The notes beneath the pieces were generated by a model. That model was not told the origin of the DNA. It saw only the letters and a list, made by a program, of their open reading frames with translations, and made no database searches. DNA of 64,000 bases from an uncultured Roseobacter sp. (GTDB lineage Bacteria > Pseudomonadota > Alphaproteobacteria > Rhodobacterales > Rhodobacteraceae). Where the stretch lies: positions 248,001 through 312,000 of the forward strand of contig NZ_CANLQB010000002.1 of the NCBI RefSeq assembly GCF_947493125.1, in the 5' to 3' direction. A program made the translations under genes and the position numbers. This document shows, in pieces, positions 1-64,000 of the stretch (its first letter is position 1; each line of letters starts with the position of its first letter).

Positions 1-357
1 GACGCGATCCAGCAGACCGCTCACATCCTGTTCGTTGGCCTCAAACGTCGCATCGATTTTCTCCCGGTCTGTCTCATCCGGCGTCCCGACCTCAAGCAGG
101 CTATCCACGAACATCCGCAATCCAAGTTGTGTCGGAATGCGGCCTGCGCTGACATGTGGGCTGTCGAGCAACCCGAGATACTCCAGATCCTGCATCACAT
201 TGCGGATCGTCGCTGCGCTGACCTTTTCGCTAAAATCCCGTGTCAGCGTTCGCGACCCGACAGGCGCTCCGTCTTGGAGATACCCTTCGACCACGCGGCG
301 AAACACCTCGCGAGACCGGTCATTCATTTCTCCAAGGATATGTGACGCGTCATTCAT
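1..357 (-). CDS. hrcA: Heat-inducible transcription repressor HrcA (N-terminal part)
   Basis: HrcA represses heat-shock chaperone genes such as groESL by binding CIRCE operators. Only the first 119 residues lie in the window and the gene runs off the left edge. Visible are the N-terminal winged-helix region (motif APVGSRTL, then SAATIRNVMQDLEYLG and SAGRIPTQLG), which is typical of the family. The start is taken at the ATG at 355-357; a second in-frame ATG lies ten codons further in. It is divergent from rph across 112 bp, in which I see no CIRCE dyad. Identification is firm. The effector and dimerisation part is not visible. Confidence 0.93.
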   Translation of the reverse strand, partial: MNDASHILGEMNDRSREVFRRVVEGYLQDGAPVGSRTLTRDFSEKVSAATIRNVMQDLEYLGLLDSPHVSAGRIPTQLGLRMFVDSLLEVGTPDETDREKIDATFEANEQDVSGLLDRV

Positions 358-469
358 GATAGGACCCTAGCTGAAGCGATATAAAAGCACGAAACGCAAG
401 GAATTCAATCGGGGTTGCATCTCGGCACCGCGGGACGGTATCCGGGAGTACACGAGGAAAGGATATCCG

Positions 470-1183
470 ATGCGACCCTCTGGTCGAGCTCTCGACGAAA
501 TGCGCGCCGTTTCCATCGAAACCGGTTTTACGAAACATGCTGAAGGCTCTGCCCTGATCAAGATGGGCGATACCCATGTGCTCTGCACTGCGACCATCGA
601 GGATCGCGTGCCACCGTTCATCAAGGGCTCCGGTCTGGGATGGGTGACCGCAGAATATGGGATGCTGCCGCGCGCGACCAATACGCGCATGCGCCGCGAA
701 GCCGCCGCTGGCAAGCAAGGTGGTCGCACGATTGAAATCCAGCGCCTGATCGGCCGGTCCCTACGGGCGGGGATCGACCGCGTCGCACTTGGCGAACGGC
801 AGATCACCGTCGACTGTGACGTGTTGCAGGCTGACGGCGGTACGCGCTGCGCGTCCATCACCGGAGGTTGGGTCGCGCTACGTCTGGCGGTCAACAAGCT
901 GATGAAATCCGGCGATGTCATCAGCGATCCGATGCTGGAACCCGTCGCGGCAATCAGCTGTGGCATCTACGCCGGCCAGCCTGTGCTCGACCTCGACTAC
1001 CCGGAGGATTCGGAAGCCGGTGTTGACGGTAACTTCATCATGACCGCGTCGCACCAACTCATCGAAGTGCAGATGAGCGCCGAGGGCGCCACCTATTCGC
1101 GCGACCAGATGAACACACTGATGGATCTGGCCGAGAAAGGCGTGACGGAGCTTGTCTCTGCACAAAAGGCTGTCACCGCGTGA
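470..1183 (+). CDS. rph: Ribonuclease PH
   Basis: A phosphorolytic 3'-5' exoribonuclease that trims the 3' ends of tRNA precursors in the cytoplasm. The protein is 237 residues, the normal family length, and begins MRPSGR as family members do. Phosphate-binding and active-site segments are visible: [16 protein letters not shown] near residues 84-99 and [13 protein letters not shown] near 121-133. The ATG is preceded by the purine-rich stretch gaggaaagga. The stop overlaps the GTG start of rdgB by 4 bp, so the two are translationally coupled. The pairing hrcA/rph/rdgB/hemW is common in this bacterial group. Confidence 0.96.
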
Positions 1184-1791
1184 CCCGAAAGTTTGATGGC
1201 AAAAGGATCCTGATTGCCACGCACAACGCGGGCAAACTTGAGGAGATGGAGGAGCTGTTCGAGCCATACGGTATCGATGTCGTCGGTGCTGCCACGATGA
1301 ACCTGCCGGAGCCGGACGAGACAGAGACCACCTTTGTCGGCAATGCCCGGATCAAGGCCCGCGCCGCAGTCGCGGCCACCGGTCTTCCTGCGCTGGCGGA
1401 TGACTCCGGCATAGAGGTGGATGCGCTTGATGGCCAGCCTGGGGTTTACACAGCGGACTGGGCAGAAACCTCCGAGGGCCGGGACTTCGTGATGGCGATG
1501 ACCAAGACCCACCAGATGCTCGAAGACAAGGGTGCTGCGCATCCACGCACCGCACGCTTTTGCGCCACCTTCGTGCTCGCCTGGCCCGACGGGCATGAAG
1601 AGGTGTTCGAGGGTACGGCCGAGGGCACTCTGGTCTGGCCGATGCGCGGTCATACGGGGCACGGATACGACCCCATGTTCCAACCCCTTGGGCACGACCA
1701 AACCTTTGCGGAAATGGATCCGAGCGAGAAGAATCGTATCAGCCACCGTGCCGATGCCTTCACCAAACTCGTTGCTGGTTGTTTTGGCTGA
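1180..1791 (+). CDS. rdgB: dITP/XTP pyrophosphatase (RdgB/HAM1 family)
   Basis: This enzyme hydrolyses non-canonical purine nucleoside triphosphates (dITP, XTP) to monophosphates and so keeps deaminated bases out of DNA. It is 203 residues and starts at a GTG overlapping the rph stop. Family motifs are the substrate loop THNAGK at residues 14-19, ADDSG at 73-77, GHGYDPMF in the C-terminal half and SEKNRISHR near the end. The next gene, hemW, begins inside its last codons, so rph-rdgB-hemW reads as one operon. Confidence 0.95.
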
Positions 1792-2941
1792 GGACTGGGA
1801 AGCAGGCGGCTTCGGCCTCTATCTGCACTGGCCCTTCTGCGAGGCGAAATGCCCCTACTGCGACTTCAATAGCCATGTGAGCCGACAGATCGACCAAGCC
1901 GCTTGGTGCGAAGCCTACCTAAAGGAATTGGACCGGGCAGCAACGGAAACATCGGGTCGCATTCTAAGCTCAGTTTTTTTCGGCGGAGGCACACCCAGCC
2001 TTATGGCGCCCGAAACAGTGGCCCGCGTGATCGAGAAAATCCGCGCCAGTTGGCCCTGTATCAACGATCTGGAGATCACGCTCGAGGCGAATCCCAGTTC
2101 TGTCGAGGCGGGCCGGTTCCAGGCATTCCGTGACGCGGGCGTCAATCGCATCTCCATGGGCATACAGGCTCTGAACGATTCCGATCTTGAAAAGCTCGGG
2201 CGACTGCACACTGCGCAAGAGGCCATGGCCGCGTTTGACATTGCACGAAATTGCTTTGACCGCGTCAGCTTCGATCTGATCTATGCGCGACAGGGCCAAT
2301 CTCTCGCAGATTGGCGCGCGGAACTGGAGCGCGCGTTGTCGATGGCGGTGGATCATCTGTCGCTCTACCAACTAACTATCGAACAAGGCACAGCCTTCGG
2401 CGACCGCTACAACGCCGGCAAGCTGCGCGGGCTGCCCGACGAAGACCTAAGCGCTGATCTCTTCAGTCTGACGCAGGACATCTGCGACCAGCATGGGCTT
2501 CCCGCCTATGAAGTCTCAAACCATGCGCGGGACGGGGCGCAGTCGCGGCACAACCTGATCTATTGGCGCTATGGCGACTATGTGGGTATTGGTCCCGGCG
2601 CCCACGGACGGCTCTCGCTTGATGGACATCGATGGGCGACCGAATGCTATGCCAACCCAGCGCAGTGGCTGGACGTGACCTCAAAAGGAAGCGGCGAGAA
2701 ACCACGGACGCGGCTTTCGTCCGATGATCAGGCCAGTGAATTTCTGTTGATGGGGCTTCGCCTCAAGGAAGGGCTGTCCATGAGCCGTTTCACTGCACTC
2801 AAAGGCGCACCCCTACCGAGACAGAAGTTAGATGACCTCGAAGAGTTGGGCCTTCTTACGCGCGAGGACGGATATTTAATTATTTTAAATCAAGGTGTTA
2901 TGGTTTTAGATGCCGTGATTGAAGCGCTGCTGACCGATTAG
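1754..2941 (+). CDS. hemW: Radical SAM heme chaperone HemW (HemN-like)
   Basis: HemW binds heme and a [4Fe-4S] cluster and is thought to hand heme to respiratory proteins. It resembles HemN but is not the coproporphyrinogen oxidase. The radical-SAM cluster motif Cx3CxxC is at C29, C33 and C36 (HWPFCEAKCPYCDF), followed by FFGGGTPSLM and the HemW-type segment HNLIYWRYGDYVGIGPGAHGR. The frame is open well upstream inside rdgB. I place the start at ATG 1754 (395 residues), but TTG codons at 1772 or 1784 are also possible. The last codons run into the convergent parB stop. Bases 2871-2895 are unusually AT-rich for this gene. Confidence 0.9.
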   Translation: MPSPNSLLVVLAEDWEAGGFGLYLHWPFCEAKCPYCDFNSHVSRQIDQAAWCEAYLKELDRAATETSGRILSSVFFGGGTPSLMAPETVARVIEKIRASWPCINDLEITLEANPSSVEAGRFQAFRDAGVNRISMGIQALNDSDLEKLGRLHTAQEAMAAFDIARNCFDRVSFDLIYARQGQSLADWRAELERALSMAVDHLSLYQLTIEQGTAFGDRYNAGKLRGLPDEDLSADLFSLTQDICDQHGLPAYEVSNHARDGAQSRHNLIYWRYGDYVGIGPGAHGRLSLDGHRWATECYANPAQWLDVTSKGSGEKPRTRLSSDDQASEFLLMGLRLKEGLSMSRFTALKGAPLPRQKLDDLEELGLLTREDGYLIILNQGVMVLDAVIEALLTD

Positions 2942-3837
2942 GTCGCGCTTAGTATTCGGCAGAGCTCATCCAGATCATCAAGTGACTTATAGTGCAGGGT
3001 CAGTTGCCCCGTTTCGCCGCCTGGTTTGTGCGTCAGGACCACCTTCATACCTAGTGAAGCAGACAGATCATCTTCGAGGGCCTTGGTATCCGCATCCTTC
3101 GGCTCCACCTTCGTTCTGCGCGCGGTCGCGGGATCCGGCCCGCTGTCTTCCACGGCATGTCTTTTCACCAACGCTTCAGTGGCCCGCACCGAGAGGCCAT
3201 CTTTGACAATCATCTGCGCGAGCTTCAACGGGTCTCTGGCTGGTATGAGCGCCCGTGCATGACCGGAACTCAAATCTCCTCTCCGCACCATCTCCAATAC
3301 GGTCTCTGGCAGATTCAGAAGACGCAGGAGGTTGGCAATATGACTGCGGCTCTTGCCAAGGGCTTCGGCCAGCTTCTCCTGAGTATGCCCAAATCGGTCC
3401 ATGAGCTGCCGATATCCCGCCGCCTCTTCAACGGGATTAAGGTCTGCGCGCTGGATGTTTTCGATAATGGCGACTTCTAGCACTTCAACATCGGTGAAGC
3501 TCCGCACAACAACCGGTAGCTCGTGAAGCTTTGCCGCTTGGGCCGCACGCCACCGGCGCTCTCCGGCAACAATTTCATACTGATTGTCTGCAACTGATCT
3601 GACAATCAGAGGTTGAATTACGCCCTTCTCTCGAATGGAGGCAGTGAGGTCATCAAGGTCACCCTCAACAAAACGCTTCCTCGGCTGGTCAGGATTGGGC
3701 GCAATCTGTTCGATCGGAACCATCCGCTCGGCAGCAGATGGCCCGGCACTGACAACGGTCTCCGTTTCAGCCACATCGGACATCAACGCTGACAATCCGC
3801 GGCCTAACCCGCGCTTTCGATCTGCTTTACTTGCCAT
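2938..3837 (-). CDS. parB: Chromosome-partitioning protein ParB
   Basis: ParB binds parS sites near the origin, spreads as a CTP-dependent clamp and works with ParA to segregate origins. The 299-residue protein has the basic N-terminus RKRGLGRGLSALM (ParA-contacting in relatives), the GERRWR box at 92-97 that forms the CTP pocket, a central helix-turn-helix (GKSRSHIANLLRLLNLP) and a C-terminal dimerisation domain. It lies 9 bp downstream of parA and is last in the rho-mnmE-mnmG-rsmG-parA-parB run. Two parS palindromes lie 1.4 and 3.3 kb upstream. Confidence 0.97.
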   Translation of the reverse strand: MASKADRKRGLGRGLSALMSDVAETETVVSAGPSAAERMVPIEQIAPNPDQPRKRFVEGDLDDLTASIREKGVIQPLIVRSVADNQYEIVAGERRWRAAQAAKLHELPVVVRSFTDVEVLEVAIIENIQRADLNPVEEAAGYRQLMDRFGHTQEKLAEALGKSRSHIANLLRLLNLPETVLEMVRRGDLSSGHARALIPARDPLKLAQMIVKDGLSVRATEALVKRHAVEDSGPDPATARRTKVEPKDADTKALEDDLSASLGMKVVLTHKPGGETGQLTLHYKSLDDLDELCRILSAT

Positions 3838-3846
3838 GCCTGCCTC

Positions 3847-4656
3847 CTAAGCAGCTGTCTTCGTGTTTCTGGTCAGTACTTCCTGCGCAAGCGCCCGATA
3901 CGCCTGCGCGCCTTTCGACCCAGTGTCATAGGTCAGGACCGGCATGGCAAAGGACGGTGCTTCGCTGACCCTCACGTTCCGCGGAATCCGAGTGCTGAAG
4001 ACCAGCTCTCCCAGGTTGTCGCGCGCATCCTGTTCGACCTGAAGCGACAAGTTGTTGCGTCTATCATACATGGTCAACACAATGCCCTCGATCCGCAAAT
4101 CCTTGTTCCCGCTCTGACGGACCTCCCGGATGGTCAACATCAGTTGCGATAACCCTTCGAGAGCGAAGAACTCACTTTGCAATGGGACGAGAACCGAATG
4201 CGCTGCGATCATCGCATTCACGGTCAACAGATTAAGGGATGGCGGACAGTCAATCAGGATATAGTCAAGCCCGAACGCATCAATTGCAGGCTGCCTCAAG
4301 GCATCATGTAAAAGGAAACTGCGCTTCTCATTTGAGATAAGCTCCATGTCTGCTGAGGACAGATCGACCGTCGCAGGCACAATCATGAGACCGGGTGTGA
4401 CAGTCGGCATCACCACCGAGCTCAAATCTACATCGTCGAGCAAAAGGTCATATGTCGTATAGTTGCGATCCTCGACCTCAATACCTAGACCTGTCGACGC
4501 ATTTCCTTGTGGGTCAAGATCGATAACAAGAACGTTTTGACTGGATTCTGCCAAGGCTGCCGCAAGATTTATCGCCGTTGTCGTTTTGCCCACGCCACCC
4601 TTTTGATTGGCAACAGCAATGATCTTGGGGCTCTTTGCGTGGGACGTATCAGGCAC
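3847..4656 (-). CDS. parA: Chromosome-partitioning ATPase ParA
   Basis: A ParA/MinD-type ATPase that binds DNA non-specifically in its ATP form and pulls ParB-parS complexes apart. It is 269 residues with a deviant Walker A motif KGGVGKTT at 19-26, the switch region [13 protein letters not shown] and [10 protein letters not shown]. This is the chromosomal, short type without an N-terminal DNA-binding domain. Its start overlaps the 3' end of rsmG by 8 bp, and parB follows after 9 bp, giving tight coupling. Confidence 0.97.
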
Positions 4657-5254
4657 GTTCGATCTCTCTCACCTCGAGGACAGCCGCTTTTGGGTTGGTC
4701 TTGCTTTTATGAGCGACAAGATCAAAAGACCACGTCTCACGCGCGATTTCGACCTCTTTCTCCCAGGTTTCGCCCTTGAGAAACACGGCCGCTCCATGTT
4801 TCTTAAGGTGCCTTTGCGCGAACGACAGCAAAGTACCAAGATCCGACAAAGCACGGGCTGAAATCACATCGCATCCGCGCGGATCCGCAGCTTCCACTCG
4901 GTCGATAATGACGTCTGCATTCAAATCGAGCTCACGGATCACGGTACGCAGAAAAGTCGATTTTCGAATATCGCTTTCAATCAGCGTCACTGACATCTCA
5001 GGGGAGCCTTCCTTCGCTAAAATCGCAACAACAAGACCGGGCAAGCCGCCACCACTTCCGATATCCACCCAGTTGTGCGCCGCGTGGCAAAGGGGGTAGA
5101 TCTGGGCAGAATCCCATATATGGCGGTTCCAAATATCTTTAGCACTTGATTTAGATATCAAGTTGATACGCGCGGACCACTTTTGGAGCAGATCGTGATA
5201 AGCGCTTAGCCGATCCATTGTTTCACGTGAAACATCCAGACCGGACAATGTCAT
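4649..5254 (-). CDS. rsmG: 16S rRNA (guanine-N7)-methyltransferase RsmG (GidB)
   Basis: Methylates N7 of a guanine in the 530 loop of 16S rRNA using S-adenosylmethionine. The protein is 201 residues with the SAM-binding loop [11 protein letters not shown] at 63-73 and the RsmG segment [13 protein letters not shown] near 25-37. The start overlaps the mnmG stop by 4 bp. Residues 8-12 (VSRET) are encoded by a parS palindrome at 5219-5234, so this part of the gene serves both as coding sequence and as a segregation site. Confidence 0.95.
5219..5234. other. parS: parS centromere site 1
   Basis: The 16-bp palindrome TGTTTCACGTGAAACA is a perfect match to the widely conserved bacterial parS consensus. 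It lies inside codons 8-12 of rsmG, 0.6 kb upstream of parA, and about 5 kb from the candidate origin. It should be a ParB loading site. Confidence 0.93.
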
Positions 5255-7122
5255 GCGTGTTTCCTTCGCTCAGACTGTTTGATGCGAGCCAAGATCAACG
5301 TCAAAGCCGCCGGTGTCATGCCCTCTATCCGCGATGCTTGAGCCAAAGAGCTTGGCCTTGTCATCTCTAACTTTGCTTTGAGCTCATTGGATAAACCCGG
5401 CAGTTCTTCATAGTCGAAATCGCTTGGAATGGCGTGTTTCTCGTCCTTCTGAAGCAAAGCGATATCTTTTTGCTGCCGCTGGATGTAGTTCGCGTAGAGC
5501 GCCTCCCGCTCCATCTGACGCCGCGTTTCTATGTCGATATGCTCAAAGTTCGAATCCAATTTCGCCACCTCAGCAAAAGAGACATCGGGAAACGCGAGAA
5601 ACTGCATCGCCGTCCGTTTCGATCCGTCCTGGTTCACCTTGATGCCCGCTTCAGATGCCTCTGACGGCGTATAGGTCTCTCTTGTCAGAATATCTCTCGC
5701 GGATTCAAGGCGATCCAGCTTTTCAGCGAAACAGCGCGCGCGCCGATCTCCGACGCAACCCAACGCGAGTCCTGTCGGCGTCAGGCGTTGATCCGCATTA
5801 TCAGCGCGCAACGACAGACGGAACTCAGCCCGCGACGTAAACATTCTGTAGGGTTCTGATACGCCGCGTGTCGTCAGGTCGTCGATCATCACACCGATGT
5901 AACTCTCCGCCCGCGAGAACACCGCCGGCTCCCGCTCTCGGATACTCAGCGCCGCGTTTAAACCCGCCACGAGGCCTTGCGCAGCGGCCTCTTCATACCC
6001 TGTCGTGCCATTGATCTGCCCGGCAAGGTATAGGCCTGGCACATCAGGAAGCGCCAAAGTCCCATCAAGCGCCCGAGGATCGACGTAATCATATTCAATT
6101 GCATACCCTGGCTGCAGAATAGCAGCCTCCTCCAGACCATAGATCGAATGGACATAGTCTTCCTGGATCGCCTCAGGCAGAGAGGTTGAAATGCCGTTCG
6201 GATAAATGGCGTGAGTAGACAGCCCCTCAGGCTCCAAAAAGATCTGATGCGAGGTCTTATCAGCAAACCGAACAACCTTATCCTCGATCGACGGACAGTA
6301 CCGCGGGCCAACCCCATCAATGTGTCCGCCGTACATTGCAGATTTTTGCAGGTTTTTTCGAATGATATCATGTGTTTCTTCATTTGTATGCGTGATGCCA
6401 CATGATACTTGTCTGGCGGAGATACCCTTCGACAGAAACGAAAAAAGAACCGGATCCGCGTCGCCTGGTTGATCATTCAGCACATCCCAACGGATCGTCC
6501 GAGCATCCAGACGCGGCGGCGTGCCCGTTTTCAGCCTTCCCAACGGCAGCTGAAACGAGTCGATGCGCTCCGCCAATTTCACAGACGCATTTTCACCCAT
6601 CCGACCACCTGAGCGCGAGACATCCCCGACATGAATTACTCCTCGGAGGAATGTACCTGTTGTCAGAACCACGCGTTCAGAAATAATCTCGTTTCCGTCC
6701 GCCAGAATCACACCGGTGACTCGGTCTCCCGACATTCGAAAATCGACGACCTCGCCAGTCAAGACGGTCAGATTGTCTTGGTTCTTCGTCTCAGCCAACA
6801 TCTCTGTGTGATAGATGGCGCGATCGGACTGCGCGCGTGGGCCCTGAACCGCCGGGCCTTTTCGCCGGTTCAATAGCCGAAACTGAATTCCAGCCTTGTC
6901 TGCAACGCGTCCCATCACACCATCTAGTGCGTCGATCTCACGAACCAGGTGGCCCTTCCCAAGACCGCCAATCGCGGGATTGCAGGACATCGCACCTATG
7001 CCAGCTTCGGAAAGCGTAACGAGGGCTGTCTTGACGCCCATACGCGCGGCAGCATGGGCTGCTTCGCATCCCGCATGCCCGCCGCCTACAACAACCACGC
7101 CAAAATGTTTCACGTGAAACAC
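5251..7122 (-). CDS. mnmG: tRNA uridine 5-carboxymethylaminomethyl-modification enzyme MnmG (GidA)
   Basis: With MnmE, this FAD enzyme installs the carboxymethylaminomethyl group on U34 of certain tRNAs. Motifs are the N-terminal dinucleotide fold [36 protein letters not shown] and the C-terminal [18 protein letters not shown]. The frame is open further upstream, but GTG at 7120-7122, 4 bp after the mnmE stop, gives 623 residues with the N-terminus FHVKH that is common in related species. That stretch is encoded by the second parS site. Upstream and downstream genes (mnmE, rsmG) are close or overlapping. Confidence 0.95.
7106..7121. other. parS: parS centromere site 2
   Basis: A second perfect copy of TGTTTCACGTGAAACA. 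It covers the first codons of mnmG (encoding VFHVKH) and includes part of its GTG start codon. It lies 1.9 kb from site 1 and 3.2 kb from the candidate origin. Confidence 0.93.
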
Positions 7123-7126
7123 CTTT

Positions 7127-8413
7127 TCACTTTCCCAAACAGAAGCTCGCGAATATCTCGTCCAGAAGATTCTCGACATCCACACGACCCACGACCGATT
7201 CCAGGGCTCGAATCGCGCTGCGGAGCTCCTCCACGGCTATATCATAGTGCTCCGAACCTCGACCAGCGAGGTCCATCGCTATCTGCAGCTGTTGGTCAGC
7301 CGTTTTCATGGCCTGTCGATGCCTATCTCGTATGGCGAGTCCTGCTCCTCCGGCACGCATCGACAATGTCCTCTGTATCCGCGAAACCAGCTCTCTGACC
7401 CCATATCCTGTTTTTCCTGAAACTCCATCCACAGAATCTTGTTGAAGGTCCGCCTTTGCCCGGACCACAACGTCATCTTTCTCGGGCTCCAACATCAAAG
7501 GCTCATCCGAATCCTTCAAAAATATCCGCATGTCCGCCATCTTTGCACGCTCGATTGCGCGAGAGACCCCAATTGCTTCAATGCTATCCTCACTCTCTCG
7601 CAGGCCCGCCGTATCGAGGAAAGTGACCGCTAGCCCGTCGAGATCCATGCGCACTTCGATAATGTCCCGCGTCGTTCCCGCAATTTCCGATGTAATTGCG
7701 GCATCTCTGCCAGCCAGTCTGTTCAGCAAGGTGGATTTACCCGCGTTCGGTGGGCCGACAATCGCGACTTCAAATCCTGATCGGATGCGTTCGGCGACAA
7801 AACTGCCAGCGATTTCATCTGACAATTGGGACCGCACACCAACCAGCAAATCCAGAACTTCCGGAGAAACATCGACAGGGACATCCTCATCAGCAAAATC
7901 GATGGTTGCCTCCAAAAGCGCTGCAGCACGTATCAGATCCCGCCGCCAGCCTTCAACACGGTCACCCAACGCGCCAGAAAAAACGCGCACCGCCTGCTTA
8001 CGCTGCGCCTCGGTCTCAGCGTCAATGAGATCCGCCAAACCCTCAACCTGCGCCAAGTCCATTCTGCCGTTCGACAATGCGCGACGTGTGAACTCACCAG
8101 GCTCCGCCAACCGCGCGTTGGGGGCCGCAGACAGCTCCTCCAAAACCGCACTCACAACCGCCTGGCTTCCGTGCAAATGAAGTTCCACGACATCTTCGCC
8201 TGTGAAGCTGTTCGGCGCTTCAAAGACAAGGATCAGCGCATGATCGAGCACCTGCCCGTAGCGCTTTCGCAAGACACGGGTCGCGGCTGTCCGCGCCGGA
8301 GGCAGGGCTCCTGACAAATCTTGACCAATTTTAAGCGCATGCAGTCCGGATACGCGAATGATCGACACTCCGGCACGACCAGATGCCGTCGCCAGGGCAA
8401 ATATCGTATCCAT
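7127..8413 (-). CDS. mnmE: tRNA modification GTPase MnmE (TrmE)
   Basis: The GTPase partner of MnmG in modification of tRNA wobble uridine. It has an N-terminal folate-binding domain (about residues 1-115), a helical domain and an inserted G domain. Visible are G1 GPPNAGKST at 220-228, G3 DTAG at 267-270 and the C-terminal catalytic motif FCLGK (CxGK). The G4 motif reads AKAD at 319-322 instead of NKxD, so the usual guanine-reading Asn is replaced. At 428 residues it is slightly shorter than the E. coli protein, mainly in the G domain. It lies 29 bp after rho. Confidence 0.95.
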
Positions 8414-8442
8414 ATATTAACCCACTGTTTTAAAACAATAAG

Positions 8443-9762
8443 TTACGTATTCATCGAATCGAAGAAGTCCGAATTTGTCTTCGTCTGTTTGAGCTTTGAA
8501 ATCAGGAATTCAATCGCGTCGGTGGTACCCATCGGATTGAGAATACGCCGAAGTACGAAGGTCTTCTGCAGATCAACCTTATCAACCAGCAGATCTTCCT
8601 TCCGCGTTCCGGACTTCAGGATGTCCATCGCCGGGAACACGCGTTTGTCCGCTATCTTGCGATCCAGAACAATCTCCGAGTTGCCGGTGCCTTTGAACTC
8701 TTCGAAGATAACCTCATCCATCCGGCTGCCCGTATCAATCAACGCGGTTGCAATAATCGTGAGGGACCCGCCCTCCTCTATGTTCCGCGCCGCTCCGAAG
8801 AATCGTTTGGGGCGTTGCAGGGCGTTCGCATCCACACCACCGGTCAGAACCTTGCCGGATGATGGCACCACCGTATTGAATGCCCGACCCAGACGCGTAA
8901 TGGAATCGAGCAGAATAACCACATCGCGCTTGTGCTCAACCAGTCGCTTGGCCTTCTCGATCACCATATCCGAGACCGCCACATGCCGCGTCGCCGGCTC
9001 GTCAAACGTGGAGGACACCACTTCGCCCTTCACCGAGCGTTGCATGTCCGTCACCTCTTCAGGTCGCTCATCGATCAGGAGCACGATCAGATAGCATTCA
9101 GGATGGTTGCGCTCGATCGAGTTGGCGATGTTCTGCAGAAGAACTGTCTTACCTGTCCGCGGAGGTGCGACAATCAAAGATCTCTGGCCTTTGCCGATGG
9201 GCGCCACAAGATCAATGATTCGCGAAGACCTGTCTTTGACGGTCGGATCGTCCGTTTCCATCGTCAGCCGTTCATCAGGATAAAGCGGCGTCAGGTTTTC
9301 GAAGGCGACCTTATGGCGTGCCTTCTCCGGATCTTCGAAGTTGATCTGTGTGACATCGAGCAACCCAAAGTACCGTTCATTGTCATCGGGTGCCTTGATG
9401 ACGCCCTCGATGGTATCGCCCGTCCGAAGGGAGTATTTGCGGATCATCTCGGGCGAGACATAAATGTCATCGGGGCCCGGCAGGTAATTCGCTTCGGGTG
9501 ATCGCAGAAATCCAAAGCCATCCTGAAGAACTTCGAGCACCCCATCACCGGAGATTTCCCAGCCCTCATCCGCCCGCTCTCGCAGGATCTGGAACATCAT
9601 CTCACCTTTCCGCATGGTGGATGCGTTCTCGATTTCCAGATCTTCCGCCATCGACAAAAGATCTTTCGGGCTCTTCCGTTTGAGATCTGCGAGATTCAAC
9701 GTTTCAAGCGCATCTGCCACGGTTGGCGTGTCACTCATATCTGTTGTCATGAAACTACCCAT
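8443..9762 (-). CDS. rho: Transcription termination factor Rho
   Basis: A hexameric RNA-dependent ATPase that ends transcription at rut sites. The 439-residue frame has the N-terminal segment [21 protein letters not shown], the RNA-binding cold-shock-like domain with GFGFLRSPE, and the ATPase core with Walker [13 protein letters not shown] and the segment [14 protein letters not shown]. In-frame ATGs at 9750 and 9738 are also plausible starts. It is the first gene of the minus-strand run down to parB, 112 bp from hemJ. That spacer probably holds a promoter, but I could not define one. Confidence 0.96.
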
Positions 9763-9874
9763 TCCCAGCCGAGGCGTCTCAGGCTGGCTTGTCTTTGATG
9801 ATGTCAGGTCTGCGCCGACCCCGGACGGGGCGGTAAACAGGTCTTAGGCGGCTGCTGGTGCCGAGTCAATTGCT

Positions 9875-10324
9875 TCAGAAGCGAACCACAACCGACAAGA
9901 CGATCAAAACCATCAGAAGTGTCGGCACTTCATTCATCATCCGGTAATGGCGGCCAGAAAGCTGATTGTCTGATCTCAGGAAATCCTTCCGGCGTAACCC
10001 AAGCCAATGGTGAAACCATGTCATGCCCAAGACACCGGCAGCTTTTGTCCAAGGCCAGACCTCAGCCCAACTGACGATCCCGGGTGTGAACACGAGGCAA
10101 AGACCCAGAACCCAGGTGGCGATCATCGCAGGGTTCATGATCACCCTCAGAAGTTTGAGTTCCATTGTCTGAAAAAGCTCGTGCGTTGCACCGTTTTGCC
10201 CGACCTGTTCGGCATGATAGACAAAGAGACGGGGCAAATAGAACAGCCCAGCCATCCAGGCGATGACCGCCATGATGTGGAACGCCTTTATCCATGGGTA
10301 AGCAAGCGCGAGAAGGTCTGACAT
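9875..10324 (-). CDS. hemJ: Protoporphyrinogen IX oxidase HemJ
   Basis: A small heme-containing inner-membrane protein that oxidises protoporphyrinogen IX to protoporphyrin IX in bacteria lacking HemG/HemY-type oxidases. It is 149 residues with four predicted membrane segments and conserved histidines in KAFHIMAVIAWMAGLFYLPRLFVYH and MTWFHHWLGL. It is the last gene before the candidate origin and reads away from it. In other alphaproteobacteria heme genes also flank the chromosomal origin. It may share a transcript with rho, but the 112-bp gap leaves this open. Confidence 0.92.
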   Translation of the reverse strand: MSDLLALAYPWIKAFHIMAVIAWMAGLFYLPRLFVYHAEQVGQNGATHELFQTMELKLLRVIMNPAMIATWVLGLCLVFTPGIVSWAEVWPWTKAAGVLGMTWFHHWLGLRRKDFLRSDNQLSGRHYRMMNEVPTLLMVLIVLSVVVRF

Positions 10325-10728
10325 TTCTGGTCTCCGATCCCTTCGCCTCTCTTATTCATTAATAAAGAAAGAGAAAAGGATGATGATTTGGTAGGTATCA
10401 GGCAATCTGTGGATTACGGTTTTTTGCTCAGACTTATCCGACTGGGGAAAACTCGCCGTACCGGCAGAATGAAATCCAAAATATGGTATATTTTATAACT
10501 ATATCAGTATTTTAATGAGCATCTTGTATCGCAAATTTCGGGATAAGCTTGTGTGTAAAATGACCGCATTCGGCTTGTTCACACAGCTCGTGTTGTTCTT
10601 TTCCGCTGAGGGTCGGAGCGTGGATCTTATGACTTAATGCCCAGGATGTGTTCCTCTTGCGCCATCTCGCTGATTTCCCCAGAAGAACATATTAAGAAAT
10701 CCTTACCACTGTTCACAGGCTTACCAAC
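10325..10728. other. oriC: Candidate chromosomal replication origin (oriC)
   Basis: A 404-bp gene-free stretch between hemJ (reading left) and maf (reading right). Seen: bases 10478-10516 have only 5 G or C in 39, in a GC-rich window. DnaA-box-like 9-mers are at 10552-10560 (reverse TTTTACACA, fits TTWTNCACA), 10408-10416 (reverse TAATCCACA, one mismatch to TTATCCACA), 10575-10583 (TTGTTCACA, one mismatch) and 10709-10717 (CTGTTCACA, weaker). Known: Caulobacter and relatives have their origin beside this gene set (heme genes on one side, maf-aroE-coaE-dnaQ on the other), with parABS close by. The call is an inference from synteny, base composition and gene direction. The same bases must also hold the maf promoter. 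Confidence 0.62.
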
Positions 10729-11328
10729 ATGGCCCAACCGCTCATCTTGGCCTCCTCTTCAGACATCCGGGCCCGACTGTTGCGCAATGCTGGTGTCGAG
10801 GTGTCGGTCCAGCCCGCTCGGATCGATGAAGAGATGGTCCGCGATGCCATGCTTGCTGAACATGCCCCACCCCGGGATATCGCTGATATGTTGGCTGAAC
10901 TGAAGGCCCGGAAAATCAGCGAGAAGTACCCCGATGCGCTTGTGCTCGGGTGTGATCAGGTGCTTGATCACGCAGGTCAACTCCTATCGAAACCAAGGTC
11001 TCCGGAAGAGGCGGAACAACAGCTGCATTCGATGCGAAATGACCGCCACATGCTCCTGTCGGCAGCTGTCATCTGCGAGGCGGGAAAACCGCTGTGGCGA
11101 CATGTGGGACAAGTCCGACTGCGCATGCGCGATGCATCTGATGCCTACATCCGCGGATATGTCAGGCGGAACTGGGCCAGCATTCAGCATTCTGTCGGCG
11201 CATATAAGCTGGAAGAGGAAGGGATAAGGTTGTTTACCCGGATCGAAGGTGATTACTTCAACGTCCTGGGGCTGCCTCTGCTCGAGCTGTTGGCCTATCT
11301 GACGTTGCGAGGAGATCTGGAAGGATGA
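10729..11328 (+). CDS. maf: Maf-family nucleotide pyrophosphatase (YceF type)
   Basis: Maf proteins hydrolyse modified or non-canonical nucleoside triphosphates to monophosphates. The 199-residue protein has the N-terminal LILASSSDIRARLL motif and the catalytic segment LVLGCDQVLDHAG. The CDQ form resembles the YceF subfamily, which acts on 7-methyl-GTP, more than the dTTP/UTP subfamily; substrate is inferred. First gene of maf-aroE-coaE-dnaQ, all overlapping, reading away from the candidate origin. The stop overlaps aroE by 4 bp. Confidence 0.92.
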   Translation: MAQPLILASSSDIRARLLRNAGVEVSVQPARIDEEMVRDAMLAEHAPPRDIADMLAELKARKISEKYPDALVLGCDQVLDHAGQLLSKPRSPEEAEQQLHSMRNDRHMLLSAAVICEAGKPLWRHVGQVRLRMRDASDAYIRGYVRRNWASIQHSVGAYKLEEEGIRLFTRIEGDYFNVLGLPLLELLAYLTLRGDLEG

Positions 11329-12173
11329 GCGGCACATCGGACGCCCCCGCAAAGATTCCGTTGGCAGGGGTCATTGGGTCCCCGATATCTCATTCGAAAT
11401 CGCCACAGCTTCATCGCCACTGGTTGAACAAATATGGTGTCCGCGGTTTTTACGTCCCGATGGACGTGAGTGCGCGGGATCTCCGGGATGTTCTGATGAC
11501 ATTGCCGAAAGCCGGTTTCGTGGGCGTCAACATCACGATTCCGCACAAGGAGGCGGTGTTGGACATTGCAGATCTCGTGACCGATCGCGCCACGCTGATC
11601 GGGGCCGCCAACACGCTGATTTTCAGGAAAGATGGCAAGATTCATGCAGACAATACGGATGGTTATGGATTCATAGAAAACCTCCGAGCCGGTGCTCCGA
11701 ACTGGCAACCGCAAACCGGCCCAGCGGCGCTTCTTGGCGCAGGTGGCGCGGCGCGTGCGGTGATCGCGTCACTCCTCGAAGCGGGCGTGCCTGAAATCAT
11801 GGTCGCCAATCGTACCCGGGTCCGGGCGGAGAAACTGCAAGCTGACTTTGGAAACCGCATCACAGTGGTCGACTGGGTCCAAGCAGGCAACATCATGGAG
11901 GACGCCAGTCTGGTGGTGAACACGTCATCTTTGGGCATGGTGGGCAAACCCGATCTACGCGTTCCGCTGGACGGTCTGCAGAAAACGACGGTTGTGACCG
12001 ATCTTGTCTACACGCCACTCAAGACCCGCTTGCTGGAGGTGGCGGAAGACCGAGGATGTCTCGCAGTGGACGGTCTCGGGATGCTTCTTCATCAAGCGGT
12101 TCCGGGGTTTGAGCGCTGGTTCGGCCCTCGACCGGATGTCGATCACGAGACACGGTCGGTGGTCTTGCGCTGA
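11325..12173 (+). CDS. aroE: Shikimate dehydrogenase (NADP+)
   Basis: Reduces 3-dehydroshikimate to shikimate in aromatic amino acid synthesis. The 282-residue protein shows the shikimate-binding segment VIGSPISHSKSPQLHRHWL, the catalytic lysine in NITIPHKE, NTDGYGF and the NADP fold LLGAGGAARAV followed by ANRT. It overlaps maf by 4 bp. Its last base is the first of coaE's start codon. No sign of damage. Confidence 0.96.
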   Translation: MSGTSDAPAKIPLAGVIGSPISHSKSPQLHRHWLNKYGVRGFYVPMDVSARDLRDVLMTLPKAGFVGVNITIPHKEAVLDIADLVTDRATLIGAANTLIFRKDGKIHADNTDGYGFIENLRAGAPNWQPQTGPAALLGAGGAARAVIASLLEAGVPEIMVANRTRVRAEKLQADFGNRITVVDWVQAGNIMEDASLVVNTSSLGMVGKPDLRVPLDGLQKTTVVTDLVYTPLKTRLLEVAEDRGCLAVDGLGMLLHQAVPGFERWFGPRPDVDHETRSVVLR

Positions 12174-12763
12174 TGTTTCGTTTGGGCCTCACCGGGTCGA
12201 TTGGTATGGGCAAGTCAACGACTGCGCAGATGTTCGTCGATGAAGGTTGCGCCCTCTGGGATGCGGATGCAGCCGTCCATCGGCTTTACTCGAAAGGTGG
12301 TGCAGCGGTTGCCCCACTTGGCGCAGTCTATCCAGATGCCGTTCGGGGAGATGCCATTTGTCGCGATGCTTTGCGTCACATTGTGTCCAGTGAGACCGGC
12401 GCGCTCAAGACGGTTGAAGGCATTGTCCATCCTCTTGTCGTCGAAGACCGGCGCGCATTTTTGGCGAAGACGACTGCTGATATCGTCGTTTTGGACATTC
12501 CGCTCCTGTTCGAGACAGGGGGCGAGACCGACATGGATGCTGTTGCCTGCGTGTTCGTCTCGCCAGAGATCCAGGAGAAACGCGTTCTTGAGCGAGGCAC
12601 GATGACCCAAGCACAGTTTCAAAACATCCGTGAAAATCAGATGCCAAACGACGAAAAATGCGCGCGCGCAGACTTTGTGATTGTCACAGACACGATTGAA
12701 CATACCCTGGCACAGGTTCAGGATATTCTGAGGATGATCAGGGAGAGGATGTGCGATGCGTGA
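12173..12763 (+). CDS. coaE: Dephospho-CoA kinase
   Basis: Phosphorylates dephospho-CoA at the 3' hydroxyl, the last step of coenzyme A synthesis. The 196-residue protein starts with the P-loop GLTGSIGMGKST at residues 4-15, followed by DADAAVHRLY, which matches the family's substrate-binding segment. It overlaps aroE by one base and dnaQ by 8 bp, so it is translated as part of the same operon. Confidence 0.96.
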   Translation: MFRLGLTGSIGMGKSTTAQMFVDEGCALWDADAAVHRLYSKGGAAVAPLGAVYPDAVRGDAICRDALRHIVSSETGALKTVEGIVHPLVVEDRRAFLAKTTADIVVLDIPLLFETGGETDMDAVACVFVSPEIQEKRVLERGTMTQAQFQNIRENQMPNDEKCARADFVIVTDTIEHTLAQVQDILRMIRERMCDA

Positions 12764-13442
12764 GGTTGTGCTCGATACCGAAACAACGGGGTTCGATCCG
12801 GAGACCGGAGACCGGATCGTGGAAATTGGTGCCGTCGAGCTTCAGGGTCATATCGCGACGGGCAAAACATACCATCAATATATAAATCCTGAGCGCAGCA
12901 TGCCTGACGAAGCCTTCCAGGTGCATGGCCTGGGCGATGATTTCCTGCGGGACAAACCAAAGTTCGCGGAGGTCGGTAAGAGCTTCCTCGAATTCATAGG
13001 GGACGCAAAGCTGGTCATCCACAATGCAGCCTTTGACATCAAGTTCCTGAACGCGGAGCTGAAATGGATGGGGTTGCCGCAAATTCCATGGGACCAGGCA
13101 ATCGATACATTGGAGATTGCACGGAAGCGTTTTCCGGGCTCTCCCGCGTCACTTGATGCGTTGTGCCGCAGGTTCAATATCGACAATTCCGAACGGACAT
13201 TGCACGGGGCTTTGCTCGATAGCGAAATCCTGGCAGAGGTCTATCTGGAGCTCATTGGAGGCCGGCAGCCTGACTTTGGTTTGTCGACTGGCGCTGCGGA
13301 CGCGTCCGGACCAGGCGGGACCGAGTGGACGCCCCGCCCGCGGCCGAAACCACTCAAACCGCGTTTGTCAGAACAGGAAGCCGCCGCCCACGCCGACTTT
13401 GTGGCCAAACTGGGCGACGACGCTTTGTGGTTGAAGAGCTAG
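12756..13442 (+). CDS. dnaQ: DNA polymerase III epsilon subunit (3'-5' exonuclease)
   Basis: Proofreading subunit of the replicative polymerase. The 228-residue protein has Exo I DTETTGFDP at residues 7-15, Exo II with HNAAFDIKFLNAEL near 89-102, and the C-terminal HGALLDSEILAEVYLEL segment (Exo III). The tail beyond about residue 180 is proline- and charge-rich and probably binds the alpha subunit. Last gene of the maf operon. It is convergent with secB, with 3 bp between the stops. Confidence 0.95.
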   Translation: MREVVLDTETTGFDPETGDRIVEIGAVELQGHIATGKTYHQYINPERSMPDEAFQVHGLGDDFLRDKPKFAEVGKSFLEFIGDAKLVIHNAAFDIKFLNAELKWMGLPQIPWDQAIDTLEIARKRFPGSPASLDALCRRFNIDNSERTLHGALLDSEILAEVYLELIGGRQPDFGLSTGAADASGPGGTEWTPRPRPKPLKPRLSEQEAAAHADFVAKLGDDALWLKS

Positions 13443-13445
13443 CGG

Positions 13446-13925
13446 TTAAGCGTCCGCTTTTGGCGCGTCCTCAGCTTGACGCCGCGCGATTTCATTCCGG
13501 TACAGCGACAGGAAGTCGATGTTTTCCAGGTTTAGCGGCGGGAAACCACCGTCACGCGTCACATCGCTGACCACACGCCGCAGGAACGGGAAGATCATCC
13601 GCGGGCATTCGATCAGCAGGAAGGGATGAAGCTGATCTTCCGGGACGTTCTCGATCTGGAAAATACCAGCGTAGTCGATCTCGAGCACGAAGAGCGTCGA
13701 ATCTCCGTCTTTCGCCTTTGATGTGACATTCAGCTTGATCGACGTCTCGAATTGGCCTTCGGTCGTGCGCTTTTTTGCATCCAGATTGACCTGGACCTGA
13801 ACGTCCGGCGTCACATCAGCGGGAGCGCCTTTCTGGGCCATGATGTTCTCAAAAGACATATCGCGAATGAATTGGCCAAGAACCCGCATCTGGGGCGCTT
13901 TTTGTTGTGCTTCGGCTTCAGCCAT
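13446..13925 (-). CDS. secB: Protein-export chaperone SecB
   Basis: A tetrameric cytosolic chaperone that keeps secretory proteins unfolded and delivers them to SecA. It is 159 residues and matches SecB throughout, including LGQFIRDMSFENI near the N-terminus, FVLEIDYAGIFQIENVPEDQ in the middle and the FPFLRRVVSDVTRDGGFPPLNLENIDFLSLY region. It stands between dnaQ and fxsA and appears to be a single-gene unit. Confidence 0.96.
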   Translation of the reverse strand: MAEAEAQQKAPQMRVLGQFIRDMSFENIMAQKGAPADVTPDVQVQVNLDAKKRTTEGQFETSIKLNVTSKAKDGDSTLFVLEIDYAGIFQIENVPEDQLHPFLLIECPRMIFPFLRRVVSDVTRDGGFPPLNLENIDFLSLYRNEIARRQAEDAPKADA

Positions 13926-13984
13926 GAGGCTCTCCTATCGTCAAAAACAAATCGGATGAGCCTTAACAGCTTGGACTGACCACC

Positions 13985-14461
13985 TCAATGGTCGGTCCAC
14001 TTGGACGGTCGTTTGATCCGGTCGCGATCCTGCGTGACCTCGGAATATTCGCCGTCGATGATGTCATCGTCAGGATAGGACCGTCTTGGCTGTGGACCGG
14101 TTTGAAACGTCTGAACGTTCACACGGGCTCGAATCGCTTTGAAGACGAACACTCGCACTGCCGGAACGAGCAGAAAAAACCCGATGGCATCCGTGAAAAA
14201 CCCCGGTGTCAGCAATAAAGCGCCGGAGAACAGGATCATCGCGCCATGTACCAGAGGTTCCGTCGGGTCTTTCAGATCGGAGAAGGAGGATTTGAGCTGG
14301 CTTATGGCCAGGATGCCCTGGTTTCGCACCAACCAGGTACCGGCAATGGCTGTGAGAACGACGGTGACAAGCGTCCATCCCAGCCCGATTGCGCCGCCAA
14401 TTTGGATGAACAAGGTGATTTCAATCAAGGGCACCGCAAGAAATGCGATAAATAGCCACAT
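13985..14461 (-). CDS. fxsA: FxsA family membrane protein
   Basis: A small inner-membrane protein. In E. coli, overproduction of FxsA relieves phage T7 exclusion by the F plasmid, but its normal role is not settled. The ATG at 14459-14461 has a GGAAG ribosome site and gives 158 residues beginning MWLFIAFLAVPLIEITLFIQIG. About four membrane segments are predicted, including FSGALLLTPGFFTDAIGFFLLVP, which is the hallmark FxsA region. The charged tail ends in many Asp and Arg residues. It is divergent from timA. Confidence 0.9.
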   Translation of the reverse strand: MWLFIAFLAVPLIEITLFIQIGGAIGLGWTLVTVVLTAIAGTWLVRNQGILAISQLKSSFSDLKDPTEPLVHGAMILFSGALLLTPGFFTDAIGFFLLVPAVRVFVFKAIRARVNVQTFQTGPQPRRSYPDDDIIDGEYSEVTQDRDRIKRPSKWTDH

Positions 14462-14566
14462 TTTGAAGCTTCCTTTCCCGGGCCGTGGAGTGGACTTGCA
14501 CAGACCTCCCACCTACATAAGAGGAAGACGAGCCCGTTTCCATGACTTACCCGGCATGAGGTCCCT

Positions 14567-15226
14567 ATGAATTCGCCCCTGATACAGCTTTTGGTGCTGG
14601 CTGGCATCGCTGTTTTCCTGATCTTGCGTTTGAAGAACGTATTGGGGACGCGGGACGGGTTTGAGCAGCCCCCCTTGCCGAAGCCGCAAACGCGTTCTCG
14701 TTCCGGTCCGGAGTTCGAGGTGATCGAAGGCGGCCCCGATCTGGATATCGTCGATCATGTTGAAGAGGACAGTGATGCGGCAAAGGCTTTGGCGTCCATG
14801 AAACGGATCGAGCCGTCCTTCAACGTCACTGATTTCCTCGGCGGCGCGCGCAGCGCTTACGAGATGATTGTGATGGGCTACGAAAAGGGCGAGCTGTCGG
14901 AGATCCAGCCATTCTTGGCCGAAGACATCTACGAGTCCTTCGTTGATGGGATTGCCGCACGAGAGGATCAGGGGCTGACTGTCGAGTCGAACTTCATCGG
15001 CGTGCGAGAGTTGAAGTTGATGGATGCGACCTTCGATGACGATACCCAGGAAGCTGAGCTTACAATCCGGTTCGTTGCAGAACTGACATCGGTGCTTCGC
15101 GACGCCGAGGGCGAAATTGTCGATGGCGATCCCAAGGAAATCAAGCGCCAAAAAGACACGTGGTCCTTTGCGCGTACCATGGGATCGGACGATCCGAATT
15201 GGCTGCTAGTGTCCACAGACGCGTGA
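14567..15226 (+). CDS. timA: Tim44-like domain protein (TimA type)
   Basis: A 219-residue protein with an N-terminal membrane anchor (residues 5-22) and a C-terminal Tim44-like domain. The domain is recognisable in VTDFLGGARSAYEMIVMGYEKGELSEIQPFLAEDIYESF and the ending DPNWLLVSTDA. Related alphaproteobacterial proteins (TimA in Caulobacter) are considered ancestral to the mitochondrial import component Tim44. The bacterial function is not well defined. It overlaps the GTG start of mltA by 4 bp. Confidence 0.88.
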   Translation: MNSPLIQLLVLAGIAVFLILRLKNVLGTRDGFEQPPLPKPQTRSRSGPEFEVIEGGPDLDIVDHVEEDSDAAKALASMKRIEPSFNVTDFLGGARSAYEMIVMGYEKGELSEIQPFLAEDIYESFVDGIAAREDQGLTVESNFIGVRELKLMDATFDDDTQEAELTIRFVAELTSVLRDAEGEIVDGDPKEIKRQKDTWSFARTMGSDDPNWLLVSTDA

Positions 15227-16260
15227 GATCCGCGATTGCGGCGGGTCTCTTGTTTGGTCTTCTGGGCATGCCGGGACCAGGTGAAAGTGAGACCCGGGTG
15301 GAGGTTCTGTCCTTCGCGGATTTGGAGGGCTGGCAGGAAGATGATCACGCCGCGGCCTTCAAGACCTTCCGAAACACCTGCCAAGACATGGACGATCCAG
15401 ATTGGCGCGCCGTCTGTGCCTATGCCACTTCGAATCCCGAGCCCAAGGCATTTTTTGAACTCCTCTTTCGTCCCGTTCTGATCGAGGACACGGAGCAGGC
15501 GCTTTTCACCGGGTATTTTGAGCCGGAGTTGAATGGCGCGCGAGAGCGCACAGGGCGCTACCGCTACCCGCTCTACAGCATGCCGCCCGAAGTGAAAAAC
15601 ACCGATATCTGGTACTCGAGGCGCCAAATCCTTGATGGGGGCTTGCTTGAAGGCCGAGGTCTCGAAATCGCCTGGGTGGATGATCCGGTTGAGCTGTTCT
15701 TCCTGCAAATCCAGGGGTCCGGTCGGGTCACCTTGCCTGATGGCAGCAAACTGCGCGTGGGCTATGCGGGAGCCAACGGGCATACCTATCGCTCCATTGG
15801 GGCTGAACTGGTGCGTCGCGGAACCTACCAACCGCATCAGGTCAGCGCAGATGTGATCAAGAACTGGGTACGCCGGAACCCGGAGGCGGGTCGAGAACTG
15901 CTGTTTCACAATCCGTCCTATGTGTTCTTTCGCGAAGTGAGCGACGTGCCTGCCGACAAGGGGCCGCTTGGCGCTATGAACCGTTCGGTCACGCCTATGC
16001 GGACACTCGCTGTTGACCCGGCCTTTGTTCCGCTCGGGGCGCCGGTTTGGCTTGAAAAGGATGGGCAGAATCCGCTGCGTCAATTGATGGTGGCACAAGA
16101 CACCGGGTCTGCAATCAAGGGCGCACAGCGCGCGGATATCTTCTTTGGTACGGGTGACGCGGCTGGTCGTGCGGCTGGAAAACTCAAAGATCCAGGACGT
16201 ATGGTTGTTCTGCTGCCGATCCAGCGCGCCTATGCAATGGCCCCGGACAGTACGTTGTGA
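15223..16260 (+). CDS. mltA: Membrane-bound lytic murein transglycosylase A (MltA)
   Basis: Cleaves the MurNAc-GlcNAc bond in peptidoglycan and forms 1,6-anhydromuropeptides in the periplasm. The start is taken as GTG 15223, overlapping the timA stop, giving 345 residues. A hydrophobic signal segment (about residues 3-16) follows the start, but no lipobox cysteine is visible, unlike the E. coli lipoprotein. The MltA domain shows FTGYFEPELNGA and LQIQGSGRVTLPDGS. The C-terminal 3D domain shows AQDTGSAIKGAQRADIFFGTG, with the catalytic Asp of the family. It overlaps the next gene by 4 bp. Confidence 0.93.
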   Translation: MRSAIAAGLLFGLLGMPGPGESETRVEVLSFADLEGWQEDDHAAAFKTFRNTCQDMDDPDWRAVCAYATSNPEPKAFFELLFRPVLIEDTEQALFTGYFEPELNGARERTGRYRYPLYSMPPEVKNTDIWYSRRQILDGGLLEGRGLEIAWVDDPVELFFLQIQGSGRVTLPDGSKLRVGYAGANGHTYRSIGAELVRRGTYQPHQVSADVIKNWVRRNPEAGRELLFHNPSYVFFREVSDVPADKGPLGAMNRSVTPMRTLAVDPAFVPLGAPVWLEKDGQNPLRQLMVAQDTGSAIKGAQRADIFFGTGDAAGRAAGKLKDPGRMVVLLPIQRAYAMAPDSTL

Positions 16261-16850
16261 CACGACGCAAGCTCTCGGACGAGGAGAAGGCGCTGTGGAA
16301 AAGGGTCGCGGACCGAACAACAGCCCTGAAGGAACGCGAAACCTTTGATCCCAACACTTTTGCGCCACAGCCCAAAAATTCAGAAGCGAAGCCAAAGCCT
16401 GACTATTTGAAACTCAACCAGACATTTCCACCAAAGCCCGAACCGCGGAAAACCAGCTTTGATCTGGTGCCGTCTCTGCCTGACCGCCTGAACAGCGCGT
16501 CTGTCCAGATGGACAAGAAGACCTTCGGAAAGATGAAACGAGGCAAACTCAAGCCGGAAGGTCGGATTGATCTACACGGGATGACTCTGGATAGGGCTCA
16601 TGGCGTATTGGTGAAATTCATCCTCTCTGCGCATCAATCCGGTAAGCGTCTGGTCCTTGTGATCACGGGGAAAGGTAAAAATCGCGATGAGGGCGGCCCG
16701 ATCCCTGTGCGCCACGGCGTCCTGCGGCACCAAGTCCCGCAGTGGCTTTCTGCACCGCCCCTCTCCGCGGTGGTCATGCAAGTCAGTCAGGCACACCTGA
16801 GCCATGGAGGTGGCGGTGCATATTATGTCTACCTCAGGCGGGTGCGTTAG
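16257..16850 (+). CDS. Smr/MutS2-type domain protein
   Basis: A 197-residue protein starting at a GTG that overlaps the mltA stop. The N-terminal half is charged and probably disordered. The C-terminal half is a Smr domain with the family motifs IDLHGMTLDRAHGVLVKF and LVLVITGKGKN. Smr domains bind or nick nucleic acids, in several cases RNA on collided ribosomes; the substrate here is unknown. Last gene of timA-mltA-smr. Its 3' end overlaps the convergent MFS gene by 17 bp. Confidence 0.87.
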   Translation: MTRRKLSDEEKALWKRVADRTTALKERETFDPNTFAPQPKNSEAKPKPDYLKLNQTFPPKPEPRKTSFDLVPSLPDRLNSASVQMDKKTFGKMKRGKLKPEGRIDLHGMTLDRAHGVLVKFILSAHQSGKRLVLVITGKGKNRDEGGPIPVRHGVLRHQVPQWLSAPPLSAVVMQVSQAHLSHGGGGAYYVYLRRVR

Positions 16851-18060
16851 GCAGATCGCGGTGATAGCGGAGCGTTCCAAGACAAGCCAGCAGCGCACCA
16901 CAGAGATAGAAGAGAGAGATTGGAACCATCTGTCTTGGAAAATCGATGCCGTAGTCGATAAGAAAACCCGTCAGTCCGGGGCCGATAGCGGAGCCAAAAA
17001 CCATCAGCGCCGCCGCTGCCGACTTGATCGACCCAAGATGTCGTGTGCCATAAAAGGTTGCCCAAAAAGCTGCCGTCGCCGTGCTTTGAATCCCCTGCCC
17101 GACACCGAAAATCACCAGGCCTAACCCGGCGACAGGGATCGTTTCGGCGACGGCCAGAACTGCGAAGGCGATGGCAAAAGGGATCATCTGAAACGGCACC
17201 ACCCATTTCACCCCGAAACGATCGACCGCCCAACCGGCGACAACGGTGAAGGCAATCGCCGACATCGTATAAATCGGGAGAAGTGCGACAAAGGAGACAA
17301 GGCTCCAGCCCTTCACCTCCGTCAGGTGAACCTGCTGGAAAAAGAGCGCCGTGCCCCACGCGGCCGGTCCGATCATGGCAGGGATGAACAGATAGAAGAG
17401 CGGATGACGCAGCATGTCGGAGCGGCTCCAATGCCGCCCTTTCATGCCCAGGCTATGACTGCTCTCCGCCATGGATTGCGGGGTCCGCTCTTGTCTGAGC
17501 AAGCGCTGTATGATCGGTATCGTGGTGATGATCAGAAGTGCGGCGATGGCCCAAAGCATCCGCCAGTCCAACAGTGCCAGAAGAGCGACGAAGCTCACCG
17601 GTAAAACCGCCTGTCCGGCGGAAAATCCCATCGCCGCCAGCGAGATTGCGCGTCCTCGAGCGGCGATGAACCATCGCGCCATCGCCACGTAGGCGATCTG
17701 GGACATCATGCCCTGACCCAGGAACCGCAACGCAAAGACGACGAGGGCCAGTAGGAGTGACCCGCCCACCGTCGTCATCCCGAGACATGCCACAGCCAGC
17801 AGGACCATGATCCAAAGCGAGAGGGATCGCACCCGAAAGCTGTCGCACAGTGCTCCGGCCCAGATCATTGCGACGGCGGAGGCACTTGTGCTGAGCGTAT
17901 AGAGCATGCCCCACTGGCCATCCGTGAGGTCGAATGCGCGCATGATGTCGCCGGCAAAAATACCGATGAAAAAGGTCTGTCCGTAGGACGAGGTGAACGA
18001 CAGCAGAAAACCCGCCAGCAGAAACAGCCGGTTGTCGATCAGGAAGCGGATGTAGCCCAT
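16834..18060 (-). CDS. Major facilitator superfamily transporter
   Basis: A 408-residue inner-membrane carrier with about twelve predicted membrane helices in two six-helix halves. The loop between helices 2 and 3 reads GALCDSFRVRSLSL and fits the MFS loop pattern. The substrate cannot be read from the sequence. It lies 38 bp downstream of hslU and may be cotranscribed with it, though a functional link is not evident. It is convergent with the Smr gene. Confidence 0.83.
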   Translation of the reverse strand: MGYIRFLIDNRLFLLAGFLLSFTSSYGQTFFIGIFAGDIMRAFDLTDGQWGMLYTLSTSASAVAMIWAGALCDSFRVRSLSLWIMVLLAVACLGMTTVGGSLLLALVVFALRFLGQGMMSQIAYVAMARWFIAARGRAISLAAMGFSAGQAVLPVSFVALLALLDWRMLWAIAALLIITTIPIIQRLLRQERTPQSMAESSHSLGMKGRHWSRSDMLRHPLFYLFIPAMIGPAAWGTALFFQQVHLTEVKGWSLVSFVALLPIYTMSAIAFTVVAGWAVDRFGVKWVVPFQMIPFAIAFAVLAVAETIPVAGLGLVIFGVGQGIQSTATAAFWATFYGTRHLGSIKSAAAALMVFGSAIGPGLTGFLIDYGIDFPRQMVPISLFYLCGALLACLGTLRYHRDLPNAPA

Positions 18061-18098
18061 CCGCTTGATGTCGCAGGCCCTTGAGCGGAAGGAAAGCG

Positions 18099-19403
18099 CT
18101 AAAGCACGTAGCGGCTGAGATCGGTGGATTTGGTCAGCTCGCCGAGGTTTTTCTCGACAAAGGCGGCATCCACGGTGACCGTATCGCCTGCTTGATCCGG
18201 GGCGTTGAAGGACAACTCCTCAAAGACACGTTCCATCACGGTATAGAGCCTGCGCGCGCCGATGTTCTCAACCGACTGATTCACATCCGCCGCGATCTTG
18301 GCCAGCGCCGCGATACCTTCGGGCTCGAAGGTCACGGTGACCTCTTCGGTGCCCATAAGCGCGGTGTATTGCAGGGTGAGCGCATTGTCGGTCTCCGTCA
18401 GGATGCGCACGAAATCCTCTTCGGTCAGCGCCCGCAGCTCCACCCGGATGGGCAGACGGCCTTGCAACTCCGGCAGCAGGTCCGAGGGTTTCGCGATGTG
18501 GAAGGCGCCGGACGCGATAAACAGCACATGGTCTGTTTTCACCGGCCCGTGTTTGGTGCTGACGGTCGTGCCTTCGATCAGCGGCAGCAGGTCGCGCTGC
18601 ACCCCCTCGCGGCTGACGTCACCACCACGCGCGTCGGAGCGGGTGCAAACCTTGTCGATCTCATCGAGGAACACGATCCCGTTCTGCTCAACCGCCTCAA
18701 TCGCGGCCTTGGTCACGGTCTCGTCGTCGAGCAGCTTGTCGGCTTCCTCGCCAATCAGCACGTCATAGCTCTCCGCGACTGACAGCCGTTTGCGGGTGGT
18801 GCGCCCGCCCATGGCCTTGCCGAAGATATCCCCGAGGTTGAGCATGTTCATACCTCCCGGCTGGCCAGGAATGTCCATCATCGGGAAGGGGTTCGAGGTG
18901 TCCGCGACGTCCAGGTCGATCATCTGATCGTCGAGCTCGCCTGCCTTGAGCTTCTTGCGGAACATCTCGCGCGTGCCTTCCCGTGCGTCCGTCCCGGCAA
19001 TGGCGTCGATCACCCGCTCTTCAGCGGCGCGTTGGGCGTTGGCCTTCACGTCCTCGCGCATGTGTTCGCGGGTCATGACGATGGCGCTGTCCACCAGATC
19101 GCGGATGATCTGTTCGACGTCGCGGCCGACGTAGCCGACTTCAGTGAATTTCGTGGCCTCCACCTTCAGGAACGGTGCGCGGGCGAGTTTGGCAAGACGG
19201 CGGCTGATCTCGGTCTTGCCGACGCCGGTGGGGCCGATCATCAGGATGTTTTTGGGGTAGACCTCGTCGCGGAGATCATCGCCCAACTGCTTGCGCCGCC
19301 AGCGGTTGCGCAGCGCCACGGCCACCGCGCGCTTGGCGTCCTTCTGCCCGATGATAAAGCGGTCGAGTTCGGAGACGATCTCGCGGGGGGTCAGGTCGGT
19401 CAT
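18099..19403 (-). CDS. hslU: HslU, ATPase subunit of the HslVU protease
   Basis: An AAA+ unfoldase that feeds substrates to the HslV peptidase. The 434-residue protein has Walker [19 protein letters not shown], the inserted I-domain (about residues 110-240), Walker B with FLDEIDKVC, and the C-terminal end DLSRYVL, which docks into HslV in this family. It is last of the three coupled genes hslV, membrane protein, hslU. Only 3 bp separate it from the membrane-protein stop. Confidence 0.96.
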
Positions 19404-19406
19404 GGG

Positions 19407-20483
19407 TCAGGCCTTTGTCATATGAGAGGGCGGCAGCCGGTGCAGCGGGACAAACCCCGGCAGCAGCGCCAGCAGGCGCGCGCGGATTTTCTCCCACCGC
19501 GCGCCGAGGAAGAGCAGCACGACACCGAGGAAGAACACGGTGAAAACAGCGCCATCCCCTTCAAAGATCGTGGCAGTCAGGATCACGGTGTAGCCGATGG
19601 CGGCAATCAGAAAGGATCGACGGTCGATGATGATGGCGACGAGGGCAAACAGGGTCAGGACCGCAACCAGCGTCATGTTAGACCAGCCTTCCTCGCGGTC
19701 GAGCAGGGTCAGTGCAATGGTATTAACCAGCGCCGGGGCTGCCACCACATGCAGCCAGAATCCATTGGCGGCGCGGCGGGTAACGCGGTGCGGGTCGGAC
19801 ATGTCGAATGCCATTGCGACGCCAAACACCACGAGCCCAAGGGCCAGGGTGATCCAGGCGAAAGGTCCGCCAGCGGACAAGAGGAAAAGCTGTTCCAGAG
19901 ACTGCGGTGACCCGCTGCTGTTGCCTGCGATCAGGATTGCAACGCCAAACGCACCGAGCGCGATGAGGGCCAAAGCAAACGGCACGCGGAAGCGGTACCA
20001 GAAAGCAAAAAGTGCGAGTGTCGCCAGGGCGAGAGGCAGCGGCAGGCTGCTGTTGTTGCCTTGCGCGACCATGAAAAGTTCGGAAAACGCACCGGCAAGG
20101 CCGTAGGCCGCATTCACCGCGAAAAGCACCGCCAGCGCGATGGCGGGTGCAACCATCCGGCGGCGGCGGATGAAGTACTCCGACAGCGCCCAGAGTACGG
20201 CCGCCCCCGCGACGCTGGAATAGATCAGCGTGTCGCGCAGGCGGATCGGGTCATCCGCGATCCAGAAGGTGACGATGCCGATCCAGCCCATGGCGAGGAT
20301 TGCCAGACCCACGACAATGAAAATCTCGTTGAAGCCGCGAAAGAGCTCGAAGGGTTCGTCGCCGGGCGCGAGGTTCTCTCGGGCGCCGCTGCGGCTGTGC
20401 GCGAGGCTGACCAGTGCGGCGGCCTGTGCCTCGGTCACGATACCGGCGCTGACCGAAGCGCGGAGATCGTCTCGGTCGATCAT
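19407..20483 (-). CDS. Polytopic membrane protein between hslV and hslU (DUF2157-like)
   Basis: A 358-residue protein of unknown function. The first 30 residues ([25 protein letters not shown]) look like the soluble helical start of DUF2157-type proteins. After a short linker follow about ten hydrophobic segments, starting at [21 protein letters not shown], ending in a short basic tail. Its ATG overlaps the hslV stop by 4 bp and hslU starts 3 bp after its stop, so all three should be translated from one mRNA. The family assignment is tentative. A role in handling HslVU substrates at the membrane is only suggested by position. Confidence 0.72.
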
Positions 20484-21037
20484 GCGGAGATCGTCTCGAT
20501 GGTCAGGTTTCCGTTGGTGTAGACGCAGATGTCTGCCGCGATGGCCATGGCATCCCGGGCCACAGCTTCGGCTGTGCGCTCACTGCTCATCATGCCGCGC
20601 GCAGCAGCCAGTGCAAAGTTTCCACCCGATCCGATGGCAGCCACATCATGTTCCGGTTCCAATACATCGCCGGCGCCTGTGATCACCAACAGGTCCTTTC
20701 CATCGGACACGATCAGCATCGCTTCAAGCTTCTGCAGATACTTGTCGGTGCGCCAGTCCTTGGCCAATTCGACACTGGCACGGGCCAACTGACCCGGTGT
20801 CGCTTCCAGCTTTGCTTCCAGCCGTTCAAGAAGTGTGAACGCATCGGCAGTGGAGCCTGCAAATCCCGCCACGACGTCGAACCCACCTGGGCTCAACCGC
20901 CGCACTTTACGCGCGGTGCCCTTGATGACGGTTTGACCCAATGACACCTGTCCGTCGCCGGCGATCACAACTTCACCGGCCTTCTTTACCCCGATGATCG
21001 TGGTCCCGTGCCATCCGGGAAATTCGTCCTGCGCCAT
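20480..21037 (-). CDS. hslV: HslV, peptidase subunit of the HslVU protease
   Basis: A proteasome-like threonine peptidase. The 185-residue protein carries a short propeptide ([11 protein letters not shown]) before the predicted catalytic N-terminal threonine of [41 protein letters not shown] is the family's conserved C-terminal part. The stop overlaps the start of the following membrane protein by 4 bp. The upstream spacer to trxA (135 bp) should hold the promoter. Confidence 0.96.
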
Positions 21038-21123
21038 ATGGGCCTCCTTTGTCGTGCTGCTCTATATGGCGCGGTGTTTTGAGGCGTACAAGGGCCGGTT
21101 CCGGGCCTGCGTTTGGAAACAAC

Positions 21124-21151
21124 AAAGGGCGCCTGAACCAGACGCCCCTTT
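21124..21151 (-). terminator. Probable terminator of trxA
   Basis: On the minus strand a GC-rich hairpin begins AAAGGGGCGTCTG, has loop GTTC, and closes with a near-complementary arm (one bulge, one wobble pair). It is followed by a T-containing but not pure T run. It starts about 20 bp after the trxA stop. Confidence 0.6.
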
Positions 21152-21172
21152 AGACTTCCTGTCAGGCCTGGG

Positions 21173-21493
21173 TCAGATCGACTCTTCAATCCAGCTTTGA
21201 AGGGCTGCCTTTGGTTTGGCGCCCGCCATATTCGAGACGACCTGCCCGTCCTTGAAGATGAACAAAGCTGGAATTCCGCGCACGCCCATCTGAGCAGGTG
21301 AATTCGGATTTTCATCGACGTTGACCTTCACGATCTTCACCCGTCCGTCCATCTCGGTGGACAACTCTTCCAGCGAAGGGCCGATCTGCTTGCAGGGGCC
21401 ACACCACTCTGCCCAGAAGTCGACCACAACAGGGATGTCAGAGTTCTTTACTTCGGACTCGAAAGTTGCGTCGGTTACAGCAAGGGTGGCCAT
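21173..21493 (-). CDS. trxA: Thioredoxin
   Basis: A 106-residue cytosolic thiol-disulfide reductase. It has the active-site motif WCGPC at residues 30-34 (in [18 protein letters not shown]), the cis-proline segment [13 protein letters not shown] and the normal single-domain length. It lies 36 bp after the addA stop on the same strand, so it may be read from the addB-addA transcript as well as from its own promoter. A hairpin at 21124-21151 probably ends it. Confidence 0.96.
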
Positions 21494-21529
21494 GGTGCTC
21501 TCCTGACAGGCTATGCTTGGGCGACGAAC

Positions 21530-24500
21530 CTAGGAAGCCGTGGGGGCGTCGTCAAGATGTTGCGTGCTTTCTAACGCCCGTGTCACGATTTCGTCCGGGA
21601 GCATCATCAGTCTTTGTGTGCGCGTCCACAAAATACCGGTCTCGATCCGGCGGTTCGGATAGATCTGAGACAGTGCATGTGAATAGGCGCCCATTTGGCG
21701 CAGAAGCCCGTGCGGACAGAGGTCCGGTGCGTCCGGAACGCTGCGATTGGTCTTGAAATCGACGGCAAGAACCCGGTCTGCTCCGACGACAAGGCGGTCT
21801 ATCACACCGGACAGCCGCACCCCTCCCCAAGGGGCGGAAACAGGGACTTCTGCCAAGGCGCCTTGTGTAAAAATCGGCCCCAGCTCGGCCGCTTGAAGCA
21901 CCGCCTTCGCCTCAGCCCATGCTTCTGTGTGATCCGATGTGTCCGGATCCGCCATCCGCAATGCGGTTGCAATGTCTTCCCACGCACCGGGTGCTGCCGC
22001 GCTCATCACCTCGAGATAGCGATGCAGCAGCGTTCCATAGGCTTTCGCCGCTGCCTCATCGCGACCGGTTTCGCCCGGCAAAGCCTTTGCACCGCCCAAG
22101 TCAGACGGCGATACTGTCTCAATGGGTGGTGGAGGTGCTGGCGCAGCCCGCGAAAACAGCGCATCAAGCTCGGGCTGATGAGCGTCCCCCGACCGGTGCT
22201 GAACCTCTGGAAGCGCATCCCAGTCTTCTTGTGAATGGCGCCTGATCTGCAGCCCCTGAAATTCGATGTCTTTCGGCTGCATCGAAGAAAGAGCGGAGTC
22301 GACGATTTGATAAAGACTGTCGTTCTGCCGCGACAGCTCTCCTCCTGCCGCGACGATCAACCATTTCTCTGCCCGTGTCAGAGCCACATACAGCAATCGC
22401 ATGCGCTCTTCGAACTGCGCCGCTTTCATCTCGCTGATGCGATCTGACATGCGTCTTGGCATGTCAGCGGCGTTGGTTTTCCAAAGCGGTTGGCCTTCTA
22501 AGGTGATGATCTCGTCCCTTATGGTGATCTCCCGCTTGCCCATGTCCGGCAGGATCACGATCGGAGCTTCAAGACCCTTGGCACCGTGAATGGTCATCAC
22601 GCGGATCTGGTCCGTCGCACTGTCGATCTGCCGCTTGATTTCCAGATCGTCGGTTTCCATCCATACGAGGAACCCTGTCAGGCTGGGGATCGCGTTACGC
22701 TCGTAGGCCAATGCCTGGCTCAACAGTGCGTTGATGCCATCTTCGGCCTCGCGACCCAATCGTGCCAACAGGCGTCTGCGTCCTTGGTGGCGCGTCAGAA
22801 CGCGTTCGATCAGATCGTAGGGGCGCAGAAAATCGACGTTCGAGCGTAAATCGTTCAAAACCGATAGGGTTTCGCCATGGGTTTCCTGCTGACGCCGCAG
22901 AGCCTGCCACAGATGCTCTTCATTGCGGCCGTGCGCCAAGTCGAAGAGCTGCTTCTCGCTCCACCCGAAAAGCGGTGATCGCAGCGCGGTGGCCAGCGAC
23001 AGACTGTCCTCCGCGACGGCGAGGAAGGACAGCAAAGCCGCAAGATCGCGCACGGCGAGCTCGCCGCCAACCTTCAACCGATCAGCGCCCGCGATGGGCA
23101 GGTCATAGGTTTTGCATGCCCGGATGATCTCGGCAAAGAGTTGTGACCGCCGCTGCACAAGGATGAGAAAGTCACCAGGCCTGACGCGGCGCTTCGCATG
23201 GCCATTCGTGACATCGACAGGAACCGTCACACCGGTGTCGATCATCTTTTTGATTTGATCCGCAATCTGGCTCGCCAGGATCACCGTATGGTGCCTCGCG
23301 CCGCGCCGATCCAGTGGTTCGTACCACTTCCGATCATCGCTCTCATCCTGCTTCTCGATCACCGGCCAGATATCGACGCGACCGGGCAGTGCTGTCTTGA
23401 AGGCGTCGTGACGAACCTCATCGCCAAAGCCAGGGTGGCGCTCGCCTCCGAAGGTGGCATCCACAACGTCCAGCACCGCGGGCGACGAGCGGAACGAATA
23501 GGCGAGCGTCAGGCTTTGAAATCGTTGCCCCGCCGCCTCCATCTTGCCTTTGAATTCCGCGTGCATCCGGTCGAATTCGCGCGGATCAGCGCCCTGGAAG
23601 GAATAGATCGACTGTTTCTTGTCACCGACCACGAACAGCGTCCGTGTCACGTCCTTGCGCGCGCCCTCTCCACTCGAGAACTCAGCGGCCAAATTTCGGA
23701 TCACATCCCATTGTGCGGGGCTCGTGTCTTGTGCCTCGTCCACCAGGATGTGGTCGATGCCGCCATCAATCCGAAAGAGGACCCAGGCCGCGACGAGCGG
23801 GTCTGTCAGCAAATCCCGTGCCTTGAAGATCAGGTCGTCGAAGTCCAGCCAGCCGCGCAACAGCTTCTGATCTTCGTAGAGTGCAATGAATCGCGTTGCG
23901 AAGGCATGCAACGCAGCGCTCTTGCGGGCAGCCAGGAGCGCGAGCCGAGCCTCTCGCGCATCCGCGACACGCTGCATAAATGCGTCGAGCGCTGGCATAT
24001 GCGCCCCCAAAACCGCTTGAGTCGCTTTCGTTGGGAAGCTTCCGATCTTCGCCGCGAATGGCACTTTGGCGGTAGGTCCTGTCAAGAAAACAGTCTCTAA
24101 TTGGGGTAGTTTTTCAAATTTGACCGGTCTAAGTGCGGCAAGCTTGACGGCCGCCTTGCCATCGTTTCCACCCTTTTCGCGCATCGCAGGCAGCAGTGCT
24201 GCGATCAGTTCGTCTTCGCCACCCAGAAAGACACGGGCAGCGATCTGCTCCTCGGAAAGATCAGTGGGCTGTCCGAACAGGCCAAGAAAATCGCCAAGTT
24301 CCATCGGTCGTTCAAACCGGTCACGATGCTGAACGACCATTCGCGTGAGGTTTTCAAAATCCTCGCCGGTGTAGTGTCTGGTCAGCGCCTCGATCAGCGG
24401 AGCCCCCGGCCCCTCGGCCATCTGATCCACGATTTCAGCGCGCAACAGGTCGGATGCGCGATCTTCGATTTCGGTGAACTGCGGGCTGACACGTGCCTCG

Positions 24501-24910
24501 AGAGGAAATCGCCGCAGAAGTGCCGCACAAAACGAATGGATGGTCTGGATCTTCAGCCCGCCCGGGGTCTCGATTGCGCGGGCAAAGAGCGTGCGCGCCT
24601 CACGCAAACGCGTGGCGTCTATCTCACCATCGACGCCAAGCTCTTGCAGCGCGGCCTGGAGTTTCGCCCCGGGCAGCATCGCCCAGGCGCCCAACCGTCG
24701 AAACAACCTGTTCTGCATCTCCGAGGCGGCGGCCTTGGTGTATGTCAGACAAAGAATGTGCTGCGGTTCAACGCCATCCAGCAACAATCGTGCAACCCGA
24801 TCCGTCAACACGCGGGTCTTGCCGGACCCTGCATTTGCGGTCAGCCATGTCGATGCGTCGGGTCGCGCTGCACGAACCTGCGCTTCGGTTGCCGCATCTC
24901 TGGGTGTCAC
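21530..24910 (-). CDS. addA: Double-strand break repair helicase AddA
   Basis: A UvrD-type helicase with a C-terminal nuclease domain that, with AddB, resects double-strand breaks for RecA loading. The GTG at 24908-24910 overlaps the addB stop and gives 1126 residues. Seen are Walker A TANAGSGKTRVLTDR near residues 23-37, the helicase box ILVDEAQDTSPAQWD, VMTIHGAKGLEAPIV, and the nuclease motif AVDFKTNRSVP near the end. Alphaproteobacteria typically use AddAB in place of RecBCD. Confidence 0.95.
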   Translation of the reverse strand: MTPRDAATEAQVRAARPDASTWLTANAGSGKTRVLTDRVARLLLDGVEPQHILCLTYTKAAASEMQNRLFRRLGAWAMLPGAKLQAALQELGVDGEIDATRLREARTLFARAIETPGGLKIQTIHSFCAALLRRFPLEARVSPQFTEIEDRASDLLRAEIVDQMAEGPGAPLIEALTRHYTGEDFENLTRMVVQHRDRFERPMELGDFLGLFGQPTDLSEEQIAARVFLGGEDELIAALLPAMREKGGNDGKAAVKLAALRPVKFEKLPQLETVFLTGPTAKVPFAAKIGSFPTKATQAVLGAHMPALDAFMQRVADAREARLALLAARKSAALHAFATRFIALYEDQKLLRGWLDFDDLIFKARDLLTDPLVAAWVLFRIDGGIDHILVDEAQDTSPAQWDVIRNLAAEFSSGEGARKDVTRTLFVVGDKKQSIYSFQGADPREFDRMHAEFKGKMEAAGQRFQSLTLAYSFRSSPAVLDVVDATFGGERHPGFGDEVRHDAFKTALPGRVDIWPVIEKQDESDDRKWYEPLDRRGARHHTVILASQIADQIKKMIDTGVTVPVDVTNGHAKRRVRPGDFLILVQRRSQLFAEIIRACKTYDLPIAGADRLKVGGELAVRDLAALLSFLAVAEDSLSLATALRSPLFGWSEKQLFDLAHGRNEEHLWQALRRQQETHGETLSVLNDLRSNVDFLRPYDLIERVLTRHQGRRRLLARLGREAEDGINALLSQALAYERNAIPSLTGFLVWMETDDLEIKRQIDSATDQIRVMTIHGAKGLEAPIVILPDMGKREITIRDEIITLEGQPLWKTNAADMPRRMSDRISEMKAAQFEERMRLLYVALTRAEKWLIVAAGGELSRQNDSLYQIVDSALSSMQPKDIEFQGLQIRRHSQEDWDALPEVQHRSGDAHQPELDALFSRAAPAPPPPIETVSPSDLGGAKALPGETGRDEAAAKAYGTLLHRYLEVMSAAAPGAWEDIATALRMADPDTSDHTEAWAEAKAVLQAAELGPIFTQGALAEVPVSAPWGGVRLSGVIDRLVVGADRVLAVDFKTNRSVPDAPDLCPHGLLRQMGAYSHALSQIYPNRRIETGILWTRTQRLMMLPDEIVTRALESTQHLDDAPTAS

Positions 24911-27864
24911 GATAAATCCTCCGCGACCGGATCGTCGGTCACGTCCCATTCACCGAAGCGCGCCAGTTGATCGTAGTCGCCGTCGATCCGGTCTTGCAGC
25001 ATCATGCGACGCGATGTGAATCCCTGATCAGGATCCAGATAGGCTTCGATCAGGCTTCGCAGATTGACCAGAACCTCGGCCGGGGGCTCGGTGTCCAATG
25101 GTGCCTCCACTTCGGCAGGATCCGCGCCCAGTCCGATAAATAGCGCCAAAGCGACCTGACCGATGCCCAGTTCGGGGAACGCACCCTGCTCGATCATCGC
25201 TGCCTCGATCAGGAGCTGTTTGTCGAAGGTCGCCTGCTGTCGGGCCGTCGGCGGCTTTCCCGTCTTGTAGTCGTAAAGCAGGAACGCCCCATCATCGCGC
25301 CGGTCGATCCGGTCCGCACGCGCAGTGAGTGTGACGCCGAGATCGGGCCAGGTCAGCTGCCCTTTGGCCTGATTTTCAAACGCAACCGGCGTTGCGATGC
25401 GCTGGCGCTGCTGTTCGCGCTCGACAAACCAATCGGCGATCTTCTCGATCCGCGCCAGCCAGATCGCCCGCGCAGCAGGCCATGGAACCTGTCGCTCCAT
25501 CTGCGCGCGTGCGACGCTCATCAGATGCCCGGCAGTGAGCCGCTCCGGATCTGTCTGGGTGTCGCGCACAAAGGTTTCGAGGATGTCATGTGCCAGGGTA
25601 CCTCGCATCAGCGCATCCGGGCTCTGAGCCAGTGGGCCAAGCTGCACCAGTTTGAGCACGTGTTTGGCGTAGATCGCATAGGGGTCACGGATCAGCCGTT
25701 TGATTTCCGTCACCGAAAGTTTTTGCGGACGTGAAGCCCGTGGCGGTTTCGGTGAGGGGCGATGGGCCGGATCGACGGGAACAATAGCCTCAAAGGCGGC
25801 AACCTTGGCCAGCCATGTCTCCCCTCGCAGGATCATGGCACGCAGCGCATCCGGCCCACCCTGATCCTGCAGACCGTCCAGCAGGTTGCATAACCGGTTG
25901 ACCCACCGCGACACGACGGTTTCCGCGTCATCCGAGCGGACGGAGCGCGTCAGCCAAACGTCTTTGGCGCCGATCGCCTGCTGGTAGTCATGCGCCGACA
26001 AACCGATGCGACGTTCCGGCAAAAGCAGCCCCGCCTGATGGCGAAGGGCTCGGTTCAGCCAAGGATCGGGTTTGGGTGCTTCGGGCCAGGTGCCGTCGTT
26101 GAGCCCGGCAAGGATCACCAGATCGGCACCCTGAACCCGTGCCTCCAGCGTGCCCCAGATCATGATGTCCGGATGCGGTGCGTCCCGGTCGCGCACCTCC
26201 TCATCGGACAGCAGTGCATTCACCAGATCACTATAGTCGGCGGCGGTCATGGTCGTCCCCAATTCAGCGTGATCCGCGAGAGTCTGCATCACCTGCAGGG
26301 CCTTCTGACCGGCCTTTTTTTGCCACAGCTCACCAGAATCGGTTGCATCTATGCCGCCCGCGATCCGTTCGGCCAGGTGCATGTGGCTGGCCACCCAATC
26401 CTGCAGCGGCCTTTGTCGCCCTTGTGCCTTGTCGGTAAAGGTTTCCCCGACCCAGTCGGACCAAGCCATCAGGGCCCTTTGCTGGTCGTCGGACTTCACC
26501 GTGCGATCAAGCAGCCTCAGGAGCCCGGCTGCGTCCGGGTAAGGCAGCCCATGTTGTCGGATTTCCAGCTCAAGCCGCTGGGTATTCAGCACATGTGGTC
26601 CACGCGCACGGCCGCTGTGGGTGAGCGGGTGTTTGAGCAGGGTCAGCAGTGCTTCAGCATCCAAACGCTTTTCGAACAACCGGGCGACATGCCGCAAGAA
26701 CCGACCTGGCGGAGAGAGATGCAGCGGGGTGCCTGCAGAATCGTCTGGCAATACATCCCACTGATCGAGTGCCGCCGTCACTTGCCGTGTCAGAACGCGA
26801 TCTGGCGTGATCAGCGCCGCCGTCTCGCCCAATTCTGCAGCCTGTCGCAAACGCATAGCAATGGCGAGCGCCTCGTCGCGAGGCGTCGGTGCCTCAAGCA
26901 TGGTGATGCCAGATGTGGCGCCTTCAATATCTTCCAGATGTACCCCTTCGGTCAGCCAGGCATCGGTGACCGGCGCTGGCCTTAGAGAGAGTGACACCAG
27001 CGCGTTACGCGCAGCGGACGGTGGCGGTTGGTCGTGCCAAGGCCGGACATCCCGCCGGGACAGATCCAGCGCCCCCATCAGCCTATGGAAGCGGTACTGC
27101 GGATGATCTTCAGACAGCAGCGCATCGTCCAACTGTGACCAGACCCGTGTCGGCATTTCGAAGTCAAACCCGGGCAGGATCAGCGCTCCTTGCGGCAGCC
27201 TGGCCACAGCCTTCATCAACATCATCGTGGTTCCGCGGGACCCTGTGGAGCCCGCGATCAGGATTGGATCCTGTGGAGGTTGGTCGGCCCATCTTCTTGC
27301 CAGTGCGCTGACCAAGGCGCGTTGCCGTCCTTCTTGGTCCAGCGTCGTATCGCCTTGATCGAGATAGGTTTGCGCAATGCGAATGAACTGCAGTGCCCTC
27401 TGCCAGTGACCGGATTGGTCTGTCACGTCCAGCTGCGCAATGGTCTCGGCGGTGACCCCTTCGCCCTGCATTTCGTCGATCAAGCCGGCCAGGCTGTCCG
27501 TCAAATCATAGAGAGAGGACTGTGGCGCGAGATCTCTTTCCTGAGCCAGCAGGCTAGCGACGAGCGCACTGAGCTCGAGGCGGCGGCGCAGGGGAGAAAT
27601 CGCTGGAGAAACCGCGAGGCTCGGGTCTATCTGATCAAGATCGGTGATCAGCCGCAGCCGTGGCAGTACCCGGGCAGGACCGTCATCAAACAGCGCGCGC
27701 AGCCGCCGTTGCATCCTGCGGGTGTTCACGACGAGCTGAACCCGCGCCATGGCCTCGGGTGGTTGGTCTGCCATACGCGCGATCAGCCCGTCGACGAGCG
27801 CCCTTGGGAAGTCAACGCCTGGGGCGATCCCGAAAAGCCGTGGATGTTCCCCGTCTTCAAACAT
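24907..27864 (-). CDS. addB: Double-strand break repair protein AddB
   Basis: The partner of AddA, with an inactivated helicase-like N-terminal region and a RecB-type nuclease domain. ATG at 27862-27864 overlaps the end of murU and gives 985 residues (MFEDGEHPRLFGIAPGVDFP). The nuclease motif YDYKTGKPPTARQ lies in the C-terminal sixth. I see no Cx6CxxC iron-sulfur cluster pattern as in the Bacillus protein, which agrees with other alphaproteobacterial AddB. It overlaps addA by 4 bp. Confidence 0.93.
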   Translation of the reverse strand: MFEDGEHPRLFGIAPGVDFPRALVDGLIARMADQPPEAMARVQLVVNTRRMQRRLRALFDDGPARVLPRLRLITDLDQIDPSLAVSPAISPLRRRLELSALVASLLAQERDLAPQSSLYDLTDSLAGLIDEMQGEGVTAETIAQLDVTDQSGHWQRALQFIRIAQTYLDQGDTTLDQEGRQRALVSALARRWADQPPQDPILIAGSTGSRGTTMMLMKAVARLPQGALILPGFDFEMPTRVWSQLDDALLSEDHPQYRFHRLMGALDLSRRDVRPWHDQPPPSAARNALVSLSLRPAPVTDAWLTEGVHLEDIEGATSGITMLEAPTPRDEALAIAMRLRQAAELGETAALITPDRVLTRQVTAALDQWDVLPDDSAGTPLHLSPPGRFLRHVARLFEKRLDAEALLTLLKHPLTHSGRARGPHVLNTQRLELEIRQHGLPYPDAAGLLRLLDRTVKSDDQQRALMAWSDWVGETFTDKAQGRQRPLQDWVASHMHLAERIAGGIDATDSGELWQKKAGQKALQVMQTLADHAELGTTMTAADYSDLVNALLSDEEVRDRDAPHPDIMIWGTLEARVQGADLVILAGLNDGTWPEAPKPDPWLNRALRHQAGLLLPERRIGLSAHDYQQAIGAKDVWLTRSVRSDDAETVVSRWVNRLCNLLDGLQDQGGPDALRAMILRGETWLAKVAAFEAIVPVDPAHRPSPKPPRASRPQKLSVTEIKRLIRDPYAIYAKHVLKLVQLGPLAQSPDALMRGTLAHDILETFVRDTQTDPERLTAGHLMSVARAQMERQVPWPAARAIWLARIEKIADWFVEREQQRQRIATPVAFENQAKGQLTWPDLGVTLTARADRIDRRDDGAFLLYDYKTGKPPTARQQATFDKQLLIEAAMIEQGAFPELGIGQVALALFIGLGADPAEVEAPLDTEPPAEVLVNLRSLIEAYLDPDQGFTSRRMMLQDRIDGDYDQLARFGEWDVTDDPVAEDLS

Positions 27865-28549
27865 CCTCGGCCGCCAACAACGCTTCGGCGACGGCAATGC
27901 CCGCCGGATGTCCCACATCGCACCACTGACCGGGATAGCTCAGGCCGAACACGCGACGGTGCGCCAGCATCAGATCCCATATAAGGTTGAGCGAAAAGGT
28001 CGTTGCCTCGATCTCGGAGAGCCGTTCGGTCTTGATGATCTGCACGCCGCCGTAAACATGGCCCTGGCCCCGGTTCAAACGCCCGTCCGCGTCGATGTCA
28101 AAGTCGCCTGTCCCGTCGTAGGCATGGCTGTGCTCCAGCGGGATGCAGATCAGTAGCGCGTCCATCACCTCGGGTCGCCAGGCGTCGTGCAAGAGCTCTA
28201 TCGGACTGGGCCCTTTCCAGACAGCATCGGTGTTCAGCGTGAACACGGGGCCATTGCCTAAGTGCGGCAACGCATTGCGTAACCCCCCACCGGTGTCCAG
28301 AATCTCGGGACTTTCCAGCACCGTTTTGACACCCCGTGCATCCAAATGCTGCTGGAGCATCTTCGGCTTGTAGTGCAAATTGGCGATGATCTGGTCGCGT
28401 GGAATACTCCTTGTCTGGTCCAGTGCATGATCGACCAGTGGTCGCCCGGCGACCTCGACCATTGGCTTTGGCCGATCATTCGTCAAAGGACGCATACGCG
28501 CCCCGAAGCCCGCCGCAAAGAGCATCACAAATTCGGGCAGGTCGCGCAT
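27857..28549 (-). CDS. murU: Nucleotidyltransferase, probable MurNAc-1-phosphate uridylyltransferase MurU
   Basis: A 230-residue sugar nucleotidyltransferase with the signature MLFAAGFGARMRPLTNDRPKPM near residues 9-30. This segment carries the nucleotide-binding glycine loop and the catalytic Arg and Lys. With amgK directly upstream, it matches the AmgK-MurU cell-wall recycling shunt known in Pseudomonas, where MurU makes UDP-MurNAc from MurNAc-1-phosphate and bypasses fosfomycin-sensitive MurA. The start at 28549 overlaps amgK by 25 bp; ATG 28525, joined to the amgK stop as TGATG, is the alternative. Other sugar-1-phosphate substrates are possible. Confidence 0.86.
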   Translation of the reverse strand: MRDLPEFVMLFAAGFGARMRPLTNDRPKPMVEVAGRPLVDHALDQTRSIPRDQIIANLHYKPKMLQQHLDARGVKTVLESPEILDTGGGLRNALPHLGNGPVFTLNTDAVWKGPSPIELLHDAWRPEVMDALLICIPLEHSHAYDGTGDFDIDADGRLNRGQGHVYGGVQIIKTERLSEIEATTFSLNLIWDLMLAHRRVFGLSYPGQWCDVGHPAGIAVAEALLAAEDV

Positions 28550-29547
28550 TTCACCCTCAATTTTTCCAGAACATCATGTGTCGGCGGCGGCAAAGAGCCC
28601 TCGACCACCGCCGCAACAGACGACAGCGCCGGATGCTTTAAATTGGTTTGAGCATGACCCCAGACGCGCGGAATGAGATCGACGTAGTGAGCTTTGCCGT
28701 TGCGCAAACACAGCCGGGTCAAGACACCCAGGATGCGCAAGTTGCGTTGCGCTCCCCATGCCGCATAGGCGGTTGAGAACTCGGCCAAATCGCGCGGCAT
28801 CTTCTTCAAAAACCGCGCGATCATCTGTCGTTCGGTTTCCGGGCGAAGATCGCGACGCGCATCTTGCAATACAGAAACGAGGTCATAGGCGGGATGACCC
28901 AGCATCGCGTCCTGGAAGTCAAGCAACCCGACCCGGGCGGACCCCTCTCGATCCGGCAGCCACAGAAGATTCTCCGCGTGATAGTCTCTCTGCATCAACA
29001 CGCGCGCCTCCCCGTCGAAGGGGGCCAGAACGGACTTGATCCCGGCAAGACAATCGGCCTTTGCCGCAGCATCAACGGATCCGGCAACCGCTAGCTGGTA
29101 CCAATCAAAGGCCGGAGCCGTGAGCGCGGCGGCGCTCGCGGAGTCGTAACTGGTCAAATCGGGCGGCGACTTCTGGTATACATGCACCAGAGTGTCGATT
29201 GCTGCGGAATAGAGACTGTTTTCAAGATGCGGCTTTTGCTCGAGGACCCGCGCAAATAGCGCATCGCCCAGATCTTCCAGCAACAAAAAGCCGTCGATTT
29301 GGTCCTGCGCAAAGATGTCCGGCGCACTGAGGCCAATCTCGCCCAGATGCTGCGCGATCCGAACGAATGGACCGATCTTTTCACCTTTGTCCGGTGGTGC
29401 GTCCATCAACACTGCACGCGTGCCGTCGGGCTTGATCAGCCGGTCGTAGCGGCGGTTCGAGGCGTCACCCGCAAGCGGTGTACGATCCGCGTCAGCCCAC
29501 CCGGCTTGCTGAATGAAATCCCGCAGCTTGTGCGCGCGTTCTGTCAT
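28525..29547 (-). CDS. amgK: Aminoglycoside phosphotransferase family kinase, probable anomeric sugar kinase AmgK
   Basis: A 340-residue small-molecule kinase. It has the catalytic loop MQRDYHAENLLW and the metal-binding segment GLLDFQDAMLGHPAYDL, both standard for the APH fold. In the recycling shunt AmgK phosphorylates MurNAc (and GlcNAc) at the anomeric carbon. That function is inferred from the adjoining MurU-type gene. It overlaps tsaE by 4 bp and murU by up to 25 bp. It does not look like an antibiotic resistance gene by context. Confidence 0.86.
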   Translation of the reverse strand: MTERAHKLRDFIQQAGWADADRTPLAGDASNRRYDRLIKPDGTRAVLMDAPPDKGEKIGPFVRIAQHLGEIGLSAPDIFAQDQIDGFLLLEDLGDALFARVLEQKPHLENSLYSAAIDTLVHVYQKSPPDLTSYDSASAAALTAPAFDWYQLAVAGSVDAAAKADCLAGIKSVLAPFDGEARVLMQRDYHAENLLWLPDREGSARVGLLDFQDAMLGHPAYDLVSVLQDARRDLRPETERQMIARFLKKMPRDLAEFSTAYAAWGAQRNLRILGVLTRLCLRNGKAHYVDLIPRVWGHAQTNLKHPALSSVAAVVEGSLPPPTHDVLEKLRVKCATCPNL

Positions 29548-30017
29548 GCCGCTGCCGCCCTGACCTTTTTAACCCAGAGCGGCGCGCGCCAACCGATCTC
29601 AAGCACTCGGCTGTGTTCGGTGTTTCCATTCGTCAGTTCGATCTCCAGCGCCTCCTTCGGACGCAAGGGCCCGAGGCGATCCGGCCATTCCACAAGGCAG
29701 ATCGCATGATCGAAGGCCTCGATGAGGCCCAGCTCCTCGATCTCTTCATCTGTTGAGATGCGGTAGAGGTCGCTGTGCCAAAGCGGCCCCTTTCGGGTTT
29801 CATAGGTCTGAACGATAGTGAATGTCGGGGAGGGAATATCTTCAGGTTCGCGCAAAAGCGATTGAATGAGATGGCGTGCGAAATGGGTCTTCCCCGCACC
29901 CACCGGACCGCTCAGCAGGACCGTATCGCCGGGTTGAAGCTGTGCGCCCAGAGCGACGGCAAATGCCGCGGTCGCTTCACCAGTTGCCATGTGGAGTGAG
30001 AATTCGCCCAGGCCCAT
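29544..30017 (-). CDS. tsaE: tRNA threonylcarbamoyladenosine biosynthesis ATPase TsaE
   Basis: TsaE is the ATPase that assists TsaB and TsaD in making t6A37 in ANN-decoding tRNAs. The ATG at 30015-30017 gives 157 residues, the usual family length; the longer open frame upstream runs into the PAS gene and is not needed. Visible are the P-loop SGPVGAGKTHFARHLIQ, SPTFTIVQTYE and the WHSDLYRI segment. It is followed with a 4-bp overlap by amgK. The partner gene tsaD is elsewhere in this window (41043-42140). Confidence 0.94.
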   Translation of the reverse strand: MGLGEFSLHMATGEATAAFAVALGAQLQPGDTVLLSGPVGAGKTHFARHLIQSLLREPEDIPSPTFTIVQTYETRKGPLWHSDLYRISTDEEIEELGLIEAFDHAICLVEWPDRLGPLRPKEALEIELTNGNTEHSRVLEIGWRAPLWVKKVRAAAA

Positions 30018-30066
30018 GCTCCCATGCTTACCGCGCCGGAGAGCCGCCGCAAGAGGGAATGGAGCG

Positions 30067-31617
30067 TCAGGCCGTCCGCCGCATGCGATCGGGTGAATTC
30101 GGAGCGCTATTCTTTGCGTCTTCGCGAACAAAGCGGATGACGGTCGCGCCCGAGGCGATCCGAGAAACTGTGCAGGCCAGGACCGATCCGGTATTCAGCG
30201 TTGCAGGCATATCCCAACTTGTCCGCTCACCGTAGCCGCGCACGAAGTCGGTGAGAGCGGCCCAGCGCGCGCCCGGTTTGCACTGGCGCTTCCACTCCTG
30301 AACTGAATCCGCGATGGTGACATCCACGAAGGAATTGCTCGGGTCGAGCCCCCAAAGTTCGCGATATGCCAAATTGCAGAAGGTCAGAACACCCGTGGAC
30401 GAGAAGACCACCAGCGCTTCATCAAAGGTGTCCATCAGCGATTGGCCAAGCTCCAGCTCCGCCCTGAAGTTTCGGGTTAAAGACACTTCGGCGCTGATGT
30501 CCTCGATCAGGAACGCAATTGCTCCGTCCGGGTGGGGTCGGCCCCGGACGCGGTAGGTTTGCCCGGTCTCCAGCGTCCAGGTTTCCTGATACCGCCCGTC
30601 CGTGGCCGCCGCGATAACCTCCGAGATTTCCTGGCGCCAGGAGTGGTAGTTCTTGGGCTCCGGCATCCGGCGATTTTCCCGCATCCGGTCGAAGAAGGAC
30701 AGCAATGTCGGTCGTCCGCTTAGGAAGTCGGCAGGCAGATCGGTGAGGTCGATCAGCGCCGGATTGAAGAGGGCCAGCTGACCATTCCGGTCAAAAATCG
30801 CGAGGCCGATCGACAGCTGTGCGAAGGTCTTGGCCAGCGTCTGGACGAAATTGCGCTGGGCGACCTCGGATTTCACCACCGCGTTTACGTCCACCGCATG
30901 GAAGATTGTGATGTCACCCACCGTGACCGCATTGACGTCATACCAGTCTTTCTTGCCATCAATAGCAGATTTGGTTGAGACCCGCTGACGTCCGGTCTTT
31001 TCGTTCAGGGTATCGGCTACTTCGAACACCGGGCTTGTGGGTTGTGGCGCGGTGTTATGCAGGCGTGTGTAGAGGTCCTCATAAGCTGCGTTGTGCCAGG
31101 TCACCTTACCGGCGGAGTCCACTTGCCACACCGCATGGGGCGTCGTGTCGCTGGCGCGCCGCAGGTCGGCCAATTCGCGATGCAACGCGCGCAGCTTCTG
31201 TGACTGTGCCGCGTTGATCATCCGGTCGTCATCCATATGGATTTGCGTGAACTGACCCCGACTCGTCAATTTCAGCGTTGCGGTGTCCTCCGCATGCCGC
31301 GCTTCAATCGTCAGATCTCCGGGTTGGTTGGGCAGCGGTCGCTCCGGCAAGCCCGGAAACCGGTTCAGCATGCGGTCGCGCCATGTGCTCCAGTCGTCCT
31401 GCCCAGGCACCAGCCTATAGAGCTGCTGAGCGGTTTCAGAGGCATGATGTAGATCCTCATTGTCGAAGAGGAACGAGATCCCATCTGGCCGACTCTCACC
31501 GCCGGTCTCGGGCGTTGCTGGGGGCGTCGCGATTGCGGTTCGGGAAACCCAGAACAGGGCCGCGCCCGTGCAGAGCGCAGCAGCAGCAACAACAGCCGCT
31601 ATGTCCCAAATCGGCAT
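30067..31617 (-). CDS. Membrane-anchored PAS domain protein without kinase domain
   Basis: A 516-residue protein with one N-terminal membrane segment (about residues 5-25), an acidic and proline-rich linker, and two to three PAS-type sensor domains. These are visible at ADTTPHAVWQVDSAGKVTWHNAAYEDLY-like sequence near 155-185, AQLSIGLAIFDRNGQLALFNPALIDL near 265-290 and FDEALVVFSSTGVLTFCNLAYREL near 395-418. No H-box, ATPase or GGDEF/EAL domain follows and the end is short and basic. It sits between regB and tsaE on the same strand. A sensory or scaffolding role is likely. Ligand and partner are unknown. Confidence 0.8.
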   Translation of the reverse strand: MPIWDIAAVVAAAALCTGAALFWVSRTAIATPPATPETGGESRPDGISFLFDNEDLHHASETAQQLYRLVPGQDDWSTWRDRMLNRFPGLPERPLPNQPGDLTIEARHAEDTATLKLTSRGQFTQIHMDDDRMINAAQSQKLRALHRELADLRRASDTTPHAVWQVDSAGKVTWHNAAYEDLYTRLHNTAPQPTSPVFEVADTLNEKTGRQRVSTKSAIDGKKDWYDVNAVTVGDITIFHAVDVNAVVKSEVAQRNFVQTLAKTFAQLSIGLAIFDRNGQLALFNPALIDLTDLPADFLSGRPTLLSFFDRMRENRRMPEPKNYHSWRQEISEVIAAATDGRYQETWTLETGQTYRVRGRPHPDGAIAFLIEDISAEVSLTRNFRAELELGQSLMDTFDEALVVFSSTGVLTFCNLAYRELWGLDPSNSFVDVTIADSVQEWKRQCKPGARWAALTDFVRGYGERTSWDMPATLNTGSVLACTVSRIASGATVIRFVREDAKNSAPNSPDRMRRTA

Positions 31618-31700
31618 AAGCCTACGGATCCCTATTGCAGAAGAAGATCCAATTACTATCCGCGTGGGGTGGTTAATGGCCGGTTAACGGTCCGCTCATG

Positions 31701-33089
31701 TCAAGCCGTGATGGGGCGATTCTCGCCTAAAACGCGCGTGTTTTCAGCGGTTTTTGCATCAAGTCGCTCTCTGGCCCAGGTCACCTGCACAATTGCTCCA
31801 AGATCGGTGTGTGCGGTCTCATCAGATGTCGTAGGGTCGCGCCCATTGGCAAAGCGCAGTTCGGCACCGGAGCGTTCAAGTAGTGTTTTCGCAATGAAAA
31901 GACCCAAACCCATGCCCTCGTACCCAGGCCGCAACCCACGCCCGGGGGCGTCGGGGCGGCGGCGCATGAACGGATCGCCGATCCGTCCCAACAGGTGCGG
32001 CGGAAAGCCGCGCCCGTCATCCATGATCCTCAAGGAGATTTCGCGGTCCGTCCAGCCCGCTTCGATCCAGACCTCCTCTTCCGCGAAATCGACGGCATTC
32101 TGAATCAGGTTGCGCAGCCCGTGTATGATCTCTGGTTTGCGCAGGATGGCCGGCTGTTGCTGTGGGTTTTCCAAGTGATGGAAATGCACAGTTTTGCCCC
32201 GGCCCATGTGTGGCTCTGCTGCTTCTTCCACGACCGCCATCAGTGGTGCCTGACGCATGTGCAGATCGTCTTTTCCGGCGCGTCCCATGTCACGCAGAAT
32301 GTCGCGGCATCTGTCGGCCTGCTCTCGGATCAGCGCGGCGTCTTCGCGCAATTCCGGCCGGTCATCCAATTCTTCGATCAGCTCTCCACTGGCCAGCTTG
32401 ATGGTCGCAAGCGGCGTCCCCAGCTCATGGGCCGCCGCTGCGACCACGCCCCCGAGGTCGGTCAGCTTCTGCTCGCGCGCCAAGGCCATCTGCGTTGCCG
32501 CCAGCGCATCGGACATCGAATGTATCTCCGACGTCACCCGCACCGAATAGGCACTGATAAAGACAATCGCGATGATCAGCGCGATCCAGTTTCCGAAAAC
32601 AAACAGTTGCGGAAATTCCAGGATCAGCCCGTGTTCGGTCTGCAGCGGCAGATGGAACTGCGACAGGATCGACACCATAAGAATCGCCGTGCTGCCCAGC
32701 AACACAGTCGACCTCAGCGTCAGCACTGCAGCCGAAATCGTCACGGGCCCGAGCATCAGTAGCGCGAAAGGGTTATGTAGCCCCCCTGTCAGGAAGAGAA
32801 GAAAACTGAGTTGCAGAAGGTCGAACAGGACCATCAACATGTTTTCGACTTCGCTGAGACGCTTGTTCTCCGGAAAGACGAAAATGGCTACGAGGTTTGC
32901 AATGACCGACGCACCGATGACGAGATAGCATAGGCCAATTTCGAGTTTCAGCCCATACCAATGTTGCGCCACGGTGATCGCTGCAAGCTGGCCTGCAATG
33001 GCAAACCAACGCAACAGGATCATCGTTCGTAGCCGGATCCAGTTGGCGCGCTTGTGACCGCTGAAAGGTCTGACGGTGCTGTCGGCCAT
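31701..33089 (-). CDS. regB: Redox sensor histidine kinase RegB (PrrB)
   Basis: The membrane kinase of the global redox control system RegBA. From ATG 33089 (GGTGAG ribosome site) it has 462 residues. There are about six membrane helices, and the quinone-sensing heptapeptide GGLHNPF is at 102-108. The H-box AAAAHELGTPLATIK has the phosphorylated His near 221, and the redox-active Cys in QADRCRDILRDMGRAGKDDLHM is near 261. ATP-binding boxes DDGRGFPPHL and GMGLGLFIAKTLLERSG follow. All landmarks of Rhodobacter RegB are present. It is divergent from senC and regA. Confidence 0.96.
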   Translation of the reverse strand: MADSTVRPFSGHKRANWIRLRTMILLRWFAIAGQLAAITVAQHWYGLKLEIGLCYLVIGASVIANLVAIFVFPENKRLSEVENMLMVLFDLLQLSFLLFLTGGLHNPFALLMLGPVTISAAVLTLRSTVLLGSTAILMVSILSQFHLPLQTEHGLILEFPQLFVFGNWIALIIAIVFISAYSVRVTSEIHSMSDALAATQMALAREQKLTDLGGVVAAAAHELGTPLATIKLASGELIEELDDRPELREDAALIREQADRCRDILRDMGRAGKDDLHMRQAPLMAVVEEAAEPHMGRGKTVHFHHLENPQQQPAILRKPEIIHGLRNLIQNAVDFAEEEVWIEAGWTDREISLRIMDDGRGFPPHLLGRIGDPFMRRRPDAPGRGLRPGYEGMGLGLFIAKTLLERSGAELRFANGRDPTTSDETAHTDLGAIVQVTWARERLDAKTAENTRVLGENRPITA

Positions 33090-33119
33090 CGGGCTCACCA
33101 CATATTGAGTTGCACAGAT

Positions 33120-33143
33120 GTCGCAGGACGGTAGGACTGCGAC
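33120..33143. promoter_or_regulatory. Dyad in the regB/senC divergent promoter region
   Basis: A perfect inverted repeat GTCGCAG-N10-CTGCGAC centred between the divergent regB and senC starts, which are 96 bp apart. RegA/PrrA sites in Rhodobacter are built from GCGnC and GnCGC half-sites, and these arms contain such half-sites, though in the opposite order to the usual consensus. It may be an autoregulatory site; the binding protein is inferred, not shown. Confidence 0.5.
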
Positions 33144-33185
33144 GTGATAAAACCAGCCTATCCGAAATCAGGAGACGCGACACCC

Positions 33186-33803
33186 ATGCGCTATATCGCA
33201 CCCCTCGCCGCCATCGCTATCGTGGGTCTTCTTGGGGGGATCTGGTTTGCGACCCAATCGCCTCAAACCGCTGGCGATTTTGCACAATGCAGCGCCAGCC
33301 AGGTGGCAGGTGGCGCGGCCAGCATCGGCGGACCCTTTGAACTGGTGAATGCAGAAGGTCAGACCGTCACCGATGAGGACGTGATCACCGAACCGACGTT
33401 GATCTACTTCGGCTATACCTTCTGCCCCGACGTTTGTCCCATTGATGCCGCGCGTAATGCTGTCGCCGTCGATATTCTGGCAGAGCGCAATATTTTCACA
33501 ACGCCGGTCTTCATTTCCATCGACCCGAAGCGGGACACGCCTGATGTAGTCGGAGATTTCGCCGCGAATCTGCATGAGCGGATGATCGGCCTAACCGGTT
33601 CACCCGAGCAGGTGAAAGCTGCGAGCGAGGCGTACCGAACTTACTACAAGGCGCATGACAGTGGCGATGACTTTTACCTCGTGGATCATTCGACCTTCAG
33701 TTACCTCGTGCTGCCCGAACAGGGCTTTGTCGAATTCTTCCGCCGCGAAGCGACCGCACAGGAGATAGCGGATACGGTGGCCTGTTTCGTCGAAAACGCC
33801 TGA
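33186..33803 (+). CDS. senC: SCO1/SenC family copper protein (PrrC)
   Basis: SenC/PrrC proteins are membrane-anchored thioredoxin-fold copper carriers needed for cytochrome oxidase assembly, and in Rhodobacter they link oxidase flux to RegB. ATG 33186 has an AGGAG site 8-10 bp upstream and gives 205 residues. An N-terminal anchor (residues 3-20) is followed by the CxxxC copper motif FCPDVCP (C80, C84), and the distal His ligand lies in LVDHSTFSYLV. It is divergent from regB and followed by regA after 86 bp. Confidence 0.94.
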   Translation: MRYIAPLAAIAIVGLLGGIWFATQSPQTAGDFAQCSASQVAGGAASIGGPFELVNAEGQTVTDEDVITEPTLIYFGYTFCPDVCPIDAARNAVAVDILAERNIFTTPVFISIDPKRDTPDVVGDFAANLHERMIGLTGSPEQVKAASEAYRTYYKAHDSGDDFYLVDHSTFSYLVLPEQGFVEFFRREATAQEIADTVACFVENA

Positions 33804-33889
33804 CGCGCAAACTGTCGCAGCGTTTGACGACCGCACTGCCCTGCCACATATAGGTCAGGCATACGGACGATCTGCAAGAAAGGCGCGCC

Positions 33890-34444
33890 ATGCAAGATGC
33901 TGTGCAACTCAATCCTGATGATGACAACAGTTTGCTTCTGGTCGATGATGACGAGCCCTTTTTGCGCCGGCTCGCCAAGGCAATGGAGAAGCGTGGATTT
34001 TCTGTTGAAACGGCTGACTCGGTAGCGGCGGGGACGGCAATTGCAACCGCGCGGCCTCCAGCCTACGCAGTTGTGGATCTGCGCTTGGAGGATGGAAATG
34101 GCCTCGATGTCGTCGAAGTCCTGAGGGAAAAGCGCTCTGATGTCCGTGTGGTCGTGCTCACCGGATATGGAGCCATTGCAACGGCGGTTGCGGCAGTGAA
34201 GATCGGCGCAACCGATTATCTCTCCAAGCCCGCGGATGCTGCGGACATCGTCAACGCATTGCTGGCGAGGGGCGATGATCTTCCACCGCCACCTGAGAAC
34301 CCCATGAGCGCGGACCGGGTGCGCTGGGAACATATCCAGCGTGTTTTTGAGCTCTGTGACCGCAACGTCAGCGAGACCGCGCGCCGGCTCAATATGCACC
34401 GTCGGACCTTGCAGCGCATTCTTGCCAAACGCTCCCCCAGATAG
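33890..34444 (+). CDS. regA: Redox response regulator RegA (PrrA)
   Basis: The DNA-binding partner of RegB, controlling photosynthesis, respiration, carbon and nitrogen genes in relatives. The 184-residue protein has a receiver domain with the acidic pocket LVDDDEPF, phospho-acceptor Asp63 in VVDLRLEDG and Lys in YLSKPAD. A proline linker (PPPPEN) leads to a Fis-type helix-turn-helix ending NVSETARRLNMHRRTLQRIL. The C-terminus is almost invariant in RegA proteins. An AAAGG ribosome site precedes the ATG. A long inverted repeat follows the stop. Confidence 0.97.
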   Translation: MQDAVQLNPDDDNSLLLVDDDEPFLRRLAKAMEKRGFSVETADSVAAGTAIATARPPAYAVVDLRLEDGNGLDVVEVLREKRSDVRVVVLTGYGAIATAVAAVKIGATDYLSKPADAADIVNALLARGDDLPPPPENPMSADRVRWEHIQRVFELCDRNVSETARRLNMHRRTLQRILAKRSPR

Positions 34445-34456
34445 CCGTATGGGAGG

Positions 34457-34531
34457 GGTGGCCTGAAAGCCCACCCCACCTGCCAGTTCCAACCCGTCAC
34501 GTTGGCAGGTACGGTGGGCTTTCAGGCCACC
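34457..34531. repeat. Long inverted repeat between convergent regA and GNAT gene
   Basis: Two 29-bp arms (34457-34485 and 34503-34531) that are reverse complements except at two positions, separated by a 17-nt loop. Each arm also contains a small imperfect hairpin (GGTGG...CCACC). It begins 13 bp after the regA stop and ends 7 bp before the end of the GNAT gene. No T run follows on either strand. It could act as a bidirectional terminator or RNA-stabilising hairpin, or be a small palindromic repeat element. Confidence 0.8.
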
Positions 34532-34537
34532 GCCCTG

Positions 34538-35023
34538 TCAGAGATCATAGCGTTTGCTGATCTTGTCGACACGCTGTCCATTCGCGAGCATCACTCCTTG
34601 ATCAAAGCGCCAATCCCGAAAACCGCGACTTTGATAATATGTCAGCCCGCCCTCATTGTCTGTGCGGATAGTCGCATTGATCCAGCGATGTCGAAGCGCC
34701 TTAGCCGCTTTCGCGGTGACATCGAATAGTGCTGATCCAATGCCAAGCCCGGTTTGGCCGACCTGAACGAAAGTTGCGATGTCGACGGCCTCCATCGGCA
34801 GGTCTGGATTGGGCGCGATCCACTGAAAACCCACTACAGCTTCATGCCCATTGACCGCTACATGCCATGCGGACTGATCCTCATCGGTGGCCATCCAGTC
34901 CTGGATATCACTGCCCGTCACCACTCTGGTCAGTGCCGTGGTGCCTCCGATCTCGATAATCTCGTTCAAGAGCCGCGCCATCGAGTTGCTGTCGAGCGCC
35001 ATGGCTTGCCTGACGTCGATCAC
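34538..35023 (-). CDS. GNAT family N-acetyltransferase
   Basis: A 161-residue acetyl-CoA-dependent acyltransferase. The cofactor-binding motif A is VGQTGLGIGSALFDVTAKAA near residues 92-111 (QxxGxG type), followed by the β-strand INATIRTDNEGGLTYYQSRGFRD typical of the fold. The resemblance is to small-molecule acetyltransferases; the substrate is unknown. Its ATG overlaps the HD-domain gene stop by 4 bp, so the two form an operon. Confidence 0.86.
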   Translation of the reverse strand: MIDVRQAMALDSNSMARLLNEIIEIGGTTALTRVVTGSDIQDWMATDEDQSAWHVAVNGHEAVVGFQWIAPNPDLPMEAVDIATFVQVGQTGLGIGSALFDVTAKAAKALRHRWINATIRTDNEGGLTYYQSRGFRDWRFDQGVMLANGQRVDKISKRYDL

Positions 35024-35625
35024 CCCATATCCTCCAGCAGAGCCGCGTGCCGGTCGGTAAAGGCGCGGCGTGTCTCGACCGGTGGGCGCAGCACGATACG
35101 CAAGGCGCTTGTGATCTCCGTATCCGGCTTGCCGAAGAACTTGCTGGCCTCGGTCTCCGAGAAGCCCGCAATCTGCGTCGCCTCCATCCAGGCGCTTATC
35201 CGGTCGGCCCTCTTGATCTGTTTCTTGATGTGCTGAGGGATCGCCGCCGGCAGACCGAACCGGATATGAACCGCCGCCGCCAGCCGGTCGTCCAAGGCCT
35301 CGTATCCGGGCCCGACAGCGGCTTTCACTGGCGAGATCATGTCGCCGATCACATATTCCGGTGCATCATGCAGCAGCGCGGCCAAGCGCCATTTTGCGGG
35401 TGCCTTGGGCGCAATCCGACCGAACAGCGTTTCCACCAGAAGTGAATGCTCCGCCACGGAATAGGCGTGATTTCCCGCGGTCTGGCCGTTCCAGCGCGCG
35501 ACAAAGGCTAGCCCATGCGCGATGTCCTCGATCTCGATATCCACAGGTGTGGGATCAAGCAAATCGAGCCTGCGGCCCGACAGCATGCGCTGCCATGCGC
35601 GGGGTGAATGTCTGGCGCTCGTCAT
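35020..35625 (-). CDS. HD-domain phosphohydrolase (YfbR-like)
   Basis: A 201-residue protein from ATG 35625. The HD metal-binding pattern is visible as HSLLVETLFG, LLHDAPEYVIGDM and the later Asp in KRADRISAWMEATQ. YfbR-like enzymes dephosphorylate deoxynucleoside monophosphates; whether that holds here is inferred from fold only. The frame is open a further 33 codons upstream, but those residues look non-coding. It is divergent from ahcY across 341 bp. Confidence 0.86.
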   Translation of the reverse strand: MTSARHSPRAWQRMLSGRRLDLLDPTPVDIEIEDIAHGLAFVARWNGQTAGNHAYSVAEHSLLVETLFGRIAPKAPAKWRLAALLHDAPEYVIGDMISPVKAAVGPGYEALDDRLAAAVHIRFGLPAAIPQHIKKQIKRADRISAWMEATQIAGFSETEASKFFGKPDTEITSALRIVLRPPVETRRAFTDRHAALLEDMG

Positions 35626-35966
35626 GCGCTTGTTTTGAAGGGCGTGCCCGGAATGGGCAAGACCGACCTCGAAAAAACCGCGGTTTGCGCGCCGGTCGGA
35701 GAGTTTTCCCGCTTTGAGTGGCAAAAGTCTATACCTGGCGATTTCGCACTGTCATCTGCGCCAGACCAAGTATGACGCGAGGGGTAAGGAGCCATTGCCA
35801 CCGCAATTGCGCTCCGTAAGAGATCACCCATGCCGCTACCGGAGAAAGTAAATGGGTCATTTTCCAAGGAAAATACGGGGGATTGCTGGCTTCTGGTCGG
35901 AGTGATATGCCCGCGTCAAACCAATAATTGAATGCACCGCACTCCCCGGTTGAAGAGGATCTTCTG
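35626..35966 (+). promoter_or_regulatory. Leader region of ahcY, function not resolved
   Basis: A 341-bp non-coding stretch between divergent genes. It holds several dyads: AAACCGCGGTTT framed by CCGACC...GGTCGG in the left third, a hairpin GGAGC-ATTGC-CACC-GCAAT-GCTCC in the middle, and ATTTTCC-AA-GGAAAAT at 35859-35874. An AAGAGGA ribosome site precedes ahcY. I looked for the SAH-riboswitch core and did not find it. The ahcY promoter must lie here, but I cannot mark it. Confidence 0.4.
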
Positions 35967-37355
35967 ATGGCCAAAGACTACATTGTAAAAGACATCGCCC
36001 TTGCAGATTACGGTCGCAAGGAGCTTGAGATTGCCGAAACCGAAATGCCGGGGCTGATGGCGCTGCGCGACGAGTATGGCGAGAGCAAGCCGCTCAAAGG
36101 CGCGCGGATCGTAGGCTCGCTGCACATGACGATCCAGACTGCGGTGCTGATCGAGACGCTGGTTGCGCTGGGTGCGGACGTGCGCTGGGCCTCCTGCAAT
36201 ATCTTCTCCACGCAAGACCACGCGGCGGCGGCGATTGCCGCTGGTGGCACGCCGGTCTTTGCGATCAAGGGCCAGTCGCTGGAGGAACATTGGGACTATC
36301 TCGACAAATCCTTCATGTTTAAGGACGGCCCCAACCTGATCCTCGACGATGGCGGCGATGCGACGCTCTATGTCCTGCTCGGTGCGCGTGCGGAGGCGGG
36401 GGAAGAGATCATCCCGGTGCCGACCTCGGAAGAGGAAACCGTGATCAAGGCGCAGATCCAGAAGCGCATGGCCGAGTCACCAGGCTGGTTCACCAAGACC
36501 CGTGATCAGATCGTCGGCGTCTCTGAGGAAACAACCACCGGCGTGCACCGGCTTTACGATCTGGTGAAACAAGGCCAGTTGCCCTTCCCCGCGATTAACG
36601 TGAACGACTCGGTCACCAAGTCGAAGTTCGACAACAAGTACGGCTGTAAGGAGTCTCTGGTCGACGGTATCCGCCGCGCCACCGACACCATGATGGCGGG
36701 CAAGGTCGCGGTTGTCATGGGCTACGGCGATGTGGGCAAAGGCTCGGCCGCCTCGCTGCGCGGTGCAGGTGCGCGCGTGAAGATCACCGAAATTGACCCG
36801 ATCTGCGCGCTGCAAGCGGCGATGGACGGTTTCGAGGTCGTGCTGCTCGAAGATGTGGTCGACACCGCGGACATCTTCATCACGACAACGGGCAACAAAG
36901 ACGTGATCCGCATCGAGCACATGCGCGAGATGAAAGACATGGCCATCGTCGGCAACATCGGCCACTTCGACAACGAGATCCAGGTCGCCGCGCTCAAGAA
37001 CCACAAGTGGACGAACATCAAAGAACAGGTGGACATGATCGAGATGCCGAATGGCAATCGCCTGATCCTGCTCTCCGAAGGCCGCCTGCTGAACCTGGGC
37101 AACGCCACGGGCCACCCGTCCTTCGTGATGTCGGCTTCCTTCACCAATCAAGTGCTGGCGCAGATCGAGCTCTGGACCAAGGGCGACGACTACAGAAATG
37201 ACGTGTACATTCTGCCCAAGCATCTCGATGAGAAAGTCGCGCGTCTGCATCTCGACCGGATCGGCGTAAAACTCAGCACGCTGGACGCGGATCAAGCGGC
37301 CTACATCGGTGTCGCACCCGAGGGTCCGTTCAAGCCAGAGCACTACCGCTACTGA
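35967..37355 (+). CDS. ahcY: Adenosylhomocysteinase
   Basis: Splits S-adenosylhomocysteine into adenosine and homocysteine and so relieves product inhibition of methyltransferases; NAD+ is bound. From ATG 35967 it has 462 residues, including the insertion of about 40 residues found in proteobacterial and eukaryotic forms. Seen are [13 protein letters not shown], the segment [14 protein letters not shown], the NAD fold [18 protein letters not shown], and the C-terminal ending [10 protein letters not shown] with its conserved Lys and Tyr. Codon use is strongly biased, as expected for a highly expressed gene. A strong terminator follows. Confidence 0.97.
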
Positions 37356-37380
37356 TCCGAAACCAGTGAAAACGCACAAC

Positions 37381-37414
37381 ACGGCGCGACCGTTCCAGCG
37401 GTCGCGCCGTTTTT
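37381..37414 (+). terminator. Rho-independent terminator of ahcY
   Basis: A perfect 12-bp stem (ACGGCGCGACCG / CGGTCGCGCCGT) with a 6-nt loop, followed directly by a T run. It starts 25 bp after the ahcY stop. Confidence 0.93.
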
Positions 37415-37521
37415 CGTACCAGACGCCAATTTTTTGAAATTCCACGCTTTTCTGTTGATTTCCGGGAACGGAATCGCTGCCGGTGAGGTTGCCTCGATGT
37501 AAGCAATTTATGGAGGCTAAG

Positions 37522-38151
37522 ATGACACACCTGAAAGCAACCGTTGCAATTCTTGCGCTGACCGCTGGCACCGCATTCGCAGGCACCAGCGTCTCGACCG
37601 AGGCCGAGGTCAAAGCGGAAACCTCGCTGGAAACAGCCGCGGACGAGACCAAAGAGTTCGCCAATGACGCCGCTCAGGCAACCGAGAACGCTGCCGAAGC
37701 GACAGTTGACGCTGCATCCGATGCAGCCGCCGCTGTTGAGGACACCGCCAAGGATGCGGCCTCGGCCACAGCGGAGACCGTGAATGACGCGGCTGAGTAT
37801 ACCGAAGATGCCCTGCAAGCGGATGCGTCGGTCGATGCCGAGATGTCTACGATGGTCGTGGGTGACCTGATCGGCAAGGACGTGGCCGAAGCCAACGGCG
37901 AAGTCGTGGGCGAGATCGACTACATCGTGCGTGACGGCGACGATCTGGCCGCTGTCATCGGCATCGGCGGTTTCCTGGGCCTGGGTGAATACACCGTGGC
38001 AATCCCGCTCAACGAATTCGACATGAGCGCCGAGGAGGACATGCTGATGCTGTCGAACTGGACCGAAACCGAGCTCGAAGCGCAGCCGGAATTTGACGAG
38101 ACAAACGTCGAAGGTCTACCCGAAGATATGCCGATCGACCAGTTGTCCTAA
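37522..38151 (+). CDS. Exported PRC-barrel domain protein with Ala-rich helical linker
   Basis: ATG 37522, with a GGAGG ribosome site, gives 209 residues. A signal peptide (MTHLKATVAILALTAGTAFA) leads to a long Ala/Glu/Asp-rich region (about residues 25-100) with repeated DAA, TENAAEAT-like units, probably a long amphipathic helix. The C-terminal PRC-barrel (about 110-190) shows VGDLIGKDVAEANGEVVGEIDYIV and VAIPLNEFDM. PRC barrels occur in ribosome, photosynthetic and envelope proteins. The exported form here may be a stress or envelope protein; the exact role is unknown. Confidence 0.85.
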   Translation: MTHLKATVAILALTAGTAFAGTSVSTEAEVKAETSLETAADETKEFANDAAQATENAAEATVDAASDAAAAVEDTAKDAASATAETVNDAAEYTEDALQADASVDAEMSTMVVGDLIGKDVAEANGEVVGEIDYIVRDGDDLAAVIGIGGFLGLGEYTVAIPLNEFDMSAEEDMLMLSNWTETELEAQPEFDETNVEGLPEDMPIDQLS

Positions 38152-38171
38152 GTCGGACCATTTGACAACCC

Positions 38172-38200
38172 AAAGGGGCCCAAGCTCGGGCCCCCTTTTT
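38172..38200 (+). terminator. Rho-independent terminator of the PRC-barrel gene
   Basis: Stem GGGGCCC / GGGCCCC with loop AAGCTC, extended by A-T pairs and followed by a run of five T. It begins 21 bp after the stop codon. Confidence 0.9.
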
Positions 38201-38368
38201 CCATGTGTCGCCCTTCACGCGCGCACCCGCGGGCGGCCCCCTGTCGGCAAGAGTTCGTGGTGGGGAATTCAGCGCGCAAAAACTCCTTTTGTGAATGGAC
38301 ATATATGACTAGTCTCCCCCGCAATGGTCGGACACGCCGGCCGATTTTGCCAACAGGGAGTGAATTTT

Positions 38369-38710
38369 ATGGGCAAACGGGACGATTTGATCGCGCAATA
38401 CGCTGATGATCTGAAAAACAAATGTGGCATGTCGCCCGACATGGATCTGTTGACGAAAGTCACAATCGGCTGTGGCCCCTCGATCTATGACGCAGATGCG
38501 GCCACTGTTGCTTCCAGCCAGGCGGGCGAGATCGAAACCGTGAAGAACAACTTCCTGATCAAAAAGCTGGGCCTTTCCGACGGGCCGGAGCTCGAGGCCG
38601 CGATCAACTCGGTGATCGAAACCTACGGCAAATCCGAACGGAACAAGTACCGCGCAGTGGTTTACTACATGCTGACCAAGCATTTCGGCAAGGAAGCCGT
38701 TTACGGCTGA
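38369..38710 (+). CDS. DUF2853 family protein
   Basis: A 113-residue, small, soluble helical protein from ATG 38369 (ribosome site GGGAG). It matches the DUF2853 family as I know it: it begins MGKRDDLIAQYADDLKNKCG and ends RNKYRAVVYYMLTKHFGKEAVYG. The function is unknown. It is flanked by terminators on both sides, so it is a single-gene unit with its own promoter in 38201-38368. Codon bias suggests good expression. Confidence 0.82.
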   Translation: MGKRDDLIAQYADDLKNKCGMSPDMDLLTKVTIGCGPSIYDADAATVASSQAGEIETVKNNFLIKKLGLSDGPELEAAINSVIETYGKSERNKYRAVVYYMLTKHFGKEAVYG

Positions 38711-38732
38711 AGCCAATGGATCGAAGCCGCAG

Positions 38733-38767
38733 AACGCCTCCTTTTCTTAAGGGGGCGTTTCTTTTTT
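38733..38767 (+). terminator. Rho-independent terminator after the DUF2853 gene
   Basis: A 9-bp stem (AACGCCTCC / GGGGGCGTT, one wobble pair) with a T-rich loop, followed by a run of T. It starts 22 bp after the stop. Confidence 0.88.
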
Positions 38768-38894
38768 GGAGCGCATTTAAAACAGTGAAAAATTGCAATT
38801 CTCGGCGGTATCGTCTATCTCTAAGGCATCCGGCCAGCATGGCCAGGACCAGTTTCAAACACGTGCGGTGGACTTGGGAGCGCGTGGGGTGAAG

Positions 38895-38923
38895 AAGGGT
38901 TCTGGCTTGGCGTCAGAACCCTT
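38895..38923 (-). terminator. Hairpin after the DUF1761 gene
   Basis: Perfect 10-bp arms (AAGGGTTCTG / CAGAACCCTT) with a 9-nt loop, 22 bp past the stop of the minus-strand gene. The T content downstream is weak, so efficiency is uncertain. Confidence 0.55.
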
Positions 38924-38945
38924 CGTCGTTTCAGGGCCGCTCTTT

Positions 38946-39341
38946 TCAGAACAGTGCCAGAACCGTCCCGATCACGGTACACCCAAAAGTTGCATAACCG
39001 CCGTCGATGAGGATCAACCGACGCGGTCGCGCGCCAAAGCTGTAGAATGTCGCGATCCACGGGCTGACGAGAAAAAGGCCGATCCCAAGGCCCGAGATCA
39101 GCCCCTTGCCCACGGTGTCGATCCCGCTCAGCTCAAAGGTATGCCGCATCATGCCTGCCACCAGCACCGCGCCGAGCAGACTGGTGATATAGGGGATCGG
39201 GTCCGACCGGTTGGCGGGTTGGCCGGTCTCATCCAGCGGCACGCCCGAGGCCTCCATCCACTTCTGAGCCAGCACCGTGTACCAGACCGCACCGAACAGG
39301 AAGCCCGCCACTCCGGCGACCAAAACGCTGACATATTCCAT
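38946..39341 (-). CDS. DUF1761 family membrane protein
   Basis: A 131-residue protein with four predicted membrane segments: VSVLVAGVAGFLFGAVWYTVL at the N-terminus, two in the middle (SLLGAVLVAGMM, GLISGLGIGLFLVS) and FGCTVIGTVLALF at the end. The first segment with its FGAVWY motif and the pattern of helices match DUF1761. No function is established. It stands alone between terminators and the EVE-domain gene. Confidence 0.8.
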   Translation of the reverse strand: MEYVSVLVAGVAGFLFGAVWYTVLAQKWMEASGVPLDETGQPANRSDPIPYITSLLGAVLVAGMMRHTFELSGIDTVGKGLISGLGIGLFLVSPWIATFYSFGARPRRLILIDGGYATFGCTVIGTVLALF

Positions 39342-39391
39342 GATGTCCTCCCACTTTCTGGTGGGAGACTGCCATCAAGTCAGGGCCCGGG

Positions 39392-39811
39392 CTAGTCTGA
39401 AACGCCGGCCATCTCGCAGACAATCCGCCATTCTTCGGCGGTCACCGGTTGTACGGACAGGCGCGAGTTGCGCACAAGCACCATTTCGGACAGCCGTGGT
39501 TCGGCCTTGATATCGTCCAATGTGACCGGCGTTTTCACCGGTTTGACCGCCTTGATGTCGACGCACTCCCAGCGGTCGTCATCGGTGGTGCTGTCCGGAT
39601 GCGCCTCGGCAATCACCTCGACAATGCCGACAATCGCGCGCTCCTTCTGCGAGTGATAGAAGAACCCCCGGTCGCCCACCTTCATCTCGCGCATGAAGTT
39701 GCGTGCCTGATAGTTGCGCACACCGTCCCACTCTTCGCCCGCGTCGCCTTTGGCGACCTGCTGGTCCCAACTCCAGGTGGTGGTCTCGGATTTGAACAGC
39801 CAGTATTGCAT
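39392..39811 (-). CDS. EVE domain protein
   Basis: A 139-residue single EVE (PUA-like) domain, recognisable by YWLFKSETTTWSWDQ at the start, WDGVRNYQARNFMREMKVGD and FFYHSQKERAIVGIVEV. EVE domains bind modified bases in DNA or RNA. A stand-alone form is common in bacteria and its ligand is unknown. ATG 39811 shares one base with the stop of the YciI gene (TGATG), so it is coupled with gpsA-yciI upstream. Confidence 0.86.
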   Translation of the reverse strand: MQYWLFKSETTTWSWDQQVAKGDAGEEWDGVRNYQARNFMREMKVGDRGFFYHSQKERAIVGIVEVIAEAHPDSTTDDDRWECVDIKAVKPVKTPVTLDDIKAEPRLSEMVLVRNSRLSVQPVTAEEWRIVCEMAGVSD

Positions 39812-40083
39812 CAGCCGATCACCCTGTTCCATGGAATGAGGTCAACGGAGGCGAAGAGCCCTGCTTTGCCATAAGGATCAGCCGCCGCCCAGGCCCGCGC
39901 TTCGGATATATCTGCAACGTCCAGAATGATCAGGGAGCCGACCATCTCTCCCGCCGCGTCAAGCAGCGGCCCCGCCTGCTGCACCGCACCGCTGTCTTTC
40001 AAATAGGCCACATGCGCCGGGCGGTTCTCCTGCCGGATCGGCAGCGCGCCGGGTTTGTCATGCGCGATCAGGGCAACCAGCAT
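39811..40083 (-). CDS. YciI-like protein
   Basis: A 90-residue YciI/YCII domain protein with the conserved His in RPAHVAYLKDSG and Asp in AAADPYGKAGLF, which form the putative active site of the fold. Relatives act in small-molecule degradation or dehalogenation, but most are uncharacterised. It starts directly after the gpsA stop with no gap and is coupled to the EVE gene that follows. Order on the minus strand: tsaD, gpsA, yciI-like, EVE. Confidence 0.84.
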   Translation of the reverse strand: MLVALIAHDKPGALPIRQENRPAHVAYLKDSGAVQQAGPLLDAAGEMVGSLIILDVADISEARAWAAADPYGKAGLFASVDLIPWNRVIG

Positions 40084-41046
40084 CTATTCTTCCTTCAAGC
40101 TGCGCGACAGCAACGCCTCCATCGCCTGAGCCACATCCAACCGTTTTTCCACCAGCCCCGCAACCGCAGAAGTGATTGGCAGATCGAGCCCTTCCCGCTC
40201 TGCCAACGCCGCTGCTGCGCGCGCCGTCGCGGCCCCTTCGACGGTCACCGACGGATCGAACGCCGTGCCGTCACCGATGGACACCCCAAACCGGTAGTTC
40301 CGCGATTGCGGGGAGGTGCAGGTGAGGACGAGGTCCCCAAATCCGGAGAGCCCTGCCAGCGTTGCAGGGTCGGCCCCCTTGTGCTGTGCAAGCCGCTGCA
40401 TCTCGGCAAACCCGCGGGTCAGGATACTGGCCCGCGCACTTTCACCCAAGCCAGCGCCCATTGTCGCGCCACAGGCAATCGCCATCACGTTCTTCAGCGC
40501 ACCGCCCAGCGTCGCACCGGTTACATCCGTTGTCCGATAAATGCGCAGGGTCGGGGTGGACAGCCGCGCTTGCAGCGTCTCCCCGAGGTCCTCATCGGTG
40601 CAGGCCAGCGTCAGGCCCGTCGGCAGGCCGTTCGCGATATCTCGGGCAAAGCTTGGCCCGGTGAGCAGCGCATGAGAGGATGTCGGGCAGTGATGCGCCA
40701 GCGTCTCGACCGGCCCTGCACCTGTCTGCAGATCCATCCCCTTGCAGCAGGCCACGAGCGTCTTGCCATCAAGAAGTGCGGCTGCCTCCTCCGCAAAACT
40801 GCCAAGAGTTTGCATCGGGATGGCAAGCAATATCACATCGGCCCCCACCGCGGCCTGCAAATCAGGCGTGACGGTCAACTCAGGCGGCAAAGCGCATCCT
40901 GGCAGGTAGGCCGCGTTCTCACGTTGCCGAGCCATGGCATCCGCCTGCGTGCGGGAGCGCGCCCAGAGCTGGATCGGCCCGGTCTGAGACAGCGCGATGG
41001 CCAAGGCCGTGCCGAAGGCGCCACCACCCAGCACCGCGACCTTCAC
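40084..41046 (-). CDS. gpsA: Glycerol-3-phosphate dehydrogenase [NAD(P)+]
   Basis: Reduces dihydroxyacetone phosphate to sn-glycerol-3-phosphate for phospholipid synthesis. The 320-residue protein has the N-terminal dinucleotide fold [19 protein letters not shown], the substrate segment [17 protein letters not shown], the catalytic Lys in [13 protein letters not shown], and [21 protein letters not shown]. It overlaps the tsaD stop by 4 bp, a pairing typical of Rhodobacterales. Confidence 0.96.
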
Positions 41047-42140
41047 GCCTTGGCGCCCTTCTTGCCACTTCCGAGCATCCCCGGACTCGTCCCGTCCAGC
41101 GGCCAGCGCGGGCGCGCCGACAGCTCAAACCCATCCGCAGGCCGCGCGCCCATCTGTTCCATGGCGGCAAAGGCGATCATCGCGGCATTGTCGGTGCAAA
41201 GCGCAAGCGGTGGGGCGGAAAACTTCACGGCCATATTGGCGCAAAGCGCCTCTAGTCCAGCCCGAATTTGGGAGTTCGCCGCAACACCGCCCGCGACACA
41301 GAGGGTTGGCTCCGAGAGGTCTGCATCCAGATAAATTGCAAGCGCCCGGCGGGTTTTCTCGACCAGCACATCGACCACTGCCGCTTGAAAACCTGCACAA
41401 AGGTCTGCCTGTGCCGCTTCGGGCAAGCCGCCATGCTCGGCCGCAACCGCGTCACGGGTGCGCAGCACCGCAGTCTTGAGACCCGAGAACGACATGTCAC
41501 AACCGGGCCGGTCCAGCAGGGGCCGGGGCAGCGCAAAGCGGTCGGCCTTGCCTTGCAGCGCCGCCGTTTCGACTGCCGGGCCACCAGGCTGTGGCAAGCC
41601 CAGAAGCCGTGCCACCTTGTCAAATGCCTCGCCCGGTGCATCGTCAATTGTGCCACCCAACCGGGTGAAATTGTTCGGCCCGTCGACCATGAGGAATTGG
41701 CAATGCCCCCCGGACACAAGCAGCATCAGGTACGGGTAGACCACATCATCCGTCAGCCGGGGGGTCAGCGCATGGCCCGCGAGGTGGTTGATCCCGTAGA
41801 GCGGCAAGCCCGTCGCCGCGACCAATCCTTTGGCGCACATCACGCCTGAAACAACGCCACCAATGAGCCCTGGGCCCGCAGTCACAGCAATCGCATCAAT
41901 ACTCAAAAACGTACAATTCGCCTGTATTAGAGCCTGTTCCACGCAGTGATCCAGCATCTCGGCATGCGCCCGCGCAGCAATCTCGGGGACGACCCCGCCA
42001 AAGGCAGCGTGCAGTTGCGTCTGACCATGGACCACCGACGACAGGACGCGCGCCTGACCTCCAACATCGCGTCGCACAACAGCCGCCGCCGTGTCATCAC
42101 AGCTGCTTTCCAACCCTAGAACTGTCAGCGACCCCGTCAC
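41043..42140 (-). CDS. tsaD: tRNA N6-adenosine threonylcarbamoyltransferase TsaD
   Basis: Transfers threonylcarbamoyl to A37 of ANN-decoding tRNAs, with TsaB and TsaE. The frame is open 45 codons further upstream, but GTG at 42138-42140 gives the family N-terminus ([17 protein letters not shown]) and 365 residues. The metal-binding His pattern HAEMLDHC...NHLAGHAL is present, as is [21 protein letters not shown]. It is divergent from hemD across 73 bp. Confidence 0.95.
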
Positions 42141-42213
42141 ATGCGACCCCGTTGCAAGCCTCTGAGCTCGCAGGTAACACCGGAGTGGGCCGCAAACAAT
42201 GCCGAGGGTTTCC

Positions 42214-42924
42214 ATGGGCACGCCCCCCATTCCGCTGATCATGACGCGTCCATCGCAGGCGAATACCCGATTCATCGGCCAATTGCCGGGCGCTCTGAGA
42301 AGTCAGGTCGATGTGATCGAAAGCCCGTTGATCGAGATTGTGCCCGTGACCACCGATATCGTAATCGACGTGGACGATGCGGTGATCTTCACCTCCGCTA
42401 ACGCCATTCCGTTTGCCCCCGATGCCAAGGGCCGCCGGGCCTTTTGCGTCGGCGAAGCCACGACCTCTGCTGCGCATGAGGCGGGCTGGCAGGCCATCTT
42501 CGCAGGCCAGGATGCAGATGCGCTGGTCGTCTTCCTCAGCGCGTATCCCCTGTCTGCGCAGATCTGGCACATCTCGGGGCGCCATACGCGCGGTCAGGTC
42601 GCCGAGCGGCTCTGCAACGCGGGCATGTCGGTTCGCCGGATCACGGTCTATGATCAGGATCTGTGCGATCTGACCCCGGAAGCCAATGCGGTGCTGCAAG
42701 GCACCGACCCGGTGATTGTGCCGCTGTTTTCACCGCGCACCGCTGCCTCATTTGTCCAAAGCTGCCCAAAGAATGCGCAGCCTTACGTTGCGGCGCTGAG
42801 CGCTGCGGTTGCCGAGCCACTGTCCGGTTTGCCTCTGAAAGCGCTCGAAATCGCAGACTATCCTTCTGCTGCGGCAATGATCCGTAGCCTTGAAAAGCTG
42901 GTGGCGGACGTCAGCTTGGGTTGA
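42214..42924 (+). CDS. hemD: Uroporphyrinogen-III synthase
   Basis: Closes and inverts ring D of hydroxymethylbilane to give uroporphyrinogen III, the tetrapyrrole branch precursor. The sequence is poorly conserved in this family. Supporting features are the [14 protein letters not shown] start, [28 protein letters not shown] and the C-terminal [15 protein letters not shown] 42214 has a GAGGG ribosome site and gives 236 residues; ATG 42241 is the alternative. It is followed directly by the Mic60-like gene and hemY, the usual order in this group. Confidence 0.88.
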
Positions 42925-42992
42925 GAGGTGCGATGTGCCCGAGTAAGGTTCTCAGGTGCGCCGCTGGGGAAGATTCGAAAAAGGTGGGTGTT

Positions 42993-44420
42993 GTGGCCAA
43001 ACCAAAGAAGACGAAAAAAGAAACGCCACCGCAGGAGGTCAAGGATAAGGCGGCGGATGATCTGCTCGAGACTACTGATGTCCAGACCACCGCTGACACA
43101 CCAGCCGACCAGACCATAGAGCCGATTGAGACAGCCGGGCCGATCAACGACTCAGAGCCTGAGAAAGGCTCACCCTCCGCAGAAGACTTACCAACAAGCG
43201 AAGAGCCGTCCAAACCTCTCGATGAGCCAGAGGCCCTTGATGCGTCTGATTCAGAGACAACCCCGCGCGATACAGATCCGGACAAGATCGAGACTGACGT
43301 AGGTACATCAGAACAGCCCCCAGACCCGCTTGATGATACAGGCTCCGCCGAGGCTGCCGCGGAAAAGCTGGAGTCCGATGAAGAGGCAAAGGAGCAGCAG
43401 GCAGAGAAAAAAGCAGGCGAAGAGCCTCGGGCAGACGCCAAACCGGAAGAAACACCTGCGCCTCCGCCGCTCCCACCTCAACGGTCCAGCAGTTTCTGGC
43501 CCGCTGTTTTCGGCGGTATCGTGGCCGCTCTTCTGGGCTTTATCGCCGGTCGGGGTGACATGCTCGACGCGTATCTGCCGCGCGCCAATGCGCCTGAACC
43601 TGTCGATCTGACGCCTCTGACCGATGAGGTTGCCGCCCTGTCCGAACGCCTCGTTGCGCTTGAAACGGCTGAAGCACCGGCGATCGAGATCGCGGACGTC
43701 CCTGATCTGTCCGCTGAGCTTGGCGATGTCTCCCAGTCTCTGGCCTCGGTCGAGACATCCTTGCAAACTCTGACGACGCGCCTTGATGAGATCGAAGCGC
43801 GCCCGGAGCCGGCTGCACCCGCTCAGCAAGAGGATAACAGCGAGGAGTTGGCGGCCCTGCAGTCGTCGATTGCTGACCTCGAGGCCCGTCTGGCCGAAGA
43901 GGATGCGCGCGCCAGTGTTGAGGCCGAGCGCCTGCTCGCCCGCGCAGCACTGACCCGTGTGGTCACCGCGGTCGAGAATGGGGAGGCCTTTGAGCCTGCG
44001 CTCGGCGCGCTGGAAGAGGTGGCACCCGTCGAAGTCCCGGAGGCGCTGCGCACTGCGGCGCTGGAAGGTGTGCCCAGCATGGCCGAGCTGCGAGAAATGT
44101 TCCCCGCCGCGGCCCGCGCCGGTCTCGCTGCGGCCCGGGCTGAAGTGCCCGAAACGGACGTGGTCGGTATTGGTGGATTCCTGCGGCGCCAGCTCAGCGC
44201 CCGCTCGGTCACACCGCGCGAGGGCACTGACCCTGATGCGGTTTTGTCCCGGGCCGAAGCGGCCCTGCGGGCAGGCGACTTGGATACAGCTCTGTCAGAA
44301 ACGGAAACATTGCCGGAGGCTGCAAGGGCCGCCATGCAGGAATGGCTCGCGGGCGCCGAGGCCCGCAAGGCTGCCAGCGATGCTGCTCAATCCCTCTCCG
44401 ACAGTCTGACGGTCAATTAA
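42993..44420 (+). CDS. Mitofilin/Mic60-like inner-membrane protein
   Basis: A protein of about 475 residues from GTG 42993 (AAGGTG ribosome site); the frame is open to 42921, where TTG overlaps the hemD stop. It has a Lys-rich start and a very acidic, Thr/Glu/Asp-rich region (about 20-160). One membrane segment follows, FWPAVFGGIVAALLGFIAG, then long coiled coil and a C-terminal mitofilin-type domain (AALRAGDLDTALSETETLPEAARAAMQEWLAGAEAR). Alphaproteobacterial homologues next to hemY are regarded as the ancestor of mitochondrial Mic60 and shape intracytoplasmic membranes in Rhodobacter. The function here is inferred. Confidence 0.85.
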   Translation: MAKPKKTKKETPPQEVKDKAADDLLETTDVQTTADTPADQTIEPIETAGPINDSEPEKGSPSAEDLPTSEEPSKPLDEPEALDASDSETTPRDTDPDKIETDVGTSEQPPDPLDDTGSAEAAAEKLESDEEAKEQQAEKKAGEEPRADAKPEETPAPPPLPPQRSSSFWPAVFGGIVAALLGFIAGRGDMLDAYLPRANAPEPVDLTPLTDEVAALSERLVALETAEAPAIEIADVPDLSAELGDVSQSLASVETSLQTLTTRLDEIEARPEPAAPAQQEDNSEELAALQSSIADLEARLAEEDARASVEAERLLARAALTRVVTAVENGEAFEPALGALEEVAPVEVPEALRTAALEGVPSMAELREMFPAAARAGLAAARAEVPETDVVGIGGFLRRQLSARSVTPREGTDPDAVLSRAEAALRAGDLDTALSETETLPEAARAAMQEWLAGAEARKAASDAAQSLSDSLTVN

Positions 44421-44433
44421 GAAAGTCGATTTT

Positions 44434-45924
44434 ATGCTCTGGTCCCTCATTAAGATCATCCTCTTCGTCGGGGTCGTTGCGGCTCTTGCGCTCGGCGCAG
44501 GCTATCTGCTGGAAAGCCAGGGTGGGGTGCAGGTCACCGTCATGGGCAGCGAATATACGTTCGGACCGCTGCAATCCGTCATTGCAGTTATCGTGCTGGT
44601 CGTTGCCGTCTGGATTCTGCTCAAGCTATTGTCGCTCCTGCTGGCCACCTGGAATTTCCTGAATGGGGATGAAACAGCGCTGTCGCGCTACTTCGATCGC
44701 AACCGCGAGCGTAAGGGCTTCGATGCGCTTTCCGAGGGGATGATGGCATTGGCCAGCGGCGAGGGTCGGGTGGCTATGGCGAAGGCAGCGAAGGCCGACC
44801 GCTATCTCAAAAAGCCCGAACTCACGAATCTCCTGACTGCCCAGGCCGCCGAGATGGCGGGGGATCGGCGCAAGGCGGAGGAGACCTACAAGAAGTTGGT
44901 GATCAACGACGCCACGCGGTTCGTCGGCGTGCGTGGTATTCTCAAGCAGAAGCTGGCCGATGGTGACACGGAGACGGCGCTCAAGCTTGCGGAGAAAGCC
45001 TTCTCGATCAAGCCCAAGCATGAAGAAACGCAGGACGTGCTGCTGCGGCTGCAGGCGCAGAAAGAGGATTGGTCGGGCGCGCGCCAGACGCTCAGTACCA
45101 AGCTGAAGTACGGCACCCTGCCCCGCGATGTGCACAAGCGTCGTGATGCGGTTCTGGCGTTGTCCGAAGCCAAGGACATTCTCAACGGCGACGTCAGCAT
45201 TGAGACGCAGGAGAAGGCTATCGAAGCCAACAAGCTCTCACCCGATCTGATTCCGGCGGCTGTCATGGCTGCGCAAAGCTATATCGAGAAGGGCAAGCCG
45301 CGCTATGCCAACCGCATTCTGAAAAAGGCGTGGGAGACCATGCCGCACCCGGATCTGGCGTCGGCCTTCGCGGCTATCGAGCCGAATGAGAGCCCAAGCC
45401 AGCGGATCAAGCGTTTTGCGCTGCTGACGCGCATCAACCCGCAGGATCCGGAAACGCGCATGCTGCTGGCCGAGTTGCACATCGCCAATGAGGATTTCCC
45501 TGAGGCCCGACGCGCGCTGGGAGACCTGGTGGAAACGGATCCCACGGCCCGCTCCGTCATGTTGATGGCAGCGATCGAACGCGGCGAGGGGGCAGACGAT
45601 GCCGTGGTCCGGGGCTGGCTGGCGCGGGCGCTGACCGTCTCGCGTGGACCGCAGTGGATCTGTGAGAACTGTCAGCACATCCATGCCGAATGGGCGCCGA
45701 TCTGCGAGAACTGCGAGAGCTTCGATACCCTGTCCTGGAAAACGCCGCCGTTGTCCGAGGTCGCGATGCCCGGCGGCGTGCAAATGCTGCCGCTAATCGT
45801 CGGTGCGGTCGAGGATCAGACAGCGACGACGTCCGATGCAGATGACGTCGAGGACGCTGAACTCCTCGATGCCGAAGAGGTGACGGCGGATGAGATGCCA
45901 GCTCAGGAAGAGAAGCGCGCCTAG
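44434..45924 (+). CDS. hemY: HemY-type TPR protein with C-terminal zinc ribbon
   Basis: A 496-residue inner-membrane protein with the HemY N-terminal domain: two membrane segments at residues 5-25 and 45-70, then YFDRNRERKGFDALSEGMMALASGEGR. A series of TPR-like helices runs to about 390. Two CxxC pairs (WICENCQ and PICENCESFDTLSW) form a zinc-ribbon-like knuckle near 400-425, recalling LapB. The tail is acidic. Proteobacterial HemY is not the oxidase of the same name; its role in late tetrapyrrole metabolism is unsettled. It lies 13 bp after the Mic60-like gene. Confidence 0.9.
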   Translation: MLWSLIKIILFVGVVAALALGAGYLLESQGGVQVTVMGSEYTFGPLQSVIAVIVLVVAVWILLKLLSLLLATWNFLNGDETALSRYFDRNRERKGFDALSEGMMALASGEGRVAMAKAAKADRYLKKPELTNLLTAQAAEMAGDRRKAEETYKKLVINDATRFVGVRGILKQKLADGDTETALKLAEKAFSIKPKHEETQDVLLRLQAQKEDWSGARQTLSTKLKYGTLPRDVHKRRDAVLALSEAKDILNGDVSIETQEKAIEANKLSPDLIPAAVMAAQSYIEKGKPRYANRILKKAWETMPHPDLASAFAAIEPNESPSQRIKRFALLTRINPQDPETRMLLAELHIANEDFPEARRALGDLVETDPTARSVMLMAAIERGEGADDAVVRGWLARALTVSRGPQWICENCQHIHAEWAPICENCESFDTLSWKTPPLSEVAMPGGVQMLPLIVGAVEDQTATTSDADDVEDAELLDAEEVTADEMPAQEEKRA

Positions 45925-45927
45925 GGC

Positions 45928-45958
45928 TTGACCTTCCAGTAACTGGAGACCTTATGTC
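45928..45958 (+). promoter_or_regulatory. CueR-type operator-promoter of copA-cueR
   Basis: A -35 box TTGACC (45928-45933) runs into the dyad TTCCAG-TAA-CTGGAG, followed by a weak TATGTC-like -10 box about 19 bp after the -35. The overlong spacer and the TTGACCTTCC opening are typical of MerR/CueR-activated copper promoters. The promoter overlaps the first possible ATG of copA (45954). Confidence 0.75.
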
Positions 45959-45986
45959 ACCCGTGAACGATAGCGGGGCATGGGCC

Positions 45987-48242
45987 ATGCGTGAGCAGAA
46001 AACGATCACACTGACCGTCGGAAACATGTCCTGCGCCTCCTGTGTGGGCCGGGTGGACCGCGCTCTTGCGGCGATGCCGGGGGTGCGTGAGGTTATGGTC
46101 AACCTTGCCACCGAGGAAGCCACGATCGAGGTCGGCGACAATGGTCCCACCGCTGAGGCGCTGGCGCAAACCGCCACGCAGGCGGGCTATCCGGCTGAGG
46201 TTCTGCACCAGCGCATAGCAGAGGCCACAGCCCACCGTAAGGCCGAGGAAGCGCAGTCTCTTGCGCGCCGAACTTGGCTGGCCGGGTTGCTCGCCCTGCC
46301 CGTCTTCGTGCTGGAGATGGGGAGCCACATGGTGCCTGCGTTCCACCATGTCGTGATGCAGACCATCGGAATCACGCAAAGCTGGTGGATCCAAGCGGCG
46401 CTGACGACGCTGGTCCTGGCAGGCCCCGGGCGGGTCTTTTACGCCAAGGGCATCGCGGCGCTTGTTCAACGTGCGCCGGACATGAACAGCCTCGTCGCAG
46501 TCGGCACCGCTGCGGCTTACAGCTATTCGCTTTGCGTGCTGCTGGCCCCCAGCCTTCTGCCTGATGCCGCCCGTGTTGTCTATTTCGAGGCTGCGGCGGT
46601 TATCGTCTTTTTCATACTGCTGGGCCGTTCGCTCGAGGCCCGTGCCAAGGGGCGCACCGGTGCCGCGATCCGCGCGCTGCTCAAACTGCAGCCAAAGACA
46701 GCACAGGTGCTGCGCGAGGGCACCGCCCAGACGGTCGCGGTCGAGCAGATCGTACCCCAGGACATCGTGCTTCTGCGCCCAGGCGAACGTGTGCCCGTCG
46801 ATGCCGTGGTGACCGAAGGCAGCAGCCACCTCGATGAAAGCATGATCACCGGGGAGCCAATCCCGGTGGAGAAACAGGCGGGGGACCCGGTCACCGGCGG
46901 CACCATCAACGGCCCCGGCAGCCTGACCCTGCGCGCCACCCACGTGGGGGCCGAAACGGTGCTCGCGGGCATCATCCGAATGGTGCAGGACGCGCAGGGT
47001 GCCAAGCTGCCGATTCAGGCATTGGTCGACCGTGTCACACTCTGGTTCGTCCCCGCCGTACTGGGCCTTGCCGCCCTCACGGTAACGATTTGGCTGGCAT
47101 TCGGGCCTGCGCCGGTTGTCTCTTATGCGTTGGTCGCCGGGGTTGCGGTTCTGATCATCGCGTGCCCCTGCGCCATGGGTCTGGCCACGCCGACCTCGAT
47201 CATGGTCGCGACGGGCCGTGCGGCGGAGCTGGGCGTGCTTTTCCGCAAGGGGGACGCGCTTCAGGCGCTCGCTGATGTGGATGTCATCGCCTTTGACAAG
47301 ACTGGCACGCTCACCGAGGGTGCGCCGGTCCTTACCAGCTTCGCGCCATCCGGCGACATCAGCCGCGACATGGCGCTCTCTCTCGTCGCTGCTGTCGAGG
47401 CCCGGGTCGAGCATCCGGTCGCGCGCGCGATTGTCGATGCGGCCAAAGACGAGGGCCTCGCCCTGCCCAACGCCCGGGAGGTTACCGCAATCAGCGGTTT
47501 GGGTGCGCGCGGCCAGGTTTTGGGCCAGCGCATTCTTGTGGGGTCCGAAGAGCTGATGGCGCAGCACGATATTGTCCTGGGCGGCGCGCTTGCCACAGCA
47601 GAAACCCATGCTGCGAAGGGCGAGACGGTTTTTTTCGCGGCCATCGATGACCAGCTCGCAGCACTGATTTGCGTCGCCGACCAGATCAAGCCGAACGTGG
47701 CCGAGGTGATTGCGGAGCTGCACGCGCAAGGGTTACGCGTCGCCATGATCACCGGCGACAAAGAGGAAACCGCTGCTTCTGTAGCCCGTCAGCTTGGCAT
47801 CGATGACGTCATTGCGCGCGTGCTGCCTGAGGGCAAAACCGCCGCATTAGGGACGATTCAGTCCAGCGGTGCCAAGGTGGCGTTTGTCGGGGATGGTATC
47901 AACGACGCCCCTGCCCTGGCCACGGCTGATGTCGGCATTGCCATCGGCAGCGGCACCGATATCGCCATCGGTGCGGCGGACGTGGTACTCATGTCTGGCG
48001 ATCTGCGCGGCGTGCAGACTGCGATGCATGTCTCACGCGCCGCAATGCGCAACATCCGGCAGAACCTGTTCTGGGCCTTTTCCTATAACACCGCGCTGAT
48101 CCCGGTCGCTGCGGGTGCGCTTTACGCCAGCTTCGGGTTGCTCCTGTCGCCGCAACTCGCCGCCGGGGCCATGGCGCTGTCCAGTCTCTTTGTTCTGAGC
48201 AACGCGCTGCGGCTGCGCGGGCTCAAGAGGGGAACCACATGA
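45987..48242 (+). CDS. copA: Copper-exporting P1B-type ATPase
   Basis: Exports Cu(I) from the cytoplasm. The 751-residue protein (from ATG 45987) has one N-terminal metal-binding domain with GNMSCASC (C16, C19). Eight membrane helices, the transmembrane copper motif ACPCAMGL, the TGEPIPVEKQ phosphatase loop, the phosphorylation site DKTGTLTEG and GDGINDAPALA follow. ATG 45954 also fits the frame, but the CueR-type promoter would place the transcript start beyond it, so the inner ATG is preferred. The stop overlaps cueR by 4 bp. Confidence 0.95.
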   Translation: MREQKTITLTVGNMSCASCVGRVDRALAAMPGVREVMVNLATEEATIEVGDNGPTAEALAQTATQAGYPAEVLHQRIAEATAHRKAEEAQSLARRTWLAGLLALPVFVLEMGSHMVPAFHHVVMQTIGITQSWWIQAALTTLVLAGPGRVFYAKGIAALVQRAPDMNSLVAVGTAAAYSYSLCVLLAPSLLPDAARVVYFEAAAVIVFFILLGRSLEARAKGRTGAAIRALLKLQPKTAQVLREGTAQTVAVEQIVPQDIVLLRPGERVPVDAVVTEGSSHLDESMITGEPIPVEKQAGDPVTGGTINGPGSLTLRATHVGAETVLAGIIRMVQDAQGAKLPIQALVDRVTLWFVPAVLGLAALTVTIWLAFGPAPVVSYALVAGVAVLIIACPCAMGLATPTSIMVATGRAAELGVLFRKGDALQALADVDVIAFDKTGTLTEGAPVLTSFAPSGDISRDMALSLVAAVEARVEHPVARAIVDAAKDEGLALPNAREVTAISGLGARGQVLGQRILVGSEELMAQHDIVLGGALATAETHAAKGETVFFAAIDDQLAALICVADQIKPNVAEVIAELHAQGLRVAMITGDKEETAASVARQLGIDDVIARVLPEGKTAALGTIQSSGAKVAFVGDGINDAPALATADVGIAIGSGTDIAIGAADVVLMSGDLRGVQTAMHVSRAAMRNIRQNLFWAFSYNTALIPVAAGALYASFGLLLSPQLAAGAMALSSLFVLSNALRLRGLKRGTT

Positions 48243-48637
48243 ACATTTCAGACGTCGCAAGTCACACCGGGTTGCCCGTGAAAACCATCCGTTATTACGA
48301 GGATATCGGCCTCATCACCCCTGCCCGCAGCGCAAATGGCTACCGCGATTTCTCGGACAGCGATCTGCACAAGCTCGCCTTCATCGGGCGCGCGCGGTCG
48401 CTCGGCTTTGGCATCGAAGCCTGCCGCGATCTGCTGCGGCTCTACAATGACCAGACCCGCGCGAGCGCCGATGTCAAGCGCCTCGCCCAATCGCATCTCT
48501 CCGAGATCGACCGCAAGATCGCCGAGCTTGGTCAGATGCGCGACACGCTCTCGCATCTGATCGATGCCTGCGCAGGCAATGACCGGCCGGATTGCCCCAT
48601 TCTGGCCGACCTCGCCGCAGACCGTGGCAGCGTTTGA
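48239..48637 (+). CDS. cueR: Copper-responsive MerR-family regulator CueR
   Basis: Activates copper export genes when Cu(I) binds. The 132-residue protein has the MerR N-terminal winged helix (MNISDVASHTGLPVKTIRYYEDIGLI), the dimerisation helix, and Cu(I) ligands C111 and C119. The spacing of eight residues matches E. coli C112/C120. ATG overlaps the copA stop, so regulator and pump are translated together. The dyad at 45928-45958 is its probable target, giving positive autoregulation. Confidence 0.93.
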   Translation: MNISDVASHTGLPVKTIRYYEDIGLITPARSANGYRDFSDSDLHKLAFIGRARSLGFGIEACRDLLRLYNDQTRASADVKRLAQSHLSEIDRKIAELGQMRDTLSHLIDACAGNDRPDCPILADLAADRGSV

Positions 48638-48674
48638 CCCTTGACGCGGGGGTCCTCTCCGCCACTTTGAGCGG

Positions 48675-49106
48675 ATGAGTGAGATTTTCCGACATCAGAT
48701 CAAGGTGCTGTTCCAGCACTGCGACCCCGCTGGCATCGTCTTCTATCCGCGCTATTTCGAGATGGTGAATCAGACTGTCGAGGAATGGCATGACGCAGGC
48801 CTCGGTCACTCCTTCGCGCAGATGCATATGGAGTCGGGCTATGGCGTGCCCACCGTCTCCATCGGTGCGGAGTTCACAGCGCCCAGCCACATGGGCGACC
48901 TGCTCACCTGGTCGCTCTCGGTCCTCCGGCTGGGCCGGACCTCGGCGCATTTGAGGATCACAGCTAAATGCGGAAGCGAGCTGCGCATGACCGCGACGCC
49001 GGTGCTGGTTTACGTTCATATGGACAGCGGGCGTGCAGTGCCCTGGTCTGACAACTTGCGCGCCGAGATGCAGCGCTATCTCGGCGATGAGGCCGCACCA
49101 GGCTGA
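48675..49106 (+). CDS. Acyl-CoA thioesterase of the 4-hydroxybenzoyl-CoA thioesterase family
   Basis: A 143-residue hotdog-fold thioesterase. The catalytic loop FQHCDPAGIVFYPRYFEMVNQ near residues 13-33 carries the family's active-site Asp (DPAGIVFYPRYF). It resembles 4-hydroxybenzoyl-CoA thioesterases and YbgC; the acyl substrate is not determinable. It lies 37 bp after cueR and may be on the same transcript, but has no evident copper link. Two hairpins follow its stop. Confidence 0.87.
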   Translation: MSEIFRHQIKVLFQHCDPAGIVFYPRYFEMVNQTVEEWHDAGLGHSFAQMHMESGYGVPTVSIGAEFTAPSHMGDLLTWSLSVLRLGRTSAHLRITAKCGSELRMTATPVLVYVHMDSGRAVPWSDNLRAEMQRYLGDEAAPG

Positions 49107-49112
49107 CGATCT

Positions 49113-49149
49113 GAATGGAGCCACTCCATTCCTTTGCCCGCCGCCGGGC
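49113..49149. terminator. Tandem hairpins between the thioesterase and XRE regulator genes
   Basis: A perfect hairpin GAATGGAG-CCA-CTCCATTC (49113-49131) is followed by GCCCG-CCGC-CGGGC (49136-49149). They lie between convergent genes. Only a short T run follows the first, so termination is plausible but not certain. Confidence 0.55.
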
Positions 49150-49172
49150 ACAGCACTCTTCGCAAAACCGTC

Positions 49173-49988
49173 CTAGCGCACCCGCGCGGCCAGGTCGTCC
49201 AGCATCTCATGCACCACATCTGCGCCGATAATCGCCCGGCGCACCAGCCGGTCGAACTGCTTCGCGAAACCCCGGATCTGGTCGGGGCTGCTGATCACCA
49301 GATAGGCGTCGCCGATGTAAAGCGCCACGCGCTGTTTGCCGAAAACGGTGAAAGGTGCCGAGAACGTCTGCGTCCCGTCATAGAGATGCAGCCGCAGTGC
49401 CGGGTAATTCTGGCGGCAGACCCCCGCCATATAGGTCAGCTGCTCGCGGCATTGCTCAGGATCCGCTCCGCGCCATAGCCCGGTCCGCGCCGAGAGGTCC
49501 CGCACCGTCTGCGCCGGCATCGCAATTTCGACGTCCATATCGTCGAGCGACACCTGCCCCAGCACATTCTCCACCCCGCCGCCCCGCGCATCCGGGACGT
49601 TTTCGGGTGAAAAGCTGACGATATCCGGTAGGGTTGAGGGCACGTAACGCAGCTTGAACCCGGACGCGGCGCTGCGCCACTTGTCAAGCGGTGTGGAGCC
49701 GTCCGCCTGCACCGCCTTCTCGATCTGTACGCTTTCGGCCACCTCCTGTCGCCCCTCGGGCGCGTTTTCGAGGCAAAGCAACCAGTCGACCGAAACGCCG
49801 CTCACCCGCGCAATCCGCCGCAGCGTCTCAGCGCGCGGCAGCCGATCACTGTCCGGGCTCAGGAACTGGCTCAGCGCCGAGCGGTCCATGCCGACATCGC
49901 GCAGAAACTGCCCCTTGCCGGTGGGGTGCGAGGCCAGCACCTGCGCCAGTCGCTCCTTGAAGCCAGCCGAGAGATCACGCCTATCCAT
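49173..49988 (-). CDS. XRE-type transcriptional regulator
   Basis: A 271-residue protein with an N-terminal helix-turn-helix (about residues 10-75; GKGQFLRDVGMDRSALSQFLSPDSDRLPRAETLRRIARVSGVSVDWLL). A C-terminal domain of about 170 residues that I do not recognise contains VALYIGDAYLVISSPDQIRGFAKQFDRLVRRA. The DNA-binding part resembles phage-repressor-like XRE proteins. It is divergent from the membrane desaturase; the 162-bp spacer carries a repeated 12-bp motif that may be its operator. It probably senses a lipid or related signal, but that is a guess. Confidence 0.82.
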   Translation of the reverse strand: MDRRDLSAGFKERLAQVLASHPTGKGQFLRDVGMDRSALSQFLSPDSDRLPRAETLRRIARVSGVSVDWLLCLENAPEGRQEVAESVQIEKAVQADGSTPLDKWRSAASGFKLRYVPSTLPDIVSFSPENVPDARGGGVENVLGQVSLDDMDVEIAMPAQTVRDLSARTGLWRGADPEQCREQLTYMAGVCRQNYPALRLHLYDGTQTFSAPFTVFGKQRVALYIGDAYLVISSPDQIRGFAKQFDRLVRRAIIGADVVHEMLDDLAARVR

Positions 49989-50012
49989 GATGGAAAATTA
50001 CTACAAATCAGC

Positions 50013-50043
50013 GAAATCACAACAAAATCATGAAATCGCAACA
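50013..50043. promoter_or_regulatory. Direct repeat upstream of the XRE regulator gene
   Basis: Two copies of GAAATCrCAACA at 50013-50024 and 50032-50043, identical at 11 of 12 positions and 19 bp apart (about two helical turns). They sit 25-55 bp upstream of the regulator's start codon and within the divergent promoter region. A related CAAATCAG lies just left of them. Candidate operator for the regulator itself. Confidence 0.5.
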
Positions 50044-50150
50044 GAAGTAACGCGAGCAACGCAGATTCACGCTCTTGCGACTTACCGTGGCTGAGCCAAA
50101 ATAAGCGTCGACAATTTCAAAGACAAAAACCATTGAAAGGACTGGATAAA

Positions 50151-51104
50151 TTGCCGATCCGGGATGTGACCAACACTCCAGATATCGAATGGCCGACACT
50201 TCTGATCTGTGTTCTGTGCTACGCCGGTTTTGCGCTCTCCACCACCTCCGTCGATACGATTGGCCCTTGGGTCGCAAGCTGCATCCTCATCCTCTCGCTC
50301 ACGCTCTATTCCTCCTTCAGCCATGAAGTCCTGCACGGTCACCCGTTCGGCGATGCGCGGCTGAACACCGCACTAGTCTTCCCCGCATTGGGCCTATTGA
50401 TCCCCTATCACAGGTTCCGCGACACGCATCTGGCCCACCACCACGACCCCGCACTCACAGACCCTTATGACGACCCTGAGAGCAACTTTGTCGACCCTGC
50501 GATTTGGATACGGTGGAGCGCACAGCGCCGGGTGCTCTACACTTGGAACAACACGCTTCTGGGGCGGATGCTGGTGGGCCCCATCATTGGACTCTTGGCA
50601 TTCTACAAAGCCGATTGGCGCGCCATACGAGGCAAAAATGCCAGCGTTAGAGCCGCATATGTCTTTCATTTCTTCGGCCTTATACCCGTCGGTCTATGGT
50701 GGGTGTTCGTCGCAGACATGCCTCTTTGGCTCTATCTGCTTTGCGCATATGCAAGCCACTCGATCCTGAAAATCCGCACGTTCCTGGAGCATCGCGCGCA
50801 TGAACGCGCTCGCTGCCGCAGTGTGGTCATCGAAGACCGTGGCCCGCTTGCTTTCCTGTTTCTGCAGAACAACCTGCACGCCGTGCACCACGCCCACCCG
50901 GGAATGCCGTGGTATCAGCTGAAGCAACACTACAGGACCCGCCGTGCCGCGTTTCTGGAGCGCAACGGCGGCTACGCTTACCGCTCCTATGCGCAGATCG
51001 CGTGCCTTTTTCTCTTCAAGACAAAAGATCCGGTGCCGCACGCGCTTTGGGAGACGCCAGAGTTTCACGCGGAGCGGGCGGAGGACGCGGAACCGGGGCG
51101 CTGA
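50151..51104 (+). CDS. Membrane fatty-acid-desaturase-type di-iron enzyme
   Basis: About 317 residues from TTG 50151 (AAGGA ribosome site); TTG 50133 or GTG 50166 are alternatives. Several membrane helices and the three His boxes of the integral-membrane di-iron family are present: SHEVLHGHP, HLAHHHD and LHAVHHAHP. The family includes fatty acid desaturases and carotenoid ketolases/hydroxylases; the spacing fits a desaturase or hydroxylase, but the substrate is open. It is divergent from the XRE regulator, suggesting specific control of membrane lipid or carotenoid modification. Confidence 0.83.
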   Translation: MPIRDVTNTPDIEWPTLLICVLCYAGFALSTTSVDTIGPWVASCILILSLTLYSSFSHEVLHGHPFGDARLNTALVFPALGLLIPYHRFRDTHLAHHHDPALTDPYDDPESNFVDPAIWIRWSAQRRVLYTWNNTLLGRMLVGPIIGLLAFYKADWRAIRGKNASVRAAYVFHFFGLIPVGLWWVFVADMPLWLYLLCAYASHSILKIRTFLEHRAHERARCRSVVIEDRGPLAFLFLQNNLHAVHHAHPGMPWYQLKQHYRTRRAAFLERNGGYAYRSYAQIACLFLFKTKDPVPHALWETPEFHAERAEDAEPGR

Positions 51105-51170
51105 TATTTTCCTTGCAGTCGTAAAGCACTTCCCGCTTTGATACCGCCAGATCAGATCAAGGGGGCGTTC

Positions 51171-51974
51171 ATGATACAGGAAGATGCACCGGTCCTGCTG
51201 GACCGTGCCAAGGGGATCGCCACGATCACCCTGAACCGGCCCAAATCGCTGAATGCGCTCTCCGAAGACATGCTCGCGGGTCTTCAGGCAACTCTGGACG
51301 ATATTGCCACAGACCGCGATACACGCGCCGTGATCCTGCGCGGTGCGGGTAATCATTTCTGCGCCGGCCATAACCTCAAGGAGATGACGGCGCGGCGGGC
51401 GGATGCGGATGGCGGCAAGGCCTATTTCAACGATCTCTTCGCGACGTGCTCCAAGATGATGCTGTCGATCGTCAACTTGCCCCAGCCAGTGATCGCCGAG
51501 GTACAGGGCATTGCCACCGCCGCTGGCTGCCAGCTGGTCGCCACTTGCGATCTGGCGGTGGCATCCGATACAGCCACCTTTGCGACCTCCGGCGTCAACA
51601 TCGGGTTATTCTGTTCCACGCCCATGGTAGCCTTGTCGCGCAACCTGACGCGCAAACAGGCGATGGAGATGCTGCTGCTCGGGGAGTTCCAGAGCGCCGA
51701 AAAAGCCGCCGAGATGGGCCTGATCAATCAGGTCGTATCACGGGATGAACTTCACTCCGCGGCCCGCGCTATGGCAGCCAAAATTGTCTCCAAAGCGCCG
51801 GTAGCGGTGAAGATTGGCAAGCAGGCGTTTTACGAGCAGGCCGATATGGGGCTGACAGAAGCTTATGCTTACACCGGTGCGGCGATGGCTGAGAATATGT
51901 TGGCGCGCGATACCGAGCGGGGGATCGAGGCCTTTATCGCGAAAAAGCCGATGCCGGAGTGGCAGGATGATTGA
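51171..51974 (+). CDS. Enoyl-CoA hydratase/isomerase (crotonase) family protein
   Basis: A 267-residue crotonase-fold enzyme from ATG 51171 (AAGGGGG ribosome site). Seen are TITLNRPKSLNALSEDML, the oxyanion-hole segment GNHFCAGHNLKEM and IATAAGCQLVATCDLAVAS. At the place of the first catalytic Glu of classic enoyl-CoA hydratases (GCELA) it has GCQLV. The reaction may therefore be isomerisation or another acyl-CoA conversion. It lies 66 bp after the desaturase and may be cotranscribed. It is convergent with gyrB. Confidence 0.87.
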   Translation: MIQEDAPVLLDRAKGIATITLNRPKSLNALSEDMLAGLQATLDDIATDRDTRAVILRGAGNHFCAGHNLKEMTARRADADGGKAYFNDLFATCSKMMLSIVNLPQPVIAEVQGIATAAGCQLVATCDLAVASDTATFATSGVNIGLFCSTPMVALSRNLTRKQAMEMLLLGEFQSAEKAAEMGLINQVVSRDELHSAARAMAAKIVSKAPVAVKIGKQAFYEQADMGLTEAYAYTGAAMAENMLARDTERGIEAFIAKKPMPEWQDD

Positions 51975-52033
51975 CGCGGTCACGGTCGATCCATGCGCGT
52001 GATCTGCTCGAACTCAGCGGGGGAGCCCCCTCA

Positions 52034-52075
52034 CCCCCGTCGAGGGGGATCGGTGGCTGTCCGGCGGTGCCGGAC
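52034..52075. terminator. Two hairpins between the crotonase gene and gyrB
   Basis: CCCCC-GTCGA-GGGGG (52034-52048) and the perfect GTCCGGC-GGT-GCCGGAC (52059-52075) lie in the 115-bp gap between convergent genes. No T run follows, so they may act with Rho or protect 3' ends rather than terminate directly. Confidence 0.45.
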
Positions 52076-52089
52076 GCGCGCGCCGCTGA

Positions 52090-54525
<2,436 letters not shown>

Positions 54526-54582
54526 TCATGTTTTATAAGGTTTCTAAGGGGGAATGTCACGCAAATGGCACAATATTTTGTG

Positions 54583-55203
54583 TCAGGCGAAGGGGATAAC
54601 CACACCGACCAAGATCAGCAAAACTCCCGAGATCACGTTGATCCGCGCGAGCGTTCGAGGCGCCGTGATCGGGGCCCGCACATGGCCCACGCAGGCGGCC
54701 AGCAACAGGTTGCCAATGAGCGGAATGGCGACCGAGGCGGTGATAATCGCACCGACATCCGGCGCGGTCACAGCGCGCAGGTCGAAGAACCCTGGCAGCA
54801 CCCCGATGTAGAACAGAACCGCCTTCGGGTTGCCGAGGATCGCCACCAGCCCCGCCAGAAATCCTGGCCAGACGCCCGGTCGGGTCAACCGGCTGTCGGT
54901 GCTGATCTTCTGGTCCGCGTGCCGGATCAGCAATAGCCCCATGCCGATGAACACCCCGCAGGCGACCCAGCGCAGCACCGCCATGAACACATCGAAGACC
55001 GACAATACCCAGGAGATGCCCAGCACCGCCACCAGCGGCCAGAGGATGTCCCCGACGGCCACCCCCACCGCCAGTGGCCAGGCCGCGCCAAACCCACCCG
55101 AGAGCGCCCGCGCCATCAGCGCCAGCCAGACCGGCCCCGGCGTCAGGAACAGGATCACCAGCGCGCCGCCATAAGGCAACAGGTCGCTCCAGGTGATGGT
55201 CAC
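54583..55203 (-). CDS. LysE/RhtB family exporter
   Basis: A 206-residue inner-membrane protein with about six helices. The LysE-family start LLPYGGALVILFLTPGPVWLALMARAL and the conserved segment GLVAILGNPKAVLFYIGVLPGF are visible. Such proteins export amino acids or related small molecules. The substrate is unknown. It is inserted between recF and gyrB; its start overlaps the recF stop by 4 bp, so it is read with the dnaA-dnaN-recF group. Confidence 0.9.
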   Translation of the reverse strand: MTITWSDLLPYGGALVILFLTPGPVWLALMARALSGGFGAAWPLAVGVAVGDILWPLVAVLGISWVLSVFDVFMAVLRWVACGVFIGMGLLLIRHADQKISTDSRLTRPGVWPGFLAGLVAILGNPKAVLFYIGVLPGFFDLRAVTAPDVGAIITASVAIPLIGNLLLAACVGHVRAPITAPRTLARINVISGVLLILVGVVIPFA

Positions 55204-56303
55204 GGCTGCATCACCAGCTCTGATACACCTGCGCTGTCGCGCACCTCGACATATTGCGCGCGGTCGCCCATGGTCGCAAAGAGCTCCGGCTCCGTGCCCG
55301 TCATCCAGGCCTGCGCGCCGAGGGCTGCGATCTCGTCGTAAAGCGCCGCGCGCCGGTCCGGGTCCAGATGTGCGGCCACCTCATCGAGCAGCAAGAGCGG
55401 CGGCGCCCCGAAATCCCGCGCCAGCGCCCGTGCATTGGCGAGGATCAGTGAGACCAGCAGGGCCTTCTGCTCGCCGGTCGAGCAGTCCCTCGCGGGCACG
55501 CCTTTCGCCGCATAGACACCGGAGATATCCGCGCGATGCGGCCCGATCAGGCTGCGCCCCGCTGCGACATCCCGCGGGCGGCTCTCAGCCAGCGCCGTTC
55601 GTAACTCGTCAATCGTCTGGGGCAGTTCTCCCTCCGCATGGGTCAACGTCAGCTCCGCCGCCGGAAACGCCGTCTGCGCGCCCTCCTGCGCCTCGGTCAG
55701 TTGCGCCAGAGCCATCCGCCGGTTGGCATCGATCACCACCCCGGTCTCCGCCATTTGCGTCTCTAACGCAGCGTACCAGGCCGGGTCTCGCACCATGTCC
55801 TTCAGCAGCCGGTTGCGCTCGCGCATGGCGCGCTCATAGGCCAGCGTCGCCTCCGCATGCCCCGGCTCAAAGCTGAGCGTCATACGGTCGAGAAACCGCC
55901 GCCGCCCCTCCGCCCCTTCGATCCACAACCGATCCATCGCGGGGATCAGCCAGAGCACCCGCGCTATGCGCCCCAGCGCCACCTGCGGCGCAGCTTTTTC
56001 GTCAATGCGCACTTGCCGGGCCGCGCCACCTTCCGACCAGATCTCGATCTCATGCAGCTGATGCAGCGACTGCAACACGCCCGACAGCTTCCAGCCCAGG
56101 GCCTCGGGCTGCCGCGTCATGTCTTCGGCACTCGACCGCCGCAGCCCGCGCCCGGGCGAGAACAGCGACACCGCCTCCAGCACATTGGTCTTGCCTGCGC
56201 CGTTCGCGCCATAGAGCGCCACGGGCCGCCCATCGAGCGCCAGCCGTCCCACCTTGTGTGACCGAAAATGCGACAGGGTCAGCGATGTCAGATACAGCGC
56301 CAT
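55200..56303 (-). CDS. recF: DNA replication and repair protein RecF
   Basis: An SMC-like ATPase that helps load RecA at single-strand gaps. From ATG 56303 it has 367 residues. Seen are LTLSHFRSHKVGRLAL, Walker A YGANGAGKTNVLEAVSLFSPGRGLR, the ABC signature region CSTGEQKALLVSLILANA and Walker B PLLLLDEVAAHLDPDRR. It lies 50 bp after dnaN, the standard dnaA-dnaN-recF-gyrB order, here with a LysE gene added. Confidence 0.95.
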   Translation of the reverse strand: MALYLTSLTLSHFRSHKVGRLALDGRPVALYGANGAGKTNVLEAVSLFSPGRGLRRSSAEDMTRQPEALGWKLSGVLQSLHQLHEIEIWSEGGAARQVRIDEKAAPQVALGRIARVLWLIPAMDRLWIEGAEGRRRFLDRMTLSFEPGHAEATLAYERAMRERNRLLKDMVRDPAWYAALETQMAETGVVIDANRRMALAQLTEAQEGAQTAFPAAELTLTHAEGELPQTIDELRTALAESRPRDVAAGRSLIGPHRADISGVYAAKGVPARDCSTGEQKALLVSLILANARALARDFGAPPLLLLDEVAAHLDPDRRAALYDEIAALGAQAWMTGTEPELFATMGDRAQYVEVRDSAGVSELVMQP

Positions 56304-56353
56304 CGCTCGCCTTTCATTGTTCGTCAAATATGCCTGCCGGAGGCAAAATCCTC

Positions 56354-57472
56354 CTAAACGCGCATCGGCATGACCACATAAACCGCTGATTGGTCATTGC
56401 CTTCGCGCATCAGGGTCGGATCACCCGAGGAGTTGAAGAGGAAGACCGCGTTCTCGCGATCCACCTGGCTTGCGATCTCCAGCAAGTATTTGGCATTAAA
56501 GCCAATCTCTAGCCGTTCATCGCCATAGGCCACGGCCAGCTCTTCCTCTGCGGCGCCACTATCCGGCGCGTTCACCGACAGCACCAACCGGTCTTCGTCG
56601 AGCTGCAGCTTCACCGCGCGTGAGCGTTCGGAGCTGACCGTCGCCACCCGATCGACCGCCTGCGCAAAGTCCGAAGCATCCACCTCCAGCTTGCGCGCAT
56701 TGTTCTGCGGAATGACCCGCGTGTAATCCGGGAAGGTGCCGTCGATCACCTTCGAGGTCAGCGTGATATCAGGCGTGGCAAAGCGCACCTTGGTCTCGCT
56801 CACTGACACGGCGATCTTCATCTCGTCATCGTCCAGCAGCTTGCGCAACTCGCCCACGGTCTTGCGCGGCACGATCACGCCGGGCATGTCCGAAGCCCCC
56901 TCCGGCAACTCCGCGTCGATCCGCGCCAGACGGTGCCCGTCGGTTGCCACACAGCGCAGCACCTGGCCGCCCTCCGCATCCGAGACGTGCATATAGACGC
57001 CGTTGAGATAGTACCGTGTTTCTTCTGTCGAAATCGCGAACTTCGACTTGTCAAAGAGTCTTCGCAGCACCGGCGCGGAGGCCGAGAAGTTCGATGCGTA
57101 CTCCGAGGACGCCATGACCGGGAAGTCTTCCTTGGGCAGCGTCGCGAGCGAGAAATTCGAGCGCCCCGCCTCAACGGTGAGCCGACCCGTCGCGCCATCG
57201 GCGGTCAGCGTGACCAGCGCGCCATCGGGCAGCTTGCGCACGATCTCATGCAGGGTTGTTGCTGATACAGTGGTCGCCCCGGCCCGCTCCACCTGCGCGG
57301 GCGCCTTGTCGACCACCTCGATATCGAGGTCGGTGGCGCGAAAGCTGACATCGCTGCCTTCAGCTTCGATGAGGACATTGGCGAGGATCGGGATCGTATT
57401 GCGCCGTTCGACGACGGACTGGGCTTGCGATACGGCCTTGAGCAGGGACGCGCGTTCGATGCTGATTTTCAT
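56354..57472 (-). CDS. dnaN: DNA polymerase III beta subunit (sliding clamp)
   Basis: The ring-shaped processivity factor of the replicative polymerase. ATG 57472 gives 372 residues starting MKISIERASLLKAVSQAQSVVERRNTIPILANVL; the frame is open 19 codons upstream, but those residues do not fit the family. The protein ends YVVMPMRV, matching the conserved clamp C-terminus. It is separated from dnaA by 142 bp, which holds a DnaA-box-like 9-mer and a hairpin, so it may have its own promoter. Confidence 0.97.
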   Translation of the reverse strand: MKISIERASLLKAVSQAQSVVERRNTIPILANVLIEAEGSDVSFRATDLDIEVVDKAPAQVERAGATTVSATTLHEIVRKLPDGALVTLTADGATGRLTVEAGRSNFSLATLPKEDFPVMASSEYASNFSASAPVLRRLFDKSKFAISTEETRYYLNGVYMHVSDAEGGQVLRCVATDGHRLARIDAELPEGASDMPGVIVPRKTVGELRKLLDDDEMKIAVSVSETKVRFATPDITLTSKVIDGTFPDYTRVIPQNNARKLEVDASDFAQAVDRVATVSSERSRAVKLQLDEDRLVLSVNAPDSGAAEEELAVAYGDERLEIGFNAKYLLEIASQVDRENAVFLFNSSGDPTLMREGNDQSAVYVVMPMRV

Positions 57473-57512
57473 GTGCTTGATCCTCCCACCAGTCCGGAGG
57501 ATCAAGGTACCC

Positions 57513-57521
57513 TTATCCACC
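57513..57521 (+). promoter_or_regulatory. DnaA-box-like 9-mer upstream of dnaN
   Basis: TTATCCACC differs at one base from the DnaA box TTATCCACA. It lies 41 bp before the dnaN start, in the dnaA-dnaN spacer. It could mediate control of dnaN by DnaA. A single near-match may also occur by chance. Confidence 0.4.
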
Positions 57522-57571
57522 GACTTCACAAGTGTTTTATTGGTTTGTGTGGTGGAAAGGGCAGGGCGTCA

Positions 57572-57604
57572 AGACCCGCCGCTTGCTTACGGCCAGGCGG
57601 GTCT
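57572..57604 (-). terminator. Hairpin after dnaA
   Basis: Perfect 9-bp arms AGACCCGCC / GGCGGGTCT with a 15-nt loop, 11 bp past the dnaA stop. There is no T run after it on the minus strand, so it may only attenuate or protect the dnaA mRNA end. Confidence 0.5.
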
Positions 57605-57614
57605 CAATGTGTGA

Positions 57615-58988
57615 CTATTCTTCCAGCGCGCGGCGCAGAAGTTCCAAATCTTCAGCGATCTGGCCGTCCTGGGTTTTCAACTCTTCAATGCGCTTCACGC
57701 CGTGCATGACGGTGGTGTGGTCCCGCCCGCCGAAGCGGCGCCCGATCTCGGGCAGGGACCGCGAAGTCATCTTCTTGCAGAGATACATCGCCACTTGACG
57801 GGGCCTTGCATAGCTGCGCAGTCGCTTGGGTCCAATCATGTCAGACAGGCGAATGTTGTAGTGATCGCTGACCTTGCGCTGGATCTCCTCGACGGTGATC
57901 TTGCGTTCCGAGGCGCGCAGCACGTCCGACAGACAATCCTGCGTCAGCTCCATGTTGATCTCGCGGCCCACCAGCGAGGCGAAAGCAAAAAGCCGCGTCA
58001 GCGCACCTTCCAGCACCCGCACGTTGGTGGAAATGCGATGCGCGAGGAATTCAAGCACACCCGCTTCGACCTCCAGATCCGGGTAGTTCACGCGCTGCTG
58101 TTCGACCTTGCTCTGCAGGATACCCAGGCGCAGCTCATAGTCGGTCGGATGCAGGTCCACCACCAACCCGCACTGCAGGCGCGACTTCACGCGGTCTTCG
58201 AGATCCTTGATCTCGCTGGGCGAGCGGTCTGCCGAGATGATGATCTGTTTGTTCTGATCCACCAGCGCATTGAACGTGTGAAAGAACTCCTCCTGCGTGG
58301 AATCTTTACCCGCGATGAACTGCACATCATCCACCATCAGCACATCGACCGAGCGAAAGATTTCTTTGAAATCCATCATCTTGCGGTCGCGGAGGGCTTG
58401 CACAAAGCGGTACATGAACTGTTCGGCGGAGAGGTAGAGCACGTTCATTTCGGGTCTGCGGGCGCGCAACTCGTGGGCAATCGCGTGCATCAGGTGGGTC
58501 TTACCCAACCCAACGCCACCGTATAGGAACAAGGGGTTGAAGGTGACCGGACCACCCTCGGCCACGCGACGGGCCGCAGCATGCGCCAATTCGTTGGGCT
58601 TGCCCACCACGAAGGTGTCAAATGTGAATCGCTTGTCGAGCGGCGCCGTCGTCAATGCGTTGCTCGCCGGTGATTTCACCGCTCTCGGTGCATTGGGTCT
58701 CTGTTCGGTCACGGCTTCCTCCTGCATGTCGGCGCCTGCGCCCACGGGGGCAGGGACCGCGAACCGCAGGCGGCGCAAGCTCGGATCCTCGGTCTTGAGT
58801 TCATGCAGGATCAAATCCGCAAAATTCTGACTGACGTAGTTGCCCAGGAAATTCGTCGGCACGTCAAAGGTCGCGATCCCGTCGTTTGCCGCCCGAAACT
58901 CAATCGGCTCGATCCAGTTGGTATAGTTGTTTTGCCCTACCGTCTTTAGCAGTCTCTGCCTCAACTGCCCCCACTTCTCTTTAGTCAT
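57615..58988 (-). CDS. dnaA: Chromosomal replication initiator DnaA
   Basis: Binds DnaA boxes at oriC, melts the origin and loads DnaB. From ATG 58988 it has 457 residues. Domain I is 1-75 (KWGQLRQRLLKTVGQNNYTNWIEPIEF), with a linker to about 115. The AAA+ domain has Walker A LYGGVGLGKTHLMHA at 155-169 and VLMVDDVQFIAGKDSTQEEFF. Domain IV carries the DnaA signature GGRDHTTVMHGVKRI. An in-frame ATG at 59078 with a strong AGGAG site would add 30 residues. The gene lies about 47 kb from the candidate origin, as is usual in alphaproteobacteria where dnaA and oriC are apart. Confidence 0.97.
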   Translation of the reverse strand: MTKEKWGQLRQRLLKTVGQNNYTNWIEPIEFRAANDGIATFDVPTNFLGNYVSQNFADLILHELKTEDPSLRRLRFAVPAPVGAGADMQEEAVTEQRPNAPRAVKSPASNALTTAPLDKRFTFDTFVVGKPNELAHAAARRVAEGGPVTFNPLFLYGGVGLGKTHLMHAIAHELRARRPEMNVLYLSAEQFMYRFVQALRDRKMMDFKEIFRSVDVLMVDDVQFIAGKDSTQEEFFHTFNALVDQNKQIIISADRSPSEIKDLEDRVKSRLQCGLVVDLHPTDYELRLGILQSKVEQQRVNYPDLEVEAGVLEFLAHRISTNVRVLEGALTRLFAFASLVGREINMELTQDCLSDVLRASERKITVEEIQRKVSDHYNIRLSDMIGPKRLRSYARPRQVAMYLCKKMTSRSLPEIGRRFGGRDHTTVMHGVKRIEELKTQDGQIAEDLELLRRALEE

Positions 58989-59460
58989 GTTAGACCTGTT
59001 TTCCTTTTCGCGTTCCCAGTTCTGGCGCCGCACCCGATGTAGATGCCGCACCGCCTCTTCGGTCTTGTTCGCGAACATACCTCTCCTGTCCTGCTCCCAC
59101 ACGAAACCAGGTCAACGTCCAATGGACATTTACAGATTAGGCAATGCCTGACCGGATCGTGCACCCTGCACCGGGTGCGTGTTCCAATCAGACGACACCG
59201 TCCGCTCTTTTTTGACAGGGCAAACCGCTGTTGCGCAGCATTTGCAGACTGAAGGCGTCTCCTTTTTAGTGACACCCAGCCCCTGAATCTCTCTCTGTCG
59301 CAGCAGCGCGAAGAGCTCTTCAGGGCCTGTCCCCCCATGACGAAATGAATCGCACGATATAGGTAGCAACTTCGCCCGCGGCACGGCAACTGATCTTCAT
59401 TCTTGACTCTGCATTTTCAAAAAAGAATCTCTTGGCGCGCAAAAAGAGTCTCATAAATGC
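58989..59460 (-). promoter_or_regulatory. dnaA upstream region
   Basis: A 472-bp stretch between dnaA and the rpsT terminator. The dnaA frame remains open through the first 114 bp. I see no DnaA box, no second gene and no convincing -35/-10 pair. The dnaA promoter should lie here. The left part contains a possible alternative dnaA start (59078). Confidence 0.4.
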
Positions 59461-59484
59461 AAAAAAGCGCCGACGACCGGCGCT
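59461..59484 (-). terminator. Rho-independent terminator of rpsT
   Basis: On the minus strand a 7-bp GC-rich stem (AGCGCCG / CGGCGCT) with a 5-nt loop is followed by a run of T (A run at 59461-59466 on the plus strand). It lies about 48 bp after the rpsT stop. Confidence 0.9.
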
Positions 59485-59531
59485 TCTTATCACCATTTCT
59501 GGGGAACCTTGGGGCCCCAGCGCGGCAGCAA

Positions 59532-59795
59532 TCAGCCCAACGCTTTGACTCGCGCCGACAGTCGCGAAATTTTCCGTGCAGCGGTGTTTTTATGAAACAC
59601 CCCCTTGGTCACACCGCGCATCAGCTCCGGCTGAGCCGCACGCAGAGCAGCGGACGCCGTATCCTTGTCGCCTGAGGCAATCGCCTCCTCGACCTTGCGC
59701 AGGAATGTCCGGATGCGCGACCGGCGCGCTTTGTTGATCTGGAAGCGTGCCTCGTTCTGGCGGGCGCGCTTCTTGGCTTGGGGCGAATTGGCCAT
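59532..59795 (-). CDS. rpsT: 30S ribosomal protein S20
   Basis: An 87-residue basic protein that binds 16S rRNA at the bottom of the small subunit. It begins [18 protein letters not shown] as family members do and ends [16 protein letters not shown]. The frame is open upstream but the ATG at 59795 is clear. It is a single-gene unit with its own terminator, next to dnaA, an arrangement seen in other alphaproteobacteria. Confidence 0.97.
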
Positions 59796-59914
59796 ATGTG
59801 TCTCACCTTCTTCGGCGTTGATGTGTCGTTCATGCACAATGCTGCCAACCCGGTTTTCGAAACCCCGGTAGGTGATTCTAGCCAAAGCGGGCCGCACACG
59901 CATGTCTGGCGGGC

Positions 59915-59942
59915 TCTATATGCCGCTTTGACCGGATTGCAA
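59915..59942 (-). promoter_or_regulatory. Possible promoter of rpsT
   Basis: On the minus strand TTGCAA (59937-59942) and TATAGA (59915-59920) are 16 bp apart, about 120 bp upstream of the rpsT start. They fit a housekeeping sigma promoter loosely. Confidence 0.4.
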
Positions 59943-59974
59943 AGCCGAAAGTCAGTACTCTATCGCGAGGCAAA

Positions 59975-61230
59975 GTGGCCCCTCCCGCCCAGCGCTGTCT
60001 TGACCGATGTCGCCGCGCGTTGGTAGCCACCGAGCGCGACACGCCGCGATGGGGCGGTGTGCAGCCATCAGGAGTGCGGTTCGACCAGATCTATGGCGAC
60101 AACAGCGGTACGGGCGGAGGCCAGACCCCGTTCGATACCGATAGGGACGGCGCGGCCACCCAGGAAGACGAGTTCGTCTCGATCAGCAATGACAACGCGA
60201 CGCCCCTCGATATCTCAGGCTGGCAGATCTGGTCGGATTCCACTGGGAGCGGCGCGCCGGACAGGCCGGTGGACGGGCTCTATCGCACCTTTCCGCCCGG
60301 CACGGTTCTGCAACCCGGCGAGACGCTATACATCGTGAACGAAATCACCGGCCCCGCGCCCAGCTGGCTCAGGAAGCCTCCGAAGGCGGGGTCGAGTCTG
60401 GTTCAGGTGGTGTGCGGACCAACCTGCTCACCCAAGGAAGCAGCGGCCGCGCAGGCGAGGCCATTGCACTCGTGGATCCACCCAGCGGCGGCTATATCGT
60501 TTTCAACATGTCGACCCGCCAGCCCAATGTGCAGAATGAAACCGGATTTCCGGGCACCAACAACGTCGGCACTGAGGAGGGCCACGCGGTCATGCCCGAT
60601 TAATCGGCGGGCACTGCGTACCGCTATAGTCCCGGCACTGGCACCTACCGAGCGCGGGATGTTGGCGTCCCCTGTTTCGCGGCGGGCACCCGGATTCGTA
60701 CCCCTGAGGGTCCGGACCCGGTGGAGGATCTGCAGGTGGGCGATCTGGTTCTGACGGCGATACTTGGCCCGCAACGTATTCGTTGGCGCGGCAGCCGCCC
60801 GCTCAATGCCGCGCAGATGGCCTTTGCCGGTCAACATCCGATCGAATTCAAACCCGGTAGCCTTGGGCCAGACCTGCCGACGCGCAGCTTGCGCGTATCG
60901 CCGCAGCATCGCTTTCTCCTAAACGGAGACTGCCTTGTCCCGGCCCGCGGCTTGGTCAATCTGCCGAAAGTCCGCGTGATGAAGGGCTGTCGGCAGGTCA
61001 CTTACCACCATATCCTGCTGGACCGTCACCAGGTTATCTTCGCCGAAGGGGTCGCCACCGAGAGCCTGATGCCAGGCCGCACATTTCTGGCGCGCTGTAC
61101 CATCTCGGATCGGCTGGACATCATGCGGCTCTCCGGAGCCGACCCAGCACCGGCGCTGCGCTGTCTCACGGTGGCGGAGACACGCCGCTGTCTGCGCGAT
61201 CATGACGGCGCGCTGCAGGCGTCAGGCTGA
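59975..61230 (+). pseudogene. Broken lamin-tail/Hint domain gene
   Basis: Three pieces of one protein in two frames. The first (59975 to about 60375) has a lamin-tail-like domain (DQIYGDNSGTGGGQTPFDTD, SISNDNATPLDISGWQIWSD, LQPGETLYIVNEITG). Near 60375 the reading frame must shift by one base to continue as AQEASEGGVESGSGG...VGTEEGHAVMPD. A TAA stop at 60601-60603 then precedes, in the same frame, the Hint domain VPCFAAGTRIRTPEGPDPVEDLQVGDLVL, with its nucleophilic Cys, running to 61230. No good start or ribosome site is visible at the 5' end. Hint proteins of this type are common in Rhodobacterales, probably exported. A sequencing error could mimic one lesion, but hardly both. Confidence 0.75.
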
Positions 61231-61824
61231 TCAGCCCTCGGAGTAGAGGAATTCCATCGGCTGCCAACCCGTGCGCGGCGTCAGCCGGTCCATATTGCAT
61301 TCGAAATAGCATCCACCGCCGCCGGGCCCCTGATCATGCTCTCGGCTGATCGGCTGCCCGGACAAATGGCAATAGAGCAGGGTGCCCACCCCCCCGTGCC
61401 CCACCAGCAGCAGGTCACCCCGTCCGTGATCCGCGAGGCAGGCTTCGAACTCTCGCACGATGCGCGCCTGCGCCTCTGCCGCGGTTTCCCAACCGCGCAC
61501 GCTGCGCTCGGGCTCGGCAAAGAAGGCATCCGCCACCTGCTCAAATTCCTCGGGTGGCAGAAAGCCGGTGGCGCTACGGTCATTCTCATGCATCAGCGCC
61601 CGCACCTGCATCTTGGACCCCAGCGCGGTGGCCAGCGGCTTGGCGGTCTCGATTGCCTTGGTTTCGCCGCTGCTGATCACTGACGTCGTGCCCGCCATCG
61701 CCCCTGACGCGGCCAGAGCGGCGACACGCTGCTGCCCCACCTCGTTTAGCGACCACAGCGGAATATCCAGATCGGGGTCGATCCGCACCTGGGGATGGGT
61801 CAGATAACGTAAGGTTCCGCGCAT
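61231..61824 (-). CDS. Histidine phosphatase superfamily protein with atypical motif
   Basis: A 197-residue phosphoglycerate-mutase-like protein from ATG 61824 (GGGAG ribosome site). The usual RHGE motif is replaced by YLTHPQV: the nucleophilic His remains but the Arg before it is lost. The second His is in LLVGHGGVGTLLY and the middle motif in SSGETKAIETA. Activity is plausible but uncertain. It is convergent with the Hint pseudogene, immediately adjacent. The substrate is unknown. Confidence 0.82.
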   Translation of the reverse strand: MRGTLRYLTHPQVRIDPDLDIPLWSLNEVGQQRVAALAASGAMAGTTSVISSGETKAIETAKPLATALGSKMQVRALMHENDRSATGFLPPEEFEQVADAFFAEPERSVRGWETAAEAQARIVREFEACLADHGRGDLLLVGHGGVGTLLYCHLSGQPISREHDQGPGGGGCYFECNMDRLTPRTGWQPMEFLYSEG

Positions 61825-61890
61825 GCGCAGATCTCCCTTGACTGATGTGGTCTGAGGTCGTGGCACTCCAGCGTACTGGAGCGCGCTGTC

Positions 61891-62667
61891 TTACTTGTCG
61901 CGGAACTGGGCTTCGCGCTTCTCAAGGAATGCGCTCATGCCTTCCGACTGGTCCTCTGTCGCAAAGAGCGCATGGAACATCCGCCGCTCAAAGAGCAGAC
62001 CTTCGCGCAGCGGCACCTCATAGGCGCGGTTCACAGCCTCCTTGACGACCATCACCGTGATCATCGACTTCTCGGCGATCTTCTGGGCCGCCCCATGCGC
62101 TTCTTCCAGAAGCTTCTTGCAGGGCACCACACGGCTGACGAGGCCGGACTTCTCCGCTTCATCGGCGTCCATGAAGCGCCCGGTCAGATGCATGTCCATG
62201 GCCTTCGACTTGCCCACAATCCGGGTGAGCCGCTGCGTCCCCCCGATGCCAGCCACCACGCCTAGGTTGATCTCAGGCTGGCCAAACTTCGCGGTGTCCG
62301 AGCAGATGATGAAGTCACACATCATCGCCAGTTCGCAGCCGCCCCCCAATGCATAGCCCGAGACGGCTGCGATGATCGGCTTGCGTACCCGCATGATCGC
62401 TTCGGTCTCAGGCGTGAAGAGATCGCCCGAAAAAGCTTCGACAAAGCTCTTGTCCTTCATCATCGCGATATCTGCCCCGGCGGCAAAGGCCTTCTCCGAG
62501 CCGGTGATGATGATACAGCGCACCTTGTCGTTGGCCTGCGCCTCAGTCAGCGCATCGGCCAGTTCTTTCATCAATTCGTCGTTCAGGGCGTTCAGGGCGT
62601 CGGGCCGGTTCAGCGTGATCTGGGCCACATGGTTCTCAATCTCAACGATGATCGTCTCGTAGGCCAT
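61891..62667 (-). CDS. Enoyl-CoA hydratase
   Basis: Hydrates trans-2-enoyl-CoA in fatty acid and amino acid breakdown. From ATG 62667 it has 258 residues, standard for short-chain enoyl-CoA hydratases. Both catalytic Glu regions are present ([11 protein letters not shown] and [20 protein letters not shown]), as is the oxyanion segment [12 protein letters not shown]. Unlike the crotonase gene at 51171, it has the full active site. It lies 64 bp after fpg on the same strand. Confidence 0.93.
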
Positions 62668-62731
62668 CCGCAAAGCTCTCGTTGTGGTCACTGAGAGTTC
62701 GACTCAATACCAAGCATGACCGAGGTTCAAG

Positions 62732-63583
62732 CTATCTTTGGCATTGCGCGCAGAAGAAAGATGAGCGACCCGATTGCACGATTCGCCCGATGACGCCGGG
62801 GCAATCGGCGGTCCGGCAGGGAGCGCCTTCGCGACCATAGACGTCAAAGCTGTGCTGGAAATATCCAAGTTCGCCATCGGCTTGGCGGAAATCCCGCAGT
62901 GACGACCCGCCTGCCTCAATAGCCTCCGCCAGCACCGTGCGGATGATCGGCACCAGTGCTGCCACCCGTGCCGCAGAAATCCGCCCGGCTTTGCGCGTCG
63001 GCCTGATTTTTGCGCGGTAGAGCGCCTCGCAGACGTAGATATTGCCTAGCCCTGCGACAATGCGCTGGTCCAGCAGGGCCGACTTCACCGGCGTCATCTT
63101 GCCCTTGAAGGCCGCGATCAGGTGATCTTGGTGAAATTCATTGCCCAAAGGCTCCGGCCCCAGCACGGCAAGCAGTTTGTGCTCTGACGCTGTTGCCGTC
63201 TGCATCAGGTCCATCGCCCCGAATCGTCGGGGGTCGTTGAAGGTGATCCGCGCGCCGTTCTCCATGTGAAAGACCACGTGGTCGTGCTTTTCGGGGGCAG
63301 GGTGGTCATGCACGAATTGCTCAAGCGGATCGCCCGAGACCATCATTCGCCCCGACATGCCCAGATGGATGAGCAGCGTCTCGCCCGAGCTTAGATCGGC
63401 CAGAATGTACTTCGACCGCCGCCGCAACCGTTCCACCCGTTGCCCCGTCAGCCGTTCGGCCATTGCGTCGGGAAACGGCCAACGCAGATCGGGCCGGTTC
63501 ACATCGGCCCGCGCAATCACTGCGCCCGTCATCGCGGGCTCCAGCCCGCGCCGCACGGTTTCGACCTCTGGCAATTCTGGCAC
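62732..63583 (-). CDS. mutM: Formamidopyrimidine-DNA glycosylase (Fpg/MutM)
   Basis: Removes 8-oxoguanine and formamidopyrimidines from DNA and nicks the strand. The 283-residue protein starts with catalytic Pro2-Glu3 ([16 protein letters not shown]), has the conserved Lys in [11 protein letters not shown] near residue 58 and [11 protein letters not shown]. It ends with a four-Cys zinc finger (CRTADC...FFCAQCQR). It is divergent from ubiE across 87 bp. Confidence 0.96.
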
Positions 63584-63670
63584 CGCTCTCCCCGCGACAA
63601 TCGGGCCGCATTGTGCATCCGCCCATGAAGCCTATAACAAAAGGCGAAGCGGCAAGGACCACAAGACCCC

Positions 63671-64000
63671 ATGAGTAACGAGACCGACAAAACCACCCAC
63701 TTCGGTTATGAGACCGTGCCCGAAGCTGAAAAGGCGGGGCGCGTTCAGGGAGTCTTCGCCTCCGTGGCCAGCCGATACGACATCATGAACGACGTGATGT
63801 CCGGCGGCATCCATCGCCTCTGGAAAGACGCGATGATGGACTGGCTGGCACCGCGGCCTGGGCAAAAGCTGCTCGATGTGGCGGGGGGCACGGGCGACAT
63901 CTCCTTTAGGTTTCTCAAACGAGCAGGGTCCGGCCACGCCACCGTCCTCGACCTCACCGAGCCCATGCTGGTCGAAGGCCGCAAACGAGCGGATGCGGCG
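63671..64000 (+). CDS. ubiE: Demethylmenaquinone/ubiquinone methyltransferase UbiE (N-terminal part)
   Basis: C-methyltransferase of ubiquinone (and menaquinone) synthesis. The first 110 codons are in the window and the gene continues beyond the right edge. Seen are [41 protein letters not shown] and the SAM-binding motif [13 protein letters not shown]. In other alphaproteobacteria ubiE-ubiB-coaBC-dut often follow; that cannot be checked here. Confidence 0.95.

Follow-up and report, generated by a model that had tools for sequence, protein, structure and literature searches.

The question raised by this locus is whether the short spacer between hemJ and maf is the replication origin (oriC) of the Roseobacter chromosome, as the original prediction held. 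The stretch of DNA that was analysed (64,000 nucleotides, here called the window) corresponds to C2:248001-312000, C2 being a 540-kb contig of a 4.83-Mb genome in 32 contigs. The spacer measures 404 nt and separates hemJ (9875-10324, minus strand) from maf (10729-11328, plus strand), with rho-hemJ on one side and maf-aroE-coaE-dnaQ-secB on the other. Its GC content is 0.423, no ORF of at least 100 aa was found within it, and the sole ATG-to-stop stretch of more than 25 codons lying entirely inside it has 40 codons. The description of a gene-free 404 bp with outward-reading flanks was thus borne out. NCBIfam and Pfam models confirmed ParB, RsmG, MnmG, MnmE, Rho, HemJ, Maf, AroE, CoaE, SecB and FxsA, as well as a DnaQ-like exonuclease domain, among the neighbouring genes; the best match of the ParA-family ATPase gene lay under the curated cut-off. 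Sites of parS had been placed 3-5 kb away and dnaA about 47 kb away, and the two exact parS copies and dnaA were found at these approximate distances (Table 1); 0.10 parS copies would be expected by chance at up to three mismatches. Two ORFs overlap at 59975-61230, one resembling a Lamin Tail Domain (slightly below the Pfam cut-off) and the other containing a Hint domain; the pair may represent one frameshift-split protein or two genes.

Table 1. Features of the hemJ-maf spacer and its surroundings (window coordinates; proportions refer to aligned spacers)
Feature	Position	Strand	Remark
parS, exact	5219-5234	+	5.1 kb from spacer
parS, exact	7106-7121	+	3.2 kb from spacer
Putative oriC spacer, hemJ-maf	10325-10728		length conserved in genus and in the 76 hemJ-bearing of the best 80 of 445 named loci
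AT/purine-rich tract ending in GGATGATGAT, likely DNA unwinding element	10350-10388		conservation; edge of box cluster
GTAGG(G) motif, between unwinding tract and box 1	10391-10395	+	conserved among 52 modules
DnaA box 1 (TGTGGATTA)	10408-10416	-	<=2 mismatches in 85/86, <=1 in 47/86
Weak DnaA box 2 (TTATCCGAC)	10434-10442	+	<=2 mismatches in 27/86
AT-rich 39-nt core, holds IHF-like site	10478-10516		between boxes; weakly conserved, 0.52 bits
IHF-like site (TATCAGTATTTTA vs WATCAANNNNTTR)	10502-10514	+	<=1 mismatch at aligned position in 50/86
DnaA box 3a (TTATCCCGA)	10538-10546	-	<=1 mismatch in 48/86
DnaA box 3b (TTACACACA)	10550-10558	-	<=2 mismatches in 35/86
DnaA box 4 (TTGTTCACA)	10575-10583	+	<=2 mismatches in 37/86
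Block 5 (family consensus TTATCCTTGTCC), degenerate in window	10593-10604	+	conserved block in 86 spacers
CtrA-like site, TTAA-N7-TTAC	10692-10706		<=1 mismatch in 17/19 genus rows, 11/67 other rows
DnaA box 6 over maf start codon (TTACCAACA; family consensus TTATCCACATG)	10721-10729	+	2 mismatches in window
dnaA	57615-59102	-	46.9 kb from spacer; reads toward spacer

At least three DnaA-box-like 9-mers had been claimed for the spacer. Seven were found, one with a single mismatch to TTATCCACA (box 1) and six with two mismatches. Counted at up to two mismatches per 500 bp, this is the highest density on contig C2, tied with one other place. At up to one mismatch, the spacer with its one box is unremarkable beside two C2 places that contain pairs within 500 bp (313492/313562 and 319654/320046; two pairs seen versus 2.5 expected). 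Box counting alone is therefore weak evidence, and it is conservation that carries the case. The predicted 39-nt core with only five G or C was located as well, being the only 39-mer with at most five G or C on the 540-kb contig. To its left lies a conserved element (10350-10416) consisting of an AT/purine tract, the GATGATG/GTAGGG motif and box TGTGGATTA. The gene for IHF-alpha is encoded in the same genome, with a match above cut-off. As for CtrA, the pattern TTAA-N7-TTAA was represented in the spacer once at up to one mismatch and three more times at two mismatches, and no spacer among the best 80 of 445 named loci contained more than one exact match. The CtrA-like site is mainly a feature of the genus, and it might equally be assigned to the maf promoter.

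We compared the spacer with its counterparts in close relatives (the named ones being Roseobacter; genus set of 19 genomes) and in the best 80 of 445 named loci, 76 of which carry hemJ beside maf. Spacer length was 400-404 nt in all 19 genus genomes and 371-414 nt (IQR 403-405) in the 76 hemJ-bearing loci. The ratio of IQR to median amounted to 0.005, whereas three further gaps between genes of the same loci, all of them shorter, gave 0.24-0.31. Two exact parS copies were present upstream of maf in 73 of these 76 loci. From 95 spacers, 86 remained for alignment after identical ones had been dropped. Mean information was 1.24 bits for 10350-10397; over the full spacer it averaged 0.68 bits, and over the centre 0.52 bits. 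The conserved blocks were picked after the alignment had been seen, and sequences that share ancestry do not count as independent events. None of 556 background tests exceeded 4/86 at up to one mismatch. For box 1, background positions reached at most 17/86 (up to two mismatches) and 4/86 (up to one). Box 6 was present with at most one mismatch in 84/86 spacers when 1 nt of play was allowed and in 83/86 without it. Block 5, taken as a full DnaA box, reached two or fewer mismatches in only 18/86, barely over background. Within GTAGG, two of the five columns were invariant among 52 modules, and three were at least 90% identical. The original prediction had named a lack of conservation of the spacer and its boxes in relatives as refuting it, and both were found to be strongly conserved.

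Spacing between the elements is similarly constrained. At the aligned position of the IHF-like site, the count given in Table 1 compares with 7/86 for the second-best position, and the best IHF match lies 93-96 nt past box 1 in 56 of the 87 spacers having one with up to two mismatches. A free search 60-140 nt past box 1 (89 spacers) gave a match with at most one mismatch in 64%, against 10% of shuffles, and the reverse-strand pattern still scored in 21/89 (24%) in the same AT-rich segment. A GATAA occurred 110-150 nt past box 1 in 61/86 spacers; in these, box 1 and the box 3a GATAA were 133-135 nt apart, and another 185-186 nt separated the GATAA from maf (IQR in both cases).

The left module also identifies the locus when gene context is ignored. 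From 53 diverse modules, one (L209) was dropped on account of an apparently misplaced box, and the remaining 52, all adjoining maf, served to build a sequence-only profile (R1). Every one of the 19 genus genomes gave one strong match to R1, and there were two weak extras (E about 0.2). At E<=0.01, one site was found in 124/149 genomes in an order-level draw (the listed ones all being members of the same family) and in 91/149 in a family-level draw; the two draws overlap, and both were run with stricter filters. No match at this threshold was obtained in the other 25 and 58 genomes, respectively, and every genome with any match had a single one. The best-scoring loci retrieved contained maf and rho in 55/55 cases and hemJ in 50/55. 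The site of genome G033, the weakest among the order-level matches listed, is located between hemJ and maf, as is that of G037. These two genomes and 18 without any R1 match were additionally searched with Maf. In all 20, maf was divergent from hemJ or rho across a gap of 389-533 nt, and in 17 a box with at most one mismatch was present within 520 nt before maf.

Which tract of the spacer unwinds is a separate matter. The AT-rich 39-nt core is real, yet it is more likely a region bent by IHF than the element that unwinds. We rejected it in the latter role because it sits amid boxes, is weakly conserved (0.52 versus 1.24 bits) and holds an IHF-like site, and because unwinding elements adjoin a box cluster and are never found within it, as stated in a review (PMC4285127). 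From the sequence pattern, the tract at 10350-10388 is the likelier unwinding element. Duplex stability does not decide between the two tracts, since the averages are alike (-1.105 kcal/mol per step for the centre and -1.101 for the left, with the left tract less stable in 36/86 spacers) and in the window itself it is the centre that is less stable (-0.975 versus -1.106). A check for a DnaA-trio showed central-A triplets running in one register, which is partly created by the anchoring motif; totals over 11 triplets were 7.8 versus 6.4 and 5.8, a small difference.

The GC skew had been predicted to reach its minimum at the spacer, and this held only in part. Along contig C2, cumulative skew dips locally at 40 nt from the spacer, but the lowest point of the whole contig is C2:315217, about 56 kb further right. 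After correction for gene orientation (403 ORF-based genes), GC3 skew is clearly negative left of the spacer, near zero at 10.7-52 kb (with a confidence interval spanning zero), negative at 52-68 kb and positive past 68 kb. Outside the window, C2:380001-410000 (window coordinates 132-162 kb) has a lower GC content of 0.53-0.54 and little skew; possibly, it is acquired DNA. Among the relatives, G010 (one 5.08-Mb contig) has the skew minimum of a 140-kb stretch at position 2701993, inside its own spacer, and 24 of its 27 sampled 20-kb blocks carry the expected sign, assuming an origin in the spacer and a terminus near the antipode. In G267, left blocks were negative in 9/9 cases and right blocks positive in only 6/11, and the skew of G006 is ambiguous across about 80 kb on the maf side. 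No skew switch was detected at the origin module of G033, and the eight 10-kb blocks of G037 put the change of sign 43-83 kb left of the module. The latter two genomes belong to one genus and consist of a single contig each; provided that these contigs are circular, dnaA lies at a distance of about 0.62-0.64 Mb. The missing switch and the remote dnaA suggest that these chromosomes have been rearranged. Taken together, skew supports the spacer in one genome and is not decisive overall.

A rival explanation places the start of replication close to the dnaA block or around C2:315 kb, with the hemJ-maf spacer conserved for another reason. The contig minimum and the change of corrected skew from negative at 52-68 kb to positive further right would fit, as would the leftward orientation of gyrB, recF, dnaN and dnaA (52090-59102), which all point toward the spacer and hence head-on to a fork coming from it. 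Moreover, the only two box pairs of the contig (up to one mismatch, within 500 bp) fall at C2:313.5 and 319.7-320.0 kb. However, these pairs sit within long ORFs and do not exceed chance level, while the long ORF-free interval nearby (C2:315938-316301) has a GC content of 0.65 and contains no box at up to two mismatches. In the window's own genome, R1 matches the spacer alone. Both G010 and G006 are colinear with the window from -48 to +52 kb around the spacer, and G010 nevertheless has its skew minimum in the spacer; on account of this colinearity, a recent inversion within +-50 kb was also dropped as the source of the skew offset. Finally, dnaA is no fixed landmark of the origin, because its distance from maf (about 45-222 kb) and its side (maf side in 13, hemJ side in two) vary among the 15 of 19 genus genomes in which the pair can be read on one contig. 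We therefore regard a start of replication at either of these places as very unlikely; the likely source of the offset is the dnaA block (52-68 kb), which lies at different distances from maf in different strains.

Alternatively, the spacer could be a divergent promoter or leader of hemJ and maf, controlled by DnaA, IHF and perhaps CtrA, and devoid of origin activity. A conserved CTCCG adjoining hemJ fits a hemJ ribosome-binding site, and the CtrA-like site together with box 6 is situated at the start of maf. Four named loci lack hemJ beside maf. In one of them the contig ends 248 nt before maf, and in the other three (Thalassovita/Thalassobius) rho borders the spacer directly while the left module is kept. 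The module is thus not merely a hemJ leader, and a hemJ leader as such was rejected on the basis of these three loci. Regulation of the two genes would account poorly for a constant length maintained across a poorly conserved middle, and for a single site per genome near parS, so that we give this explanation hardly any credence.

Our reading is instead that the spacer (10325-10728) is very probably the chromosomal oriC, a continuous DnaA-dependent origin, as originally predicted. It is supported mainly by conservation in relatives and draws on the elements present, their fixed spacing, the single site per genome, the proximity of parS and the skew minimum of G010. Among the features expected of an oriC, a box cluster at fixed positions (its boxes being individually weak in the window), an AT-rich tract beside the cluster and a single R1 site in every genome with a match were observed. 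According to the mechanism we propose, DnaA would occupy box 1 as well as the boxes to the right of it. A bend introduced by IHF between boxes 1 and 3a would return this right-hand DnaA array to the vicinity of box 1, and the DnaA filament nucleating at box 1 would melt the AT/purine tract on the hemJ side (10350-10388), where helicase would be loaded, and ParB at the two parS sites would subsequently segregate the newly copied region. More tentatively, and with rather more doubt than confidence, we propose that the Rhodobacteraceae origin might be an orisome of rigid geometry, in which almost base-exact distances separate box 1, box 3a and the box at the maf start, together with the IHF bend, although the intervening DNA is free to change, and in which melting would proceed via a family-specific GATGATG-NNN-GTAGGG instead of the canonical DnaA-trio or 13-mers.

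In earlier work, oriC was placed in 101 Rhodobacteraceae by Ori-Finder, GC disparity and proximity of parAB, with eight strains left unassigned (PMC6699656), and GC skew with Ori-Finder was used for R. sphaeroides (PMC6315104). The parAB genes have been suggested as an anchor, and CtrA is described as dispensable for viability in the Rhodobacterales studied, yet affecting replication in some (PMC8116508). A 2026 study determined marker frequency in Cereibacter (Rhodobacter) sphaeroides 2.4.1 and three Paracoccus strains, and it states that the oriC given in databases is in some cases not the true origin (PMC13342612). No statement on Rhodobacteraceae was found in the accessible part of PMC4588119, and the literature searched, which included few subscription journals, yielded no description of Rhodobacteraceae origin anatomy or of a fixed spacer length. 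The fixed geometry, too, was not found in that literature. A motif able to single out one site per genome from sequence alone could serve as an origin locator for draft genomes. Furthermore, the fixed spacing offers a clear test of IHF and box phasing in melting in Rhodobacteraceae.

In Escherichia coli oriC, an AT-rich unwinding tract at the edge is followed by a box in TGTGGAT orientation, an IHF site and more boxes. The elements of the Roseobacter spacer occur in the same order, whereas no 13-mer repeats were seen in it, its IHF-like site lies about 94 nt from box 1 and its span is longer. Several genes near the origin of Caulobacter crescentus are shared with the hemJ-maf locus. The immediate flanks differ: they are hemE and COG1806 in Caulobacter (PMC1914354), as opposed to HemJ (or rho) and Maf here, with dnaA 47 kb away. 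Like our spacer, Cori is intergenic and contains DnaA boxes and one IHF site (PMC1914354), the likeness being at motif level only on our side, but it carries five CtrA sites compared with one near-match in the Roseobacter spacer. The hemE origins of Wolbachia, Rickettsia and Ehrlichia are also AT-rich, with DnaA and IHF sites and a length of about 380-455 bp in most of the tabulated genomes (PMC1914354); they differ in flanking genes and sequence. Finally, the basal unwinding system of Bacillus subtilis, formed by DnaA-box and DnaA-trio, resembles the left module in that its box is adjoined by a purine-rich strand carrying short repeats of triplets (PMC6669920), although the repeats in our spacer read 5'-GATGATG and not the 3'-GAT-5' consensus, save for one TAG in GTAGGG.
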